This document shows, piece after piece, positions 1 to 64,000 of a DNA stretch of 64,000 bases. Positions within the stretch are counted from its first letter, which is position 1. Each line of letters starts with the position of its first letter. The notes under the pieces were generated by a model that saw nothing but the letters and a program-made list of their open reading frames with translations, ran no database searches and was not told where the DNA came from. This stretch comes from Sparassis latifolia (Eukaryota > Basidiomycota > Agaricomycetes > Polyporales > Sparassidaceae): the NCBI GenBank assembly GCA_018466975.1, contig CM031558.1, forward strand, positions 3,100,001 to 3,164,000, in the 5' to 3' direction. The translations under genes were made by a program, and so were the position numbers.

Positions 1-596
1 GGCCTGACCTGGTCGGTGTGTTTGAATTCGCAATCTACGTATCTGTATTTGCCCTGGTTGATTTTATTTATGAGGATGTAGGTGTGTGCTGGCCATTGAT
101 TTCGCATACGGAGACGACTGGTAAGCGGAACGACGCGATCAAGTTGACTCAAACAGGTACCAAGCGGGAGAGTGCACGCCGGAGTATGATGGTGGACGAG
201 CATACGATGGCAGCTCAGGACGCGTCTGACTGTCTGTGGCTCGTCGGTCACAAGTAATGTTCATGCGTTGTTCGCGGGTCGACGTGACATTGTGGCACCC
301 CCTGTGTCCGTATTCCTCCCTGTCTCGACGTACTAGATTATCCAGGAGAGGTGCACCATTCAGCGCAGCACCATCCATCCATGCACTGACGTGCCGCAAT
401 TCCACATCCTCTCGTGTCTCAAGAAATCAAATCTCGTCTGTTCCTTAGAATCAACATTATCATCATGATAGTCCTCGCATTTTTGATGAAGAATCTAACT
501 ATATGGACTTAGCTCTCTAAGCATTACAATGTGATATACAACCTGACGACATTCTCCAGATATCAGACATTCGGACAGCAATTGAAAGCAACGAAA

Positions 597-3500
597 TCAC
601 ACCCAAGCGCAGAAGGCATCCACTTTCACAGACTCCACATGATTTTCCCAACCGGAGAACGACGCCCGGGGGAAGACATGCAGCACGTCTCCTGGACGAA
701 AAGTGTCCATCCACTCCGCAAGTTCGGGCGTCTCGTTGTGCGCAGCCCATGTGTTAATGTGTACACGACTTTCTGATGACCCATGCACATTTGTTTGGAT
801 CATGTGCCGTCGTGGCTCTTCTCGCTGCGGGCCATCAGAAGCAGTGAACTGCTGCCCCGCCTCAAACCAGGTATATGAATAGCGGTACGAGCCGTGTGCC
901 CAGCGGTTGTCGCTCCAACCTGCTCCCGGAGACACCAAGTAAACATCTGGAGAACATCCGATTGTTTGCTCTACACACCTTGATCATGCGACTTTGTCTC
1001 GAAAATCACTCTGCGCAGGGGTAGATGTGGACGGCCAGTAACCTCGATTGAGACGTAAGGTGTCTCGATGGTTTTGTCGACGATAATATAATCTTCGCGG
1101 CTGACGGACGAACGGACCCAGTACTCGGCATAGTCTAGGATTGAACAGATAATATCCACGGGAAGACGTAGAGCCTTATGCATCATATCCCGCACTCGGA
1201 AGACATCATTTGAAGACTCTGGCACATGAAAATTCGCTTCAGGCAATTCGGCGAGATTATTTTGTAAAATCGGAAACCAAGGCTCCGAGGCCGCCCATTC
1301 ACATTGATCGGGTGAAAGATGACCAAAGTCTTTGGCGCTGGCCCCGTGGTCAAGCAGGTACTGTATAATATCGGTCGACCGGAGAGTGAATGCAATCTCG
1401 AGCGGGGTCTTCCCCGAACGACGGTGGTCGCTCACGGTGCATCCCGCCTCTACGAGAGCTCGTACACAATCGAGTGAAGATCCTTCCACGGCGTAGTGGA
1501 GAGCTGTCTTTGCATCCCCTGCTGTCATGTTGGCGTCGACCCCACGGCGGATAAGCTCCTCCAGCATGGGCGTCTGCCCGTTGAACGCTGCAAGGAATAT
1601 GAGAGAATAGCCCATAGATCCCCCGGGTAATTCCAGCTTAGCCCCATGCTCGAGCAACATCGCGAAAATCTCCGCCCGCCCTAGCTGGACCGCAAAGAGG
1701 AGCGGGGAGACGACCTGCCCAGCACCGGCATAATGATTGCGCGTGGTCTTGTTAACGTCTGCACCAAGCTCAATGAGCAGCGCGGCCATCTCCCTCAGAT
1801 TCTTGAACGTCGCGAGAGTCAACGGCGTACCGTAGCCTTCAATCTCGGTGTCTATCAACGTGGGATTGTTTCTGATCATGCGACGGGTTACCCACTGGAG
1901 GCTGCAAGTAATTAGCTCGTAGAGCGGGGTAACGGCGACTGACGGAAGTCTGTCTCGGACGATGTAGCCTTCGAAGCTGAGGCCAGGGAAGTCATGCATG
2001 TGGAACACTTGACGGAACGCAAGGTACCTCTCGCGGTAGTCCTGATCAATGAGAAGGTTCTTCATAAGCGTGAATATTTCGTCGTCTTCTTCGACCGACT
2101 GCACGTGCAAGAACGACTGGACCGCTGCATACCAGAAGAACGGATGCTGTGCTTCTCTGTCGGACAGTTCGTTGCGGCTTTCACATTGTCCGCTGTCGAA
2201 ATCGTCAAGCAGAAGGTAAGTCAGCGACAGGAGGGCGAGTTCGCGCCGGGCTTTGGGCAGTAAGATGTAGTACTGCTGCAGTGAACTGTCTGCCAAGTAG
2301 TTCGAAAGAAGGAATTCCTACACAGTATCAGTGAACATATAGGAGAATTTCAACCGATGTCACGCACCTGAACCGAGTAATGCGAGACACTGACGATGTC
2401 AGTTGAATCGTCGTAGTCGACCAGGCTGCTGCAAATCTCCAGAATATCGTGTTTATCCAATACGCGAGCGTCGTCGTTGAGGCTCTCGCTTCCCACTTCG
2501 ATCATGATTGCTTCTTCCACTTCCACAAGTTTCAGGGGGCGGAGAGCTGAGACAAGCCAGAGTAAAGTCTTCTTTGCGATCAACGCAGACTCCTCTCCTT
2601 CGTCTTCGATCCGCTTCAAAATCCTTTCGTACGTCGGATACAAGCCACGCGGTAGAGTGCGCAGTGCCTCACGAATACTCTGCCTAGTCCGTCGAGTGAT
2701 GATGAAGTCTAGCTGGCATTGCACCCAGCGAAACCTAGGTACCATTAAAATTAGATGGAAGTTTAAGAGAGCGGTGCATATCCTCGACTCACATTCCGTC
2801 TGCCTTGTGCAGCAGAGCAGACCCAAGCTCGGCTTTAAGCTCGCTATCCAGCCTACGCAGCCTCGGCTCGGTCTCGAGTTTCTGCATGATATGCGTTTGA
2901 ATATCCGCGTACACATTCTCAAACTCGTGCGACAGGGAGATCGTGGGGAAATCTTCGAAGGCACCCACGATATCCTGCTCGCGTCGGCTCGAGACGAGCC
3001 ACCGCACGCTCGCCTGTTGGACAAGGCGAGGGATGAACTCGAGGAGCCAGCGGCGGTCGACACACTCATCGAGCGCATCGAGGACGATGATGGCCTTCCG
3101 CTCGCCAATCGCGCGTAGCACCAGCGACTGCAGCAGCTCGATGTCGTCAGGCGGGCTCTTGCTCGCCTTCTTTCGCTTCAGGAGATCCTCGAAGGTGTCG
3201 ACGGAGTCATCGTCGATCGTCGCCATAAAGAGTGTCAGCAGCGTGCGGAGCACCGTAACTGGGTTGGCGCTCTTGGAGTCGCTGAAGTCGCAGTAATAGT
3301 AGGCGAGGATCGCCTCCTCATCGCCACCGCTGCAGGATGATTTCAACTCATCAATCACCGTGGACCTGTCCACAAAAATCAGTCGGGGGAATTATCAAGG
3401 CTGTAATCAAAAACCTTACATCAAAATAGTTTTCCCACTTCCGGCTGTCGTTGAAGTAGAATTAGGATGGGATTACGTCCAAAGCAAGCGAGGAGCGCTC

Positions 3501-4307
3501 ACGAATGCCGTGCAGCCAAAGGAATCCTCTGTTTGAGGAGCGCCATTCCCTGAACAGCTTATTGTCAAGCAGCCAGGTGCCCGTCCCCGGCTGACGAATG
3601 CGCGAGGACGACTCATGCTTCACGTCAACATCAAGCGGAGACAACCACTTGATGAGGTCGCGGATATCCATCTCTATTAAAACGCGTGTGAGCAGAAGTA
3701 ATCGAGGTGGACATTATGTCCTTACGTAGTTCTTGCCGCGCCTTTTCATCCTTCACGCGCTGCTGCTCCTTCTTGACGTCCTCCACCGAGTTTCCCAGGT
3801 GCATCAATGAGTCGCTAAACGCAATCAGCTTTCTGCGGTGAACCAACACAGGGAAAGCGCAACATACGCAGAATTCAACGAAAGCGCGAGAATAAAATGC
3901 GTCTTGTGCCTCTCCAGCCTCTGCACAAACTCCATCAAATCCTTCTCCTGGAATGGCCACAGCATACGCCGGTCCACCCGCATGCGCTTATCACCATCGC
4001 GCGCAAGCCACGCACACAATTCGTCGATCGTCGCCCTGCAGCTCTCGAGCGGGCCCCCAGTCCCGCCGAGGAACGCGATGATCTTGAGGGTATGGTTTGA
4101 CGAGAAGTCGTCTTGCCCCTGCAGGCCGTCGAGCACGACCTTCGCATGTCCGAGTGTCCCACCGATGGCAGAGAGCTCCTGGAGGAGCCTATCGCACGCC
4201 GCGGGTGCGCCCTTTACGCTCGCGGCGTACTTGTACACTGCGATCGTCGCGCTGCCGACCACCTGCAGCACGCCGAGGATCGCCGAGAGCGACGATATTC
4301 CGTCCAT
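597..4307 (-). CDS. NACHT-ankyrin STAND (NLR-like) protein
   Basis: Eight exons join into a 1123-residue open frame: 4307-3868, 3832-3726, 3673-3503, 3444-3420, 3365-2793, 2734-2368, 2317-979 and 946-597. Residues 1-180 are a helical N-terminal domain of the kind fungal NLRs use as effector or adaptor. The NACHT NTPase follows, with Walker A GIPGSGKT at about 238-245 (split by an intron) and Walker B IIVLDALDE at 340-348. A winged-helix-like region comes next, then ankyrin repeats at roughly 720-890 and a conserved-looking C-terminal tail rich in Trp and Phe. STAND proteins are known as signal-sensing NTPases in non-self recognition and programmed cell death; the ligand here is unknown. The 25-nt exon at 3444-3420 and a 32-nt last intron (978-947) are unusual, but the frame stays open through both. 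The gene looks intact. Start: first ATG of the hydrophobic N-terminal helix. Confidence 0.85.
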
Positions 4308-4689
4308 GGCGCGGGGTGGAGCGTACTAGTGGGTTACAGAGGCCTACTAATTCCGGTCAAGGAGCTGAGATTTGGCATCTCTGGTGGAAGGGTGCATATA
4401 TGTATGTATCTTACCGTCGAAGCGCTGGTAGGCGCCGCTGATTGGGAGGCAGTGTTCGAGGGCGCGGTCGAGACGTAAGTTACTGTCTGCAAAGATTTCA
4501 TCAGGAAACCATCAGCGTTCCTCGAACTCCCATGATCCAGGCGCCGATGCATTGGCGCCGATAGACGCTGGGGAAACTGGCGTCGTCGACACAAACGCTG
4601 GGGAAAGCGAAAGAAAAAGTTACGCAGTCTTCACCTGCGCAACGACTTCGCCCGTTTCTTCAGGCGATACAAGTCCATTAGCCTGCTTC
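4308..4689. other. Intergenic, upstream of STAND gene
   Basis: No coding frame, repeat or clear promoter box was recognised. It should contain the STAND promoter, which would read leftwards. Confidence 0.4.
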
Positions 4690-5475
4690 TATACCAGCTA
4701 AATTCAGAACGTTAGACGTTTCTCGACGAAACTCACCTCCCGACCTTTGTTCGCGGAGCAGCACTTTAGTGTGGGACGAACGACCTAAACCAAATGCGGA
4801 ACCTCAAGCGGCTCGCCGGATAGCCTGTGTGCAGACTGACATCGAGAGTTCTCGCATTGGCATCTACCCTGAAGAGAGCCGAGAAGATCCCTATGAGCTC
4901 TTTCATGGCTTGGGGAATATGTTTATGGTTCTCAAAGGGTGACATGGTTGCCAGCATCTGATGACGGAGGGTTGACCGCATATTGACTGCTTGCCCAATT
5001 CGGCGTAAGTCTGTCTGTTCCGCACTAAAGCGCTGCGCCACAAACAAAAATCGGGAGGTGAGTTAGGACCCTGGATAATCCCCACAAAGGTCGTCGCCAA
5101 ATCCGGACAGATTTTTGCGAAAATCGACCTCACGCCGTCGTCATGTCCGGACAAATGGACCCCCTAAGGACCATGTAGCCGTCGTACTATCCGGACATGG
5201 AACTGTTCTGGGGCAAAAATCACCGGAAAATCGCCGGAAAAAGCCGAAAAAGGCTAAAAATAGCCACAAATTGCCTAAAATGGACGTCTCCAGAGCGAGG
5301 ATGTCGCTATTTCCGGACAAAAAACTCCCTAAACCGGCCAAAAATGGGCCGGACAGATTTTTGTAAATTGGGGGGGTTTTGGCGACGACCTTTGGGGGGA
5401 TTATCCAGGGTCCTGGTGAGTTTCGTCGCAAAACGTCTAACGTTCTGAATTTAGCTGACATTTGGAGTATCGGAA
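4690..5475. repeat. Imperfect inverted repeat of an exon-intron fragment
   Basis: The minus strand from about 4775 to 4690 and the plus strand from about 5020 to 5470 read the same motif. It is a stretch ending TCGGGAG, then GTGAGTTTCGTCG, AACGTCTAACGTTCTGAAT and TTTAGCTG. This resembles an exon, a GTGAGT donor, a CTAAC branch point and a TTTAG acceptor, so the arms look like two head-to-head, diverged copies of one gene piece of unknown identity. The plus-strand arm is interrupted by the MITE at 5065-5414. The minus-strand frame between 5047 and 4766 is open for 93 codons but matches no family I know. Confidence 0.6.
5065..5414. mobile_element. MITE with 8-bp TSD (hAT-like)
   Basis: The two ends are inverted repeats of about 37 bp with one mismatch, both starting AGGACCCTGGATAATCCCC and continuing through AAAGGTCGTCGCC. 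The element is flanked by identical 8-bp direct repeats GGTGAGTT at 5057-5064 and 5415-5422. The interior repeats GGACAGATTTTTG near both ends, is A-rich in the middle, and has no transposase frame. An 8-bp target duplication with short TIRs is the signature of non-autonomous hAT-type elements; the superfamily is inferred from that alone. The uninterrupted sister copy of the target is the other arm of the local inverted repeat (about 4733-4740). Confidence 0.85.
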
Positions 5476-5654
5476 ATGGCCGGACGAAACGGTGGGCTGA
5501 GAGCGCAAGAAGAACTACACTCTTTGCCCCAGGCCTCAAGCTTCGACTTACAAGGCCTCGCCTTCCCCATAATATTGATCCATGTCAGGCTTCGCCAGCC
5601 GCGCCCAGTGGTCCGTGCAGAAGTGCCTTCAGTCGGGTTGGGCCAGAATACCCT

Positions 5655-5967
5655 GCTGAAGAGCTCACAGACGTGGTCCCGCCTCGCAGCAGCGCTAAGC
5701 GACGAACATCGGCTGCTGGGCAGTGTGACGCTCTGCGGGATTTCCAGAGCAGGGGGTAAACGCGTGTGGGGAATGCGCGATAAAAAGGTGAGTCGGAAAC
5801 ACGTTTGTTATCCTCGGCGTTCGGGCCAGACGTTCTCACTTTGTACCCGCGATGCTGCGGCCGCGGATGGTCTCCTTCACACACACGTTGTCCTGTTTCC
5901 GCGCGATACGAGGCGTCAAAGCTCTGCGAAACAGTGGCAAGGGGAACATACGGCTTCTGTGAGGTAA
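5655..5967 (-). repeat. Dispersed repeat, left half (inverted copy)
   Basis: The minus strand of this stretch matches 14529-14846 on the plus strand. Shared blocks include TTACCTCACAGAAGCCGTAT, GAGAACGTCTGGCC and ATCGCGCATTCCCCACACG. In the 15-kb copy this half runs directly into the other half; here it is turned round and separated from it by about 690 bp. Confidence 0.8.
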
Positions 5968-6656
5968 GATACGGGCTACAGCACTCGCTGGGTCTGCGAG
6001 GGACCCACACCGACCGGCGCCAAGTCCGTGGGCCAGCAGGATCAGACGGGTACATGTGGCTGATGAACGAGTCCCCACCGCGAATCATTTGCAACGTTCT
6101 TGAAATTTCACGACAAAGTTAAAGGGCGATGTCCATATCGCGGCGCAGAGCACCCACATGTTCCTCGATGGCCTTATCCGCGCCTTCCTCTGAAAAGAAC
6201 ATGTCGGCCCAGTCCACGCAATCGACCAGCAGGGGGACCGTACAGCTAGGTACCCGATAAGCTCAGCCAAAGGGCCTCGCTTCGAGGAGTTAGGTGTGGG
6301 TCGACGAGACAGAAACGCAAAGCCGGGGAAGATCAGGGTGGCAGCCCGCGATAGACCGCCACCGCCCGCACCGTGCCAACTCCGCAGCGCACCGCCCAGA
6401 TCTCCCGCGTAAGACGCACCGCCTGCCCAGCTGCGCGCGTCAAGTATCGCCGCCGCCATCCCGCTGTACTTCCGGACCTCCGTCGCACCGTATCCCGGTA
6501 TGTCTCACGATGCCAGCGGTGAATCCGTGCCGAGGAAGATGGGGGCTTGGTGCCGCCGGTCGTGGGATGCCATGAATGACGAGCATCAGCGTCGGAGTGC
6601 ACATAGTATCCACAGCCATGGCCAGTCAGAGCAGATCCGATGACCAGTGAGCGAGA
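5968..6656. other. Spacer between the repeat halves
   Basis: GC-rich sequence with overlapping short frames on both strands. No protein family, tandem repeat or RNA was recognised. Confidence 0.4.
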
Positions 6657-7260
6657 GGAGCATGCAGTTCGGGCATACGCACATAAGAACAAACTAGAGC
6701 GAGCAAATGTCGATATTTCACTGAGAATAGCTGCAGAAAAATAAACGCACCGAATTCGGTAATGTTGCTACAGCTGGACATACTTCAGAGTGCGGAGGAG
6801 CCTGGGAGAGACACGGTGTGACATATACGCGTGATCATTACCGTGACACCAGATTTACCAGCACGTCGTACTTGGATCTTGAACTCGCCGTCCGCGTTGC
6901 ACGTCGATAAAGTCACTAGGGCACGTTTTGCCCCATTTTCTAGCACAGTCAGACGGCGGCGTGCGCGACAGTCAGTGCATTTTTGCTTCACCGACCGACA
7001 CGCCGATACTGTATCGAGCAGCCTGGATGGTAAACTGCGGCCCTCCTCTCCTCGGCCAAGCACACTCTCGATTCTGGCACCAGAGCACAGAATAAGAATG
7101 GCGCTGCACTACATCGTGGTATAACGCTGATAACCCATAGAATTGCAGAACGACAGAATCGATGCGGTGTAACTGTGTAAGCAAGGAGAATCCACGTGAA
7201 TAGTAGATATTTGACCAGGCTGAAGAGGGCTCCGACCTCGTCAGCGAGGAGTCGCCGAAG
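6657..7260 (+). repeat. Dispersed repeat, right half
   Basis: Matches 14849-15440 in the same orientation. Shared blocks include TGTGACATATACGCGTGATC, GCAGCCTGGATGGTAAACTG and GATAACCCATAGA. No open frame is kept between the two copies, so this is probably a decayed transposable element or other non-coding repeat. Confidence 0.8.
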
Positions 7261-7714
7261 CATCCTAGACAAATAGAGTCGAAATCGCCGCGAATGGTGA
7301 GGACGCCGTATACGCGTGGACGAACGTGTGTCGGAGTGAACTGTAGGTGTGCCGACGGCGGGCCGGGTTACGAGCATGATGAGGGGAACTACGACTTTTG
7401 CAGCTCCAGCTGTACGGTGCAGATGTCGCGGTGACTGCATATCAGCTAGCGCCTCGAGAATCGAAGGTGAGACGGTGTGATATCCAACATGCAACGTCTG
7501 AAGCCTGTTTAACCGGACGATGACCTCTGGAAAGTGGGAGGGTAGTGGACAAGATAGGAAAGGTTTACGCAAGGAGGACGTCTGTTGCACGAGAGGATTG
7601 GCATGTCAACCGAGAACCTGTGAAGGCGTGAGAGTGAAAAGAGCGGGCCACGTCTAGTCGCCCAAAGGCAGACTACAAAATCAGTCCTACGAGAGGTGGG
7701 AGGGACGGACTGAT

Positions 7715-7844
7715 ACCCAGTTTTTCCGGAGTCCGTTGGTGTGATTGCGAGGACATCAGCTCCATCTAGCGTTTTGCAGACACCTTCGAGCTGATAGTCA
7801 TCGAGGTCATAGTGTAGAGATTTAGCCAGGATCTGATGGCACAA
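7715..7844 (-). pseudogene. DEAD/RecQ-like helicase N-terminal shard
   Basis: The minus-strand frame reads HYDLDDYQLEGVCKTLDG and then a Walker-A-like ITPTDSGKT. This resembles the Q motif and motif I of a RecQ-like helicase family common in Agaricomycetes. The usual TGSGKT has become TDSGKT, and downstream the frame loses all helicase likeness within about 20 residues. It is a remnant. It is not closely similar to the intact helicase at 54.9-60.4 kb. Confidence 0.55.
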
Positions 7845-9348
7845 GAGCGGACCTTCAGGCGAGCTGAATTCAAAAGAATGTGGCCGGCCCTGAGGCGTAC
7901 CTCCCGCGCAAGGAGCTTAGGACCGTTGGCAACCACCCCCTGAAGGCGGTCTGGGAGGACAACCTCGCTCTTCGGATCCACAGCATCTTCGAGTCCAAGG
8001 GGGTGAAGTGGACGAGCACGGACGTCGCTCGCATCGGTTTCGTCGGAGAGTCCGTCGCCCCCGTCGTCGTCTGGATCGGCGTCAAGCCTGACACCCTCTG
8101 CGGCGAAGACGGTCTCGCGGTTGCCAAGGAGTGCAAGCAGCTTCTCGTGGCGAACGAGATCCTCGACGTCGAAGTCGAGATCCGCGAGTCGGTCGTGACC
8201 CGCTACGTCGGCCCCACACTCCGGAAGCGCGCCCGCTCGTTCGACCCCGCTGCCGAGCTGCTCGAGCCCCTGACCTCCACCCTTGGTCTCTCCATCTGCA
8301 ACACCAGCACCCCCTGGGCCGAGGGCACCGGCGGCTTTTACGTCACCGGCGACGACTCCAAGCTGTATCTCGTTACTGCCCGCCACGTTGTGTTCAAACC
8401 AAACCGAGCGGACAACGACACGTACGAGCGTAAGTTCTCCAGTCAGCCTCGTGTCGACGTCGCCCTCTTCGGCACTGCCGCCTTCAACAGATACGTCGAG
8501 CGGATCAAGCGAGCCATCGGAGAGAAGGCGATGATCCTCGAATTCCAGGAGAGGCGTGTCAAGGAGGCCGTGGAAGGTCATGATGGAATGGACGCGGACG
8601 ACGCGGCGCGGGTGCGCGCTAATGCGGAGGGACTCGTGAAGGAGGCGGAGGAGGCGATCGTGGCTTTCAAGAAACTCCTCGACGACGTCGAGGAGGGCTG
8701 GGCAAACATCGACAACCGCCTCCTAGGCTACGTCCGCTTCTCCCCTCCCATCGAACTTGGTGAAGTATACCCAGGACTACGCCCTCGTCGAGATCGACAG
8801 CTCCAAGATCGACGCCGCCAGCTTCACCCGCAACGCCATCGACCTCGGTAACCAGATCGGGCCCGCCGAGTTCGCTCGTTTGATGTTCCCCAACCCCGAG
8901 AACCGCCACGCCTTCGAGTACCCGACCAACGGCCTCTTCAAGGTCCAGGGTATCATCTCAGACGAAGAGATGCGCCCCCACCATCTTGGACCAGAACGAC
9001 GATCCGTGCCTCATCGTCATGCAGCGCGGCAATACCACTGGTCTGACCGTCGGCCGCGCTAACGACATCCTTTCTTACGTGTGCAACTACTTCGACGACG
9101 GCGACACTCAGACCTCAAAGGAATGGGCCATCTTCTCTTACGACAACAAGTCCGGCCCCTTCTCCGACAAGGGCGACTCCGGCTCGGGCATCGTCGACTG
9201 CCTTGGACGTCTCGGCGGTCTCCTCACCGGTGGCGATGGCCTTACCGAGTCCTCCAACGTTACCTATGCCACCCCCATTTCCTTCATCCTCGACAGCCTC
9301 AAGGCCAACGGGTACAACGTCACCGTCGAGGCGACTCTCAGCGCCTAG
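7836..9348 (+). pseudogene. Trypsin-like serine-protease-fold protein, frame-broken
   Basis: Three reading frames carry one protein: 7880-~8760, ~8757-8975 and ~8986-9348. The catalytic-triad contexts of a chymotrypsin-fold protease are visible: TARHVVF (His), QDYALVEID (Asp) and DKGDSGSGIVD (Ser). A helical insertion lies between His and Asp. I know this as a recurrent uncharacterised basidiomycete family. The frame changes near 8755-8765 and 8970-8985 are too close for introns. The second fits a 2-nt loss in a CGCGCC run. The N-terminus also needs a frame change between the ATG at 7836 and codon 7880. This is either a recent pseudogene or an assembly with indel errors; the catalytic residues themselves are intact. 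No signal peptide was seen. Confidence 0.65.
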
Positions 9349-9409
9349 GCGTTGTCGCGAAGTTTACTCGATGGACGTTGGCGAGGTGGCGAGAGGTGGA
9401 GCCGTCTCA

Positions 9410-9435
9410 ATTATTATTATTATTATTATTATTCT
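9410..9435. repeat. (ATT)n microsatellite
   Basis: About eight ATT units just downstream of the protease-like gene, perhaps within its 3' UTR region. Confidence 0.9.
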
Positions 9436-11954
9436 CAGCCCCCTTCCTGCCTGTTTTATGCCTTCTTCTACCCCCTCCTTACTGTCCTGCGATGACTTCT
9501 TCTACCCTTCTTTATCTCTTTATGACTCGGTTGTCGGTGGAGACGGATGCTTTGGCTGGTCGACTTGCTGTTCGGGTTCGTCTCATTGCCTCTTGTCTCA
9601 TCCCCTTCACGCACTGACGACGGCCTTTTTCAGCGTCCAGCTCCACCTTGTGCAGGATTTGGCATATGCAAGCTTTCGACTGGTCTTGTTACGGTAGCTC
9701 CTTCTCTCCCAGAATATCGACGACTAGCCTTTGACCACTATACCCCCCCTGCGCCCCCTCCTTTTGGACACTCGTACTTGACCACTTTTGATGAAATATC
9801 ATTATGACTTTGTGTTTTAACTCGCGCGTGACGAACTGAGTTCCCAGATCCGTGCCAAGTCCCCTTAAGTGTCTCTTTTCGGCTTGCGACGTCGCCGCGC
9901 TGGCTGTTGCGTCTCCTTGACCGCTTCGTCGTCGTGACTTGCTCGTGTGGTTTCGCCCCCGAGACATTGCTGTGGCGCCTTCGCCTAGGTGACTTCTCGC
10001 CGTCTGTTTCCCTTGACTTGTCTGACTAGATCGTCGTCTGGGCTTGTCGATGTATAGTTTCCGTCCTCGAATCGTCACTATTAACCTATTGTAGGTTTGT
10101 TCTTTCGATCGTGGCCTGTTTACCTTCGTTTTGCGCGGACTTCGTTCTACGCTCATACTCTGCAGCTCGTTCTACGACCTCGCGATTGATGCGAAGCAAA
10201 CTCGGCAGCGCCCGCCCGTCCAACGCGACGACGTTGGGTCGACTTATCGACCGCTCGAACTATCTCGTATGCTTATGTAACGACAGCCAACGATACTCCT
10301 CGGGCAAGACACGGTCGGCCTTGATTGGCTGGACGTACGTGTGCGAAGGCGGTGGAACTTCTGCTTCGACTTCTGCGCACGGCGTTGGCGTTGCACATCT
10401 ATGCTGCGTTGTGCTCTTTCGCGTCCGTGCGTTTTCACTGGCACCGTTGTGGGACTGGTTGCCGATGGTTAATGTGTCGTGGAAGGACACGGAGAACCCC
10501 GGCAACGGCTGACACGCTGGCCGACTTTTGTTCTGGTCGTTCCCATCCGCCCCACTAGTTTCAGTGCCCCCGCATCTCACGTCCGTTTCCCCAACCTGTT
10601 GTCGACGGCCGCGGCCTGTTATCATTCCGAACCCTTCTTGGCCACTCTTGAGCGGACCGCAGCCCTGCACGTCAGTGCCCTCCCTATCCCCGCCAGGGAA
10701 GGGACTGGATGGTGCGGTGCCGCGCTCTGAGCTCTGGCATCGAGTACCTCCGACCACGCGAAGCACGAAGAGCTAGGGTGCGCAAAGCGTCGCCGGCGGA
10801 AAATCTGCGCTGAGTTGCAGAGCCGACGTCTCTTGATGTGTGCATGGTGGCAACGTCGAGCACGTCGCCGGTTTGCTTGATGAGACGGCATGCGAGCTCG
10901 GGGGCTCGCTCTGCTTCATGACTTGGTTCGAGTCGGAGGTAGTGTCTGTCGAGAGCGAGGACTTGCGGCATGATCTCATGGACGAGTAAACTGCGCCAGC
11001 AAATACGACACCCGCAGCCTGCTGCCTTGTCCAAAGAGATTCGAGTTCGGGACGTAGAGGCTCGGCAGGATGCACTGCCAGAAGAGGGGTGGACGAAGGC
11101 GCTGGTAGACTCTCTCTCGGCGGCTCCATCCTGCTGTCTCATCCGCTCCTCCACCGCCGCCGCCGTGTAGATGCGGCGGGTCATGTTGGTATGTTCCCTC
11201 TGCCTGAGCGCCTTGTATAGCGCGTTCGGATATTTCGTCTTCCCCCCTAATCGGGCTTTCTCCGATCGAGCTTTTGCACGAGAAAAAAAAACGAGGGTAA
11301 CTTGTACGGCGTTACGACTCCGTTCGAGAACTTGGTTCTTTACCGCGGGCGTTCCGCACGATGTTCTGAGCAGAGGGCGTAGTGGCTGGCTAGGGCAGCG
11401 CAGCGCGACGGGATTGTTCGGCTGCATGTTCGTCGTGGACGGAAGGGCGAGGTGGGTGGCTGCGAGCGACCTCCGGGTTTATAACTTGTGAAGCCGTACG
11501 TAGTGCGGGACGGGTAAGTTACGAGGGTGGTGAGGGTTCCGCTGAGCCTCCTTGGTCGTCGGTGGCTGTTAGATGATCGGCGGAAGCTTGCTTGGACATA
11601 TAATATAGTGCGGTTGGGTGGCCCGGCACGGCGAGCGAGGCGATCGACCTCCCGACGATCCTGGGTACCCAGGACGGGATCGCGGCGCCGGCGAGATCTC
11701 AGCCGTCCCTGCTCTTTGTGCAACTCGACCGGGGGGGGGGGGGGCCATCGGATGGAAAGACTCCGTGGCTGGGAAGAGGAGATAGCCGATACCGAACACG
11801 AACGCCACTTAAAAACCTGACCGGTCCTCTTCTAGAGCATGGCTCGTAGTCTCGACATTCATCTTCCACCATGTTGGTCTTAACCCGCACTCTTCGTCGT
11901 CCTACCTATCCCCCCTTGTTCAACATCTCGGACCCCCTTTTTTTCGCAGTGGCT
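9436..11954. other. No recognisable gene
   Basis: GC-rich with pyrimidine runs. Long frames exist (for example minus 11427-10684 and minus 10156-9689), but their composition looks like antisense or noise and no motif was found. It lies 3' of the LINE fragment and may be decayed transposon sequence. Confidence 0.4.
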
Positions 11955-12940
11955 TCAAGTTCGCAGCGTCGCGATGATCCTAAGCCCCTTCTTCAAGGAT
12001 CCGACTCCCAATATGAATATAACCCCCTGCCTCGTAGTACGAGACACCAGATGCCCCGGACTCCCCCACCTCTTCCAGTATAGGTCGTTCGGCATTGTAT
12101 CTCGGGCACTCCTGTAATACGTGTCTCCTCGTTTGTAGTTGCGCTCCACATGGGCATGCAGTGTCTTCTGTCGGCACAGAGCTCTTGTACTGGTCTCCTG
12201 AGAACGAGTGGCCTGTCCTGCACTGTACGAGACGTCCGAAGGTCTCCCTCGGAAAGCGTCCTGAACATCTCGCTCATTTTCGTTTCTTCTTCCACTCCTC
12301 CACTCACCTCTCGTGTTCCCTCTCCTTCGCCCTTCGTAGCGCGTGCGATCTCGTTGCTCGCGTCGGTCCCTCACTGATCTTCGTCGCATCCTTTGCGAGT
12401 CTGTCCGCTAGTTCATCCCCCCGTACTCCCTTGTGTCCGGGTGTCCATGCGATCTCAACGGTGTGTGTGGGGTCTTCCAGGAAAGCTGTGACCTGGTCCC
12501 GGAAGATCCGGGCGTGTCCTTGGCCAGGGATCCATTAATATCATCGTGATCGCGGCGGTGTTGTCGGCATAGAAGTGCAGATGTGCGATCGACGGGCTGG
12601 CGGTCCTCGCGAAGTGGGTGCACGGCATCCCTCGCTCCCGCCATCTCCGCGTCGTATACCTCCGCCTCGCAATTGGTTCCCATCCCGATCTTCCCCGAGA
12701 AGAACTGTTTCTCCTTCACTTCGGCGCGACGAGCGCTGCCCCGACTCTTCTGATTCATTGATCCTTCCGAGTATACATTAAGGACGCGGTCCGGTAAGTG
12801 CTCGAACTCTCGGATACGAACGCTGTGCCCCCCTCGTCGCTGCATCCTCTGGCGCTCCCTTTCCCGCTGGCGTTCTCGTGCGTCGTCCTCCTCAGTCCTC
12901 AGTCCTCGGCCGGGGAGGCACAGGGCGTTGACCGCCAATT
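11955..12940 (-). mobile_element. LINE (non-LTR retrotransposon) 3' fragment with RNase H
   Basis: Reading on the minus strand, 12800-12560 gives VLNVYSEGSM and GTNCEAEVYDAEMAG, typical of the RNase H domain of basidiomycete LINEs. A frame near 12410-12310 gives GDELADRLAKDATKISEG, the RNase H DELAD motif, followed by an in-frame stop. At 12177-11980 the terminal zinc knuckle CPCG-x(8)-H-x(4)-C is followed by a PRYNAERPILEE stretch. The pieces lie in different frames and no reverse-transcriptase core was found upstream, so this is a decayed, 5'-truncated copy. Confidence 0.75.
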
Positions 12941-13605
12941 CCGCTGGTCTTTGTCTCGCTTGGTGGGCTCTTCCGTCTTGCCGTGATCGGCTTATATATG
13001 GTCCTCAAGCCGTGCCTTGTCTGGCGACCACGCTCGTCTTATCCAGAGCATCGCCGGCCTCGTCACCTCCAACATCGGGTGATCCACTGGCAAGTCGCGT
13101 TAAAACTTCTGCGAAGTGGTTAATGCAGGGAATTAAGGCGAGGATTCAAACGTTCACGTTCAACGCCCGCGGTCCACTTCCGTCGAACACATTTTTGGCC
13201 CCGACTTCGTGCACCTAGCCCCCCTGCACGCATCAAGCCAAAGCGCGCGCGTGTCTGCCTCGCCCCCGATTCACGACCAGGTAGCAGCAGCCGGTCGAAT
13301 CCGCGCTTTTCGGTCCCAGATGGGGACCTGGTGACGCCGTCGGGTGCGGGAGATCCCGTGCTTCGCCTCTCTTCTGCGTGGCATGGCGTAGTCTCGTGCC
13401 GCGCAGCGACGCCCGAAGTTCGGTCCTGAACCTTCGTCCGAACCTTCAGGTTCAGGTTCAGTCCGGGGTTCGATGCCTGCTCCGGCTAGCCTGAACCCGC
13501 TTGGACTCGTCCGACGAGGATGTCTGCAGAGGACGCCGTTGGGTCTATAGTAAGTGCTGCGGCAGACTGTCCTGCACGTCGCGAAACGTACGTGTTGTCT
13601 GCGCA
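12941..13605. other. No recognisable gene
   Basis: This would be the 5' continuation of the LINE. A minus-strand frame near 13140-13020 stays open, but no RT motif such as YxDD is visible. There is a small run of repeats of GGTTCAGG type at 13438-13465. Confidence 0.35.
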
Positions 13606-13835
13606 CTCCGCACCGTACATGACGCCCTGATATTTATCATAGGGTACACCGAATCCGACACTGCGTTCGCGAACTCCGTCCAGCTGCCAGCGACGCCCCC
13701 ACGCACCGTACATGACACCGATCCCACCGTGCCCTGATCATTCATCCGAATAGGGTACACCGAATCCGACACTGCGTCTGCGAGCTCCGTCCGGTTTATC
13801 CTGTGCTAGCTACTGGCGACGCCCCCATCGATCAT
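13606..13835. repeat. Two-unit tandem repeat (about 100-125 bp)
   Basis: Both units start CACCGTACATGAC and contain AGGGTACACCGAATCCGAC, then CTGCG and GCGACGCCCCCA. The second unit has an extra insertion near each end. Confidence 0.8.
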
Positions 13836-14528
13836 CCTAGCCTTCCATAGTTATTTTCAAGGTTCTCTGCTGAGCGTATCCTGCAGGTTGCGCAAAACTG
13901 TGTCCTACCGCGGTTTAATCCCGCTAATGGTTCTCGGTGTCTCTGCTGCCAGTGGTGTCCCTTTGCAATTTCTACGCGCGCTATTCGTTGTAACTTGTTT
14001 TGTCGTGTCGAGTCCAGACCTCTCTCACGGACTTGTGCTTGTGCGTCGGCGAACTGGCGAGTGACCTGCCATACCTTCCCCGAGGGGACGTAGTTGGAAT
14101 ACCAGGGCTCGGAGAAGAACTACTCAACTATTCTTTACCTCCCCCGAAGACGTGTGGCCCGATATTGCTCCACTGCAGATATCTCCGCCGCCAGAACGGA
14201 AATCTCGAAATCTCGAGAACGGTTAAGCACGAATGGCCAGAAGATAGGATTATTGCGTGGAAAAGAGTGGGGGGGGTGGTTGTTGTTGTGTTTGCGGGTG
14301 CGTTCCACCCTTTGACGGTTTGCTATGATTACCTATCTGTCGTCGTCGTGTATCTTCCGTTCTCGTGCTTTTTCGCCGTGGCACCTTGCAGCGCCACGTG
14401 CTTGGACGAAGGTTGCAATTGTAAATGCCCCCTGGGGACGTGCTCGCTCGGAGTATATAAGCATTACCTCGATCCGTCCACATCTCTACCGCAGCAAACA
14501 TCCCGTCTCGTACCTGAGCAGGTCTCTT
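13836..14528. other. No recognisable gene
   Basis: Contains a TATATAA box at about 14454-14460, but no coding region follows that could be identified. Confidence 0.35.
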
Positions 14529-15440
14529 ACCTCACAGAAGCCGTATGTTCCCCCTACCACCGTTTCGCAGAGCGCTGACGCGTCGTGTCCCGCGGGAACA
14601 GGACAACATGTGTGTGGAGGAGACGATCCGCGGCCGCAGCATCGAGCGGGTTACAAGGTGAGAACGTCTGGCCGGAACGCCGAGGATCCGACTCGCTTTT
14701 TTGTTTTTTAATTTTTATTTATCGCGCATTCCCCACACGCGTTTACGCCGTGCTCGCGACATCCCGCAGAGCGGCACGCTGCCCAGCAGCCGACGGCGCT
14801 GCTGCGACGCGGGACTGCGCCTGTGCACCGGAGCTCTTCGGCGGGGAGCACGCGGTTCGGGCGTACGCACAGAGGAACGAACCAGAGCGAGCGTATGCAG
14901 TCGGTATTTCGATGAGAGATAGCTGCAGAAAAAACGAACGCACTGAATGCGGTAATATTGCATATACATGCTTTTGGAGTGAGGAGGAGAGTCGCGCTGG
15001 CGCGGTGTGACATATACGCGTGATCATTACCGTGACACCAGAGCCTGTCGTACTCGCCGCCTGCGTTGCGCGTTGATAAAGTCACTCGGGCGCTTTTTGT
15101 GCTCATTCACTAGCGCGGTCGGACGGCGGCGTGCGCGACGGTCAATGCGTTTTGTTTCAACCGACACGCCGATATCGAGCAGCCTGGATGGTAAACTGCA
15201 GCTCTCCTCTCCTCGGGCAAGCACACCGTCGATTCTGGCACCAGAGGACCGAATAGGCGAAGGGGCTGCACTACATCGCGGTATAACGCCGATAACCCAT
15301 AGAGTTGCAGAACGACAGAATCGAGGCGGCGCATGTGAGCGAGGAGAATCCGCCGATACTTGACCAGGGCTTTCAGAAGACCTGAGGGCTCGCACACCTC
15401 GCCAGCCGCGGGGAGGTGCATCCCCCGCGCGGGGATCCGG
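14529..15440 (+). repeat. Dispersed repeat, contiguous copy
   Basis: This is the full-length form of the repeat that occurs split and inverted at 5655-5967 and 6657-7260. It shares long blocks at roughly 85-90% by eye. No coding frame, terminal repeat or target duplication could be defined. It may be a transposable element fragment of unknown class. Confidence 0.75.
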
Positions 15441-15980
15441 AGGGCTCGTTCAGTTGGCCCAGGTCAGAACGGCGCGCAGTCGAGCTCGTCGGGATGCGCG
15501 TCGAGCTCGGAGTTGCGTACCCTCGCCCATGACAGGCAAGTTGCACACCTGATGGCGAGCGCGCGCTGCCTCGACTCTGAACAGACACGAATTAAATATG
15601 CAGACAGAGATATCCGGAGGCCCGAGCACGAAGCGTCGGAGCACGGAGAGACGAGCACGCTCTGGGGGGACAAACGAGTACGCATCGCAATATCCCACAG
15701 CGGCGAGCACCGCACACCGTCTCCGACAGATCTCCAACGACGACCACGACAGAACCGCGCAGAAAAAAACAGCATACGTATATATATACATACTTGTGCC
15801 GGGAGCGACGTATTTGTTAGACAATGAGTACGTTCAATTTCCAAATTCTCAGGCGCACCCACAGCCATGCTGGGAGATGTCGAGGCATACTTGAGGTGGA
15901 AAGTCAGCTAGCTAGGGCAATAATCCCCATCGACGAGTGAGGTGATCGATATGAGACGCGTCTCCCTTTGTGCTCACCAG
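15441..15980. other. Intergenic, upstream of the 16-kb gene
   Basis: No gene recognised. The AT-rich TATATATACATA stretch at 15780-15791 does not precede any clear coding start. Confidence 0.4.
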
Positions 15981-15986
15981 TATAAA
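15981..15986 (+). promoter_or_regulatory. TATA box of the 16-kb gene
   Basis: CAGTATAAAGG sits 205 nt upstream of the ATG at 16186. The leader between them is pyrimidine-rich, as in many fungal 5' UTRs. An ACGC tetramer starts 25 nt upstream of the TATA, which is a weak echo of the 38-41-kb promoters. Confidence 0.55.
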
Positions 15987-16185
15987 GGCGGCGACCTGCC
16001 ATCTCCCTTTGTTTCTTCTTCTTGTCCACCACACCTTCCTCATACTTCCGAGGAACACCGCCAAGGTGCTCTTCCCTTTGGTTTTAGGCTCCGTCTCAGA
16101 TGTGTATTATGTGCGGTCAGGTCAATCTTCGCATCCATCGGTCTGTCGGCTAGACGACTAACCGCTCCGTGCATCCCAGGCTGGC

Positions 16186-17951
16186 ATGCAGCACAACAAT
16201 GTTGCTGTGCCTTCTGTTCCTCCAAGGACCCTATTCAAAGATTTGCGTTTCTCCGAGGAGGAATATGGGCGTTTATCTGCCGCACGTCGCTCCGGAACAT
16301 TCCTCAGCAGCCCGTCCACGGTCGACGAGGACTCCCCGAAGGTGCGCGTCACTGGCACCTCCGACGATGTCAAGGCTTTGCTCAACATCGCAAGCGGGCA
16401 TGCAGAGCGCTGCTGGATCGAGGTACCCTTCAGCACCATGGATTCGTTGCTGTGGGTGATGGAGCGAGTCGAGAAAGTCATTCGCGTGCCGATGAAGTAC
16501 TGGGTGCGCGCTCTCTTTATCTTTATCTGCGTCAACGCATGCGGTCCTGATATTTTCTGGGTCCCTCTCAGACTCTCGCGGGCGACGGCGTGATTTACAA
16601 CCCGGGCCATCTGGTGGCGAGTCTCGACCATTTCAGACAGCCCGGTACTGTAGGTGTGACGCGCCTTTACGCGTTTTTTCGTTCACCCTCTGACTCCGTG
16701 TACCGCAGAGGTCGTGTTGCTGCCAGTTTGGGAGATCGGGAGGTACGCGGAAGAGAACTTGAAGTCCCACACCTGGAAGCACGCTCCCGTTACACCCCCT
16801 GCCGCGCTCCCGAAGGATCCCCGCGAGCAGGCCATGGCGCTTTTTGGGCTTATCGACCCGGTCGAGTCGCCTGACTGGGCGGCATACATCAAGCATCGCC
16901 AGGAGGCCGAGAAGGTCACGAACGACCTCATGGAAGGTATGGCGGGCGCAGATATGGATCCGTTCGTCTCCCAGCTCCGCGAGGTCGTGCAGGACGTCGC
17001 CGAGGCGGTGAATCCGCTGATGGACGACGACTGGAAGAAGATCGCCGATTCGGTGTCTGTCATCCGGTGTGTTCCGGAGGACGACGGCTGGGGGCGCGTG
17101 AGTTTCTCGAGACCCGACTCGGTGCGGTAACCCTACTCAATTTTTCCTCGCGTTCTGTTTCAGCTACGCGATGTCGAAGTCCTCTCTCGCATCCACTCGC
17201 TCGCTTCGCCACAGTCCGTGGACGTTTACTTCTATTTCCACCACCGCACGCGTATGGACTCTGTGGAGTGGAAGTATTCGCTTGCCTTCCGCGTGAACAC
17301 GAAGCCGGTCAAGTGCACCCGGTGCTACAACGGGGACGGTGACCTGGAGGTCGATAAGGCACAACGTGCGGCCGGGTGGCGCACGTTCGGGTGGTTCTAC
17401 CTGGACAACCGCAGGGCCGAACATAGCAGGTGCGCGGTGACCGGCGCAGACTTGCAGGCCGTCCACGACGCGCTCTTCGGTCCCGATAACCAGGGCAGAG
17501 ACGATGAGAAAGACGAAGGCGCGGAGAAAGAGGAAGCGGACGAGGACGATGACACGCTTGGCTCGGGAATCGGACTGCGGGAGACGGCGCTGCTCATGCT
17601 CGCGTGCGTTGGCATCAGGCTCGACGTCGCGGAGGAGGAAGGAGACGATGATGGATATAGTCGCTCGTTCGGGAGAGAACTCGCTCTGAACTTGGACAGT
17701 GAGAAGCCGGGTATCAGTGCTGCTCATCTGCGCAAGATCTGTGGTATGGACCCTCTGCCTGGTGATGGTACACCTTCCTCTCACCAGGATAACATGACCG
17801 CTCACGCGCTTCGACTCCCGTGTGTGCAGACAGGGCAGATTTATCCCGCGAGCAAGTCACGGCACCTATTGACAGCGACGAGGACGAGTCGGGCGGCTCT
17901 TTCGGCCGTCGTGGTCGTTCTCAGCGTGACGATGAATGTGTTGCCTGCTGA
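16186..17951 (+). CDS. Unknown protein, 496 residues
   Basis: Five exons join without a stop: 16186-16503, 16572-16644, 16709-17097, 17164-17761 and 17839-17951. All have GT-AG junctions. I do not recognise the family. The protein has no obvious signal peptide or membrane segment. Around residue 300 it has a CTRC pair followed by GDGDLEVDK, then GWRTFGWFYLD. A strongly acidic stretch of Asp/Glu with Lys follows at about 360-390, and the C-terminus ends in an acidic, Arg-rich tail. The end chosen, after the last intron, gives a charged C-terminus; reading through that intron instead would give a longer hydrophobic tail to 18114, which looks less natural. A TATA box lies 205 nt upstream. Confidence 0.65.
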
Positions 17952-18226
17952 GTGCTTATACCCGCACATGTGTTTTGAGATCGTCCTCGAAGGCTTTTCT
18001 ATACTAACGTATGTTTTCCCTGTGTTTTCCCTGTCCGCGACCTGCCTTCTACCGTCTGAACTATGTAACCCTACTGCTGAGAAGTTCCGATACAACAGTG
18101 CGATAGTGAACTAACTTGCATTTTGCTCGTAAAAAAGATGCGACAACGTACAGAGAAAAAAGTTGTATCGCTTTTCTAGTACCGCCGTTAGTCGCGGCCA
18201 CTAACACTGAGGAGGACGCTGGAACA

Positions 18227-19624
18227 CTATCGCGATACGTGCCCAATCCAAAACTCTACGGCCTCCCCTCCCGAACCAACCCTCTCGCCCACTTGCTCGA
18301 ACACGATCCCAATCTCACGTACCATATTCCAAAGGATTCGCTCAGAGGAGTCGCGTTCTTTATATCCTAGCAAAATCGACGGCGACTTTAGTCGCGTCGC
18401 GATCCCGGTCTCGTCCCCGGCTTGCTCGCGGTGCGCACCTGTGAGGGCGGAGAGAGTGCGGACGAGGGAGGGGAAGGATGAGGTGTTGTAGGTGACGTCG
18501 GCCATTCTGCGCACCACAATAGTCAATTTATGATCTAGTGAAGACACCGTAAGCGTACAGAATGAGGTCCAAGTCGCTCACGACGGCCGACACTTCGTTC
18601 GGGAGTTGTTCGTCGTCCCAGTCGAGGACGAGTGCGCGCGGACGGGTTGAAGTCGATCGAAATAGCGCCTCGTTTTCTGCAATGTTATGTACTAGGAGAG
18701 GCATCGCTGAAGCTTGCGACAATGCCAACAAATTTCAGACCACGTTTACGGACAGAATGAGAAGTCACTCACGGAGGTCAGTGGTTAGTATGCATCCTCC
18801 ATTGCTGGAGGACGGAATAGCCGCACGCAGAGCTCCCACCGTCAGCGAGACGATGCCAGTACCAGCACCTGCAAGGATCAGAGACAAGCGGTGCAAGATT
18901 TCTCTGCTCACTTACCTAGTTCGACGATATTCCGTGGTTCACGCGACATCAATATATCCAGCAGGTTGTCGACAAGGGGAGCGGAGTCAGAAGGTCGCGC
19001 CTGTGCTAGACTGGCGATCCAAGAGCTCAGCCCGATCCCGCTGTCCCATACTTTCTAGAGATCTTCAAGAAAATTAAACTGTCACGGTGAGAACGCGACA
19101 CTAATCACTCACCTTGTCGAGATCGAACGACGTCTGCTCTTTCACATTCAAAAAGAGCTGGTCTCCGGACCCCGCCGCGATCCTGTACACGCGCTCCACC
19201 TGTTCTTGCTTGCCCATGGTCGAGGATCCAGCCTTTGCGGACGAACGCGAAGAGAACAGGATGGGCATAGACAGCACAGGGAAAGGCCGCTCGCCGAGCG
19301 TCGCACCTGCGAGATTCACGACGTGCGGGTTTCCCGAAGAGTGCGCGGTGAGAACGAGCCGGAAAGACTGGCCTTCCCGAATGCCTGGTGGAAGTGGGAC
19401 CGCGAGCTCCTTGTATGCGCTGCTCTTCCGCCATGTCGTGAGTTTCTGCGGCTTGCTGATGCAGGGAAACGTGCTCGCTCTGCCGTTTGGCGGAGTGTCG
19501 GCGGACCAGGCGTAGTAAATGTCTTGCTCGCCGGCGAAGAGCTCGGTGCGCAGGTCATTAGCAATCTGAGGAGTAATAGATATGGAACCCGAGGAGAAGT
19601 CTGCAAAGGGGTGGTCGGAGGAAA
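18227..19624 (-). CDS. METTL21-family protein lysine methyltransferase
   Basis: Exons on the minus strand are about 19624-19113, 19054-18916, 18868-18773, 18712-18559 and 18506-18227, all with consensus splice sites. The C-terminal part is a class-I SAM methyltransferase: VWDSGIGLSSW, motif I ELGAGTGIVSL, an acidic loop ending LTTDL, LDWDDE, and the post-motif MADVTYNTSSFPSLV that marks the METTL21/EFM group. These enzymes methylate lysines of elongation factors or chaperones; the substrate here is not predictable. The N-terminal ~200 residues (DLRTELFAGEQDIYYAWS and after) form an extra domain. The first exon and start codon were not resolved: the frame entering 19624 meets a stop just upstream, so a short upstream exon is expected. 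It is transcribed away from the RhoGAP gene. Confidence 0.75.
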
Positions 19625-19822
19625 CTCAGATAGAAAAACATAACGCGGTGGCGGAAAACATGTGGAGAAGAGATCTCTCCGACTGGGACAGATCTCGTCG
19701 AATGGCTTACGTAACGCAGGTGATCTACGCGAGTATCCAAGTGGTTGCCGCAGAGGCTGCTCCCCGACCACGAGCTTTTCTATCTCTAGCCCCCGCCCCC
19801 GCCCTCGTCGTCGTTACGGACG
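19625..19822. promoter_or_regulatory. Short divergent promoter region
   Basis: Less than 200 bp separates the 5' end of the methyltransferase from the RhoGAP ATG. Any first exon of the methyltransferase also has to lie here or overlap the RhoGAP 5' end. A GC-rich stretch lies at 19786-19812. No TATA box was seen, as is usual for shared housekeeping promoters. Confidence 0.5.
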
Positions 19823-22497
19823 ATGAGCGACGAAGGATACCCGTCCTCCTCGTGGGAGAATGCCGACGGCTCCGAATCTCACCACACTCACACCCACAAC
19901 GTCTACAGCCGCTCCCCACTCGCACAGATACAGCCGCTCGGCGTCTCTGCAGACTCTCTTAACTTCGTACCGCCTACGCCCACAAAATCTACCTCACCCC
20001 CTCGCTCGAGCGTAGAATCACCGCGCAGACAATCCGAGTCCAGATGGCGTGAAGGCGCGCTTCCGGCGACTGTGGAATATCTCGACAATGCAACCGCGGA
20101 CAGTGCCACTCTGGTAGAAGCCAGCTTCGACGAGAACGTGCTACGAGCTCTTTGTGAACTTGATGTTAGTCTCTGTCTCATTCGTTTCATAAATGTCAGT
20201 TCGGACGAATTTAACGTCGTTGAACGACAGTGCGGTGTTCCACTGTTACTTGACCGGATAAAGCAGAGCATGGTTTCGTGCAGGGTATGTATTTGTCATT
20301 ATATGCATGCTCTTATCTCTTCAGTGGTTGTCTGTAACGAGCTCGCTGGTCGCACGTCTAGGAAGCATCCGTTTTCTTCAAGAAACGCGCGCTGCTGGAA
20401 GAGGAATACGGGAGAAATATGCAAAAGCTCGCGAAGAGCACATCTGAGGCATATGCGGCGAATGACGGGAAGGCTGGGTGAATCCTGTATGCCTTCCATT
20501 TCTTTTTCTCGTCTCACATCGTGCCGTAGGTCCTTCGTTAGCGCCTGGCATCAGACGATGAAGAACCATGAGGTCTTGGCAGAGAACCGCCTTCGTTTTG
20601 CGCAGCGCCTGAACGAGATGAGCGAAGAGCTTGCTACTCTCGCTAAGGAGGTAGATAAGAACCGGAAACAGGTGCGTCGTTCACTATCTTTTGTGTGTGG
20701 GTGCGCTATAACGCGCTTCGCGGCTCCCAGACCAAAGAGCTCGCCAACCGATACGAACGCACTCTCCAAGACTCGGAAATAGCGACGGAGAAGATTAAGA
20801 ACAAATTTGACGTTACCGCGGAAGAGCTGGAGCGTTTGTTGTTGCAGAAGGAGGGAGAATCTGACCGGGAGGCCGTGCAGGGTCGTTCACGCGGGGGTGC
20901 AGGAGGAAAGCGGGCGATAGGGAAGGCCGTTGCGAAGGGAGGTCTTCTTCTGAAGGGACGCAACCCGGGCAATGTACGTGTCCTATTGTCGACGAGATCG
21001 ATTCACATTCAATATACACCTACGTGCAGATTCAAAAGCAAGAAGATGACGTCCGAGCACGCATGTCCAATACGTCAGATACGTACCGCAAGATGGTCAC
21101 TGAGACTCAAACGATCCGGCAAGAGTACTTCAATTTCCAGTTGCCTCGAATCTTGCGCGTAAGTTGTCTTGTTGAAGTAGTAGTCAATAATCCTGAGTTC
21201 ACTTTCTGGGAAGGCTCTCAAAGAGTGCGTGGACGAGATCGACTTAGGAACGCAGTACCATCTCTCTCGGTACGCGTTCCTATACGAGAACATCGTCTTG
21301 AGTGACGGGACGACGCTCGCGCCGCCCGACGACAGTACGAGACTCTTTGGCTATCTGATATTTGCCGCTGCTGACGAGTAACGACAGCGTCCTCGGGTCT
21401 TAAGTCGATCATTGAGTCCATCGATAATCGTTCGGACTTCAAGACTTACATGCAGAACTATGCGTTCGCTCATGGTGGCGCTAACAACCGTGGACCTCGC
21501 CGAGACGGGCCCGAGAAGAAGGATACGTAGGTGGTTACATGATACCCAACGGGCCACTTGTGTTGATGCTATTTTTCCAGCTTCCACCTATTCCGGCCCT
21601 GAGCTCTCACCCCCCTACCGCCCAGGCTAACACCAGCGTGCACGTCGCGGACAGAGGGCGGCCGACGTTTGGCGTTGATCTCGCAGAACAAATGGCGCGC
21701 GACGGCGAGGACTTGCCCCCCATCATGGTCAAGTGCTGTCAGGCCATCGAGAAATATGGACTGCAGTCACAGGGTATATACAGGATAGGTGGGTCAGTGA
21801 GCAAGATCGCGAAGTTGAAGGAGCGGCTGGACCGAGGTACGTACATTTTGCACGCCCGTGGTGTGATCTGAACATATCATCGCAGACCTCGATTCGGTGG
21901 ATCTCGATGCTGAAGAGTGGAGTTCTGACATCAGCAACGTAACGAGTGTGCTCAAGATGTGGCTGCGAGAGCTACCGGAGCCCCTTCTCACTTACAGTCT
22001 CTATAAGAGCTTCCTAGATGCTGCGAGTAAGTTGCTGCGCCGGTTTGTGTGGCCCGTCTGTTGACGCGTCTGCAGGGAACGAGAACGAGCGACTACGACA
22101 CATCCGGTTGCATGAGCGCGTTAACGATCTGCCCGATCCGAACTACGCCACACTAAAGTATTTTATGGGCCATCTTCATAAGTGCGTGCACTTTGAATGT
22201 CTGGGCGCACGATTCTGATAGATTCTGCTAGAGTGGCCCAGCACGAGTCCGAGAATGCCATGTCGATACAAAATCTTGCCATTGTATTCGGTCCGACACT
22301 ATTCGGGCAGAGCCAGACTGGCACGAACGGCCAAATGGACAGTGGGCCCGCCATGGCAGACGCGCCAATCCAGAACAAGGTGCCTACCTTCGTCGACTAT
22401 TGCTGACCCTCTCCGCTAACGTAGGTCGATGCAGGCCGTCGAGACGATCCTAGAGCACTATGTCGACATTTTCGTGGACGAGAACGAGACGGCATAG
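19823..22497 (+). CDS. F-BAR and RhoGAP domain protein (Rgd1-like)
   Basis: Thirteen exons join into 658 residues: 19823-20164, 20231-20284, 20362-20477, 20530-20671, 20731-20973, 21030-21158, 21214-21334, 21388-21526, 21604-21836, 21886-22026, 22076-22181, 22232-22379 and 22435-22497. A Ser/Pro-rich N-terminus of ~95 residues precedes an F-BAR coiled coil (about 105-390; FFKKRALLEEEYGRNMQKLA is diagnostic), then a linker and a RhoGAP domain from about 445. The arginine finger is Arg489 in GIYRIGGS. Other GAP motifs are VLKMWLRELPEPLLTY and NLAIVFGPTLF. The protein should bind curved membrane and stimulate GTP hydrolysis by Rho GTPases, thereby controlling polarity or septation. The acceptor of the ninth exon was chosen at 21604 because the stronger-looking site at 21580 gives a stop. 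Confidence 0.9.
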
Positions 22498-24316
22498 CGA
22501 TATCGCTCGTATGTATGTCTCTCCACGGCTGTGCTGGTGGTCCATCCCTGTTGTCTATTTATTGCGGTTTTACGGTTAGCGCAATGTATAATTGATACCC
22601 GTACATGTCATAGTGGCACCATAAATTATTGCCTTGTTCCAGCTCAGGTTGCGCGGCTTGCACAGGACGTTGTGGGCTGTTTTCCATAGACTGTTTGTGT
22701 CATCCTCTCGCCACCCGTGCACGTCGGAGACAACATGACCGCGAATCATTGCGACCCCATGGTTGCACATCGTATTTCTGGTAGGTCCATCACGCATGCA
22801 AAGATTGAACGTTCGTCGACGTGGAGATCAGCGCCTTCGCGAAGGAGACGCGGAACAGCATACGTTGGACCGTAAGCAACGTCCGTTGTCTTTCTTCTGC
22901 AATCTGGTAGATGCGACCACATCCACTTGGTCGCAGGAGACCGACACAGCCCAAGCTGCAGGCTAACACCTCGACTCGTACGGCAGTCGTCGTGCAACGT
23001 GAGCGGTCACGATAGATGGAGGGATGGTATTCGCAGCTTACGATACTGAAGTTCAGCGGTGGCTGCAAGCAACATGCGATGTTTGTCATTCTGAGCGACC
23101 ACCTGAATGGCAGAGAGCGGCCATTCATGCTTCGATAAGTCGAGTATCCGGTCGCACGTCGCTTGTAATTGCGGGAAATGCAGTAGTTCATTTGAGACCA
23201 GCTGCGCCACCGTGGCAGAGAAGACCTCGGCAAGAGAGAGCGCCGGAAGTTCAGACTTCCTCACAGTAACTAAGGTCGCAGGTGCCCGGGTAGAAAGGAA
23301 CGACCGCAGAGATGCAAATGCAAAACACAGGTGAGATCGACCTTGGCAAGAGGACACACCGTCACGTCCACATAGTAAATGGGATAAGCTCGTAGAGCCG
23401 TGCGGGTACAGGTGATATCAAGCACAGGCGTCTTGCAGGCGTCCGGGCAGAAAGGAACGACTGCCAAAATGCAAATGCAAAACACAGGTGAGGCCGATGA
23501 CCGTCCAGGCTGTTAGTGGCGACTCCAGCGAGGTATTGTAAACGAAGATTCAAAAGGCTTGGATCGGCGCCGCAACCACGCTGCACGGAATCAAGCGGCA
23601 CTTGCAAGAGGGCATCAGATCGTCACGAAGGAGGCGGAGACAGTTACTGTCAAATAACTTGATGGACTTGTAGTACACGGGAGTGTACATAATGCATCTG
23701 ACGGCTTGCTTTCACATCGCCCTGAAGAGACCTGGCATGCCGAGTCACGTAGAATCAGAAGTAAGCGCCACGTAACTTTGTTCCCGAAGTACTGATTATC
23801 TTTTCAAAGGAACCAGTTGCAAAGCTACGCCTGACGATGCTCCCAACGCGCGCGCTGTTTTTCACAAATCACGAGAATGGTACCGGTCGAGGGACAGGTT
23901 AAGGACAGAAGATCATTGAATACGGACTTTCGACGAGCTCCGAGGATGCTGTCATGTCGTGTGCCTAACAATTCTGGAGTAATCAGAAAAGGGGCTTCAA
24001 GTTATCTTTGCTGGGGAAGATGGGACGAGCTTATACAACCTCGAAGCATGCGGCATGCGGTTGTGTAACTTGTGTTCGGATATAGCCATTCGGAGAAACA
24101 GAGATGCGTGCTGTGCAAGGAGTGCCACTGGGCCGGCTCCGATCCCGCCAACACAGCGTTGGTGGCCTTGGAACCACTCGCCTTTTCGAGTCGGACCGCT
24201 CTCATTATGTTAGTGTTTCAAGGGACACCCACACTCTTGCGTCCCCTCTTCCCCCCTCTCCCATTTTTACAAGCTAGTGGTCGATCGTTCGGAGTTCCTT
24301 TCGCTGGAACACATCT
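22498..24316. other. Intergenic; no supported gene
   Basis: Minus-strand frames at 23357-23007 and 22997-22746 are open (117 and 84 codons) and composed like protein. They may be exons of an unrecognised gene, but no family or start could be fixed. A 45-bp direct repeat containing ATGCAAATGCAAAACACAGG occurs at about 23290-23335 and 23446-23491. Confidence 0.4.
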
Positions 24317-25743
24317 ATGTCACTGACCTCCGTCGACAAAGCTGCTTTCGCTCGGTTGGCGCAGTCGCAACAAGCTGGTTTCAGCTCAGGTAAGTGTATT
24401 GCCCTTTTTTTAAAATTAGTACACATCCTGATGACCCGCCTCATAGTCGCGGCACTATGCTTCCTTGCATGGGATATCTGTATCACGACCGATGCTGAGG
24501 TACATTGCTCGTGAACCGTCTCTATGCACGATCTTCTCAAGAACAGTTTTCCAGGTCACGTACATGTGGTTGTACGTTGTGTAGCACTGATTCGATCCCT
24601 GATGTTGAGTATCGACGGTCAGGACACCCTGGTCATGGACGAAGTTGCTGTACTTCGTCACGCGGTACTACTCACTGATAGCCCTATGGTACGTCTTTTT
24701 GCGCTGTCGCTCTCTGCTTAGGTTTACAATAATCGTTACTCCAGCATTGTCAATAGACATCATATGACATGTCTTGAGTGGCTTGTCTTCGAGGGTTTCT
24801 CGGCGCTTGCGCTGGAAATTGTTGTCGACCTCATTCTGATTCTCCGCCGTGTGTTTCTTCCGCACGCATTCGTTTGTATGCCTGACGCCAATTTCCGTCA
24901 CAGTATACGCTATGTACACGGGTAACAAAAAGGTGCTAAACAGTATGATAGCTGTGTTTGTGCTCTGCATCATCATCATGGCGACCAGCCTCGGGATCAG
25001 CATACCGAAAATCATGATCAGCCCCCAGTGTGTCGAAGCCGTGCTCCCGAGCTACATGATCGTCTACACGTGCGTCTACGAGCCGTTCAGTTTGAGGATG
25101 AGTCGTCTAAGCGTTTTCTGCTCTTTCAGCATCGCCTCGATCGCATGCGAAGGGTTCCTATTCACTCTTGCAATGCTCAAGTTCCGCGACACGAAACGCG
25201 GCGGATGGGGGAACAGGAGCTTATTGACGGTCCTCATGCGAGACAGCGCCGGGGCTTTCGGCATCCTCTTCGGCCAGTAGTTGTTTCCTCCTCCCGTTTG
25301 CTGTGCATAATTCTGATCCGATAAATTAGCTGCCATGATTGCCAACATGGTTTTGTTCACTCTGGGACCTCGGACGCTTGCAGCAATGGGTTTCCCGTAT
25401 GTGCACGTCGTTGTAGTTGTGTCGGTGAGATTGAAGTCTGTACAGATGGCTGCTAGCGCTCTTAGGCACCATAGTAAGCCTGTTTTCTAGCCTCCCCTGC
25501 CATCACACTCTAATATTATGTGCCGCGCAGGGCCCACGACTATTTCTGAACGTCCGTGCAGCGAACAGGGAGCACCTTACCCCGTCCGCGCTCAGTCAAG
25601 TTGACATGAGTCGGGACCTCTACTTCGCGGTCAATCCAGACGACCTCGATCTCGTGGGCGAGGCCGAGGGCGATGATGAGTTCGACGACTACCGCCGCAA
25701 TTCCATGACGCCGCTCACGTCGCAGGCGCAGTCAGAAGTATAG
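24317..25743 (+). CDS. DUF6533-type multi-span membrane protein
   Basis: Exons: 24317-24389, 24420-24499, a 14-17-nt microexon from 24555, 24623-24688, 24745-24848, 24904-25069, 25130-~25276, 25330-25396, 25446-25473 and 25531-25743. The N-terminal part shows the DUF6533 pattern: a membrane helix, ITTDAEV, then PWSWTKLLYFVTRYYSL. Further helices follow (LVFEGFSALALEIVVDLILI, VFVLCIIIMATSLGISI, IACEGFLFTLAML, MIANMVLFTLG), then a cytosolic acidic tail. The function of this large basidiomycete family is unknown. The junction after 25276 does not join in frame with the next exon by canonical GT-AG sites (it is off by one), so this allele may be damaged or I may have mis-set one site. Confidence 0.7.
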
Positions 25744-28700
25744 CCGTGCTTCGTTATCGAGCTATGTTTCTGAAGTTGATATTGTACGGTTCATCTAATG
25801 GAGCATACCGTCAATGAACATTCATACGGAAGGATGTGTGTACCGATGTCGATTCGTCCCCCACAGATTCCGTGGTCCGGGAAAATGGACTGAAGAAATA
25901 ACGACTTGCGGGTACGCGCCCGACGCGTGCGCAGACCCATACCGCGGAAGAAAGAGAACTTGACCTTTAGTATTCACGAAGGGATTGCAGTCAGGAAGGA
26001 GAACTAGCGCTGCGGGCCTTACTCTGATGTCTGCACTAGACTCATGGGGTCTAGCAGAGCCAGATGCTGGGTTACACCACGGTACATAAAAGCGAGAGGA
26101 CGAAAAAATAAATCAGCTTTGGCTTATCTTGCGTGATTCGGACGGTGCTGCTCGCTGAGAACCTCCGTTTGGTGCAAGAGCATGTACTGCTAAATCGAAG
26201 TCCATGCAGCTCTGCAACAATGACAATCCGTGAGTTAATAATAAACAAGATGCTGGACGGCGCGACCTAGATCTTGAACCCCAACAACAAAGCGCCGGAA
26301 CATCGTCGCACTGCGACGCGCAGTTCATATAAATGCGGGGCATCGCACTTGGGGCGGTGAGCCCCTTCTGCATTGATGTCACGGCATCGGTATCAGTACG
26401 ACAATTTGTGATGGATGCCGGTACCATCTCCATGCACGCGCCTCCGATCGCTGGCGCCTCTCGACGCACACCACCACCGCCACATCTATACCATACGACC
26501 GTCAGAGAATAACGAGGGTACCACAAAGACAGATCCATGCGCCCGAATCGCGCGAAGTTCGACGATGAGGTGTACGGTAGGCGTGGTACATCAGCAAAGC
26601 GGTCAATTTGTCTTATCGGTCTTACCGGTCTTATCAAGACGATCAAGATGATAAGTGCCCAAGACAGCACGGTCTTGAACCATGAGGTTCGTTTCTTGAA
26701 AAAGTGGTGTCAAGTCATTCTCAAGCCAGTCAATAGCTATTCAAGTCTGACTCAAGGTCGATTCAATGCACAAATGAAAGGGAAGACAGTTTTCAATATG
26801 GGTAAGTACATACAAAGTGTAGCTACTGCAATGTAGGAACACGTATAGGAATGACTTATTCGATGTCTTGAGCAACATATGAGACAATCTCCCTCCACTA
26901 CATGAACAAGATAGCAAGACTCACTCCACACTGCAGACGGTCAGAACTGATTCTTGGAGTCCCCGTGAACAACGTGCACAGTCCGCATACAAAAGTCTTG
27001 GTCAGCTGTTGATCAATAGAATGAGCAGTGAGGATCTGCGTGGGGCGCAGTGAGGACTGCAATCCTCAAAGCTCCTCAGAGAACGGCACATACCTTGATG
27101 TCTTTGCCATGCCGCGGCTGACTTGCATTGCGGGTGTTTGCACCCCTCACATTGTAGTTCTTCCGGAGGCCCTGTCGCCTCTCCGATGCCATATTTTGAA
27201 GTCCCGCAAGTACTGCGCATCGTACTACTATCACTTATAAGGTGTGTGCCCAGTACTCACGTTGTCGGGTCAGAATCATGCGGTACACCGAGGACACGCC
27301 GCGCGACCGAGATGCCGCGGCCGCGAGCTGCGAGGGAGAGTACGCGTGGGCTGGCAGACAGTAGAGGTCGCCAAGCATGTCGAAGACGATATCGCCAGTC
27401 TGCGGGTGCATGTCGAGCTAGAGCCATGTGCCCTCCGTCATGTTGTACTCAAGCCTGCGCTGGTAGGAACAGTTGGCAAGATGTTGCAGTCGCTGATGTT
27501 CTTGCAAATGCAGCATTCAGGGAGTACCGCAGTCTTCATCCTCTGTTGTGCGGAGTTCACCGATATGCATTAGATGATCTGAGCCAAATTTCGGATGTCC
27601 TACAATCAACGCAAAGTCAGCATATGAACATGGCCTTGGCGAGTTCATGATGGACATGCCAGATGTAATGTGAAAGTCTGCGAGCACCGAGGTCAGTATC
27701 ACAAACCTCAAGATGATGGCACATGCCTCAAAGCTCTCCCTCTGCCTCGGTCGACTCTCCAATGGGATATTTCGTCGTCCCGCGAGCAGCATGACATGTA
27801 CCCAACCGAGTGTTTGTGTCCTCCCCACTCTCCAATGCCCCATTTCGACGTCCGGACAGCGGCATGCCCCGTTCCTATGTTTGCCTCCCGTTATCGTGTC
27901 TTGTCTCGCTACTGCTGACGTTCTCGCATCAAGCGAGTAATGCAGTCCTGTTGCGCGGGGCTCTTCGTCGCGCTGACGCATAAGCAATGGACAGTCAGCT
28001 CACCAAAGCAGGTAGTGGGTATTTCGGCCAAAACACAAATGCCTTGTTGAGTGGATGAGAACACACCTTCCACGGGATGCCTAGACGAGGAAATTCAATG
28101 AACGGACGCAAATGACATTGCTCATGGTAGCGACATGTCACATGGCAACGAAACTCAACCGTTGTTGATGTTTGTTCTTAGATCACGTGCCCGCCCGTGC
28201 GTTGAAATCTCGTCCCATCTTGTCGCTCTCAGCTTGTGCGTGTGTATTCTAGAGATCATCTCGTGAGGCCTGGCTTGAGACCTTGAAGATTGAAGCTTGA
28301 TGCCTGCTGGGTCTTGGACACTCGCCTGTCCCCTACAGCTGCTTCCACCGATATCGGTGTCGGCCCTCATAGTGAAGTTCCCATCAAGATCTGGCCAGGC
28401 CCGTCATTCTACAAAATTGCTCCATACGCGGCAACTCCAGCTCGACATACTGGGGCTGTTCTCACCCTCATGATGCTTCTCCAGGAAAATTTGTGCTGAC
28501 CTTATTCCTGTTCTATTTGCTTTCCGAGTCTTGCAACGAATATTCATACACGTATCAACATACCATTTGGAACAATTGCTTTCAAGTCTCGGGTGCTCTG
28601 GAAAACAATACTGTATGTTCATTCCCCCCCTTACTGCTGTGGTGTACATGTAGGACACTGTGGGCAAGCATGACGAGGTGATGTGGGCTAGGAGATGTGA

Positions 28701-30482
28701 GTGACAAGGAGGACGAGAGCGGACGCCGCAGCCCGTGCAGGCCTCATGCAGTGTGAGCAGCTCCCCGCGTGCGTGCGGCTGCATGGGGATCATGAGCCGG
28801 TGATCGACGACGATGGGGGTGGTGAGCCCCACTGAATTGCCTGTAACGAACGAAGTAACGAACGAAGTACAGGCAACTTGCAGGGTTCTTTTTGTGTGCT
28901 CTTCTGAATTTATATAATAGCTTTATACTGCGAACTGCATCGAGACGGCCATGTGTCCCTGCAAGCCTTGAGAATCTTACGATGTGAAAGCTCGAAAGTT
29001 TGATGCACGAATATTGCAGTGCTTGAACAGCACTTGATAGCATTGGGGTGCTTAAATGCTCCAAAGAGCAAGCGGTCAAGACATAACTAAGAGCGTAAGT
29101 GCTCGAAGAAGCCTTCAACCTGCCGAAGACAGATCAAGACGCGTGACCTTTTGCTGATGTATGGCCAATCGACATGTTCTCGCTCGGCCAAACGAGGAGT
29201 TCGAATAGCATTCATGCATGTGGTTTATATAGATACCCTTCGCAAGATGCGAGAAAAACGAGAGGCTGCGCCCGAACTCGAGGACAGATATCAGAGACGC
29301 GATCAGCAGTCAGACCCTAAACAGCACTGACTGTCTTGTTAAATAGCGTATCTGTCATGTCTAGCAGGTGAGCGGTCAAGTGCCATATAGATAGTCGAGT
29401 CACTGCTGGATATAGACCGCCCAACTCGACCCAGAGATGCAGAGGAAACTTTGCAGATCGGTGAAATTTCATCGAACCGCCGGCACGAACGACGTACACG
29501 CTGTCAGTCTTGCGGATAAAGATCGTGTCAGCCGAATGTCTTCTTGAATTTTGCGCATTGGAAAAATTGCCAGTAGGACTTGTGTTAGTGAGCTTTGACA
29601 AGGAGTGTGCACCGCCGACCTACGAATACAGCTTCTGAACCGCATGGAATGTACGGCCTCAATTCCGTACAAAAGTACGCCATGCGATAGATGCTGGTTT
29701 GCGCAAGCGTCCAGTGTTCAAGGTATTCGTATGTTCCACATAGCTGAGAGGCCTGTTGGGGGCTCCGTACTGCTGTCTTCGGGTTTCGGACGATCCACCA
29801 ACCAGGCACCTACTACCGAGTATAGATCCCATTTTTGGCTCACCGAACGCCATCGTTATAGCAAAGACTCCTCCGAAAACACAGCCGCCGCATTTCAGGA
29901 TCCACAGAAAACCGTCTTAGTCACCGCGTACAGAAATCACACGCCGTCTCTAAAGTTTTATTTCCGATAGAGGTGGACAGCTCTAGTCCGGGAAAACATG
30001 AAGCCTGACGAGTAGTGGTAGGGGGTAAGTTCGAGAGGGTGCTCGTACGGCCCAAGGCGGTGTGCAGAGGTGTAGGCCAAGCTATCGACACGAATCCAAG
30101 GTCGAGGTAGAGGAGGTTGAATAGGATGGCGTGTTTGAGAGGGCAGACCTTCAGCATGCGCACGCAAGATGGCGGAATAATTATCATGGGGCCAAGACCT
30201 TGAGAGACTGGAAGCAAGCGGTACAGTACTAGTTGAAGTATTCAAAACAGAGCAGGTCAGATGTGTATTGTGTAGTACTAGTACATACCGGTAGGATCGA
30301 GGGCAGAGGATCGTCGGAGCGAGCGACGTAATCCGAACGCGGGAGAGGCTCGGAATAGATAAGATAAGCAGCAAACCTCGACCACCACAGTCATCTGCTG
30401 TGCCCATCGGTCCGTCTTGGTCTTCTCTCCTCTTCTTCTCCTGTTCCCCCTCGACTGTCTTCTCTGTTCACTATTCTTCACG
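25744..30482. other. Long stretch without recognisable gene
   Basis: Base composition is mixed and stops are frequent. The longest frame (minus 26670-26113, 185 codons) has no recognised motif. Three imperfect ~35-bp copies of a CTCTCCAATG...TATTTCG...GTCC motif occur near 27180, 27758 and 27828. A short GAACGAAGTA duplication lies at 28848-28872. Some of this may be long-decayed genes. Confidence 0.4.
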
Positions 30483-32396
30483 ATGGCTAACCCTTCATTA
30501 GCGTCCGATCCAGGATTCAATCCCATCCTCCTCGCTCTCCCCTCTCTCACTCCGAGTCTTGCACTCGAGGTACCTCCTACGCTCCACGAATGTCGCTTCA
30601 CCTTACCTCATCCTTCAGGTCCTTCCGTATGGCGTGACGCTCCATAGGCTTTACGTGCAAGCGGATGGAAAGGTATGTTAAGGCGATGTCATGTTTTGGA
30701 CATCGCTAACAGCTGCGTAGACGCATGACATCCTCATTGGCCCTGAAGCACCTGCGGAGCACCTCACACAGAAGTATACCAACACCATCATCGGTCGTTA
30801 TGCCAACCGAGTTCCCTCAGGCACACATACGTTCTCCCGCAATGGCTTCACGGCAACACTCAACGCGAAACACAACGAGAGTCCCGACGTCTCCCTTCAC
30901 GGCGGCATCACTGGCTACGATCTCGTGCCCTGGGAACCTCTCATAGACCCGTATTCTGCCAAGTTGTTCACTCAGGCCGAAATCCAAACTATCCAGTCTG
31001 AGATCCCGGCATCGTGCATATTCACGCGTGTTTCTCCCGATGGTGAGGAAGGCTATCCCGGTAAGCTCCTCGTCGAGGTCCTCGTCGGTCTCTTGCAGCC
31101 ACAGAGCCCGCCCACCAAGGAGGACACTGAGTACAACCTCGGGAGCGTCTTGCTGAACTACCGCGCGAAGCTGTTGGATGCAAATACGGTCACGCCCATC
31201 AATCTCACACAGGTGCGTCTTCGTGATCCCTGCTGATGATGCGTGCGATTGCGTCTGACTGTCGGTGATCGGCTCGATCGTGTCAACAGCACTGGGGCTT
31301 CAACCTCGACGCATCGCTCCAGGAAGGGCTCAGTGTGAAGGACCACAAGCTCGTTATCAAGGCATGTTATTCTTCTATCTTCGCGTCGCCATGTCTATCT
31401 GCTGCTTCATAAATCTTCGGGAATCTTTTTTTTGCTCGAGGTGTTCGGTCTGCTACGCTATCTTCCGCTCTTCAGTACTGTCTCCACCTTACGTCATGAT
31501 CTGCTCGCTTCTATCACATCTCGCTCGGCGATCTCTTCTGTTATTTTCTGTGCCATATAATTATTGTACACGTTGCGCCTTCGCCCTTGCGGCAGTGCTG
31601 ACCACTTTTGTTCAGGCCAACAACACTGTCGCACTCCAGAACAACTTCCTCTCTACTGGTGTCCTCTCTCCTGTCAAGGGCACGCAGCACGCACACTCGG
31701 ACAAGTCAACGGGCAAGATCGGCGAGAACTGGCCCGAGCGCGGATACGGTGCGCCACAGTTGTACTGTACCAGCTGTAGTTGTTGACCGCCTGCTTGTTC
31801 TCCGCGCCTCCACGTCCTACGCGTGACGGCAGACGAATTCTACGTCTTCGCACCTCGCCTGACGCCCGCACCGACACGCGTGGCTGAGAGCGAGTTGAAG
31901 CCATCGGTCGATCTCGTCAAAGCGGCGATCGACGCCAGCGCGCCCGGGCGTGATTCCGTGGTTGAGCTCGAGAGCGATCGCAGCGGCCTGCGTCTTGCGT
32001 TCGACACCAACCGTACGTTCACCGCGAATAATATCGGGATTATGTGCTGAATAGATTGCGCGCGCGTAGAGTCCGGCGTACAGTTCTACACGAACAACGG
32101 CAGCGACCCTGCCAAGACCGCACGGAAGAAGATCCACGGCGGGTCGGGCAGTAAAGGCGACGGATACGATGCTGGATGTGCATTCTATTCCTTAACGTTG
32201 TTCGCCTCGCGATGCTGATGATGTTGATCTATTCCTTCCAGCTGCAGCATTCCTCGAGTTCCACGAGCCGCTCGCGGCGTGGCTGCACCCTGAGACGCAG
32301 GGATCGTCTGGCAGCGACACGCTACTCGCGTCGGGCGAGATCTACAACAACTTTGTGCGTATGGACGTATGGTACAAGAGCCCCACGCCGCTCTAA
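30483..32396 (+). CDS. Aldose 1-epimerase (galactose mutarotase)
   Basis: Eight exons give 426 residues: 30483-30569, 30619-30672, 30721-31212, 31290-31361, 31616-31748, 31833-32012, 32070-32177 and 32242-32396. Family motifs in order are VLPYGVTLHRLYV, NTIIGRYANRV, VSLHGG (first active-site His), NLTQHWGFNL (second His), QFYTNNG and FLEFHEP with the likely catalytic Glu. The enzyme interconverts the alpha and beta anomers of aldoses, feeding the Leloir pathway. No signal peptide is obvious. The junction after exon 4 uses a GC donor (AAG|GCATGT), the only way to join the conserved frame; the intron there is 254 nt, much longer than its neighbours. Length and motifs are complete, so it should be active. 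Confidence 0.9.
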
Positions 32397-32588
32397 GTTA
32401 CGTCAGTGACGAAAAGCGTTGAGTTAGAGGCAAATGCCTCAGTGTAGGATCGAGTTGGATATGATTTGGAACTGGTGCAGTGTATACTTACGGATCGCGG
32501 GGAGACAATGTAAGACTACCGTGTGGGACTTGCATGCTCTAGCCTCACTATTTCATTCTGAGAGTTTATTAGACCGCGAGATGGTGTT

Positions 32589-32702
32589 GGCAAGATGGCC
32601 GAGCGGTTAAGGCGTGTGACTCAAGCGAATGCTTGACCCTGCAAGGGTTTAAAGTCTTCTCATCAGGGAAACCTGGCGTGGGTTCAAGTCCCACTCTTGT
32701 CA
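32589..32702 (+). tRNA. tRNA-Leu (CAA), intron-containing
   Basis: The acceptor stem is GGCAAGA paired with TCTTGTC. There is a D-arm GCC-GAGCGGTTAA-GGC, a long class-II variable arm as expected for Leu, and a T-arm GTGGG-TTCAAGT-CCCAC. The anticodon CAA is at 32622-32624. An intron of about 31 nt follows the anticodon-adjacent G (32626-32656), the canonical position for tRNA introns. The anticodon stem has one T-T mismatch with this folding. Internal promoter boxes A and B are intact. CCA is not encoded. Confidence 0.85.
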
Positions 32703-33261
32703 TGTGAGTGAGTTTTATGCTTTTGCATGTACTGATCCATGGTTCTATTTTAGTGCAAGAGCCAAATATAAGAAGACACGCTCACATTGACGTTCCAGTG
32801 TAAGGAACATTGCGCGCTCAAGTTTTTGGTTCGGTTATGTATTTTGGGCTGTTGATAAATTGGTACTTCGGCGCCGTCTGAAATCTTGGCCCCTCTAACT
32901 GACTGGTGGCCAACATTCGGATCCATATGACCACACCTGGACCCGTGAATGTTTCGCAACTTAACGAACATCCATATAATAGGTAGAAACAATGCTATGT
33001 TTGTGGATGTGAGGCATTGATGTTGTTCAGATGCTGCAGCCAACGCTAGGCTTCAGCGCTTTCAGCGTTAAAATGTGGCAGATGTTAACTTATCAATTCT
33101 AGCATATCGGACCGAGCGATGCATTTGGGTATCAATGCGAATATCAGGTACCTAAGTACGGACGGCTGATGAGATAGAAGCCTGCTTATCGGGTGTGACT
33201 GCCATATGAAAGTGAGTGTGGAGCCTTCGCTATCCAGTGCTGAGTCTAACTACCGACGTCC
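32703..33261. other. Intergenic
   Basis: Nothing recognised apart from the upstream region of the peptidase gene. A T-run for Pol III termination right after the tRNA is weak (TTTTATGCTTTTG at 32712-32724). Confidence 0.4.
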
Positions 33262-34177
33262 ATGCCAGCCGTATATATCGCTGTGCCAGAAGGTGCTTAC
33301 CGAGTTCTGATCACTGGATTTGGGGTACGTCAGTCCGGGCTCGTGCGCGATTATCTGACATCGCGTCGTTCTGGCAGCCGTTTGGGACATACGAGGAGAA
33401 TCCATCGTGGCTTGCCGTGCAGAAGCTGCATAACTGCGTCCTCGGTACCGACTCCTCGCGCCAGATCCATATTACGGTGCTCGAGATTCCCACCGTGTAC
33501 ACCTCGGTCCTGAGCATCTTACCCGGTCTGCACGCCCGGCCCCCGGTGTTACCTCCTTCCACGCATCCCGAGTTTCCACCCGCGTCGCCGCCGAAGGACG
33601 GCTACGATCTCGTCTTCCACGTTGGCGTGGCCAGTCGCGGCTCCATCCGTGTCGAGAAACTCGGCCATAAGTATGGCTACGATTTGCCGGATGCTAACGG
33701 CAAGGAGGCTCCTGTCGTAGCCGCATCGGCACCGAAGGAGCTGCCTGCCGATTCGGATGCGGCGAGGGCGGAGCGGGAGAGACCAGGAGAAATCGGCGGG
33801 GCAGGTCCAACGCGCATCCGTGGGTTCGGGAAAGGGTACAAAGCATTCCCTGAAGAGATCTACACTCTGATCGATGTAGAGACATTGATCAACAATGTGA
33901 AAAGCTTGGGTGTTGAGGTGGGTGCGTTAGTGGCCTTCTTCGAGTGTAGACTTTACTTCGAATTGAACAGAGAATCGTGGCATCGACGGACGCTGGTCAC
34001 TATCTCTGTGACTTCACGTATTACTGCTCGCTGGCTGAGTCCCAGAGATCGGCATCGACGTGCGATAAGCCCTCGAAGGTTCTGTTTTTGCACTGTCCGC
34101 CAGTAGACGAGTTGTGTTCGGAAGATTTGGCGGAGATTCTCAAGAAGGTGGTGGCATGGGTGGGTAGTAATGCATGA
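33262..34177 (+). CDS. Pyroglutamyl-peptidase I (family C15)
   Basis: Three exons (33262-33324, 33378-33917, 33971-34177) give 269 residues. The start LITGFG joined to PFGTYEENPSW is the signature N-terminal strand and loop of pyrrolidone-carboxylate peptidases. Candidate catalytic residues are Glu114 (RVEKLG), Cys214 (AGHYLCDF) and His242 (LFLHCPP). Between about 140 and 195 there is an Ala/Glu-rich insertion common in fungal forms. The enzyme removes N-terminal pyroglutamate from peptides in the cytosol. All three catalytic residues are present. The ATG at 33262 was chosen because an upstream ATG at 33205 does not join in frame. Confidence 0.85.
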
Positions 34178-35739
34178 CAAGATTGTGTTCAGTGTATGTA
34201 CCGCATCGTAACGCGTAGCGGTTCTGAGCGCACTGACATACGGAGACAGCTAGGAGTACTCGACTCAGAATCTAACCGTTACACGTCAGCCCGACTACAA
34301 AAAATGGATAATGGTATGCGCCTATGAGGGTTCTATCATGATGATGTGGATCTCGATGATGTTGGTTGATCTTCTCGTCGTGAATCTTTTCCGAAGCGGT
34401 GCGGTGAGCGGATGACATCCTTCATACTCACCTTCTCCCCGATCTACCCGACATTGTCCGATGTCTATACTCACTTTCAAATTTCTGGCTGGTGAATGTG
34501 ATCCTGAAGCTCCACAGTGTTGGCCTCATCACTAGAGTCGACGAATCATATGTACTTTCGAACTTCAGTATCTGTCACTGGTGCTATTCTTTCCGCTGAA
34601 TAGTAGTATATACAGGGTATCTCACAGACAAGAGGCTGACATTGTTTCAAGGAAAGAATAGTGGAGAAACCTTGCAATGAGTCATGAGTGGCCCCCCTAA
34701 CCCATAACAGCTTCTGACTGAAGCTATTAGACTGCGACGAGATAGCATCCTCGCGAGCAAGTACGCGCCTCCGAACAGACTCCCGCAGTCACAGTACGAA
34801 TGCCACCAGAAGAGCGGCCAGTGACTTGATGTCCGCTGCGCTTCCATCTCCCCTCTCCGTCGGTGCTATCCACCAGTAACGCGATGTACGAGTCTACCGG
34901 CATAAATTGAATGTATATCTGGAAAGCCAGTGTGGTCAGCGAGAAGAAAGGGTCTTACGCATTTAGTGTTTACACGCACTGTGGCACCATAGATCGGTAA
35001 TTTGAAGGGTTATTTCCACGGTGAACGAAGTCCAAGGTTATAATGAATTCGAGACGGTGTTGAGTAGTTTAGCCCCTTATGTGGAATGGTGTATAACAAA
35101 CTCATGGAGTTCGATTTTATACTGCAGTACCGTTAAGAAAACACGCCTGTGTTTCAGGTAGGAATTTGTGTTTCCAGTACAGAAAGGCCACTTCGAGTAC
35201 CGCCGTACAATAAGTATCTTACAAAGATGTCTCCAAGCTTCCCGTTTGTACTAAGTCTCCTGAAGGGGCGCTTTAGGCTGTGGGCGTGTGTGGGCACCAC
35301 GGCGATCAAAGTGATCGATCCCATGCCAGAGCAGCATCGCACGGGTCAGGTTCAGTACCCGTGCATAAGCCGTAGAGCATCTTGTCAGAGTCAGACCGGT
35401 GCGAATGAAATCTAAGTATGAAGCTCATATACAAAATAGATGGTGCACCAGTAGCCCAGCTGCAGGAACAGTAGCGACAAGCAGTACTTGCTGAGCGGTA
35501 ATGACACCGGCGGATGAAGTTTTTATTGGGTGCTCAACTCGTCAACAATCTGAACGCTCTGTCTTTTGTTTCCCATCTTGGTCAATTTCGGTCTTCAAAG
35601 GTAAGAGAAATATGTACATACGTACATGAATACAGCTAGGTTCACAACGATCTGCGGAGAGTCCCTCACAGACTTATTACTGATTCTCGACCAGGGCACT
35701 GCGAACAGCATATCCGAATCTCCAGCCATCCTAGTTGAA
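34178..35739. other. No recognisable gene
   Basis: Only short frames. No repeats of note. Confidence 0.4.
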
Positions 35740-37145
35740 GTAGAACATGTTCATGTCAAAGAACAGTGCATCCCGCGGGTCAAGCTCTCCGCCGTCGGTC
35801 GTACACAGTGATGCAATGGAGGACACTACGGGTCCGTTCAGGCCTGCACCCTCATCCGCGTTCTCGTGCGGCGTAGTACTTGATGTCTCTCGACCATCAG
35901 CCGTAGCTCCGCATCTGAGAACTCGTGGCAGCCTAAAAACGTAAGCATGTTCAATTTCGGGCACATCCACTCGCCCGCATCCGCGAGTATGCTTAGCGCT
36001 ATGAGCACCGCTCTACTAAATCCCCGGCAGTTCGTCACGGTAAGTACCATCGGTGGCCAGATATGAAACAACGACATGAGGTCGCCTGCTTGGTCGATGT
36101 CTTCTACGGTGAGCGAAAGTAGATGCAGTTGTCCTACCTAGTGCGGGATGCTGCACCGCTTGATGCAGAGTCCAGAGAGATTTGCATTGTTGAGCACTAA
36201 GAGAAGGGTGCGTCGGTGATGCCTTCGAACGTGCATTTTTCTGAGTGGCACCTGCCAACTGGTGGATCAAGAAAAAAGTAGTCAAGCTTGACAATAACCA
36301 CGGTGAGCTCCCGCAGGTGCGTCAGCGGATCCAAACAATTGACAAAGGCAAATGCCTTGAAGTGATCGCGAAAGACTGGCGCAAAGTTCGAGATAGTCAG
36401 TGTCGTAATTGATGTCAGGGTGATCGACGCGGAGAGATATGCTGCACGGAATACCAGCCCATCCATGTCCATTTCAATCGGCCTCGGTGTGCGGAGGCGT
36501 TGGTCAAAACGAGTTCGACTAATGGTAGCCTGCCAGCCGCCACTTTTCCGTTCCACGTTATCGAAGTCGAGAACGCTCGTATTCAAGTTTACCCCACCTT
36601 TGAGGATTGGACAACTACAGGATAGAAATATGCCTCTCTGGGTATGCATCGTGTAACTTGCTGTGCTGACCGAGATACACCAGGAGGCACGCATCACCGT
36701 GATAGAGCCAAGTGCAGGACATCAGTGCGAAGACTTTTCCAGCGCGGCATGTGAGGACGGAGCATACAAATGGCTGCATCTACCCGCCCATATTCCAACG
36801 GATCGGAGAGCAAGTTTGTGGGCGGCGAGCGATGGTGATCTCCAGCAGTCGATCCGCAGAGAGACTGGGATCCGACCGGACTACCGATAGTGAGGTAGAG
36901 TCATGGTCAACAAAGAGAACTAGACGAGTCCAGAATGCGGATATTTGAGAGAGCGTGTCCTTCCATAAGTGACAAACAGCAGCAAGAGTATCTGGGAGCT
37001 TTGTCGGAGAGTATACATCGTCATCTTCTCAGAAGAAATCGTCATGAGCCGTCGTACCGATGTGTTTGCACGACATCGAGTACACAACCTCGAATATCAT
37101 GATCAAGATATCGACAGGGGGATCATTGAACATAGTATCTTGCGT
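35740..37145 (-). pseudogene. F-box/LRR-like protein, decayed
   Basis: Reading the minus strand from 37145, PPVDILIMIFEVVYSM is an F-box-like start. Then comes an in-frame TGA (at about 37034), followed in the same frame by YSPTKLPDTLAAVCHLWKD and FWTRLVLFVDHD, the usual second half of basidiomycete F-box domains. A frame change occurs near 36830, before the EYGRVDAAICMLRPH stretch. Later pieces continue at 36600-36200 (LTSITTLTISNFAP, LDPLTHLRELTVVIVKLD) and at 36150-35860, ending CPKLNMLTF and CHEFSDAELRLMVERH, typical of the C-terminal repeat. F-box proteins recruit substrates to SCF ubiquitin ligases; with at least one nonsense codon and one frameshift this copy is unlikely to do so. Confidence 0.6.
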
Positions 37146-38077
37146 TTTTCTGTATGGTGTTAGTGAAGACAATCAGATTCTGTATCCTGAGTCATTATGT
37201 GCCATTTTTCATGCGTCTGTTCAAGTGGAATATGGATCCTTGACAATGCGACAGCGAAATGTGGCGTACCGCGCTCGGAGCCTCGAAACTTGATAGAGTC
37301 TTCTAAATATGCCTAAAACACAATACAGGTAAAACCAAACTCCAGAAGCCGACTAACGAATGAGATTCGTCTGTGGGTCACGCTCATATAAGTAATGCAT
37401 ACGACCTCTCGCCAAAGCAGTTGTTATCTGGGTGCAAGCGATACCGTAGACCGCAGTATATCACTCGAAGGAGCCGTTATAACACCGTGAGTTTCGCTCT
37501 GGCGAAAGCAATTCACTGAACGTGAGAATGATGGTAAACAGGAGGAAATGACTCGGACTCACTCTTTCCATGGCCGCGCAGTTCAGTAGGCGAAAGTCTA
37601 AGATCTAAAGTCACAGCATGTGACAGCCACGCAGGGCGCTCAGACTGCCAGCAGCAATGGGCCGCCGACGAGCGACACGGCTACGCGCAGGCTCTTGTCT
37701 ATTTGAACCAGTTCTGCTTGTACGTGTACTTCTCTCGGGTCAGTCATGCAAAAAGAAACTTCATGCACGACGAGCATTTCGAGCTCCAGATAGTGTATCA
37801 AAAAGTATGTCTGAACTTTCGCAGTGCTCGAACGTCAATATTATCTCACGTTTGCATAATGTCGTGTGGATATTTTCAAGGATGAAGGTGCATTCTAGCC
37901 GCCTCAGGGAGATGTACTTGGAGAGACTCTGAGCAAGTGCAAAGGTGCTCGGTCATATTCGGTGGTGTTCAAATGAATCGCACCAAGAGGCGGACGCTTT
38001 GAACTTCGATTGTGTTTGCTTGATCTCCTCGCTATGGAAATTTCTTTGTGGCCTCGCCGATAGCGCATGCTCGAACC
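37146..38077. other. No recognisable gene
   Basis: Short frames only. A 30-codon stretch near 37650-37740 looks protein-like but stands alone. Confidence 0.35.
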
Positions 38078-38108
38078 ACGCCACTGGCCGTTTCGTCCAC
38101 AGTATAAA
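38078..38108 (+). promoter_or_regulatory. ACGCCACT + TATA promoter module 1
   Basis: ACGCCACT at 38078-38085 and CAGTATAAAG with TATAAA at 38103-38108. The start-to-start distance is 25 nt, the same as in the two following promoters. The ATG of the gene is 103 nt downstream of the TATA. Confidence 0.7.
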
Positions 38109-38205
38109 GGGACCCTCCAATCCTTTCAAGCCCGTCGCAGCGCGCTTCTCTAACGCGGCCCCTCTAAAATAACCCGCTGTCATAGACGAATCCTTCGAAC
38201 TCCAG

Positions 38206-39010
38206 ATGTCCAGCCTCTCGCACAAAGGCCACGGTAAGCGCCACTGCACACATCTATCCGACGACTACCTCTGATATGTCCTCATTGTTAGTTCTTCCGG
38301 CCGGCAGGCGTAAAGCGCGGCCTTCGCTCACGATTACTATCCCACCCCTCCGTAGTTACTCATCCATACAGCTTACACCGTCTACGCCACCCGCACCCTC
38401 CACGTCCATCCGCAGGCACCTACCCGTCGCGTTTGACGTATTACTCCTTTTGTGGTGTGCAATTTCGCTCTGGTTCGAGCATACACTTGGCGAGTCGGTG
38501 CTTGATGCCGCAGGCCTTCGCAGGCCTGCGGCCGACGAGGGATGGGTGGCCGATGTTACGGAGATGGTGAGTCCGGGCATGGCAGCTACTTATGCTCCGG
38601 GTGCGCTGGATCGGCTGGTGGCGCGTGTCACAGGGATGGCACGGGCGCGTGGGGTTGGAATACAGGCGGACGCAACTGAGGCCGTGGTACAGGACACTGT
38701 GAAGGATGCAACCTCGGATGAAGACGCCCAGTTTCGGCCATTGGAGATCTGGTTCATCGTGTCTCTGTGCTGCATGATGTTCGTGGGCGTGCTGGTATTG
38801 CTCACAGAGACGCTCGCTGGTTCGTTGCATGAGAACCGTGACCACTGGTTCCGAAAGGTGCGCCAGGGAAGAGTTGCGGCGCTTGGTATGAGCCTACTTA
38901 CCGCGGTGCCGCTGAGCATCTTGATTCTGGAAAAGCCGATAGCGTGGGTACTGCACTGGTGCAAGATGCTGGTGGGCTGGCAGTCGCTAGTCCATCGCAA
39001 GGCTGACTAG
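38206..39010 (+). CDS. Small membrane protein, 248 residues (unknown)
   Basis: A 28-nt first exon (38206-38233) with a GTAAGC donor joins 38292-39010 in frame. The protein starts MSSLSHKGH, then has a basic, Pro/Ser-rich region and a hydrophobic segment around 60-75 (FDVLLLLWCAISLW). A soluble loop follows, then two more helices: IWFIVSLCCMMFVGVLVLL and LGMSLLTAVPLSILIL. I do not recognise the family. It is the only intact member of a local set of three small membrane-protein loci that share promoter design. An alternative start at 38276 lies inside the intron and would replace the first nine residues with MSSLL. Confidence 0.6.
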
Positions 39011-39851
39011 GCTAGCACGCTGTCTAGACTGTTATGCTCCGACTAGTATCTGACTTGTGGTGTAGTTATGCTTGCTCATGCTGCTCATATCTGTGTGCGA
39101 TCTATGATGTTATGTGCATTGAATGGACTGAGATTAAGGTGAGTGTACGCATATATTGCTCCTACAGGCATGAAGGATCCAGAGATGGGACGTAACTCGT
39201 TGAAGTCGAGGATATCACCTCGAGTTACCTAAAATCCGGTCGACAGCGGCTTTGTGCCCACAAATGTCCCGACATGACGCTCCCAAACTCATCATAATTT
39301 CCCTCGGCGCTTCATCGTATGTCGAGTCTTGTGGACGGCCGCGGATTAGTATGTATTCATGTTTTATACTGTAGATTGTGAGGTCATCTTCGTGGATCAC
39401 CGTGGTTTACTCAAGCGACCGTCATAGCTCGTTGACCCCCGGTCGTCTGTCATCGTCAAATCTTCGCACGATCCACATCGTGTGTGCCTCCACTCTAACT
39501 ATTTTTCGTGTCGTCAACTGAATCTCCTCTCGTGTCGTGTCTTTTTCGACAAGAACGAAGACCTGCGCAGACTCATGGGGACCAAAAGCTGCTGCACAAG
39601 AAAAAATTTGAAACACTGCGAATCTTGAGAGGGCTCCCAGGATGGCTCGTTGAGCATTGTCTCTCTACTTCCGTCGAGCCTTCTGAATGGTGAATGGTGA
39701 ATCCAAAGAAATCGGTTTGTATACTGCTCTAAGTTGAGGAGAGATATTCGGAAAATAGGTTACAACGCTACGTGATGGTATGTTTGTTCTCGCTTTCCAT
39801 TGTCGCTTTGTCATAACGATCTGCATTGTGTATCAGGACAAAGGCTGGGCA
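39011..39851. other. Intergenic between membrane-protein loci 1 and 2
   Basis: No gene recognised. Confidence 0.4.
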
Positions 39852-39882
39852 CGCCACTCGGTAACGTGCTCGCAGTATAAAG
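39852..39882 (+). promoter_or_regulatory. ACGCCACT + TATA promoter module 2
   Basis: ACGCCACT at 39852-39859 and GCAGTATAAAG with TATAAA at 39877-39882. The 25-nt offset is identical to modules 1 and 3. The ATG lies 89 nt past the TATA. Confidence 0.7.
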
Positions 39883-39965
39883 CTCGACTGGTGTCTTCCG
39901 CCAACTTTGTCGCAAACAGCTTTCCCCGACCCCTGCAGAACTAGGCCTGCTGTTCGTCTGTCGTT

Positions 39966-40622
39966 ATGGACCAGTCATTCGAGGTAGTGGACACCCCCAG
40001 CGCCACAGGTAAGCACCACTCAGCCTGCACCTCCTGTGTTCACCATTTGTGACGGCCTACCAGTCCTCTCAGCCACATCCGCTGTTACCGCATCGGACTC
40101 GCTATGCGTGTCGCCCATGCTTTCGGACGGTCTCTCTATATGGAGCCCCCTGCGGCCAAGCCCTCGCTCGAGAAGGTCATGACGGATGTCCCCTCCGCAG
40201 TTTCGGAACTCTCAACGGAACCTTCATCTGCCAACTCCGAGTCTGAGTCCGTGACCTCGTTCGATATGCCGACGCCCCACGCGTCCACGCCCATTCTCCC
40301 TTATTCCTTCCTCTTGTCTGAGTCACCGCTAAGCGAGGAGGATTTAGACACCCTCATGCAGCACGAGGCCACAATGACGGACATTTCAGAGAAGCCATGC
40401 GCACTGTATGACATCGGCGTGCCTGTCGTGAGCCGCACCGCGGGGGTGGCATCTGCAAAGGAGGGCGAGAACATTGCACCGGCGATGCTCTGGCGCAGAC
40501 GGATCACCTCGGTGGTCATCTGGCTCTGCCAATGTGTGTCGCTGATGTGGCTCATGTTGGTCGCCCTCCTGTTCGTCATCGGAATGTCGAACGAGTACTT
40601 TGATTATTACTACCAGCTCTAG
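39966..40622 (+). pseudogene. Small single-span membrane protein, probably frameshifted
   Basis: Exon 1 (39966-40008, starting MDQSFEVVDTPS) ends at a GTAAGC donor. The acceptor at 40063 continues a Ser/Thr-rich reading (ASDSLCVSPMLSDGLSIWSP) that would stop near 40180. From about 40145 a different frame is protein-like to 40622: Ser/Pro/Glu-rich, then one C-terminal helix VIWLCQCVSLMWLMLVALLF and an EYFDYYYQL tail. The switch coincides with a run of five C at 40146-40150, so a 1-nt indel is likely. If the frame is simply initiated at ATG 40104 instead, the gene could still be intact. Family unknown. Confidence 0.5.
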
Positions 40623-41117
40623 AGGATTTCCGCGGTGCTTATGTCGCTCCTCGAAGATGCTCGTCTTGAGGCTGGTTCAGCGGCGTAAGCATTGCAGATG
40701 GGAAGGACAATGTTCCGTTACTGGGCTCGGAGGTTGCGCCATCTGGTCTTAAGGTCCGTATGGTAAATATGTGTAGGCCTAGACTGCATTTTTTTATTTA
40801 TCAACGTGGCTTGCTCGCGTTTCATTCGTGTGAACGAGCGCACATAACTTACATGTCGATTTCTGACCAGCTCGTGCTCACAGGCATACTGATAATGAAG
40901 TCGAGCTCATGCGACTGCTGATCGCGAGCGATGTGGGACGTTGCGTACATCGCTCTGTCTTCCTGATCGCTCGTGGCAGGAAGAAGACATCTAGACGCGT
41001 TAGCCCGTCCTTAGTCGGTGCGGAGGAGCTGTTGTTCCTCTGCACCGGTAGTTATGTTCGTAAGTAACGTAAAGCGTATGCTGCTGAGCCGTACTTGCTC
41101 TCGAACGAAGACTGGAA
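40623..41117. other. Intergenic between membrane-protein loci 2 and 3
   Basis: No gene recognised. Confidence 0.4.
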
Positions 41118-41148
41118 ACGCCACTCATCCGCGCGCTGGCAGTATAAA
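41118..41148 (+). promoter_or_regulatory. ACGCCACT + TATA promoter module 3
   Basis: ACGCCACT at 41118-41125 and GCAGTATAAAG with TATAAA at 41143-41148, again 25 nt apart. The ATG is 67 nt past the TATA. Confidence 0.7.
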
Positions 41149-41209
41149 GTCCCGGGCCTCCTGACTTTGCACCGCAGCAGACAGATCTTACCACCCCATT
41201 GAGCTTCCG

Positions 41210-41551
41210 ATGGAAACCTCCCGAACGTGTGAGCGCTATGCCGTACCCGTCCTTTCCTACTACACCGACGCTGACACCGATTCACTGCCAGATCTTCCCG
41301 CCGCCAACGTGGCGAACCCAAATGCGCCCGACTTAGAGGGCGGCGGCGGAGGCTCATAGGACGGCGGATGGAAACCAGACACCACGCGGTCCAAGACGGA
41401 GATCATAGCTCTCGCATTGGCATATAGCGGTATCCTCGCGTGCGTGCTCGCTTTCGTCGCGCTCGTCGCGTTCGTACTCTCCGGCGAGGACGATTCCGTC
41501 TGGTTGCACGTACTCTTCTTCGAGGTAGTATACATCTGGATGATACTTTGA
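41210..41551 (+). pseudogene. Small single-span membrane protein with nonsense codon
   Basis: One uninterrupted frame of 113 codons from ATG 41210 to TGA 41549-41551, broken only by TAG at 41357-41359 after a poly-Gly stretch. The part after the stop encodes a membrane helix (IIALALAYSGILACVLAFVALVAFVL), an acidic GEDDS turn and a hydrophobic tail. The layout (disordered N-terminus, one C-terminal helix, short tail) resembles the locus at 39966-40622. No splice sites flank the TAG, so it is a nonsense mutation or, less likely, a readthrough site. Confidence 0.5.
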
Positions 41552-43835
41552 TTGTGCGTGCTCCAGGACTAAATGCACGACGATCACAGATAACATGTGG
41601 CCGTTACAACTGTGCCCGCGCCACTTGCCGTCTTACAACCCAGGGATCCAACATTATCTGTAGAAGAAACTCTGAGCGACACCCGGTCTGCAGCTGGCGA
41701 GAACCGCGGCCATGTCGCGTTCGGTGAGAATACCGCTTGTGCACGAGGTTTCAACGTGGCGCATCCGTGTGCCAAGGTGCGCGCAAACGCGCCATATCGA
41801 TCGACTTCCGCGGACCGTCTGCGAACTTCAAGTCCGTTTGTCTTTCTGGAAACTGCACCAATCTGTCATCGCCCTCGTCCTCGTATGCTCTCCTCTCTAG
41901 TACTCGAGTAATATACTGATGTTTGTTTTCGCAAGCGATCTGCCGAACGAATCAGTTACGATCGCAAGCGCACCTTTTGGTCCACTTGCGGTCGTAACTA
42001 CTTTGCTCGGCATGCGACACGCCCACGTATAAATTTTAAGCGTTTACCTCTCTGCACAGTCGTCCAAACGCCGTCGCCCCTTGCGTTCATACTGTAGGTC
42101 TCTCAGCGCATCTCTTGTTTTTCGCCCTCTTCTCGCTTGTAAGCTTGTCCCGTCTTTTAGATATATTACTCGGAGTACGATGGAAGATACCTCCGAGTCT
42201 GTATCCCGCGAGCGAGTGCTCTTAACAGCGTCAGACCAGATATCCAACCGCCGCGAAATGCTCTTTATATCTCAAACAAACAACAGCCACGATGATACAA
42301 ATGAGCATACAACAGACTGTCCACCCCGTGCCTTCCGGGGCATGCAGCGCCATCGCCGTTCCCCAAATGTACGCCACGTCGCTTCACGAACTCGGCGACA
42401 CCACGCACACCACCCTAGCCAAATATACAGGAAAAGACACGCACCGCGAGGGAACTCCTCGTGGTGTAAGTCCCAGGTCCAGTGCGCACGGCCAAACAGC
42501 CAAGCTGGAGATGGGCCCCCAGCGCAAAAACGGGTCCTCCTCCGCTCCTCTCCTTCCGAGTCAATTTGAACCGCCTCTACCATCTGCCGCGGCTGCTCGA
42601 GAAATCGCGAATCGCCGTCGCGTGTTTGTGTCTCCGCGAGGAAATGCCTTCTTCAGCACGACTTTCTCCATGCAAAAATCGGTACGCGGCACGAACGCGC
42701 GAGCTCGAGAGAGGCCTTGCACCGCCTGCACGAGAACGAGTTAGTGAAGCGTGAATTGGGCGTGTGGAAGATAGGACGGTGCGATATCGCCAGCTCGTGA
42801 CAGACGCGAAGGATGCGTCATGCAGAACATGCCGTCGACGGGCAAACTCTCCATGACCCGATTTGGAGCATAGAAGACATCGGCATCGCGCACCCGTCGT
42901 TGTCCTAAATTGCTGCTCGACGACGCAGGTATTGAAATATTGACTCTTGAGTTGCGTTTGCTTATCGGCGGACGAAAGTGACGGATACGCGGTAAGTCCT
43001 GTCATCCGGATTGGAGGTGGAGGCGATGTGGGCTATTGCATAAAGATACGAGGCTTGGGGAGCAACGACTAGCGAACGCCTATGCAGAACATGGAAAAGC
43101 ACTTCCCTGAGCGCGACGCGAAAGGGATGAGAAGGCGATTGCGATAGCTCGGACAGATCTGTGTCAAGAAACGCACAACTGGCCAGGGAACTATTTCGGC
43201 GGATGATCTGCGGAGCGAGGAAGGAAAGATTCTCGTCTGGGGTATGATCTGGAAGATCGCGACCAGGACATCCACCGGGCAGATCGTCGATCGTCGTGTC
43301 GAATGAGTCGGTAGCCCGCCGTCCCCCCTCTCCCCCCTCAGCCAAATGCAAAAGTCGTCGCTGAACTGAGACGCCTAAAGTGAAGTTGTCGCTTTGCATG
43401 TTAAAGGACGACAGTTTCGCGTCAGGCGCCCCACTTGAGAAAGTCCGACATCTCGCAGATTTGCAGCGGCTGTGCTCGACCACGCAGGATGGTAGAAGGC
43501 TGGGTGCTGAGCATGGATAGAGGGCGATCAGCCAGGAGGAGTTGTGTCAAAGACTGATCAACAAGAGGCGCACAAGGTTCTCGACGATCAGATGCAGGGG
43601 AACACAGGCAGTCTGCGTGTCGAGTGGATCGTCGGTGGCCGTCGTCGCACGACAGGTAACGCCAGGCTGAGCTCAGATGATGTGACACCGACACATGAAG
43701 TAGATAGACGCTCGTGGACCCATCACGATCGGCGAAACGCATTCGAAACTCGAGCTCCCGCCGCTGCTCCTCCGCCAAACCCGCCGCGCTCTCCCTCCTC
43801 CTCTTCCTCCTTCTCTTACCCTCGCGTTCGCTGCC
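41552..43835. other. No well-supported gene
   Basis: A TATAAA at 42028-42033 precedes an open frame from ATG 42180 (129 codons) that is basic and low in motif content; it lacks the ACGCCACT box. On the minus strand near 43300-43240 a DLP-x-DVLVAIFQIIP reading, visible only if one C is skipped, hints at an F-box remnant. Confidence 0.35.
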
Positions 43836-46171
43836 ATGGCCGACGAAGCGACCCCGCTCCTGCGCGACCCCGACTCAAAAGACGACCAGATCGTCGCTTA
43901 CACCGAGCCCATCGAGGCCAATGCCTCCAGTCGCGCTTCGGAAGTGGGCGATCCAGAAGGCAGCCCCGCGGAGGAGGAAGTCTTGAAGCCCAAGGCGTCC
44001 ATCAGAGCCGTCGTACGTTCTCCCACTTTGTCCGCTGTTTGTGCGCCGGTCGGGCTGCTGAGTATGCGCGTGCTGCGGCGCACGACAGCGGGACTCCACA
44101 AGCTAATGTTCCTACCCTGCAACAGATGGTCCCCATGATGCTGGGCATCTTCCTCGTCGCCATGGACCAGACCATCGTCACCGCCACCTACGCCTCCATC
44201 GGTTCCCAGTTCGAGTCCCTCCAGAACACCAGCTGGATCGCCACCGGGTACATGCTCACCCTCACCAGCTTCCAGTGCGCCTCCCCACCGTTCCACTCCT
44301 GATCCTGACCCTGACGTGCGTCCCGACAGGCCGCTCTACGGCAAGGTTAGTCTACCCCGACGCGCGACCGCGAACGATCTCATTCACGCGTTCGCAGCTG
44401 AGCGACATCTTCGGCCGGAAAGCGTGCCTCATCTTCGCATACGCCGTCTTCGCCCTCGGCTCCCTCTTCTGCGGGCTCGCGCGCAGCATGCCACAGCTCA
44501 TCGTCGCCCGCGCCGTCGCCGGCATCGGTGGCGGGGGCATGTCGACGTGAGCACCACGTACGTCCCTGTTGCTTCCAGCTGACCGAAATCCCAGCGTCGC
44601 GACTATCATCATGTCCGACGTCGTACCGCTGAGGAAGCGCGGGACGTGGCAAGGTGCGCCTTCACACACCTCACACGCTTACGACTGCCCCAATAACACG
44701 AACAGGAATCGCAAACATCGCGTTCGCCTCGGGCTCCGCGACCGGCGCGCCCCTCGGCGGTGTCCTCGCAGACACGATCGGCTGGAGATGGTAACTACGC
44801 CCCAAACACCTCCGTTCCGCCGCGCGCTGACAGATGGCGGGGGGGTTGCACCCGCACAGGGCGTTCCTGCTGCAAGTCCCGCTGACTGTCCTCGCCATCC
44901 TCTCCGTCGCGCTCGGGCTGCGCCTCCCGCGGGCCGACAACGCGGCCTTCCGCGCGAAGCTGCGCCGCGTCGACTTTGGGGGCGCCTTCACCCTCGTCCT
45001 CGCCGTCTTCGCGCTGCTGCTCGCGCTCGACCGCGGCGCGAACGCCGCGTGGCGCGCGCCGCTCACGCTCTGCGCCTTCGCCGTCTCCGCCCTCGCCTTC
45101 GCGCTCTTCGCGCTCGTCGAGACGCGCGTGGCGGCGGAGCCGCTCGCGCCGCGGCACATCGTGGCGAGCGGGGCGCTGCTCGCGAGCTACCTGTGCAACC
45201 TGCTCGTGAACGGGGTGTTCTTCGTGATCACGTTCCACGTGCCGCTGTTCCTGCAGGCGGTGCGGGGGCTCGGCGCGGCGCGCGCGGGGGCGGCGCTGAT
45301 ACCGTGCATCGCGGGCGGCGTGAGCGCGAGCGTGCTGAGCGGGCTGGTGATGCAGGCGACCGGGCGGTATTATTGGCTGACGGTGGGCGCGTTTGGGGTG
45401 ACGCTGGCGGGGGCGGTGTTGGTTGCGCTGGAGGCGGGGGCGGTGGGGTTCGATATGGTGTGGCTCTGCGTCGGTGTGTGTGTGAGCTCTGTGTGTGTGT
45501 CCTGATGTGTCCTGATATGTGTTGGCAGGTCTGTTTGCGATGAACTTTGGAGGCGGTATGTACGCGGAACGCGTGTTCCTTTTTTTCCTTTTTCCTATAG
45601 CGATTATTTTTTTACGCGTTTCATTTGTGTTTGGCAGGTGCGAGCCTGACGACGACGCTCATCGCGCTCATCGCGAACGCCGGGCCGGCGGACCAGGCGG
45701 TCGCCACCGCCGGTGCGTCCCCTCTCCAATTCCTACTCCTGTCATAATTAACGCGCCGCGCAGTGTCCTACCTCTTCCGCTCGCTCGGCTCCGTCGTCTT
45801 CCTCTCGCTGGGCACGACCCTCTCGCAGGAGGTGCTCTGCGCGCGGCTGCGTGCGGGCCTCTCGGGGGCGGACGTCGACGAGGTGCGTTTTCCCTTCCTT
45901 CCCTTCCTTCCCTGCCTTCCTTGCCTTCTCTTCCCCTTCCCCTTTACCTTCCGCCGCCGAGTGGACTGGAGCTGACACTGACGCTGGGCAGATTATCGAG
46001 CACGTGCGCGCGTCGCTCGCGTACGTGGGCGAGCTCCCGCCGGCGGTGCGCGCGGTCGTGCGGGAGGCGTATGCGGCGGGCGTGCAGGCCGCGCTGTGGT
46101 TCGCGGTCGGGCTCGCGGGGCTGGGGCTGGTGTGTGCGGTGTTTGTAAGGGAGCGGGCGTTGGTGCGGTGA
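43836..46171 (+). CDS. MFS transporter, DHA2/14-span type
   Basis: Eleven exons give 549 residues: 43836-44012, 44126-44274, 44330-44345, 44398-44546, 44595-44653, 44706-44790, 44860-45473, 45529-45555, 45638-45712, 45764-45882 and 45992-46171. An acidic cytosolic N-terminus of ~60 residues precedes the first helix (MMLGIFLVAMDQTIV). The MFS motif A is GKLSDIFGRK, split by an intron after a 16-nt exon. NTSWIATGYMLTLT and GVLADTIGWRWAFLLQVPL are typical of 14-helix drug:H+ antiporters and of the vacuolar basic-amino-acid (VBA/Fnx1) branch, so the substrate could be amino acids or toxic compounds. The C-terminal half is extremely GC-rich. The gene is intact. Confidence 0.88.
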
Positions 46172-47043
46172 TGCCTCGTCCGTTGGGTTAGATTTAACGT
46201 ACGCTTGGAGCCGCGGTGGTTGGGGATGGCGTTTAAATGTGCTGCGTGTATGCTGTTCTCTGCTATATCATTCGCTGTAGATCTATCTAGCGGGTTTATG
46301 TCCTGTGCGCGGAGAATGCGGTTACGGTGCTCGTCGCATTTATTCTCGCACGCGCTCGCGTTGCTGGGGGGATGCGACGCTGACCTTGATGTGATTCCCG
46401 ATGTCCCCTGAAGTGGGGAGGCGCAACGCCTGCGAGCGGATTTTCATTTGTACATATTTACGTTTGGTGGCGGATGGCGAAAAGGTGACCTACCGCTGGT
46501 ATGTGGTTTTCCACTTTCCACAAGTCAAGTCTACGTGATTTTTTGCACGGGATTGAAGTTTTATACCATTCACGAGGGAATGGACAATGCAAATTACCAA
46601 AAAATGGAGAGGAGACATGCTTTACATTCGTGCAGCAGCACAAATAGCAGAATTATTTAAACTCTGAGTTGTCCATTCCCTAGTAAATACCATACAGAAC
46701 AGTTTCTCTCACTGAACATGGTCGTGCCAAGCAAGCATTGAAGCTCTAAACCACATGTGAGGTGAAGCACTAGACGAAGCAGGGACTCCGCGCCACAGAC
46801 GCGTCGACGTGTGGGAAAGTACTCTGTTGTCGCGCACTCGCAGCAAGCAGGAACACTTGTGCTCCTGCTTCGCCCAAGTCGACAGTATACTGAGTCTCCT
46901 TGTGTGTCAGATCAACTTATATAACTACTACTGAGGTTTACTCACCATGAATTGCAGATTTAACACAACATTATAGGTCTCTAATGTCTCGCCCTCATAA
47001 TTTTAACACCTGAATCTGTCATTTTCGTACGCATACCGCATGA
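46172..47043. other. Intergenic
   Basis: No gene recognised. AT content rises compared with the transporter. Confidence 0.4.
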
Positions 47044-47958
47044 ATGGGTAACCGCAAAAATCAAATCCAACGGTGGAAAAAGAAAAAAACAAAATCACAA
47101 CTACATGCTCTGGAACGTGCGCGCGAGAATAAAGAGAATGTCATGCCCGCCAGCATGAAAGAAGCACAGGGACGGAGCAGGAGTAATCGGAAGAAGGTGA
47201 GATACTACCACTCGCCTTGTTTGCTAGATACTGAAGTCGTGCAGTCCGCTGTGAAATTGCTTGTATTGGCGGAGAGAGAGCTGGAGCAGACTCAGGCACA
47301 CTTGCATGAAGCTCAAGCTGACATCGAGCAATATCACATCAGTCTTCTGGATGCAGAGGCCAAAGTACAATCATACCATAAGAGTGCAGAGCACTACAAG
47401 AAGGCCTTCCGAACCGAGCGGCGCAGGACAACTCGGATGAAGATCACTCGTGCAAAACTGCAAAACAAACTGAACGAGCTCAAACAATCTGTTTCCCTCA
47501 TGACTCACCTCCAATCAGACTTGGCTGCAGCACAGGAGAAGATACAGCGCACCAAGGATGATGCATCTGCTGCACTCACGGTGATGCATGAGGGGAACCG
47601 CAGACTCACTGAGGCATTGCGCGAGTCACGGGAGATCATGCGGAACCTCCAGAAGCGTTGTGATCGTTCACCTCGTATCCTAGCACAGGCTATCGAGAAG
47701 GCGAAGACACGTCCATTGATATTCCGGCTTAAACGGAAGGGGATCTACACGGTGAAGGCTAGAGCATTAGCACGTCTGCTGGTGAAGAGTGGTTGCGCAC
47801 AGAAGAAAGTCGGGGTTATGAGGCCTCCTAGGACGACCGTAGGGTCGCTGAGGGCGGGCAACCCCAACCCTAGGGTGGGGGTTCCCCGAGCGGACGCTAG
47901 GGGTACGCGTCCCCTTTGGGAAGGAGGCCGTTGCCGAACCCTACGGACCGTGCCGTAG
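47044..47958 (+). pseudogene. Coiled-coil protein truncated by satellite DNA
   Basis: A strongly basic N-terminus leads into a long coiled coil (about residues 60-215, Glu/Gln/Ala/Lys-rich heptads). RLKRKGIYTVKARALARLL and VKSGCAQKKVGVM follow. I associate this architecture with a multi-copy, uncharacterised basidiomycete family often found near transposons, whose members continue for several hundred residues beyond this point. Here the frame enters the satellite unit at about 47813, adds ~46 satellite-encoded residues and stops at 47958. No continuation is seen on the far side of the satellite block. It is therefore a 3'-truncated gene. Confidence 0.6.
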
Positions 47959-48380
47959 GGCACGTGCGCCATCACTAGCGCTGGTGAGGGGCCTCTGACC
48001 TGCGCGGCCGTCGCGGACGACCGTGCGCGGAGAGGCACAGGTGGCTGCACAGGCGAGGTGGCGCGGGGGGGGCGAAGCACGCTGGCCATGAGTGGCCGTC
48101 GCAGACGACCGTTCGAGTTGCATGGGGTGCCAGGTCTGAGTTGAACCTGAGGCCAGCAACAGGTGTCCGCTTTGGGAAGGGGACTGTTGCTGCACCCTAC
48201 CGTAGGGCACGTGCGCCATCACTAGCGCTGGCTGAGGGGCCTTTGACCTGCGCGGCCGTCGCGGACGACCGTGCGCGGAGAGGCACATATGACTGCACAG
48301 GCGAGGTGGCGCGGGGGGGGCGAAGCACGCTGGCCATGAGTGGCCGTCGTAGACGGCCATTTTCGTTGCAGTGTGCGGAA
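47813..48380. repeat. Satellite family A, first block
   Basis: One full unit of about 340 bp starts GGTTATGAGGCCTCCTAGGA, followed by a partial second unit from about 48155. Units share GGCACGTGCGCCATCACTAG, GAGGGGCCTCTGACC and a dyad of GGCCGTCGCGGACGACC type. The unit recurs almost unchanged at 50647. Confidence 0.9.
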
Positions 48381-48559
48381 CCTGTCTCACCAAATATGCT
48401 TGTGCGCAAAACAAAAAAAGAAAAAACAGGTGTGAGCCAAGAGATGATCAGTGTGTGCGCATATAAGGATGGAGGGACAGAATGCGAGTTTGGATCATAT
48501 TCCTTCATCCTCAAACATCCACTTGTGAGCCGCCGGGACGCAGTCCCGAGAAGCGGCGA

Positions 48560-48680
48560 ACAGGTTAGGTTATGGGTGACTTTTAGGGTACCCTAGGGTA
48601 CCTCCTGGGCCCTAGGGCCGGCGCTTATCGCCCTAGGGAAGGGCGCACGCGCACCTAGGGCCGACACCAGTCGCCTAGGG
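48560..48680. repeat. CCTAGGG-rich short repeat
   Basis: Four to six degenerate copies of CCTAGGG with short spacers, a transition between satellite families A and B. Confidence 0.7.
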
Positions 48681-48714
48681 CGTGCACTCCAGGTCGATGT
48701 TCAGACCTCGGTCG

Positions 48715-50085
48715 TACCCAGTGCGACAGTTTTGCCCGCTGCGAAGTCTCTCGGACTGGGTACGACAACCTGCCTGCTGCCATTTCTCTCGGACTGGGTA
48801 CGACGGCCAGGCTGCTGCCATTTCTCTCGGACTGGGTACGACGGCATGGGTCCTGCATGACTGCATGTGACCTGCTGCTGTTCGGAGATGACACCCTGCT
48901 GTTGCCGCGAAAATGGCAGCTCGCAGGCTGTCGTACCCAGTCCGAGAGAAATGGCTCGCAGGCCATCGTACCCAGCGTGAGAGAAAAGCAGCAGGTCGCA
49001 GGCCGTCGTACCCAGTCCGAGAGAAATGGCGGTAGCTAGGCCCTCGTACCCAGTCCGAGAGGAGAATGGCGGGCCGCAGGCTATCGCACCCAGTCCGAGA
49101 GAAATGGCTCACAGGCCGGGGTCCCAGTCTGAGAGAAACCACTGTGTCGGACTGAGTCCGACACACATGGCAGGTCGCAGGCTGTCGTACCCAGTCCGAG
49201 AGAAATAGCAGCAGCCAGGCCGTCGTACCCAGTCCGACAGTAAAAGTGATGGGTCGAGGCTGTCGTACCCAGTCCGAAAGAAATTAATGGCATCAGCCAG
49301 GCCGTCGTACCCAGTCCGAGAGAAATGGCAGCAGGCAGGCTGTCGTACCCAGTCCGAGAGACACAGCAGGTCGCAGGTCGTGCTACTCAGCGTGAGAGAA
49401 CAATAGCAGGCCGCAGGGTGTCGTACCCAGTCCGAGAGAAACAGCAGGTCACAGGCCGTGATACAGTGCAAAAGAAAAATAGCAGCTTGCAGGCCATCGT
49501 ACCCAGTCCGAGAGACACCGCAAGTCAACAGACCATGGTACTCAGTGTGAGAGAACAATAGCAGGCCGCAGGGTGTCGTACCCAGTCCGAGAGAAGCGGC
49601 AGGTCACAGACCGTGGTACCCAGCATGAGAGAAAAATAGCAGGCTGCACGGTGTCGTACCCAGTCCGAGAGAAATGGCTCACAGGCTGTGGTCCTAGCCT
49701 AAGAGAAACCACTGTGTCGGACTGAGTTCGACCCTCATGGCAGGTCACAGGCTGTCGTACCCAGTCCGAGAGAAACAGCAGGTCAACAGGCTGTGGTACC
49801 CAGTGCAAGAGAAAAATGGCAGGTCGCAGCCTGGCGTACCCAGTCCGAGAGTCCGAGAGAAATAGCTCACAGTCGGACTCAGTCCGACACATATGGCAGG
49901 CAGCAGGCTGTTGTACCCAGTCCGAGAGAGACAGCAGGTCACAGACTGTGGTACCCAGTGCGACACAAAAAATACCAGGTCGCAGGCTGTCATACCCAGT
50001 CCGAGAGAAACAGCAGGATACAGGCTGTGGTACCCAGTGCAAGGTTGTCATATTCAGTCCAAGAATAGCAGGTCACAGGCCATCA
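48715..50085. repeat. Satellite family B (about 37-bp unit)
   Basis: Around thirty units built on GTCGTACCCAGTCCGAGAGAA, followed by an AGCAGGTCGCAGG-type spacer. The first three units (about 48755-48845) are in the opposite orientation; the direction flips around 48850-48930. Some units carry an extended dyad GTGTCGGACTGAGTCCGACAC. The translated peptides (for example FLSDWVRQ or FSRTGYD repeats) are artefacts of the array. Confidence 0.92.
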
Positions 50086-50530
50086 TATGCAGTCTGACAC
50101 AGATGGCAGGTTGCACGTCGTCGTACCCAGTCCAAGAGAAGCCACTGTGTGATATGTTGGACTGGGTCCGACACCCATGGCAGGGCACTGTGTGTCGTCG
50201 TATGCAGCCTGGAAGAAGCCACTGTGTGTTGTGTTGGACTGGGTCTGACACAGATAGCAGGGCACTGTGTGTCGGACTGGGTCCAACACAGATCACAGGG
50301 TACTGTGTCTCGGACTGGGTCCGACATAGATGGCAGGTCACTGAATCTCGGACTGGGTCCGACAGATGGCAGGTCACACATCGTCGTATCCAGTCCAAGA
50401 GAAGCCACTGTGTGTTGTGTTGGACTGGGTCCGACACGCATGCCAGGGCACTGTGTGTCGGACTGAGTCCAACACAGATGGCAGGGTACTGTGTCTCGGA
50501 CTGGGTCCGACACAGATGGCCGTGCACTGA
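50086..50530. repeat. Satellite family B', palindromic variant
   Basis: About ten units carrying TCGGACTGGGTCCGA (6-bp arms, TGG centre) followed by CACAGATGGCAGG-like spacers, some with GAAGCCACTGTGTG insertions. Confidence 0.88.
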
Positions 50531-50646
50531 CAGCATACAGAATGCTATGGACCGCATACGGAGTGCTACAGACCACTATAGACCGCATACAGAGTGTCGT
50601 AGTCCACATACGAACGTTCGTAGACCACATACGGACATTTGTAGTC
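50531..50646. repeat. Satellite family D, first block (about 21-23 bp)
   Basis: Five to six copies of a GTAGACCACATACGAACGTT-like unit with a small ACGAACGTTCGT palindrome. The same family returns at 52741-52990. Confidence 0.85.
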
Positions 50647-51380
50647 AGGTTATGAGGCCTCCTAGGACGAGCGTAGGGTCGCTGAGGGCGGGCAACCCCA
50701 ACCCTAGGGTGGGGGTTCCCCGAGCGGACGCTAGGGGTACGCGTCCCCTTTGGGAAGGAGGCCGTTGCCGAACCCTACGGACTGTGCCGTAGGGCACGTG
50801 CACCATCACTAGCACTGGTGAGGGGCCTCTGACCTGCGCGGCCGTCGCGGACGACCATGCGTGGAAAGGCACAGGTGGCTGCACAGGCGAGGTGGCGCGG
50901 GGGGGGGGCAAAGCATGCTGGCCATGAGTGGCCGTCGTAGACGACTGTTCGAGTTGCATGGGGTTCCAGGTCTAAGTTGAACTTGAGCCAAGGCTAGGTA
51001 CGTGTCTGCTTTGGGAAGGAGGCTGTTGCCCAACACTACAAAAGGTGCTGCAGGCACGTACACCATCACTAGCGCTGGTGAGGGGCCACTGTCCTGCGTG
51101 GCCGTCGTGGACGGCCATGCACGGAGAGGCTCCACTGGCTGCATAGGCCAGGTGGCACAGGAGGTAAACCACGCTGGCCACGAGTGGCCGTCCTGGACGG
51201 CCGTTCGAGGTGCATGAACTGCCAGTACTGAGTGGAACCTGAGCCAAGGCTAGGTACGTGTCTGCTTTGGGAAGGAGGCTGTTGCCCAACACTACAAAAG
51301 GTGCTGCAGGCACGTGCACCATCACTAGCGCTGGTGAGGGGCCGCTGTCCTGCGTGGCCGTCGTGGACGGCCATACATGG
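50647..51380. repeat. Satellite family A, second block
   Basis: A unit almost identical to 47813-48154 (to about 50985), then two more diverged ~255-bp units starting near 50985 and 51240. These share GGCTAGGTACGTGTCTGCTT, CATCACTAGCGCTGGTGAGG and the dyad GGCCGTCGTGGACGGCC. Confidence 0.9.
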
Positions 51381-51584
51381 TGGTGGTGGTGTATTACCGA
51401 CATGGGTCCCAGTTAGGAATGCTGGGCTGCCACTGTAGTAAGCATATGATAAACTAGACCTGTAGTAATGTACTACGCAATCATGATATGTATTATTACA
51501 GCGACACATCCATAACCAATGCCACTTCAAAAGCCTCATACTCCTCAACCATAGCTCACAGCCAAAAGAGGCTCAGATGGCTGC
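51381..51584. other. Unique spacer inside the satellite block
   Basis: AT-richer single-copy sequence; no gene recognised. Confidence 0.5.
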
Positions 51585-52740
51585 ATAGGCCAGGTGGCAC
51601 AGTCAGCAAAGCACAGCGGCTGTGAGTGGCCGTCCTGGACGGCCATCTGCTGTAGTGGCCACCAGGGGGATAAACCAAGTGGCAGTCCAGGAAGGCCATG
51701 CATGGCTTGCACAAAAAATGGCCTTCCTCGACGGCCACCTGTGGTACTGACCATGAGTGGCCATCCTGGATGGCCATCTGCTGCACTGGCCATGAGAGTG
51801 ACAAACTACAAGTGGCAGTCCGGGAAGGCCATGTACAGCTTGTACAAGAAATGGCCTTCCCGGACGGCCACCTGCTGCAGTGGCCACCAGAGAGATAAAG
51901 CACAAGTGGCAGTCCAGGAAGGCCATGTATAGCTTGCACAAAAAATGGCCTTCCCGGACGGCCACCTGTGGTACTGACCATGAGTGGCCTTCCTGGACAG
52001 CCATCTGCTGTACTGGCCATGAGAGTGACAAACCACAAGTGGCAGTCCAGGAAGGCTATGAACAGCTTGCACAAGAAATGGCCTTCCCGGACGGCCACCT
52101 GCTGCAGTGGCCACCAGAGAGACAGACCACAAGTGGCAGTCCAGGAAGGCCATGCATAGCTTGCACAAAAAATGGCCTTCCTCGACGGCCACCTGTGGTA
52201 CAGACCATGAGTGGCCGTCGCGGACGGCCATCTGCTGTAGTGGCCATGAGAGTGACAAACTACAGGTGGCAGTCCAGGCAGGCCATGTACAGCTTGTACA
52301 AGAAATGGCCTTCCCGGATGGCCACCTGCTGTAGTGGCCACCAGAGGGACAAACCACAAGTGGCAGTCCAGGAAGGCCATGGCTTGCACAAAAAATGGCC
52401 TTCCCGGACGGCCACCTGTGATACTGACCAGGAGTGGCCGTCCTGGATGGCCACTGCTGCAATAGCTGCCTGAGGGACAAACCACAAGTGGCAGTCCAGG
52501 AAGGCCATAAATGGCTTGCACAAGAAATGGCCATCCCAGACGGCCACCTGTGGTACTGACTATAGGTGGTCATCTTGGACAGCCATCTGCTTCAATGGCC
52601 TTCACAGGGATGAACAATAAGTCGCAGTCCAGGAAGGCCATACATGACATACCTAATAAACGCTCATCTCAGACTGCCACTAAGGGTACCAACAAACTTA
52701 CATGGCCGTCCTGGACGGCCACCGGCAGTGAGAAGCCCTG
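51585..52740. repeat. Satellite family C with GGCCGTCC dyads
   Basis: Seven to eight units of about 95 or 135 bp, containing GTGGCAGTCCAGGAAGGCCA, GCTTGCACAAAAAATGG and one or two dyads TGGCCGTCCTGGACGGCCA (9-bp arms, one central base) or diverged forms such as GGCCTTCCCGGACGGCC. Open frames across it are by-products of the periodicity. Confidence 0.92.
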
Positions 52741-52990
52741 TGTGGCTGTGTCGTAGCCCACGTACGAAGCATTGTAGGCGACATACCAACAATCGTAGAT
52801 GGCATATGAATATGTCTATAGACCGCATACAGAGTGTCGTAGCCCGCATACGAACGTTCGTAGACCACATACCGACGTTTGTAGTCCACATACAAATGTT
52901 TCTAAGCGACATGCAAATATTTCTAAGCGGCATACAAAAAATACTTCTAAGCGACAGACCGCTATACACCGCATACTGACGTTTACAGAG
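52741..52990. repeat. Satellite family D, second block
   Basis: About ten units of 21-24 bp related to 50531-50646, with CATACGAACGTTCGTAG and TTTCTAAGCGACATGC variants. Confidence 0.85.
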
Positions 52991-53008
52991 TACTATCTAT
53001 AGGCCGCA

Positions 53009-53029
53009 GGCCTAACGCTACGTTAGGCC
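53009..53029. repeat. Perfect hairpin GGCCTAACG-CTA-CGTTAGGCC
   Basis: 9-bp perfect arms with a 3-nt loop, exactly where the satellite block ends. The arm contains CCTAACG, which recurs as CGTTAGG in the 54.5-kb array and as CCTAACG at the start of the 60.4-kb array. Confidence 0.85.
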
Positions 53030-54463
53030 GCCCGACTTTCCGCCCCTGTATCCCTTCCTTCCTCCCTCGTTTCGGTCCCTCGGCTATCTCAAAAGATCGC
53101 CCGACATCGAATCTACCAACTACCCGAAGATACAGTTCGACGGAGATCTGGGTCGCCGTGGCCACCGGCGGCAATCAGCCGACTTTCCCACCTCGCGCGT
53201 CTTCGACTCCTCGATTTTTTCTCGTCCTCACCCTCTACCCCTCACCTCATATTGTATATCGTCCGATAGCCTGGCCGTCTGGCTTCAAGATACTACCGAT
53301 TTCGGGAGGGGTTCAAGAGTTTGGTCGACGATACAGCCGGGCGAAGTGGCGGGGTGCGCGCCGGCGCGCCCTTGGTGAGTTCTCTCCCTTCGTTTCCGAT
53401 GTTGCGCACACTCAAATCCCTCGAACGCGATAGGGTCAGGTAGACGACGGTCGTGGCTACAAGACGAGACCCCGCTCGGGGAGAACGGCCTCGTCGTTGT
53501 GAAGATACAGGGAAGGAAGTGGGAGGGCGCGCACCAGCGGGAACGAGGTAAGCTGACCCACACTCAATGCTCTTCCATTCGCCCATCGAGGGGGCTCGAA
53601 ACTGCTTGCGAACCGTAGAACGGGTCGTAGGCAGCTTGTTTCTGCCTGCCTGTCTCATTTCTCGTCCAACGCAGCGTGTCAGTGTCGCGTTTCTCGAGCG
53701 ACACGACCTCTACCCCTCGCGGTCCCCTGCACCATCGAACACGAACGTTCGACCGCGCGTTCACCCTGGAGGGTTGTAGAGGGCCGAGGTGAGTATGAAG
53801 CACCTTTTCTTTGTTTTTCAGCCGTGCTAACACTTTGCAGCCACCTCGTTGTCGCGCCAGCCACTGCGGTGCAACAGCGGCGTGCAGCCCCCCTCCTTGC
53901 GGTCGCGGAGGCCCTGCGAAGCCTCACCACACCCCACTCCACCTCCCTGCACCCTCCGTCGACCCTCTGCTTCGCGCGCAGGCCCGCGACGATGAACGAC
54001 GGCAACTCTGTCGCCACACCGGCCTCCACCCTGTGCCTTGCGCTCCTCCAGGCTGTGGAACGCAAACGTTCGGCGGCATGTTTATTTTCGAAGGTCGAAG
54101 GGCATGCCAGGTAAGTAAACAATGCTTTTTTGTCCCTATCCCACTGTGCTAACATTTTGCAGTCTCATCGTTGTCGCGCCGGCCACCGCGGTGCCACAAC
54201 GACGTGCAGCCCCCTCCTCGCGGTCGCCTCAGCTCCTCGAAGCCTCGCCACACCCCACCCCACTTCCCCGCAGCCTGCTTCGGCCCTCTTCGACGTGCTC
54301 AGACAGACCACGGCGAACGACGGCACCACAGTGGTCGCGTCGGCCATTGCGTCGGCCATCGCGGAGGAACGACCTCGCCGACCTCCCTCCTAGCGGTCTC
54401 CAGGCCCCGACGCTGGCCCGGGTCACCTCAGAACACTGTAACGATTTCTATGCACCGTCGTAT
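53030..54463. repeat. Leader-like region with a ~300-bp tandem duplication
   Basis: No protein gene recognised. Two copies lie at about 53815-54120 and 54121-54400. Both start with a TTTTTGT...GTGCTAACA-TTTGCAG stretch that resembles a branch point and acceptor, continue with CGTTGTCGCGCC, CGTGCAGCCCC and CACACCCCAC, and the first ends at a GGTAAGTAA donor-like site. They may be non-coding leader exons of the helicase gene downstream. Before 53810 further donor-like GTGAG/GTAAGC sites follow each other without coding frame. Confidence 0.6.
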
Positions 54464-54611
54464 GAGCGTTATCTGAACGTTAGCTTGACGGAGCGTTATC
54501 TGAACGTTAGGCTGACGGAGCGTTACATCCGAACGTTAGGCTGACGGAGCGTTATCTGAACGTTAGGCTGACGGAGCGTTATCTTGATGTTAGATGACCG
54601 TTATCTGAATC
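54464..54611 (+). repeat. 27-bp tandem array upstream of helicase
   Basis: Units at 54464-54490, 54491-54517, 54518-54546 and 54547-54573, then a diverged fifth copy to 54599 and a partial sixth. The consensus starts GAGCGTTATCTGAACG and ends TTAGGCTGACG. Confidence 0.95.
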
Positions 54612-54943
54612 GCCGGACGATCACGTGCCTCTGGACTTGTCGCGTCGCGAAGTCTGATGCTGTACCTCTTCCGCACCACCGCGACAACGCTCATTCCTCT
54701 ATCTTCCGTGCTTGTGCTTCGAGATTACCTCCCCCCTGAAACGCTGGTGATTGTGTACCGGTGTGCAACTGGTACTGAGCTGTACAACAGCGAGGTGTCG
54801 TACAAGACGTTCGACATCCATAGTAGACGACAGCGTTAGGAAAGTCAGGACGCTTTCGAGTCTAGGTGTGTAGGCAGGCGACAATACGCTGGCTTTTTAT
54901 TCCAGGAGGTGGAAGGCTGAGTCGGTTGGCTCAGTGCACGTCG

Positions 54944-57900
54944 ATGGTCAGGAAGGCTGGCAGAAGTTCGCACAGGTGCTTGGTGCCTGGGTGTCGTCGT
55001 GCCGACGTACCACCTGCAGAAGCAAAGAATGATTATGAAACACACAAGAAGAAATACCACTCGACATCACACAGATTCGAATACTATGGTGAGTGACAGA
55101 CTGCATACAATTGACTAGCATCTAACGGTACGCAGGTCAATTGGTGACAATAGTACGAGACCCGATCAGTCAGCTGCTGCCGTGCCCATGTGGGAACGAA
55201 GCACACGCGAGGTACAACTTCCACAAGATCTTTCAACTCGTCAGGAAGACTCCACATCCGACTGGTGACGAATACCCGGACATCTTGGACACAGCGGAGG
55301 AGCCTCCTTTGAAGCGGACACGAGTAGAAGACACGGAGGGGGAAGATGGAAAACCCCCAAGCTGGTGTTCTGCGGCAACTGAGCAGGAAGGCGAGCAGGA
55401 AGGCAGAGCCATAGGGATGGGCTCGAGCTCGCGTGTGGACACCATTGGAGTGATTGCGACCGAATTGGAAGACGGGATCACGCAAACACCGGGGCTAGAT
55501 GATTCGGAGAGAGTAAACGACACGCATATAGCGAGGTTAGAAGAGTGTAAGGGGAAGGGTGTGCACGATGGTGAGGTCGACCGTCATGCGACCTGGCCGC
55601 TCTCAACCATCGAAGATGAAGATGCGGATGTGGACATCACAGACGATGATATGGCCGGCGAAGACGAGGAAATGCAGGAGGATTTCGAAGCGATCCCGCG
55701 AGAGAATGCGGAATGGCGAGAGACGTTGACCGCAGAGCGTCGGCTGTCCTTGGGCAGAGCAATAGAGAAGTGGGGGATTCGGGTGGACAGCAAATATAGA
55801 TTAACGGCTTGTCTGCCGTGCGGAATCCCAATACGCTGGGACCACATACACAGACACATAAGGAACAAGCATCCGACTGCTCGGAATGCGCCCCACGACG
55901 AGCGACTACCAGAGAAACACGATGTGCACAAAATTTTGTGCGAACTTGGCGCAGATCGGCCCGTGTCCGTCCTACCGGGCCCCATCCGTGCGATTGCAGG
56001 GTTGAAGATTGTGGATGGATTTAGATGCCGGGTGTCAGGATGCCTGGACGCAAAGGTTTTCTCGTCTGTCAAACGGTTCCACGAGCATTGCCGGGTCGAG
56101 CACCAAGATGTACCAGCTCGCGCTCGGGAGCGGAGCGTAGTGCGTGCGCATGTGCTGAGCATGGTCAGGAACAAGATGCAGAGGGTAGAGGTGCTGCCGG
56201 AGGAGGGGAGCACGGGAGCGGTTTCGATATTGGAGATCAAAGCTCACGCAGAAGGGGCCGGACTGCACAAGAGGATCGTCGTGTACAAAAGGGCAGAGAA
56301 TGCCCGGGCGCGAGGAACACTGCTGGCGCAGACGGATTGGGAGCAGAGTCTCATCGATGTGCATATACCTGCGCTTCGACAAACGGCAGACCCACCGTCG
56401 AAGGATACAGAATGCGAATTATACCGATTGATGGAAATGACGCGGGAATACTACAAGGACACGGCCGAGGAGATCGCAACGCTGAGGAGAGGCGTACGGC
56501 GGAAACTAGTATCGACACAACGTGCCGGGGAAATCGAGAGTAGACTGTTTAATCCACTGCAGGAAAAAGACACTCTCAGACGATATTCGGACTTTATGGC
56601 GACGTTTCTGTGCTTTCTCTTGCGACATATCGCGAAACCGGTGGATAATTTCATGGTCAGCATACACCCACAAACGCAAGCGCAGTTGTTGAAGCTTAGG
56701 GACGTCGTGTCCAAACAAACGACTGAGGCTCCCGAGGTGAAGGAACAGATCCACGCCGCGGTGATGTCGGTACTCACACACGTCAGTGATGAATATCGCG
56801 TAGACGAAAGCCGTGAACTCTTCACTCTATTCCTGATCGCACACCACATCAAGGACGACTCGGGCAACATGGTAAAAGCAGGGCATGTACCGCCGAATAT
56901 ATCGAAGGCGCAGTGGTGCTTTAGAGCGACAGCTGCACATGAAATCGTCCGAGTGTCGCCAATGTTCGGGAACGACCAAGAACAGTGAGTATCAATCGCG
57001 GACATACCAAGTGAGACGTGGAGCTGATACAATGACAGGGCTTATGAGTCGGTAATAAAGGATTACTTGGTCGAGGGCGAACCAACACTGTTCAACTCGC
57101 TGCGGCAAACAATGTCCTTCACGTCCGCGTTATCGTATCTGGAGCCGGGAATGGCGAGGTTCAATTGGGATGCGACGATGAGCGTGCTCTCGATGGATGG
57201 GCACGCGATACCCATGAAGAAGTTGCAAAAAGCAATACGTACCGCCGTGGATGAGATGGAAGGAATGATCGCGAAGTTATTTGGAGAATGCGAGTACAGA
57301 GATATACTCGCATACATCGATGAACGGATGGACCCGATGAATGAGTCGGACTGGTTCAGGGATCGACCACGGGAACCGAAAGTGGGCTACAGCGTCGTGA
57401 ACGAGCAGCAGAACGACCTGGCACGGTTTGGGGATAGACTGTTGGAGAAGCTCGTACGGGACGACCGGTTTTTCGTAATGCTCGATGGTACGACAGTGCC
57501 GCAGAGAGGCGAGTACTCATCGTCACGCGTGGGTTCTATAGCTGACCTAGAATGTAGCGAATATCAGAGAGTGGCTGAGCGTGCTGGACCAGCTCATTGG
57601 GACGTCGTACTTTGCGGTGATCTCGACGTGGGGTGGAGGTGCGAGAGGGACTGAGTGCAACATACGGCATGCTAATGATGGCGAGCGGGAGCTATACATC
57701 TTGAATGGGATGCTGACTATATGCACGACTTATGTGAAGACGCAGAGTATTCAGGGCCACGGGAGGATGATCGCCCGAGCACCCGCATTCGCCGTCTCGC
57801 GATTGTTGCTGTTGATGCTGGCCGTAATTCATCCCACTGCGGCCGTGCTTGCGACATACTTGATGGACGTTAAACTGGCCCGGAACTATCTTTCATATGT

Positions 57901-60363
57901 ATTTGTGCAACACGGTGCGATCATGACGAGCGAACGGTTTGGGAAGACCATTGCCCACCACACGGAGAAGTATTTGGGCGTCGAGATGGGGCTTCGAGAC
58001 TGGCGACAATTGATGTGCACCATTCTCGTGAATATAGCAAAGGTCGATTTTGGGGTGCCTGATGAAGATGACCAAGATTTGGAGGACATACACAAAGCGT
58101 TTGCGCACTCGAGAAGTGTGGGAGAATTACGTTATGCGTTGCAAGAGACGAACGCACTGTCTGAACTATCGCATACAGCGGTGGCGTCGACTCAGCGCGT
58201 AAGCCTGCGATGGCACAGGACGATAGGAATGGCGCATCCTCGCATTCAAGAGAAAGTTAGGGATGGAACAGCGGTCGACGAGATGGAGGGCATACAAGAG
58301 CATCAGTTGGCTCCCCTGGCAATGGCGATGGAACCCGCGATACGAAAGCTATTCGGTGAGGTGGAAGAAAAGCTGGTTCAAACTACGGTGGACGTAATGC
58401 AAGCCGTAGGTTCGGAGCAGATCAGACAGATCACGAGCGCACTTAGCGATTACATCCCCGCAAAACTACTAGAGAAACAGCGAATTCCGGCACTAGTCGT
58501 ACATCCGTCGTTGGTGAAGACGCTGCACACGGCGATACCTGCGCACGACAATCCACGATTCACGTCAGCGCAGCAGGCCGAGCTAGTGCAGTCCTCGCTA
58601 ACGGGAGACTACGTTCTAGCAGTGCTTCCGACTGGAAGTGGGAAAAGCATGGCTTTTTTTGCGGCGGCCACCCTGCTAGACAACGAGATGTTCATCGTTA
58701 TATCCCCGCTCACCGCGTTGACTGACGACTTGGCAAGACGACTAGCTAGCACGACAGTACCAGGTGGAAAATGGCCACACGTTTCGGACTATTTCGCCGC
58801 GCGAATAGTTCTCGTCTCCGCACATCAAGCAGGGACACAGGACTTTATGAACTGGGCAACATCGTATGCGGCGAGCATCCGACGAGTGTTCATCGACGAG
58901 TCGCACCACGTATACACCTCGGACTCGTACAGGGAATGCTTCAAACTATTCCACAAGCTGACGAGCCTCAAAAAACCCATCACGTTGATGTCGGCGACGA
59001 TATTCCCTACGTCTGTTCCGCGGTTGTGCGAAGTGATGGGAATAAATCCAATATTGCTGAGGGAGATTCGAGGATGCACAGCGAGGCCGAACATCAAATA
59101 CACGGTCGTGAAGGTCAAGAAGGAGGAGATGCTAGATGAACTGCATAAGTTTCATCAAGCGATTGAGTTGTCGGAGGACGAGCGAGGGCTAATATATTGC
59201 ACAACAACAAAAGCATGTCGACAAGTGGGGGAAAGGTTGGGGATAGAATATTACTACAGTGCAATACATCCGGACCCACATCAGAATAGCGAGGAGAAGA
59301 CACTGAGAGAAAGGAAGTGGAGAGACGGGCTGGATGGACCATCACGGTGGATGGCCGCGACGCTGTGTTTTGGGCAAGGGATCGACTTTCCGAAAGTGAG
59401 GTGGGTAATCCACGCGGAGGTACGGAACTTGATGGACTTCTGTCAAGAGTCGGGTCGCGCGGGGAGAGACGGAGAGCCTGCACGGTCGCATGTGCTGTGG
59501 TCGGAAGCACCTCGTCTAGACCCGAAAATGCGCGAGGAGGATGTGGGAGTGTTAGCGATGAGAGAGTTCCTACAGGCGCGGAGGTGCAGAAGATTGTCGA
59601 TGTGGCCTGTAGACGGATACGCGCAATCGTGCGCGGCGCTGGTCGGAGGGCAACTGTGCGATAGATGTGAAGAGGAGTCCGAGGTAAGAAAAGCCTTATA
59701 ACCTCAATCAGAATATCAACAAAAGTGCAGAAACCGCTCGGAACACTACGGCAACCGCTCAGGCTCGATTTGCCGCTGGCAACTAAGCAGCACCATCCAA
59801 AAGTTATATCACCAGCTACCACAGGAGCGGAAATTGAAGAACGTTATCGGGCAGGCCTCGAACAACTAGAGGTATTCAAAGAAATCCTGGATCGCGTGTC
59901 AGAAATGGGGTGCGCAGATTGCTGGGTTATTGGCGAAGAGAATACGCCGTGCGGAGAGCATACACACAAGCGGCCTCGTGAGTTTCACTCCTACATGAGC
60001 AGCATGAAGGCAGTCGACCATCCAGAAAATTTATACTGGCCATACTGCTACCTGTGCTGGATACCGTTCAGATACCCGTGCAAGCACGAGCCTATTCGGC
60101 GGAATTCGAAGGTGACACACGACAAATGTCCCTTCGCCGAAGTGGTACCCACATTGGTCTTACTGATATACATGTATGAAAAGAAGAAAGGAGCGATCTC
60201 GTACATGAGGAAGATTGCCGAGACTTTGGACATTCGGGAAGATCAATACAAGTACTTCTCCAGTTTCGTAGAATGGCTGAAAGCTCCCTGCTCAAGTCCG
60301 TCGGAAATCCCGCGCCCAATCGCATTCATTAATACATATTATAGATTGTTCCGAGCGTTATAG
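54944..60363 (+). CDS. RecQ-type helicase, telomere-linked-helicase-like
   Basis: Five exons (54944-55088, 55136-56984, 57039-57487, 57558-59683, 59731-60363) give an intact 1733-residue protein. The N-terminus has C2H2-like zinc patterns: CLVPGC with a distal HKKKYH, then CLPCGIPI with HIHRHIRNKH around 275. Long helical regions follow. The superfamily-2 helicase core has motif I TGSGKS at ~1173, motif II DESH at ~1261, SATIFP, motif V GQGIDFP, and motif VI QESGRAGRDGE at ~1443, the RecQ form. The C-terminus is Cys/His-rich (CADC, CGEHTH, CYLCW, CKHE). Size, N-terminal zinc sites and RecQ core match fungal subtelomeric helicases of the TLH/UTAS group by general knowledge; the role of those is unsettled. 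A co-oriented JmjC-like gene follows 408 nt downstream. Confidence 0.8.
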
Positions 60364-60427
60364 TACAAAGTACGGAATAAATATATATAAGCAGTGCACA
60401 GCCGAGCCCTTCAGAGCGACGCAGTGA

Positions 60428-60534
60428 GCCTAACGGTAAGACGACGGTAAGCCTAAGAGTAAGAATGACGGTAAGCTAACGGTAAGTCCAACGGTAAGTG
60501 TAACAGTAAGCATGACGGTAAGCTAACGGCGAGA
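60428..60534 (+). repeat. 12-bp tandem array of GGTAAG units
   Basis: GTAAG occurs at 60436, 60447, 60459, 60471, 60482, 60494, 60506 and 60518, that is every 11-12 nt, mostly inside AACGGTAAG or GACGGTAAG. The array starts with AGCCTAACG, the reverse complement of the CGTTAGGCT in the 54.5-kb array. Confidence 0.9.
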
Positions 60535-60770
60535 AGGAGGTGTCAGCACGTGCCAGCACGTGCTGCGGGAGCGCGCCAATGCTGGTTCAATCTCAACCAC
60601 GCACACCTGAGCTGGCCGTACAACGGAGAGTTCAGGTCCATCAAGGAGGGCGATCAATCAAGACATCTCAGAGGTTGCTGTACAACAGTGGACTTTGAGA
60701 AGGAAAACCGACGGCTCAAAGGATTCCGGAGGCGACGGCGTTGAGCGTAGAAGACGTTGTGTTAGATAGA

Positions 60771-63304
60771 ATGGCACCACGAATTAAGGAACTTACAGAG
60801 CAGCAGAAGGAAGAGCAGAAGGAAAGACAACGAGTAAGTAAGAGTGTATAAGCAACGCGATTTAAATGCAGGATGATAATGTACGCGAACCAGGAGGCGA
60901 ACAGATTGAGGCAGCGGAGATACGAGGAAAACTGGAAAGGGTGTGTAATAATTCGAAAGCAAGAGCTGACACTGAACACATATGAAGTGACCCAGCGTAT
61001 AAGGAGAAGAAGAAGGAAGCGAACAGAAAGGCGTACTTGAAGCGCAAGTAAGTAAAAAGCAACAAGTCGGGGATAATTGCGAGCTGATCGAAACGACAGG
61101 GCGAAGAAAGAGGAAAGAGAATCCGGTGAAGGCGATGAAGAAACGCACCAGGGAGACGAGGAGGGGCCAAGAAAACGCAGACGAACTGGCAAGGGAGCAG
61201 CGCGGACTGAGAGGGAGGATGAATCGACAGAAGCAGGGCCGTCGATGCAAGATCCTGGACAACCAATGGGAAGGGTAATTCCGAGGGTCCCGTCGATGTC
61301 ACCACCGCCGCTCCCGTCGATGTCACCACCGCCGCTCCCGCCGACGCCACCACCGCCGCTCCCGCCGACGTCACGACCACCGCTCCCGCCGGAGACAGCA
61401 CAGGCATTGCCACCGCCAGTCCTACCAGGGAGGAGTCCAGGAGGGTCAGCGAAGACCAGCCACCCACCGTTAGCGCTGTCTGCCGGACGAGAGCCACAAC
61501 TGCAGAACGCGGTGGAGAGAGGAAGCACACCGCCATGGGATGTAATAGATCCAGTGTTGCGCGTGTGCGCCCCAGCACCGCGAACATTTGGCGAACAGGG
61601 GACACAGACGGCAATCGTGATAAATGCTGATTGCACACCGTCGAGAACCGGCCGTACGTTCAACGATCAGAGAACACAGACAACCAGGGACGTCGATGCT
61701 CCACCCGACCGAAGACTTGACTACGTAACAGGGGTGCGGGGAATTCAAGTCCACGGAGCAGCCGAAACAGTGAGCTGGAGTGGCGGGCGTGAAACTGTTG
61801 TCCCGACGATCGTCGACGAGCATGGAGTCAACCTATTGCAAGAAGACGCGAATATGGTGAAGCACATGGCTCAGTATCCAGAAGCCGACGCAAGTTGCAA
61901 GTTCGTGAAAATCATCGACATGGATGAAGATGGAGCAGTCCTCGACATGGCTAGGCAGGAACTAGCCCAGGGGAAAGTAGTTGTCGTGAAGAATGCGTAT
62001 AAAAGGAAGCCTTTCGAGTTGACATTGGAAGGACTGGAGGACCGATTCGGTATACCTCCTACGCAAGCCGTTGTCATGCACGGTGAGTAAAACCAAACAG
62101 CGGGAAAATATAATCCATGTATGAAATCCCCGCAGATTTAAAAATTCGCACCGAAGAGCCCACGAACCCGTATGTACAAGGAACTGTCGAGGAGCTAATT
62201 AAAAATGTCACGAATGTGGAGCAAGGCCGATTCGTGCTCGACTGCCCACTAGCGCAAGGTACGGCGCCTGAACCATTCCAGTAAGTGTACTCTTTGGTAA
62301 TATATACGAGATTGACTGCCGTGTCAGACTGCTAGACGATGGCCTCGTGGTGGGGTGGAACCAGACGACAACGGAGTATCCGCTGGGCGGAATCACGGTG
62401 CACCCAGAAAACTTCACAGTGAGGCACTGGGGTCTTATTCACCAAGCGGGGGTTTTGACGTACCCACACCACGACGCTGATGGGGCTGGCACATACGTCA
62501 CGCCTGTATCGGGCACGAAATTTTGGACGTTCTTGAGGTTGAAGCACGAGTATGATCACGTCAACAGAACGAAGGTGACGCAATATTACCGGGATGTATG
62601 TAGGTATGTGAAGACGTCCGAGGAAGGCGAATACACGTATCAGCAAGTATGCGATGGATTCACCGTGTTTGGTGAGCCGGGAGATCTTATGTGAGTGCTA
62701 GTAGCACATGAGTACACAAGGTTGACTGAAATGAACCGTAGACTTCAACCGCCCGGTCATTTTCACATGGTATACACACCGACGGCGTCGTTTACAACAG
62801 GCGGACACTTCTTGTCATACGACACTATGCATCTCACCGAGTTATCGCGCCACATCGACAAAGAAAATAGCCTCATGACGACTAATCAAACTCATGAGCA
62901 CTGTTTGGAAACCTTGTGCAGGATGGTGCTCGCGTTACCGCGGATATCAAGGAGACGTCGTAAGTCTAAGGATTTTTAATCAAGAAACACAAACTAACGA
63001 GACTGCAGGGCTCTACAAACGATCTCTCATAGCCTTGTGCCTAATGGTAGAGTTAAATGGCTTCTTCGAACCGAAGAAATCCGACCGGTGGGAGCCGCTA
63101 AAGGCAAGCTACTTGGAAGAGGCTCGCAAGGTCGCCCGAGCGGTGAGGAAACATTTAGGATACTCGAACTCGGACGCCGCGAAGGTGTGGCTGCATGGCA
63201 AGGAACATGACAGGGATTCTCCGGGAGACGTTGTAGACGTCGAAGAACTTTCGTCATCGTTGAGCGCATTTTTGAAGGGAGATCAGGACGTGCGTAGGGC
63301 ATGA
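60771..63304 (+). CDS. JmjC-type 2OG-Fe(II) oxygenase-like protein
   Basis: Exons 60771-60833, 60872-60944, 60996-61047, 61100-62082, 62136-62280, 62328-62690, 62742-62959 and 63009-63304 give 730 residues. The N-terminus is basic and charged (KEKKKEANRKAYLKRK), then Pro-rich with MSPPPLP-type repeats around 105-140. The C-terminal half fits a JmjC/cupin fold: WGLIHQAGVLTYPHHDADG supplies the metal-binding H-x-D (His485, Asp487), GTKFWTF the likely 2OG-contact segment, and PGHFHMVYTP the distal His (566 or 568). This suggests an oxygenase acting on protein or nucleic acid; the substrate is unknown. The intron at 60945-60995 uses a GTAATA donor; if it is not removed, an in-frame TGA at 60983 ends the frame. 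The gene lies 408 nt behind the helicase, same strand. Confidence 0.7.
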
Positions 63305-63432
63305 GATCGCAAGACATGTAATTCAGAGCGCAACATAATACAGTACAAGACAAGTGCAAGCTATGAGTGAGAGCGAGAGAATGATCAATGTGCGGCGATG
63401 AACGTCAGTTATAAACATCTGAGGTAAAGGCG
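63305..63432. other. Convergent intergenic region
   Basis: Only about 130 bp separate the stop of the JmjC-like gene from the stop of the minus-strand frame at 63433. No terminator motif recognised. Confidence 0.5.
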
Positions 63433-63996
63433 TCAGAAGGAGGGATGAAGACGATTAGGCACATGCAAACCTGATATCTTCAGGTCTTTGTCAGGGAGAG
63501 ACCGCTGAACGGCGAAGTATGCGCATACAAGATCGACCAAATTCGTGATGAGGCGATTTGGAGAGCCGCCGCCCCGGGTGCCAGGCTCCCGGGTGCCAGG
63601 CTGACGGAGCCAGGTCGCATAGGCAGAGGAAGTGGACGTCAACAGGTGGACAGTATGGTCGGGGAGCATGAGGTACTCGAAGACGTGGTCGCGGACATCG
63701 ACAACGTGCATGATGATCCATGCCAAGCCCAGGAAGCACTCCTGGAGCCTGTCATCATTGCAAACTGTCTTCGATGCAGAGATCTTAGTCCTATGGCCGA
63801 AGGCTTCCCAGCTAGGGGTTCCGCAAGACCAGCAAGCGCGAGGTTTGACCTCGGAAGACCTGTACTGGGTGCGGAAGGAGTGGTAAGCGGACGAAATGCC
63901 CATGTCGATGAGATCGCAGTCAAAAGCGGTAGTGTGAGGCGTGATAGCGTCCTCAGCCAAGACGACATGACATATACAAGTATTGCATATGTCCAA
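63433..63996 (-). CDS. C-terminal part of a second helicase-like gene (partial)
   Basis: The frame enters from the right edge of the window and ends at 63433 (187 codons seen). It begins DICNTCICHVV and continues with a Cys/His/aromatic pattern (RACWSCGTPSWEAFGH, then CNDDRLQECFLG). This echoes the C-terminal tail of the intact helicase at 59.9-60.3 kb, where CADC is followed by YCYLCWIPFRYPC and a late Cys. I infer that this is the 3' end of another RecQ/TLH-like gene transcribed towards the JmjC gene. The helicase core would lie outside the window. A 15-bp direct repeat CCCGGGTGCCAGGCT occurs in it at about 63574-63602. Confidence 0.5.
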   Translation of the reverse strand: MDICNTCICHVVLAEDAITPHTTAFDCDLIDMGISSAYHSFRTQYRSSEVKPRACWSCGTPSWEAFGHRTKISASKTVCNDDRLQECFLGLAWIIMHVVDVRDHVFEYLMLPDHTVHLLTSTSSAYATWLRQPGTREPGTRGGGSPNRLITNLVDLVCAYFAVQRSLPDKDLKISGLHVPNRLHPSF

Positions 63997-64000
63997 GACG

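What the first reader, a model, noticed from the sequence alone, without database searches (positions are those of the whole stretch)
53009..63304. Candidate undescribed module: TLH-like helicase plus JmjC-like oxygenase bracketed by matching arrays
Seen: an intact 1733-residue RecQ-type helicase and an intact 730-residue JmjC-type protein, same strand, 408 nt apart. A 27-bp array (CGTTAGGCT) lies upstream, a 12-bp array (AGCCTAACG first) lies between, and a GGCCTAACG hairpin marks the left edge next to satellite DNA. Known: RecQ-like TLH genes are multi-copy and subtelomeric in several fungi, and oxygenases travel with some fungal transposons. Inferred: the pair could be a mobile or subtelomeric unit that both unwinds and demodifies its target.
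Basis: partly seen in the sequence, partly recalled or inferred. Interest (0 to 1): 0.75.

Follow-up and report, generated by a model that had tools for sequence, protein, structure and literature searches.

The report
Subtelomeric recombinase-helicase and demethylase pair
Near the end of a fungal chromosome two neighbouring genes encode a helicase that seems to hide a DNA-cutting recombinase domain and a protein that looks like a histone demethylase, which suggests a chromosome-end unit that may reshape its own DNA and keep itself from being silenced.

Summary
Two intact spliced genes lie 407 nt apart and 15-24 kb from a telomere: a 1738-residue RecQ-type helicase and a 724-residue JmjC protein. 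In this assembly the searches found one intact pair, one helicase 5' relic on another contig, and a 122-bp JmjC fragment fused to the telomere.

Two things are new relative to the finding. (1) The JmjC protein is a diverged KDM2/KDM7-class (PHF8/KDM2A-like) protein with its iron- and 2-oxoglutarate-binding residues. (2) Between the OrsD part and the helicase lies a region whose predicted fold best matches Cre/Xer tyrosine recombinases. Candidate catalytic R, K, R, H and Y are invariant in the 20 sequences counted (window plus 19 of 22 relatives), but the model is weak and sequence profiles do not detect the family.

Of six fungi with a hit for both proteins, three have a pair on contigs of identical length, so linkage seems conserved in some Boletales. 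I read it as a telomere-linked-helicase unit paired with an anti-silencing demethylase. Recombinase-driven mobility is open: a 13-bp direct repeat brackets the pair, but no empty site was found.

The parts
52993..54430 (.). ~1.4-kb multi-copy subtelomeric repeat beginning at the GGCCTAACG hairpin (53009-53029); neighbour, not part of the gene pair
   Evidence: DNA search of the own genome: longer matches at 80-93% identity on C2, C3, C4, C5, C7 (start), C9, C14, mostly near contig ends, plus internal C11 and C1
54464..54584 (+). 27-bp tandem array containing CGTTAGGCTGACG; carries three copies of AGGCTGACGGAGC (54509, 54538, 54565)
   Evidence: TRF; patterns
54603..55560 (+). helicase upstream region and 5' exons that also occur, 96% identical, as a relic at C1:1401491-1402448; 54603 is the shared left edge of the two copies
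54944..60363 (+). RecQ-type helicase gene; exons 54944-55088, 55136-56984, 57039-57512 (or 57528), 57568 (or 57593)-59683, 59731-60363; 1738 aa
   Evidence: spliced open frame; Pfam DEAD/Helicase_C; PDB profile search with relatives
55786..56106 (+). OrsD-type zinc-finger domain
   Evidence: PF12013: 28.3 bits in the genome scan, over its cut-off; 23.2 bits in the whole protein, below the 26.6 cut-off; E <= 10 in 15 of 20 members of A1
57569..58168 (+). tyrosine-recombinase-like catalytic domain; candidate catalytic residues R849 (codon 57644), K880 (57737), R969 (58004), H1003 (58106), Y1012 (58133)
   Evidence: AF2 model plus VIA-align; invariance in 20 of 20 counted; pattern largely kept in three distant relatives; no profile support
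58571..59473 (+). RecQ helicase core (DEAD and Helicase_C)
   Evidence: residues 1158-1458; profile of relatives: RecQ1/BLM/RecQ best in PDB, E from 1.1e-41
60430..60529 (+). 12/35/47-bp array between the genes, upstream of the JmjC start
   Evidence: TRF
60771..63304 (+). JmjC gene; exons 60771-60833, 60894-60940, 60988-61047, 61100-62082, 62136-62280, 62328-62690, 62742-62959, 63009-63304; 724 aa; active-site T477, H480, D482 (62458-62475), K497, H562
   Evidence: spliced open frame; homologues; KDM2/7 profile and fold of relatives; residues
60908..61029 (+). 122 bp of the JmjC gene repeated at 100% identity, reversed, between satellite and telomere at C7:3178353-3178474
63598..63610 (+). 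AGGCTGACGGAGC, right-hand direct copy of the motif in the left array; candidate right boundary, inside an open frame on the minus strand
   Evidence: 6 occurrences in 41.4 Mb, 4 of them flanking the pair; longest match in 50 control chunks was 12

Best explanation
A subtelomeric two-gene unit of the telomere-linked-helicase kind. Gene 1 encodes a protein with an OrsD-type zinc finger, a tyrosine-recombinase-like domain and a RecQ helicase core. Gene 2 encodes a KDM2/KDM7-class JmjC protein. Shown: open gene structures, position near a telomere, helicase core, JmjC class and active-site residues; same-length contigs for both genes in some relatives. Predicted, not shown: the recombinase-like fold and its catalytic pattern. 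Inferred: gene 1 acts on subtelomeric DNA (unwinding, perhaps strand exchange), so copies spread and are lost by recombination between chromosome ends. Gene 2 removes repressive methyl marks from subtelomeric nucleosomes, as Epe1 is thought to do in fission yeast, and so keeps the unit expressed in silent chromatin.
Against: Only one intact pair was found in this assembly, whereas the telomere-linked helicases in the papers read are multi-copy. The recombinase model is weak: pLDDT 60, and under 50 in the segments that hold the candidate R849, H1003 and Y1012. Foldseek best E is 0.47, with an ion channel second. No Pfam, PHROG or NCBIfam recombinase match; hhalign against seven bacterial and phage recombinases does no better than reversed controls. 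3 of 6 fungi with both genes have them on contigs of different length. Nothing here shows that the JmjC protein acts on histones or serves the helicase gene.
Confidence: 0.5

Rival explanations
1. A mobile element driven by the tyrosine-recombinase-like domain: the pair inserted between two copies of a 13-bp site (AGGCTGACGGAGC at 54565 and 63598), carrying the demethylase as an anti-silencing cargo gene.
For: Recombinase-like fold and invariant residues; the 13-mer occurs 6 times in 41.4 Mb, 3 in the left array, 1 to the right, 2 elsewhere; none of 50 control chunks reached 13 bp; two copies of the left part share an edge near 54603 with different flanks.
Against: No empty site and no second complete copy found. 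The C1 copy begins 25 bp inside the 13-bp site. Control chunks, which half overlap one another, reached 12 bp in 6 of 50, so 13 is only one base better. The right copy lies in an open frame on the other strand and overlaps a 15-bp tandem repeat.
Confidence: 0.2
2. An ordinary telomere-linked helicase gene that happens to lie beside an unrelated JmjC gene; both simply survive in a recombining subtelomere.
For: Subtelomeres collect unrelated genes (recalled); a TET/JBP-type oxygenase frame also lies between the pair and the telomere (C7:3173839-3174219); the genome has 16 Pfam JmjC matches at about 15 other places.
Against: Helicase and JmjC relatives sit on same-length contigs in 3 of 6 fungi; same strand with 407 nt between them here.
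Confidence: 0.25
3. The middle domain is not a recombinase: a mostly helical region whose conserved residues serve another role such as DNA binding, and the structural match is a common arrangement.
Against: The 19 best rows of the VIA table are one enzyme superfamily (three distinct proteins and variants) and stand above the first unrelated row. R-x2-E, K, R and H-x8-Y spacings resemble Cre (recalled). A distant relative (P0037) has H at the box-II position, and P0038 and P0039 keep H-x8-Y.
Confidence: 0.3
4. Assembly artefact at a repeat-rich contig end.
For: The 122-bp JmjC fragment between satellite and telomere is 100% identical to the gene, as a mis-join could give.
Against: Both genes are open across 11 inferred introns, homologues align over most of the parts searched, and the contig runs on for about 15 kb to a telomere.
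Confidence: 0.04

Closest known systems
Telomere-linked RecQ-like helicases (Ustilago UTASa/UTASb, Schizosaccharomyces tlh, Magnaporthe, Metarhizium, Fusarium TLH, Agaricus bisporus var. burnettii)
   Same: RecQ-type core; OrsD-type domain, as reported for UTASb (PMC10532341, passages read); place near telomeres (passages of PMC8466458, PMC12857005, PMC7473861)
   Different: A recombinase-like domain and a partner JmjC gene. For Agaricus and other fungi the authors found no domain other than the helicase core (PMC7473861, passages read). One intact copy found here, against four in S. pombe and 19 gene models in A. bisporus var. burnettii. None of these proteins was compared by sequence here
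KDM2/KDM7 JmjC demethylases (PHF8, KIAA1718, KDM2A, ceKDM7A) and, by supposed function, fission yeast Epe1
   Same: Fold and the T/H/D/K/H cofactor residues
   Different: 9-14% identity in the structural alignments of a homologue; Pfam does not detect JmjC in the window protein at E <= 1; N-terminal basic and proline-rich region; subtelomeric location. Epe1 was not compared by sequence
Tyrosine recombinases (Cre, XerH, phage integrases; eukaryotic Crypton and Starship captains recalled)
   Same: Predicted fold and R/K/R/H/Y pattern
   Different: No detectable sequence-profile similarity; box-II H is R/S/A; fused to a RecQ helicase
TET/JBP oxygenase genes of basidiomycetes, recalled as linked to KDZ transposons
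   Same: A 2-oxoglutarate oxygenase gene in repeat-rich fungal DNA
   Different: The pair's oxygenase is JmjC, not TET/JBP; a separate TET/JBP frame lies between it and the telomere

Membership tests
Telomere-linked helicase (TLH) | RecQ-type SF2 helicase core | tested here: met
   Pfam in the window protein; RecQ class from a profile of 19 relatives
Telomere-linked helicase (TLH) | location next to a telomere | tested here: met
   telomere repeats at the C7 end; helicase stop 18.3 kb and JmjC stop 15.3 kb from the contig end
Telomere-linked helicase (TLH) | multiple copies at many chromosome ends | tested here: inconclusive
   one intact copy and one 5' relic found; ends may be unassembled: of 20 contig starts read, 6 begin with telomere repeats, and C7 was the only contig end read
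Telomere-linked helicase (TLH) | silenced at telomeres, induced when telomeres shorten | not testable with these tools
   no expression data
Tyrosine recombinase | catalytic-domain fold | tested here: inconclusive
Tyrosine recombinase | catalytic R, K, (H)xxR, H/W, Y | tested here: inconclusive
   R, K, R, H, Y invariant in 20 of 20 counted, box-II H replaced; the register against a solved recombinase was not seen
Tyrosine recombinase | match to known family profiles | tested here: not met
   (HMMER's filters drop most matches with E above about 0.1)
Tyrosine recombinase | DNA cleavage and strand exchange at a defined site | not testable with these tools
   needs a biochemical assay
KDM2/KDM7 JmjC demethylase | JmjC fold nearest to KDM2/7 | tested here: met
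   for the homologue P0001 and a profile of 14 homologues; the window protein itself was not modelled
KDM2/KDM7 JmjC demethylase | Fe ligands HxD...H and 2OG residues T, K | tested here: met
   present in the window protein and each in 14 of 15 aligned sequences, window included
KDM2/KDM7 JmjC demethylase | demethylation of histone lysines | not testable with these tools
   needs a biochemical assay
Starship/Crypton-type mobile element | DUF3435 or other known captain domain | tested here: not met
   no such Pfam hit at E <= 10 in 20 members of A1 or 12 of A3 (same filter limit)
Starship/Crypton-type mobile element | several copies with common ends, or an empty site | tested here: inconclusive
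   one shared left edge; no complete second copy found

The most novel reading that the evidence does not exclude
Fungal telomere-linked helicases of this type are recombinase-helicase fusions, that is, subtelomeric site-specific mobile elements. This lineage has recruited a KDM2/7-type histone demethylase as a built-in anti-silencing gene, so that one small unit moves between chromosome ends and opens the chromatin it lands in.
Probability: 0.2. Interest if true: 0.88.

Novelty: new variant of a known kind. Interest (0 to 1): 0.66.

Why it matters
Helicase genes have been known at fungal chromosome ends for decades without an agreed function. A recombinase-like catalytic domain, if confirmed, turns that into a testable question about DNA cleavage and movement at telomeres. 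A linked histone demethylase would be a rare case of a chromosome-end unit carrying its own means of escaping silencing.

Tried and rejected
Multi-copy pair in this genome: not found. Protein and DNA searches (whose counts are lower bounds) gave one intact locus, a 5' helicase relic on C1 and the 122-bp JmjC fragment. The protein search used only the last 1073 residues of the helicase; the 5' part was covered by DNA. Left edge at the hairpin: rejected.

Profile proof of the recombinase domain: tried with Pfam, PHROGs, NCBIfam, PDB sequences and hhalign against XerC, XerD, FimB, FimE, lambda Int, P2 Int and Cre with reversed controls (78, 88); all negative. Foldseek against viral models gave entries named integrase at ranks 1, 6, 9 and 10, best E 0.078; no match reached E 0.001.

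Second JmjC profile search for linked pairs: 4 proteins returned, one new (P0135, Boletus edulis), which gave the third same-length contig. The C10:2934138 match to the helicase C-terminus lies in an open frame that to the eye keeps a similar cysteine-rich stretch; not pursued.

Papers. Searches for a tyrosine recombinase together with RecQ helicases or Crypton in fungi listed 1, 2 and 3 papers. From titles and starts of abstracts none treats the matter; passages of one of them were read and hold the terms only in its reference list. JmjC with RecQ helicase, basidiomycete and transposon: 0 papers. JmjC with fungi, dioxygenase, transposable element and helicase: 2 listed, neither on the subject by title. 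The library lacks most subscription journals, so this does not prove absence. Two older papers on telomere-linked helicases, PMC1326240 and PMC1462230, are not held.
Full report
Place. The window is G000:C7:3100001-3164000. Contig C7 is 3,178,641 bases long and ends in a mix of TTAGG and TTAGGG repeats that begin near base 3,178,479, so the finding lies 15-26 kb from a chromosome end. Of 20 contig starts read, six (C2, C3, C4, C9, C11, C15) begin with the complementary repeat; C7 is the only contig end read. Its closest protein relatives are Agaricomycetes, at the top of both lists Boletales (orders recalled).

Genes. No single open frame spans either gene, but with 11 inferred GT-AG introns of 47-60 nt (64 in one alternative) both are fully open: the helicase in five exons (1738 aa), the JmjC gene in eight (724 aa), same strand, 407 nt apart. 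The helicase has Pfam DEAD and Helicase_C above cut-off and a weak OrsD match. The genome scan scores the OrsD stretch above cut-off, and 15 of 20 members of alignment A1 match OrsD at E <= 10. A profile of A1, in which the helicase part comes from 19 relatives, places the core with RecQ1, BLM and RecQ (E from 1.1e-41).

Linkage in other fungi. Counting named species in the lists, six have hits for both proteins. In Suillus paluster, Hygrophoropsis aurantiaca and Boletus coccyginus the lengths differ. Same length is taken as same contig; order and distance were not seen. One search listed the best 120 of 267 hits, candidates were capped, and unnamed (metagenome) entries were left out of the count.

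Repeats and copies. The 1.4-kb repeat starting at 52993 recurs, longer matches at 80-93% identity, mostly near contig ends. Sequence like the 27-bp array also recurs at C2, C5 and C9 ends and near the C7 telomere, where no helicase copy was found. The helicase 5' part (54603-55560) recurs at C1:1401491-1402448, 96% identical, with a different left flank, and then runs in frame into another gene whose domain weakly resembles BTB (E 0.003, below cut-off). A 122-bp JmjC piece sits reversed between satellite and telomere at the C7 end. These show that pieces of the pair take part in chromosome-end rearrangements. AGGCTGACGGAGC occurs six times in 41.4 Mb: three in the left array, one 294 bp after the JmjC stop, two elsewhere; the reversed control pattern has two. 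In 50 half-overlapping control chunks the longest match to the left edge was 12 (4 of 42 and 2 of 8), so the 13-bp match is suggestive only.

Verdict. Observation confirmed; interpretation partly supported. Filed as a new variant of telomere-linked helicase units. The strongest part is the anatomy and the JmjC class; the most interesting and least certain part is the recombinase-like domain.

Noticed in passing
C7:3178353-3178474 (L042, L020): A 122-bp piece of the JmjC gene, 100% identical and reversed, joins satellite DNA to the telomere repeats, like filler DNA in a healed chromosome end.
   Followed up: partly
C1:1401491-1403015 (L067): The helicase promoter and first exons run in frame into a host gene with a weak BTB match, a possible chimeric gene at an internalised subtelomere.
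   Followed up: partly
C7:3173839-3174219 (L020): A TET/JBP-type oxygenase frame lies about 4.3 kb from the telomere repeats; the genome has 44 Tet_JBP matches, 32 over the cut-off.
   Followed up: partly
window 52993-54430 and copies on C2, C3, C4, C5, C7, C9, C14: Multi-copy subtelomeric repeat holding two intron-like stretches (GTGAGT/GTAAGT ... TTTGCAG) in repeated sub-units; function unknown.
   Followed up: no
C11:3112226-3116842 (L045 covers part): Subtelomere-type repeats in the interior of a 4.58-Mb contig, perhaps an old chromosome fusion.
   Followed up: no
C10:2934138-2934476 (L012): An open frame resembling only the cysteine-rich C-terminal part of the helicase, 31% identical.
   Followed up: partly
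window 63710-63977 and C14:828053-828320: An 80% DNA match beyond the JmjC gene to a place 49 kb from the end of C14, within a 444-aa open frame on the minus strand without a Pfam match.
   Followed up: no
own genome: 16 Pfam JmjC matches; ten cover nearly the same part of the profile in one open frame each and are scattered over contigs, possibly a dispersed family.
   Followed up: no
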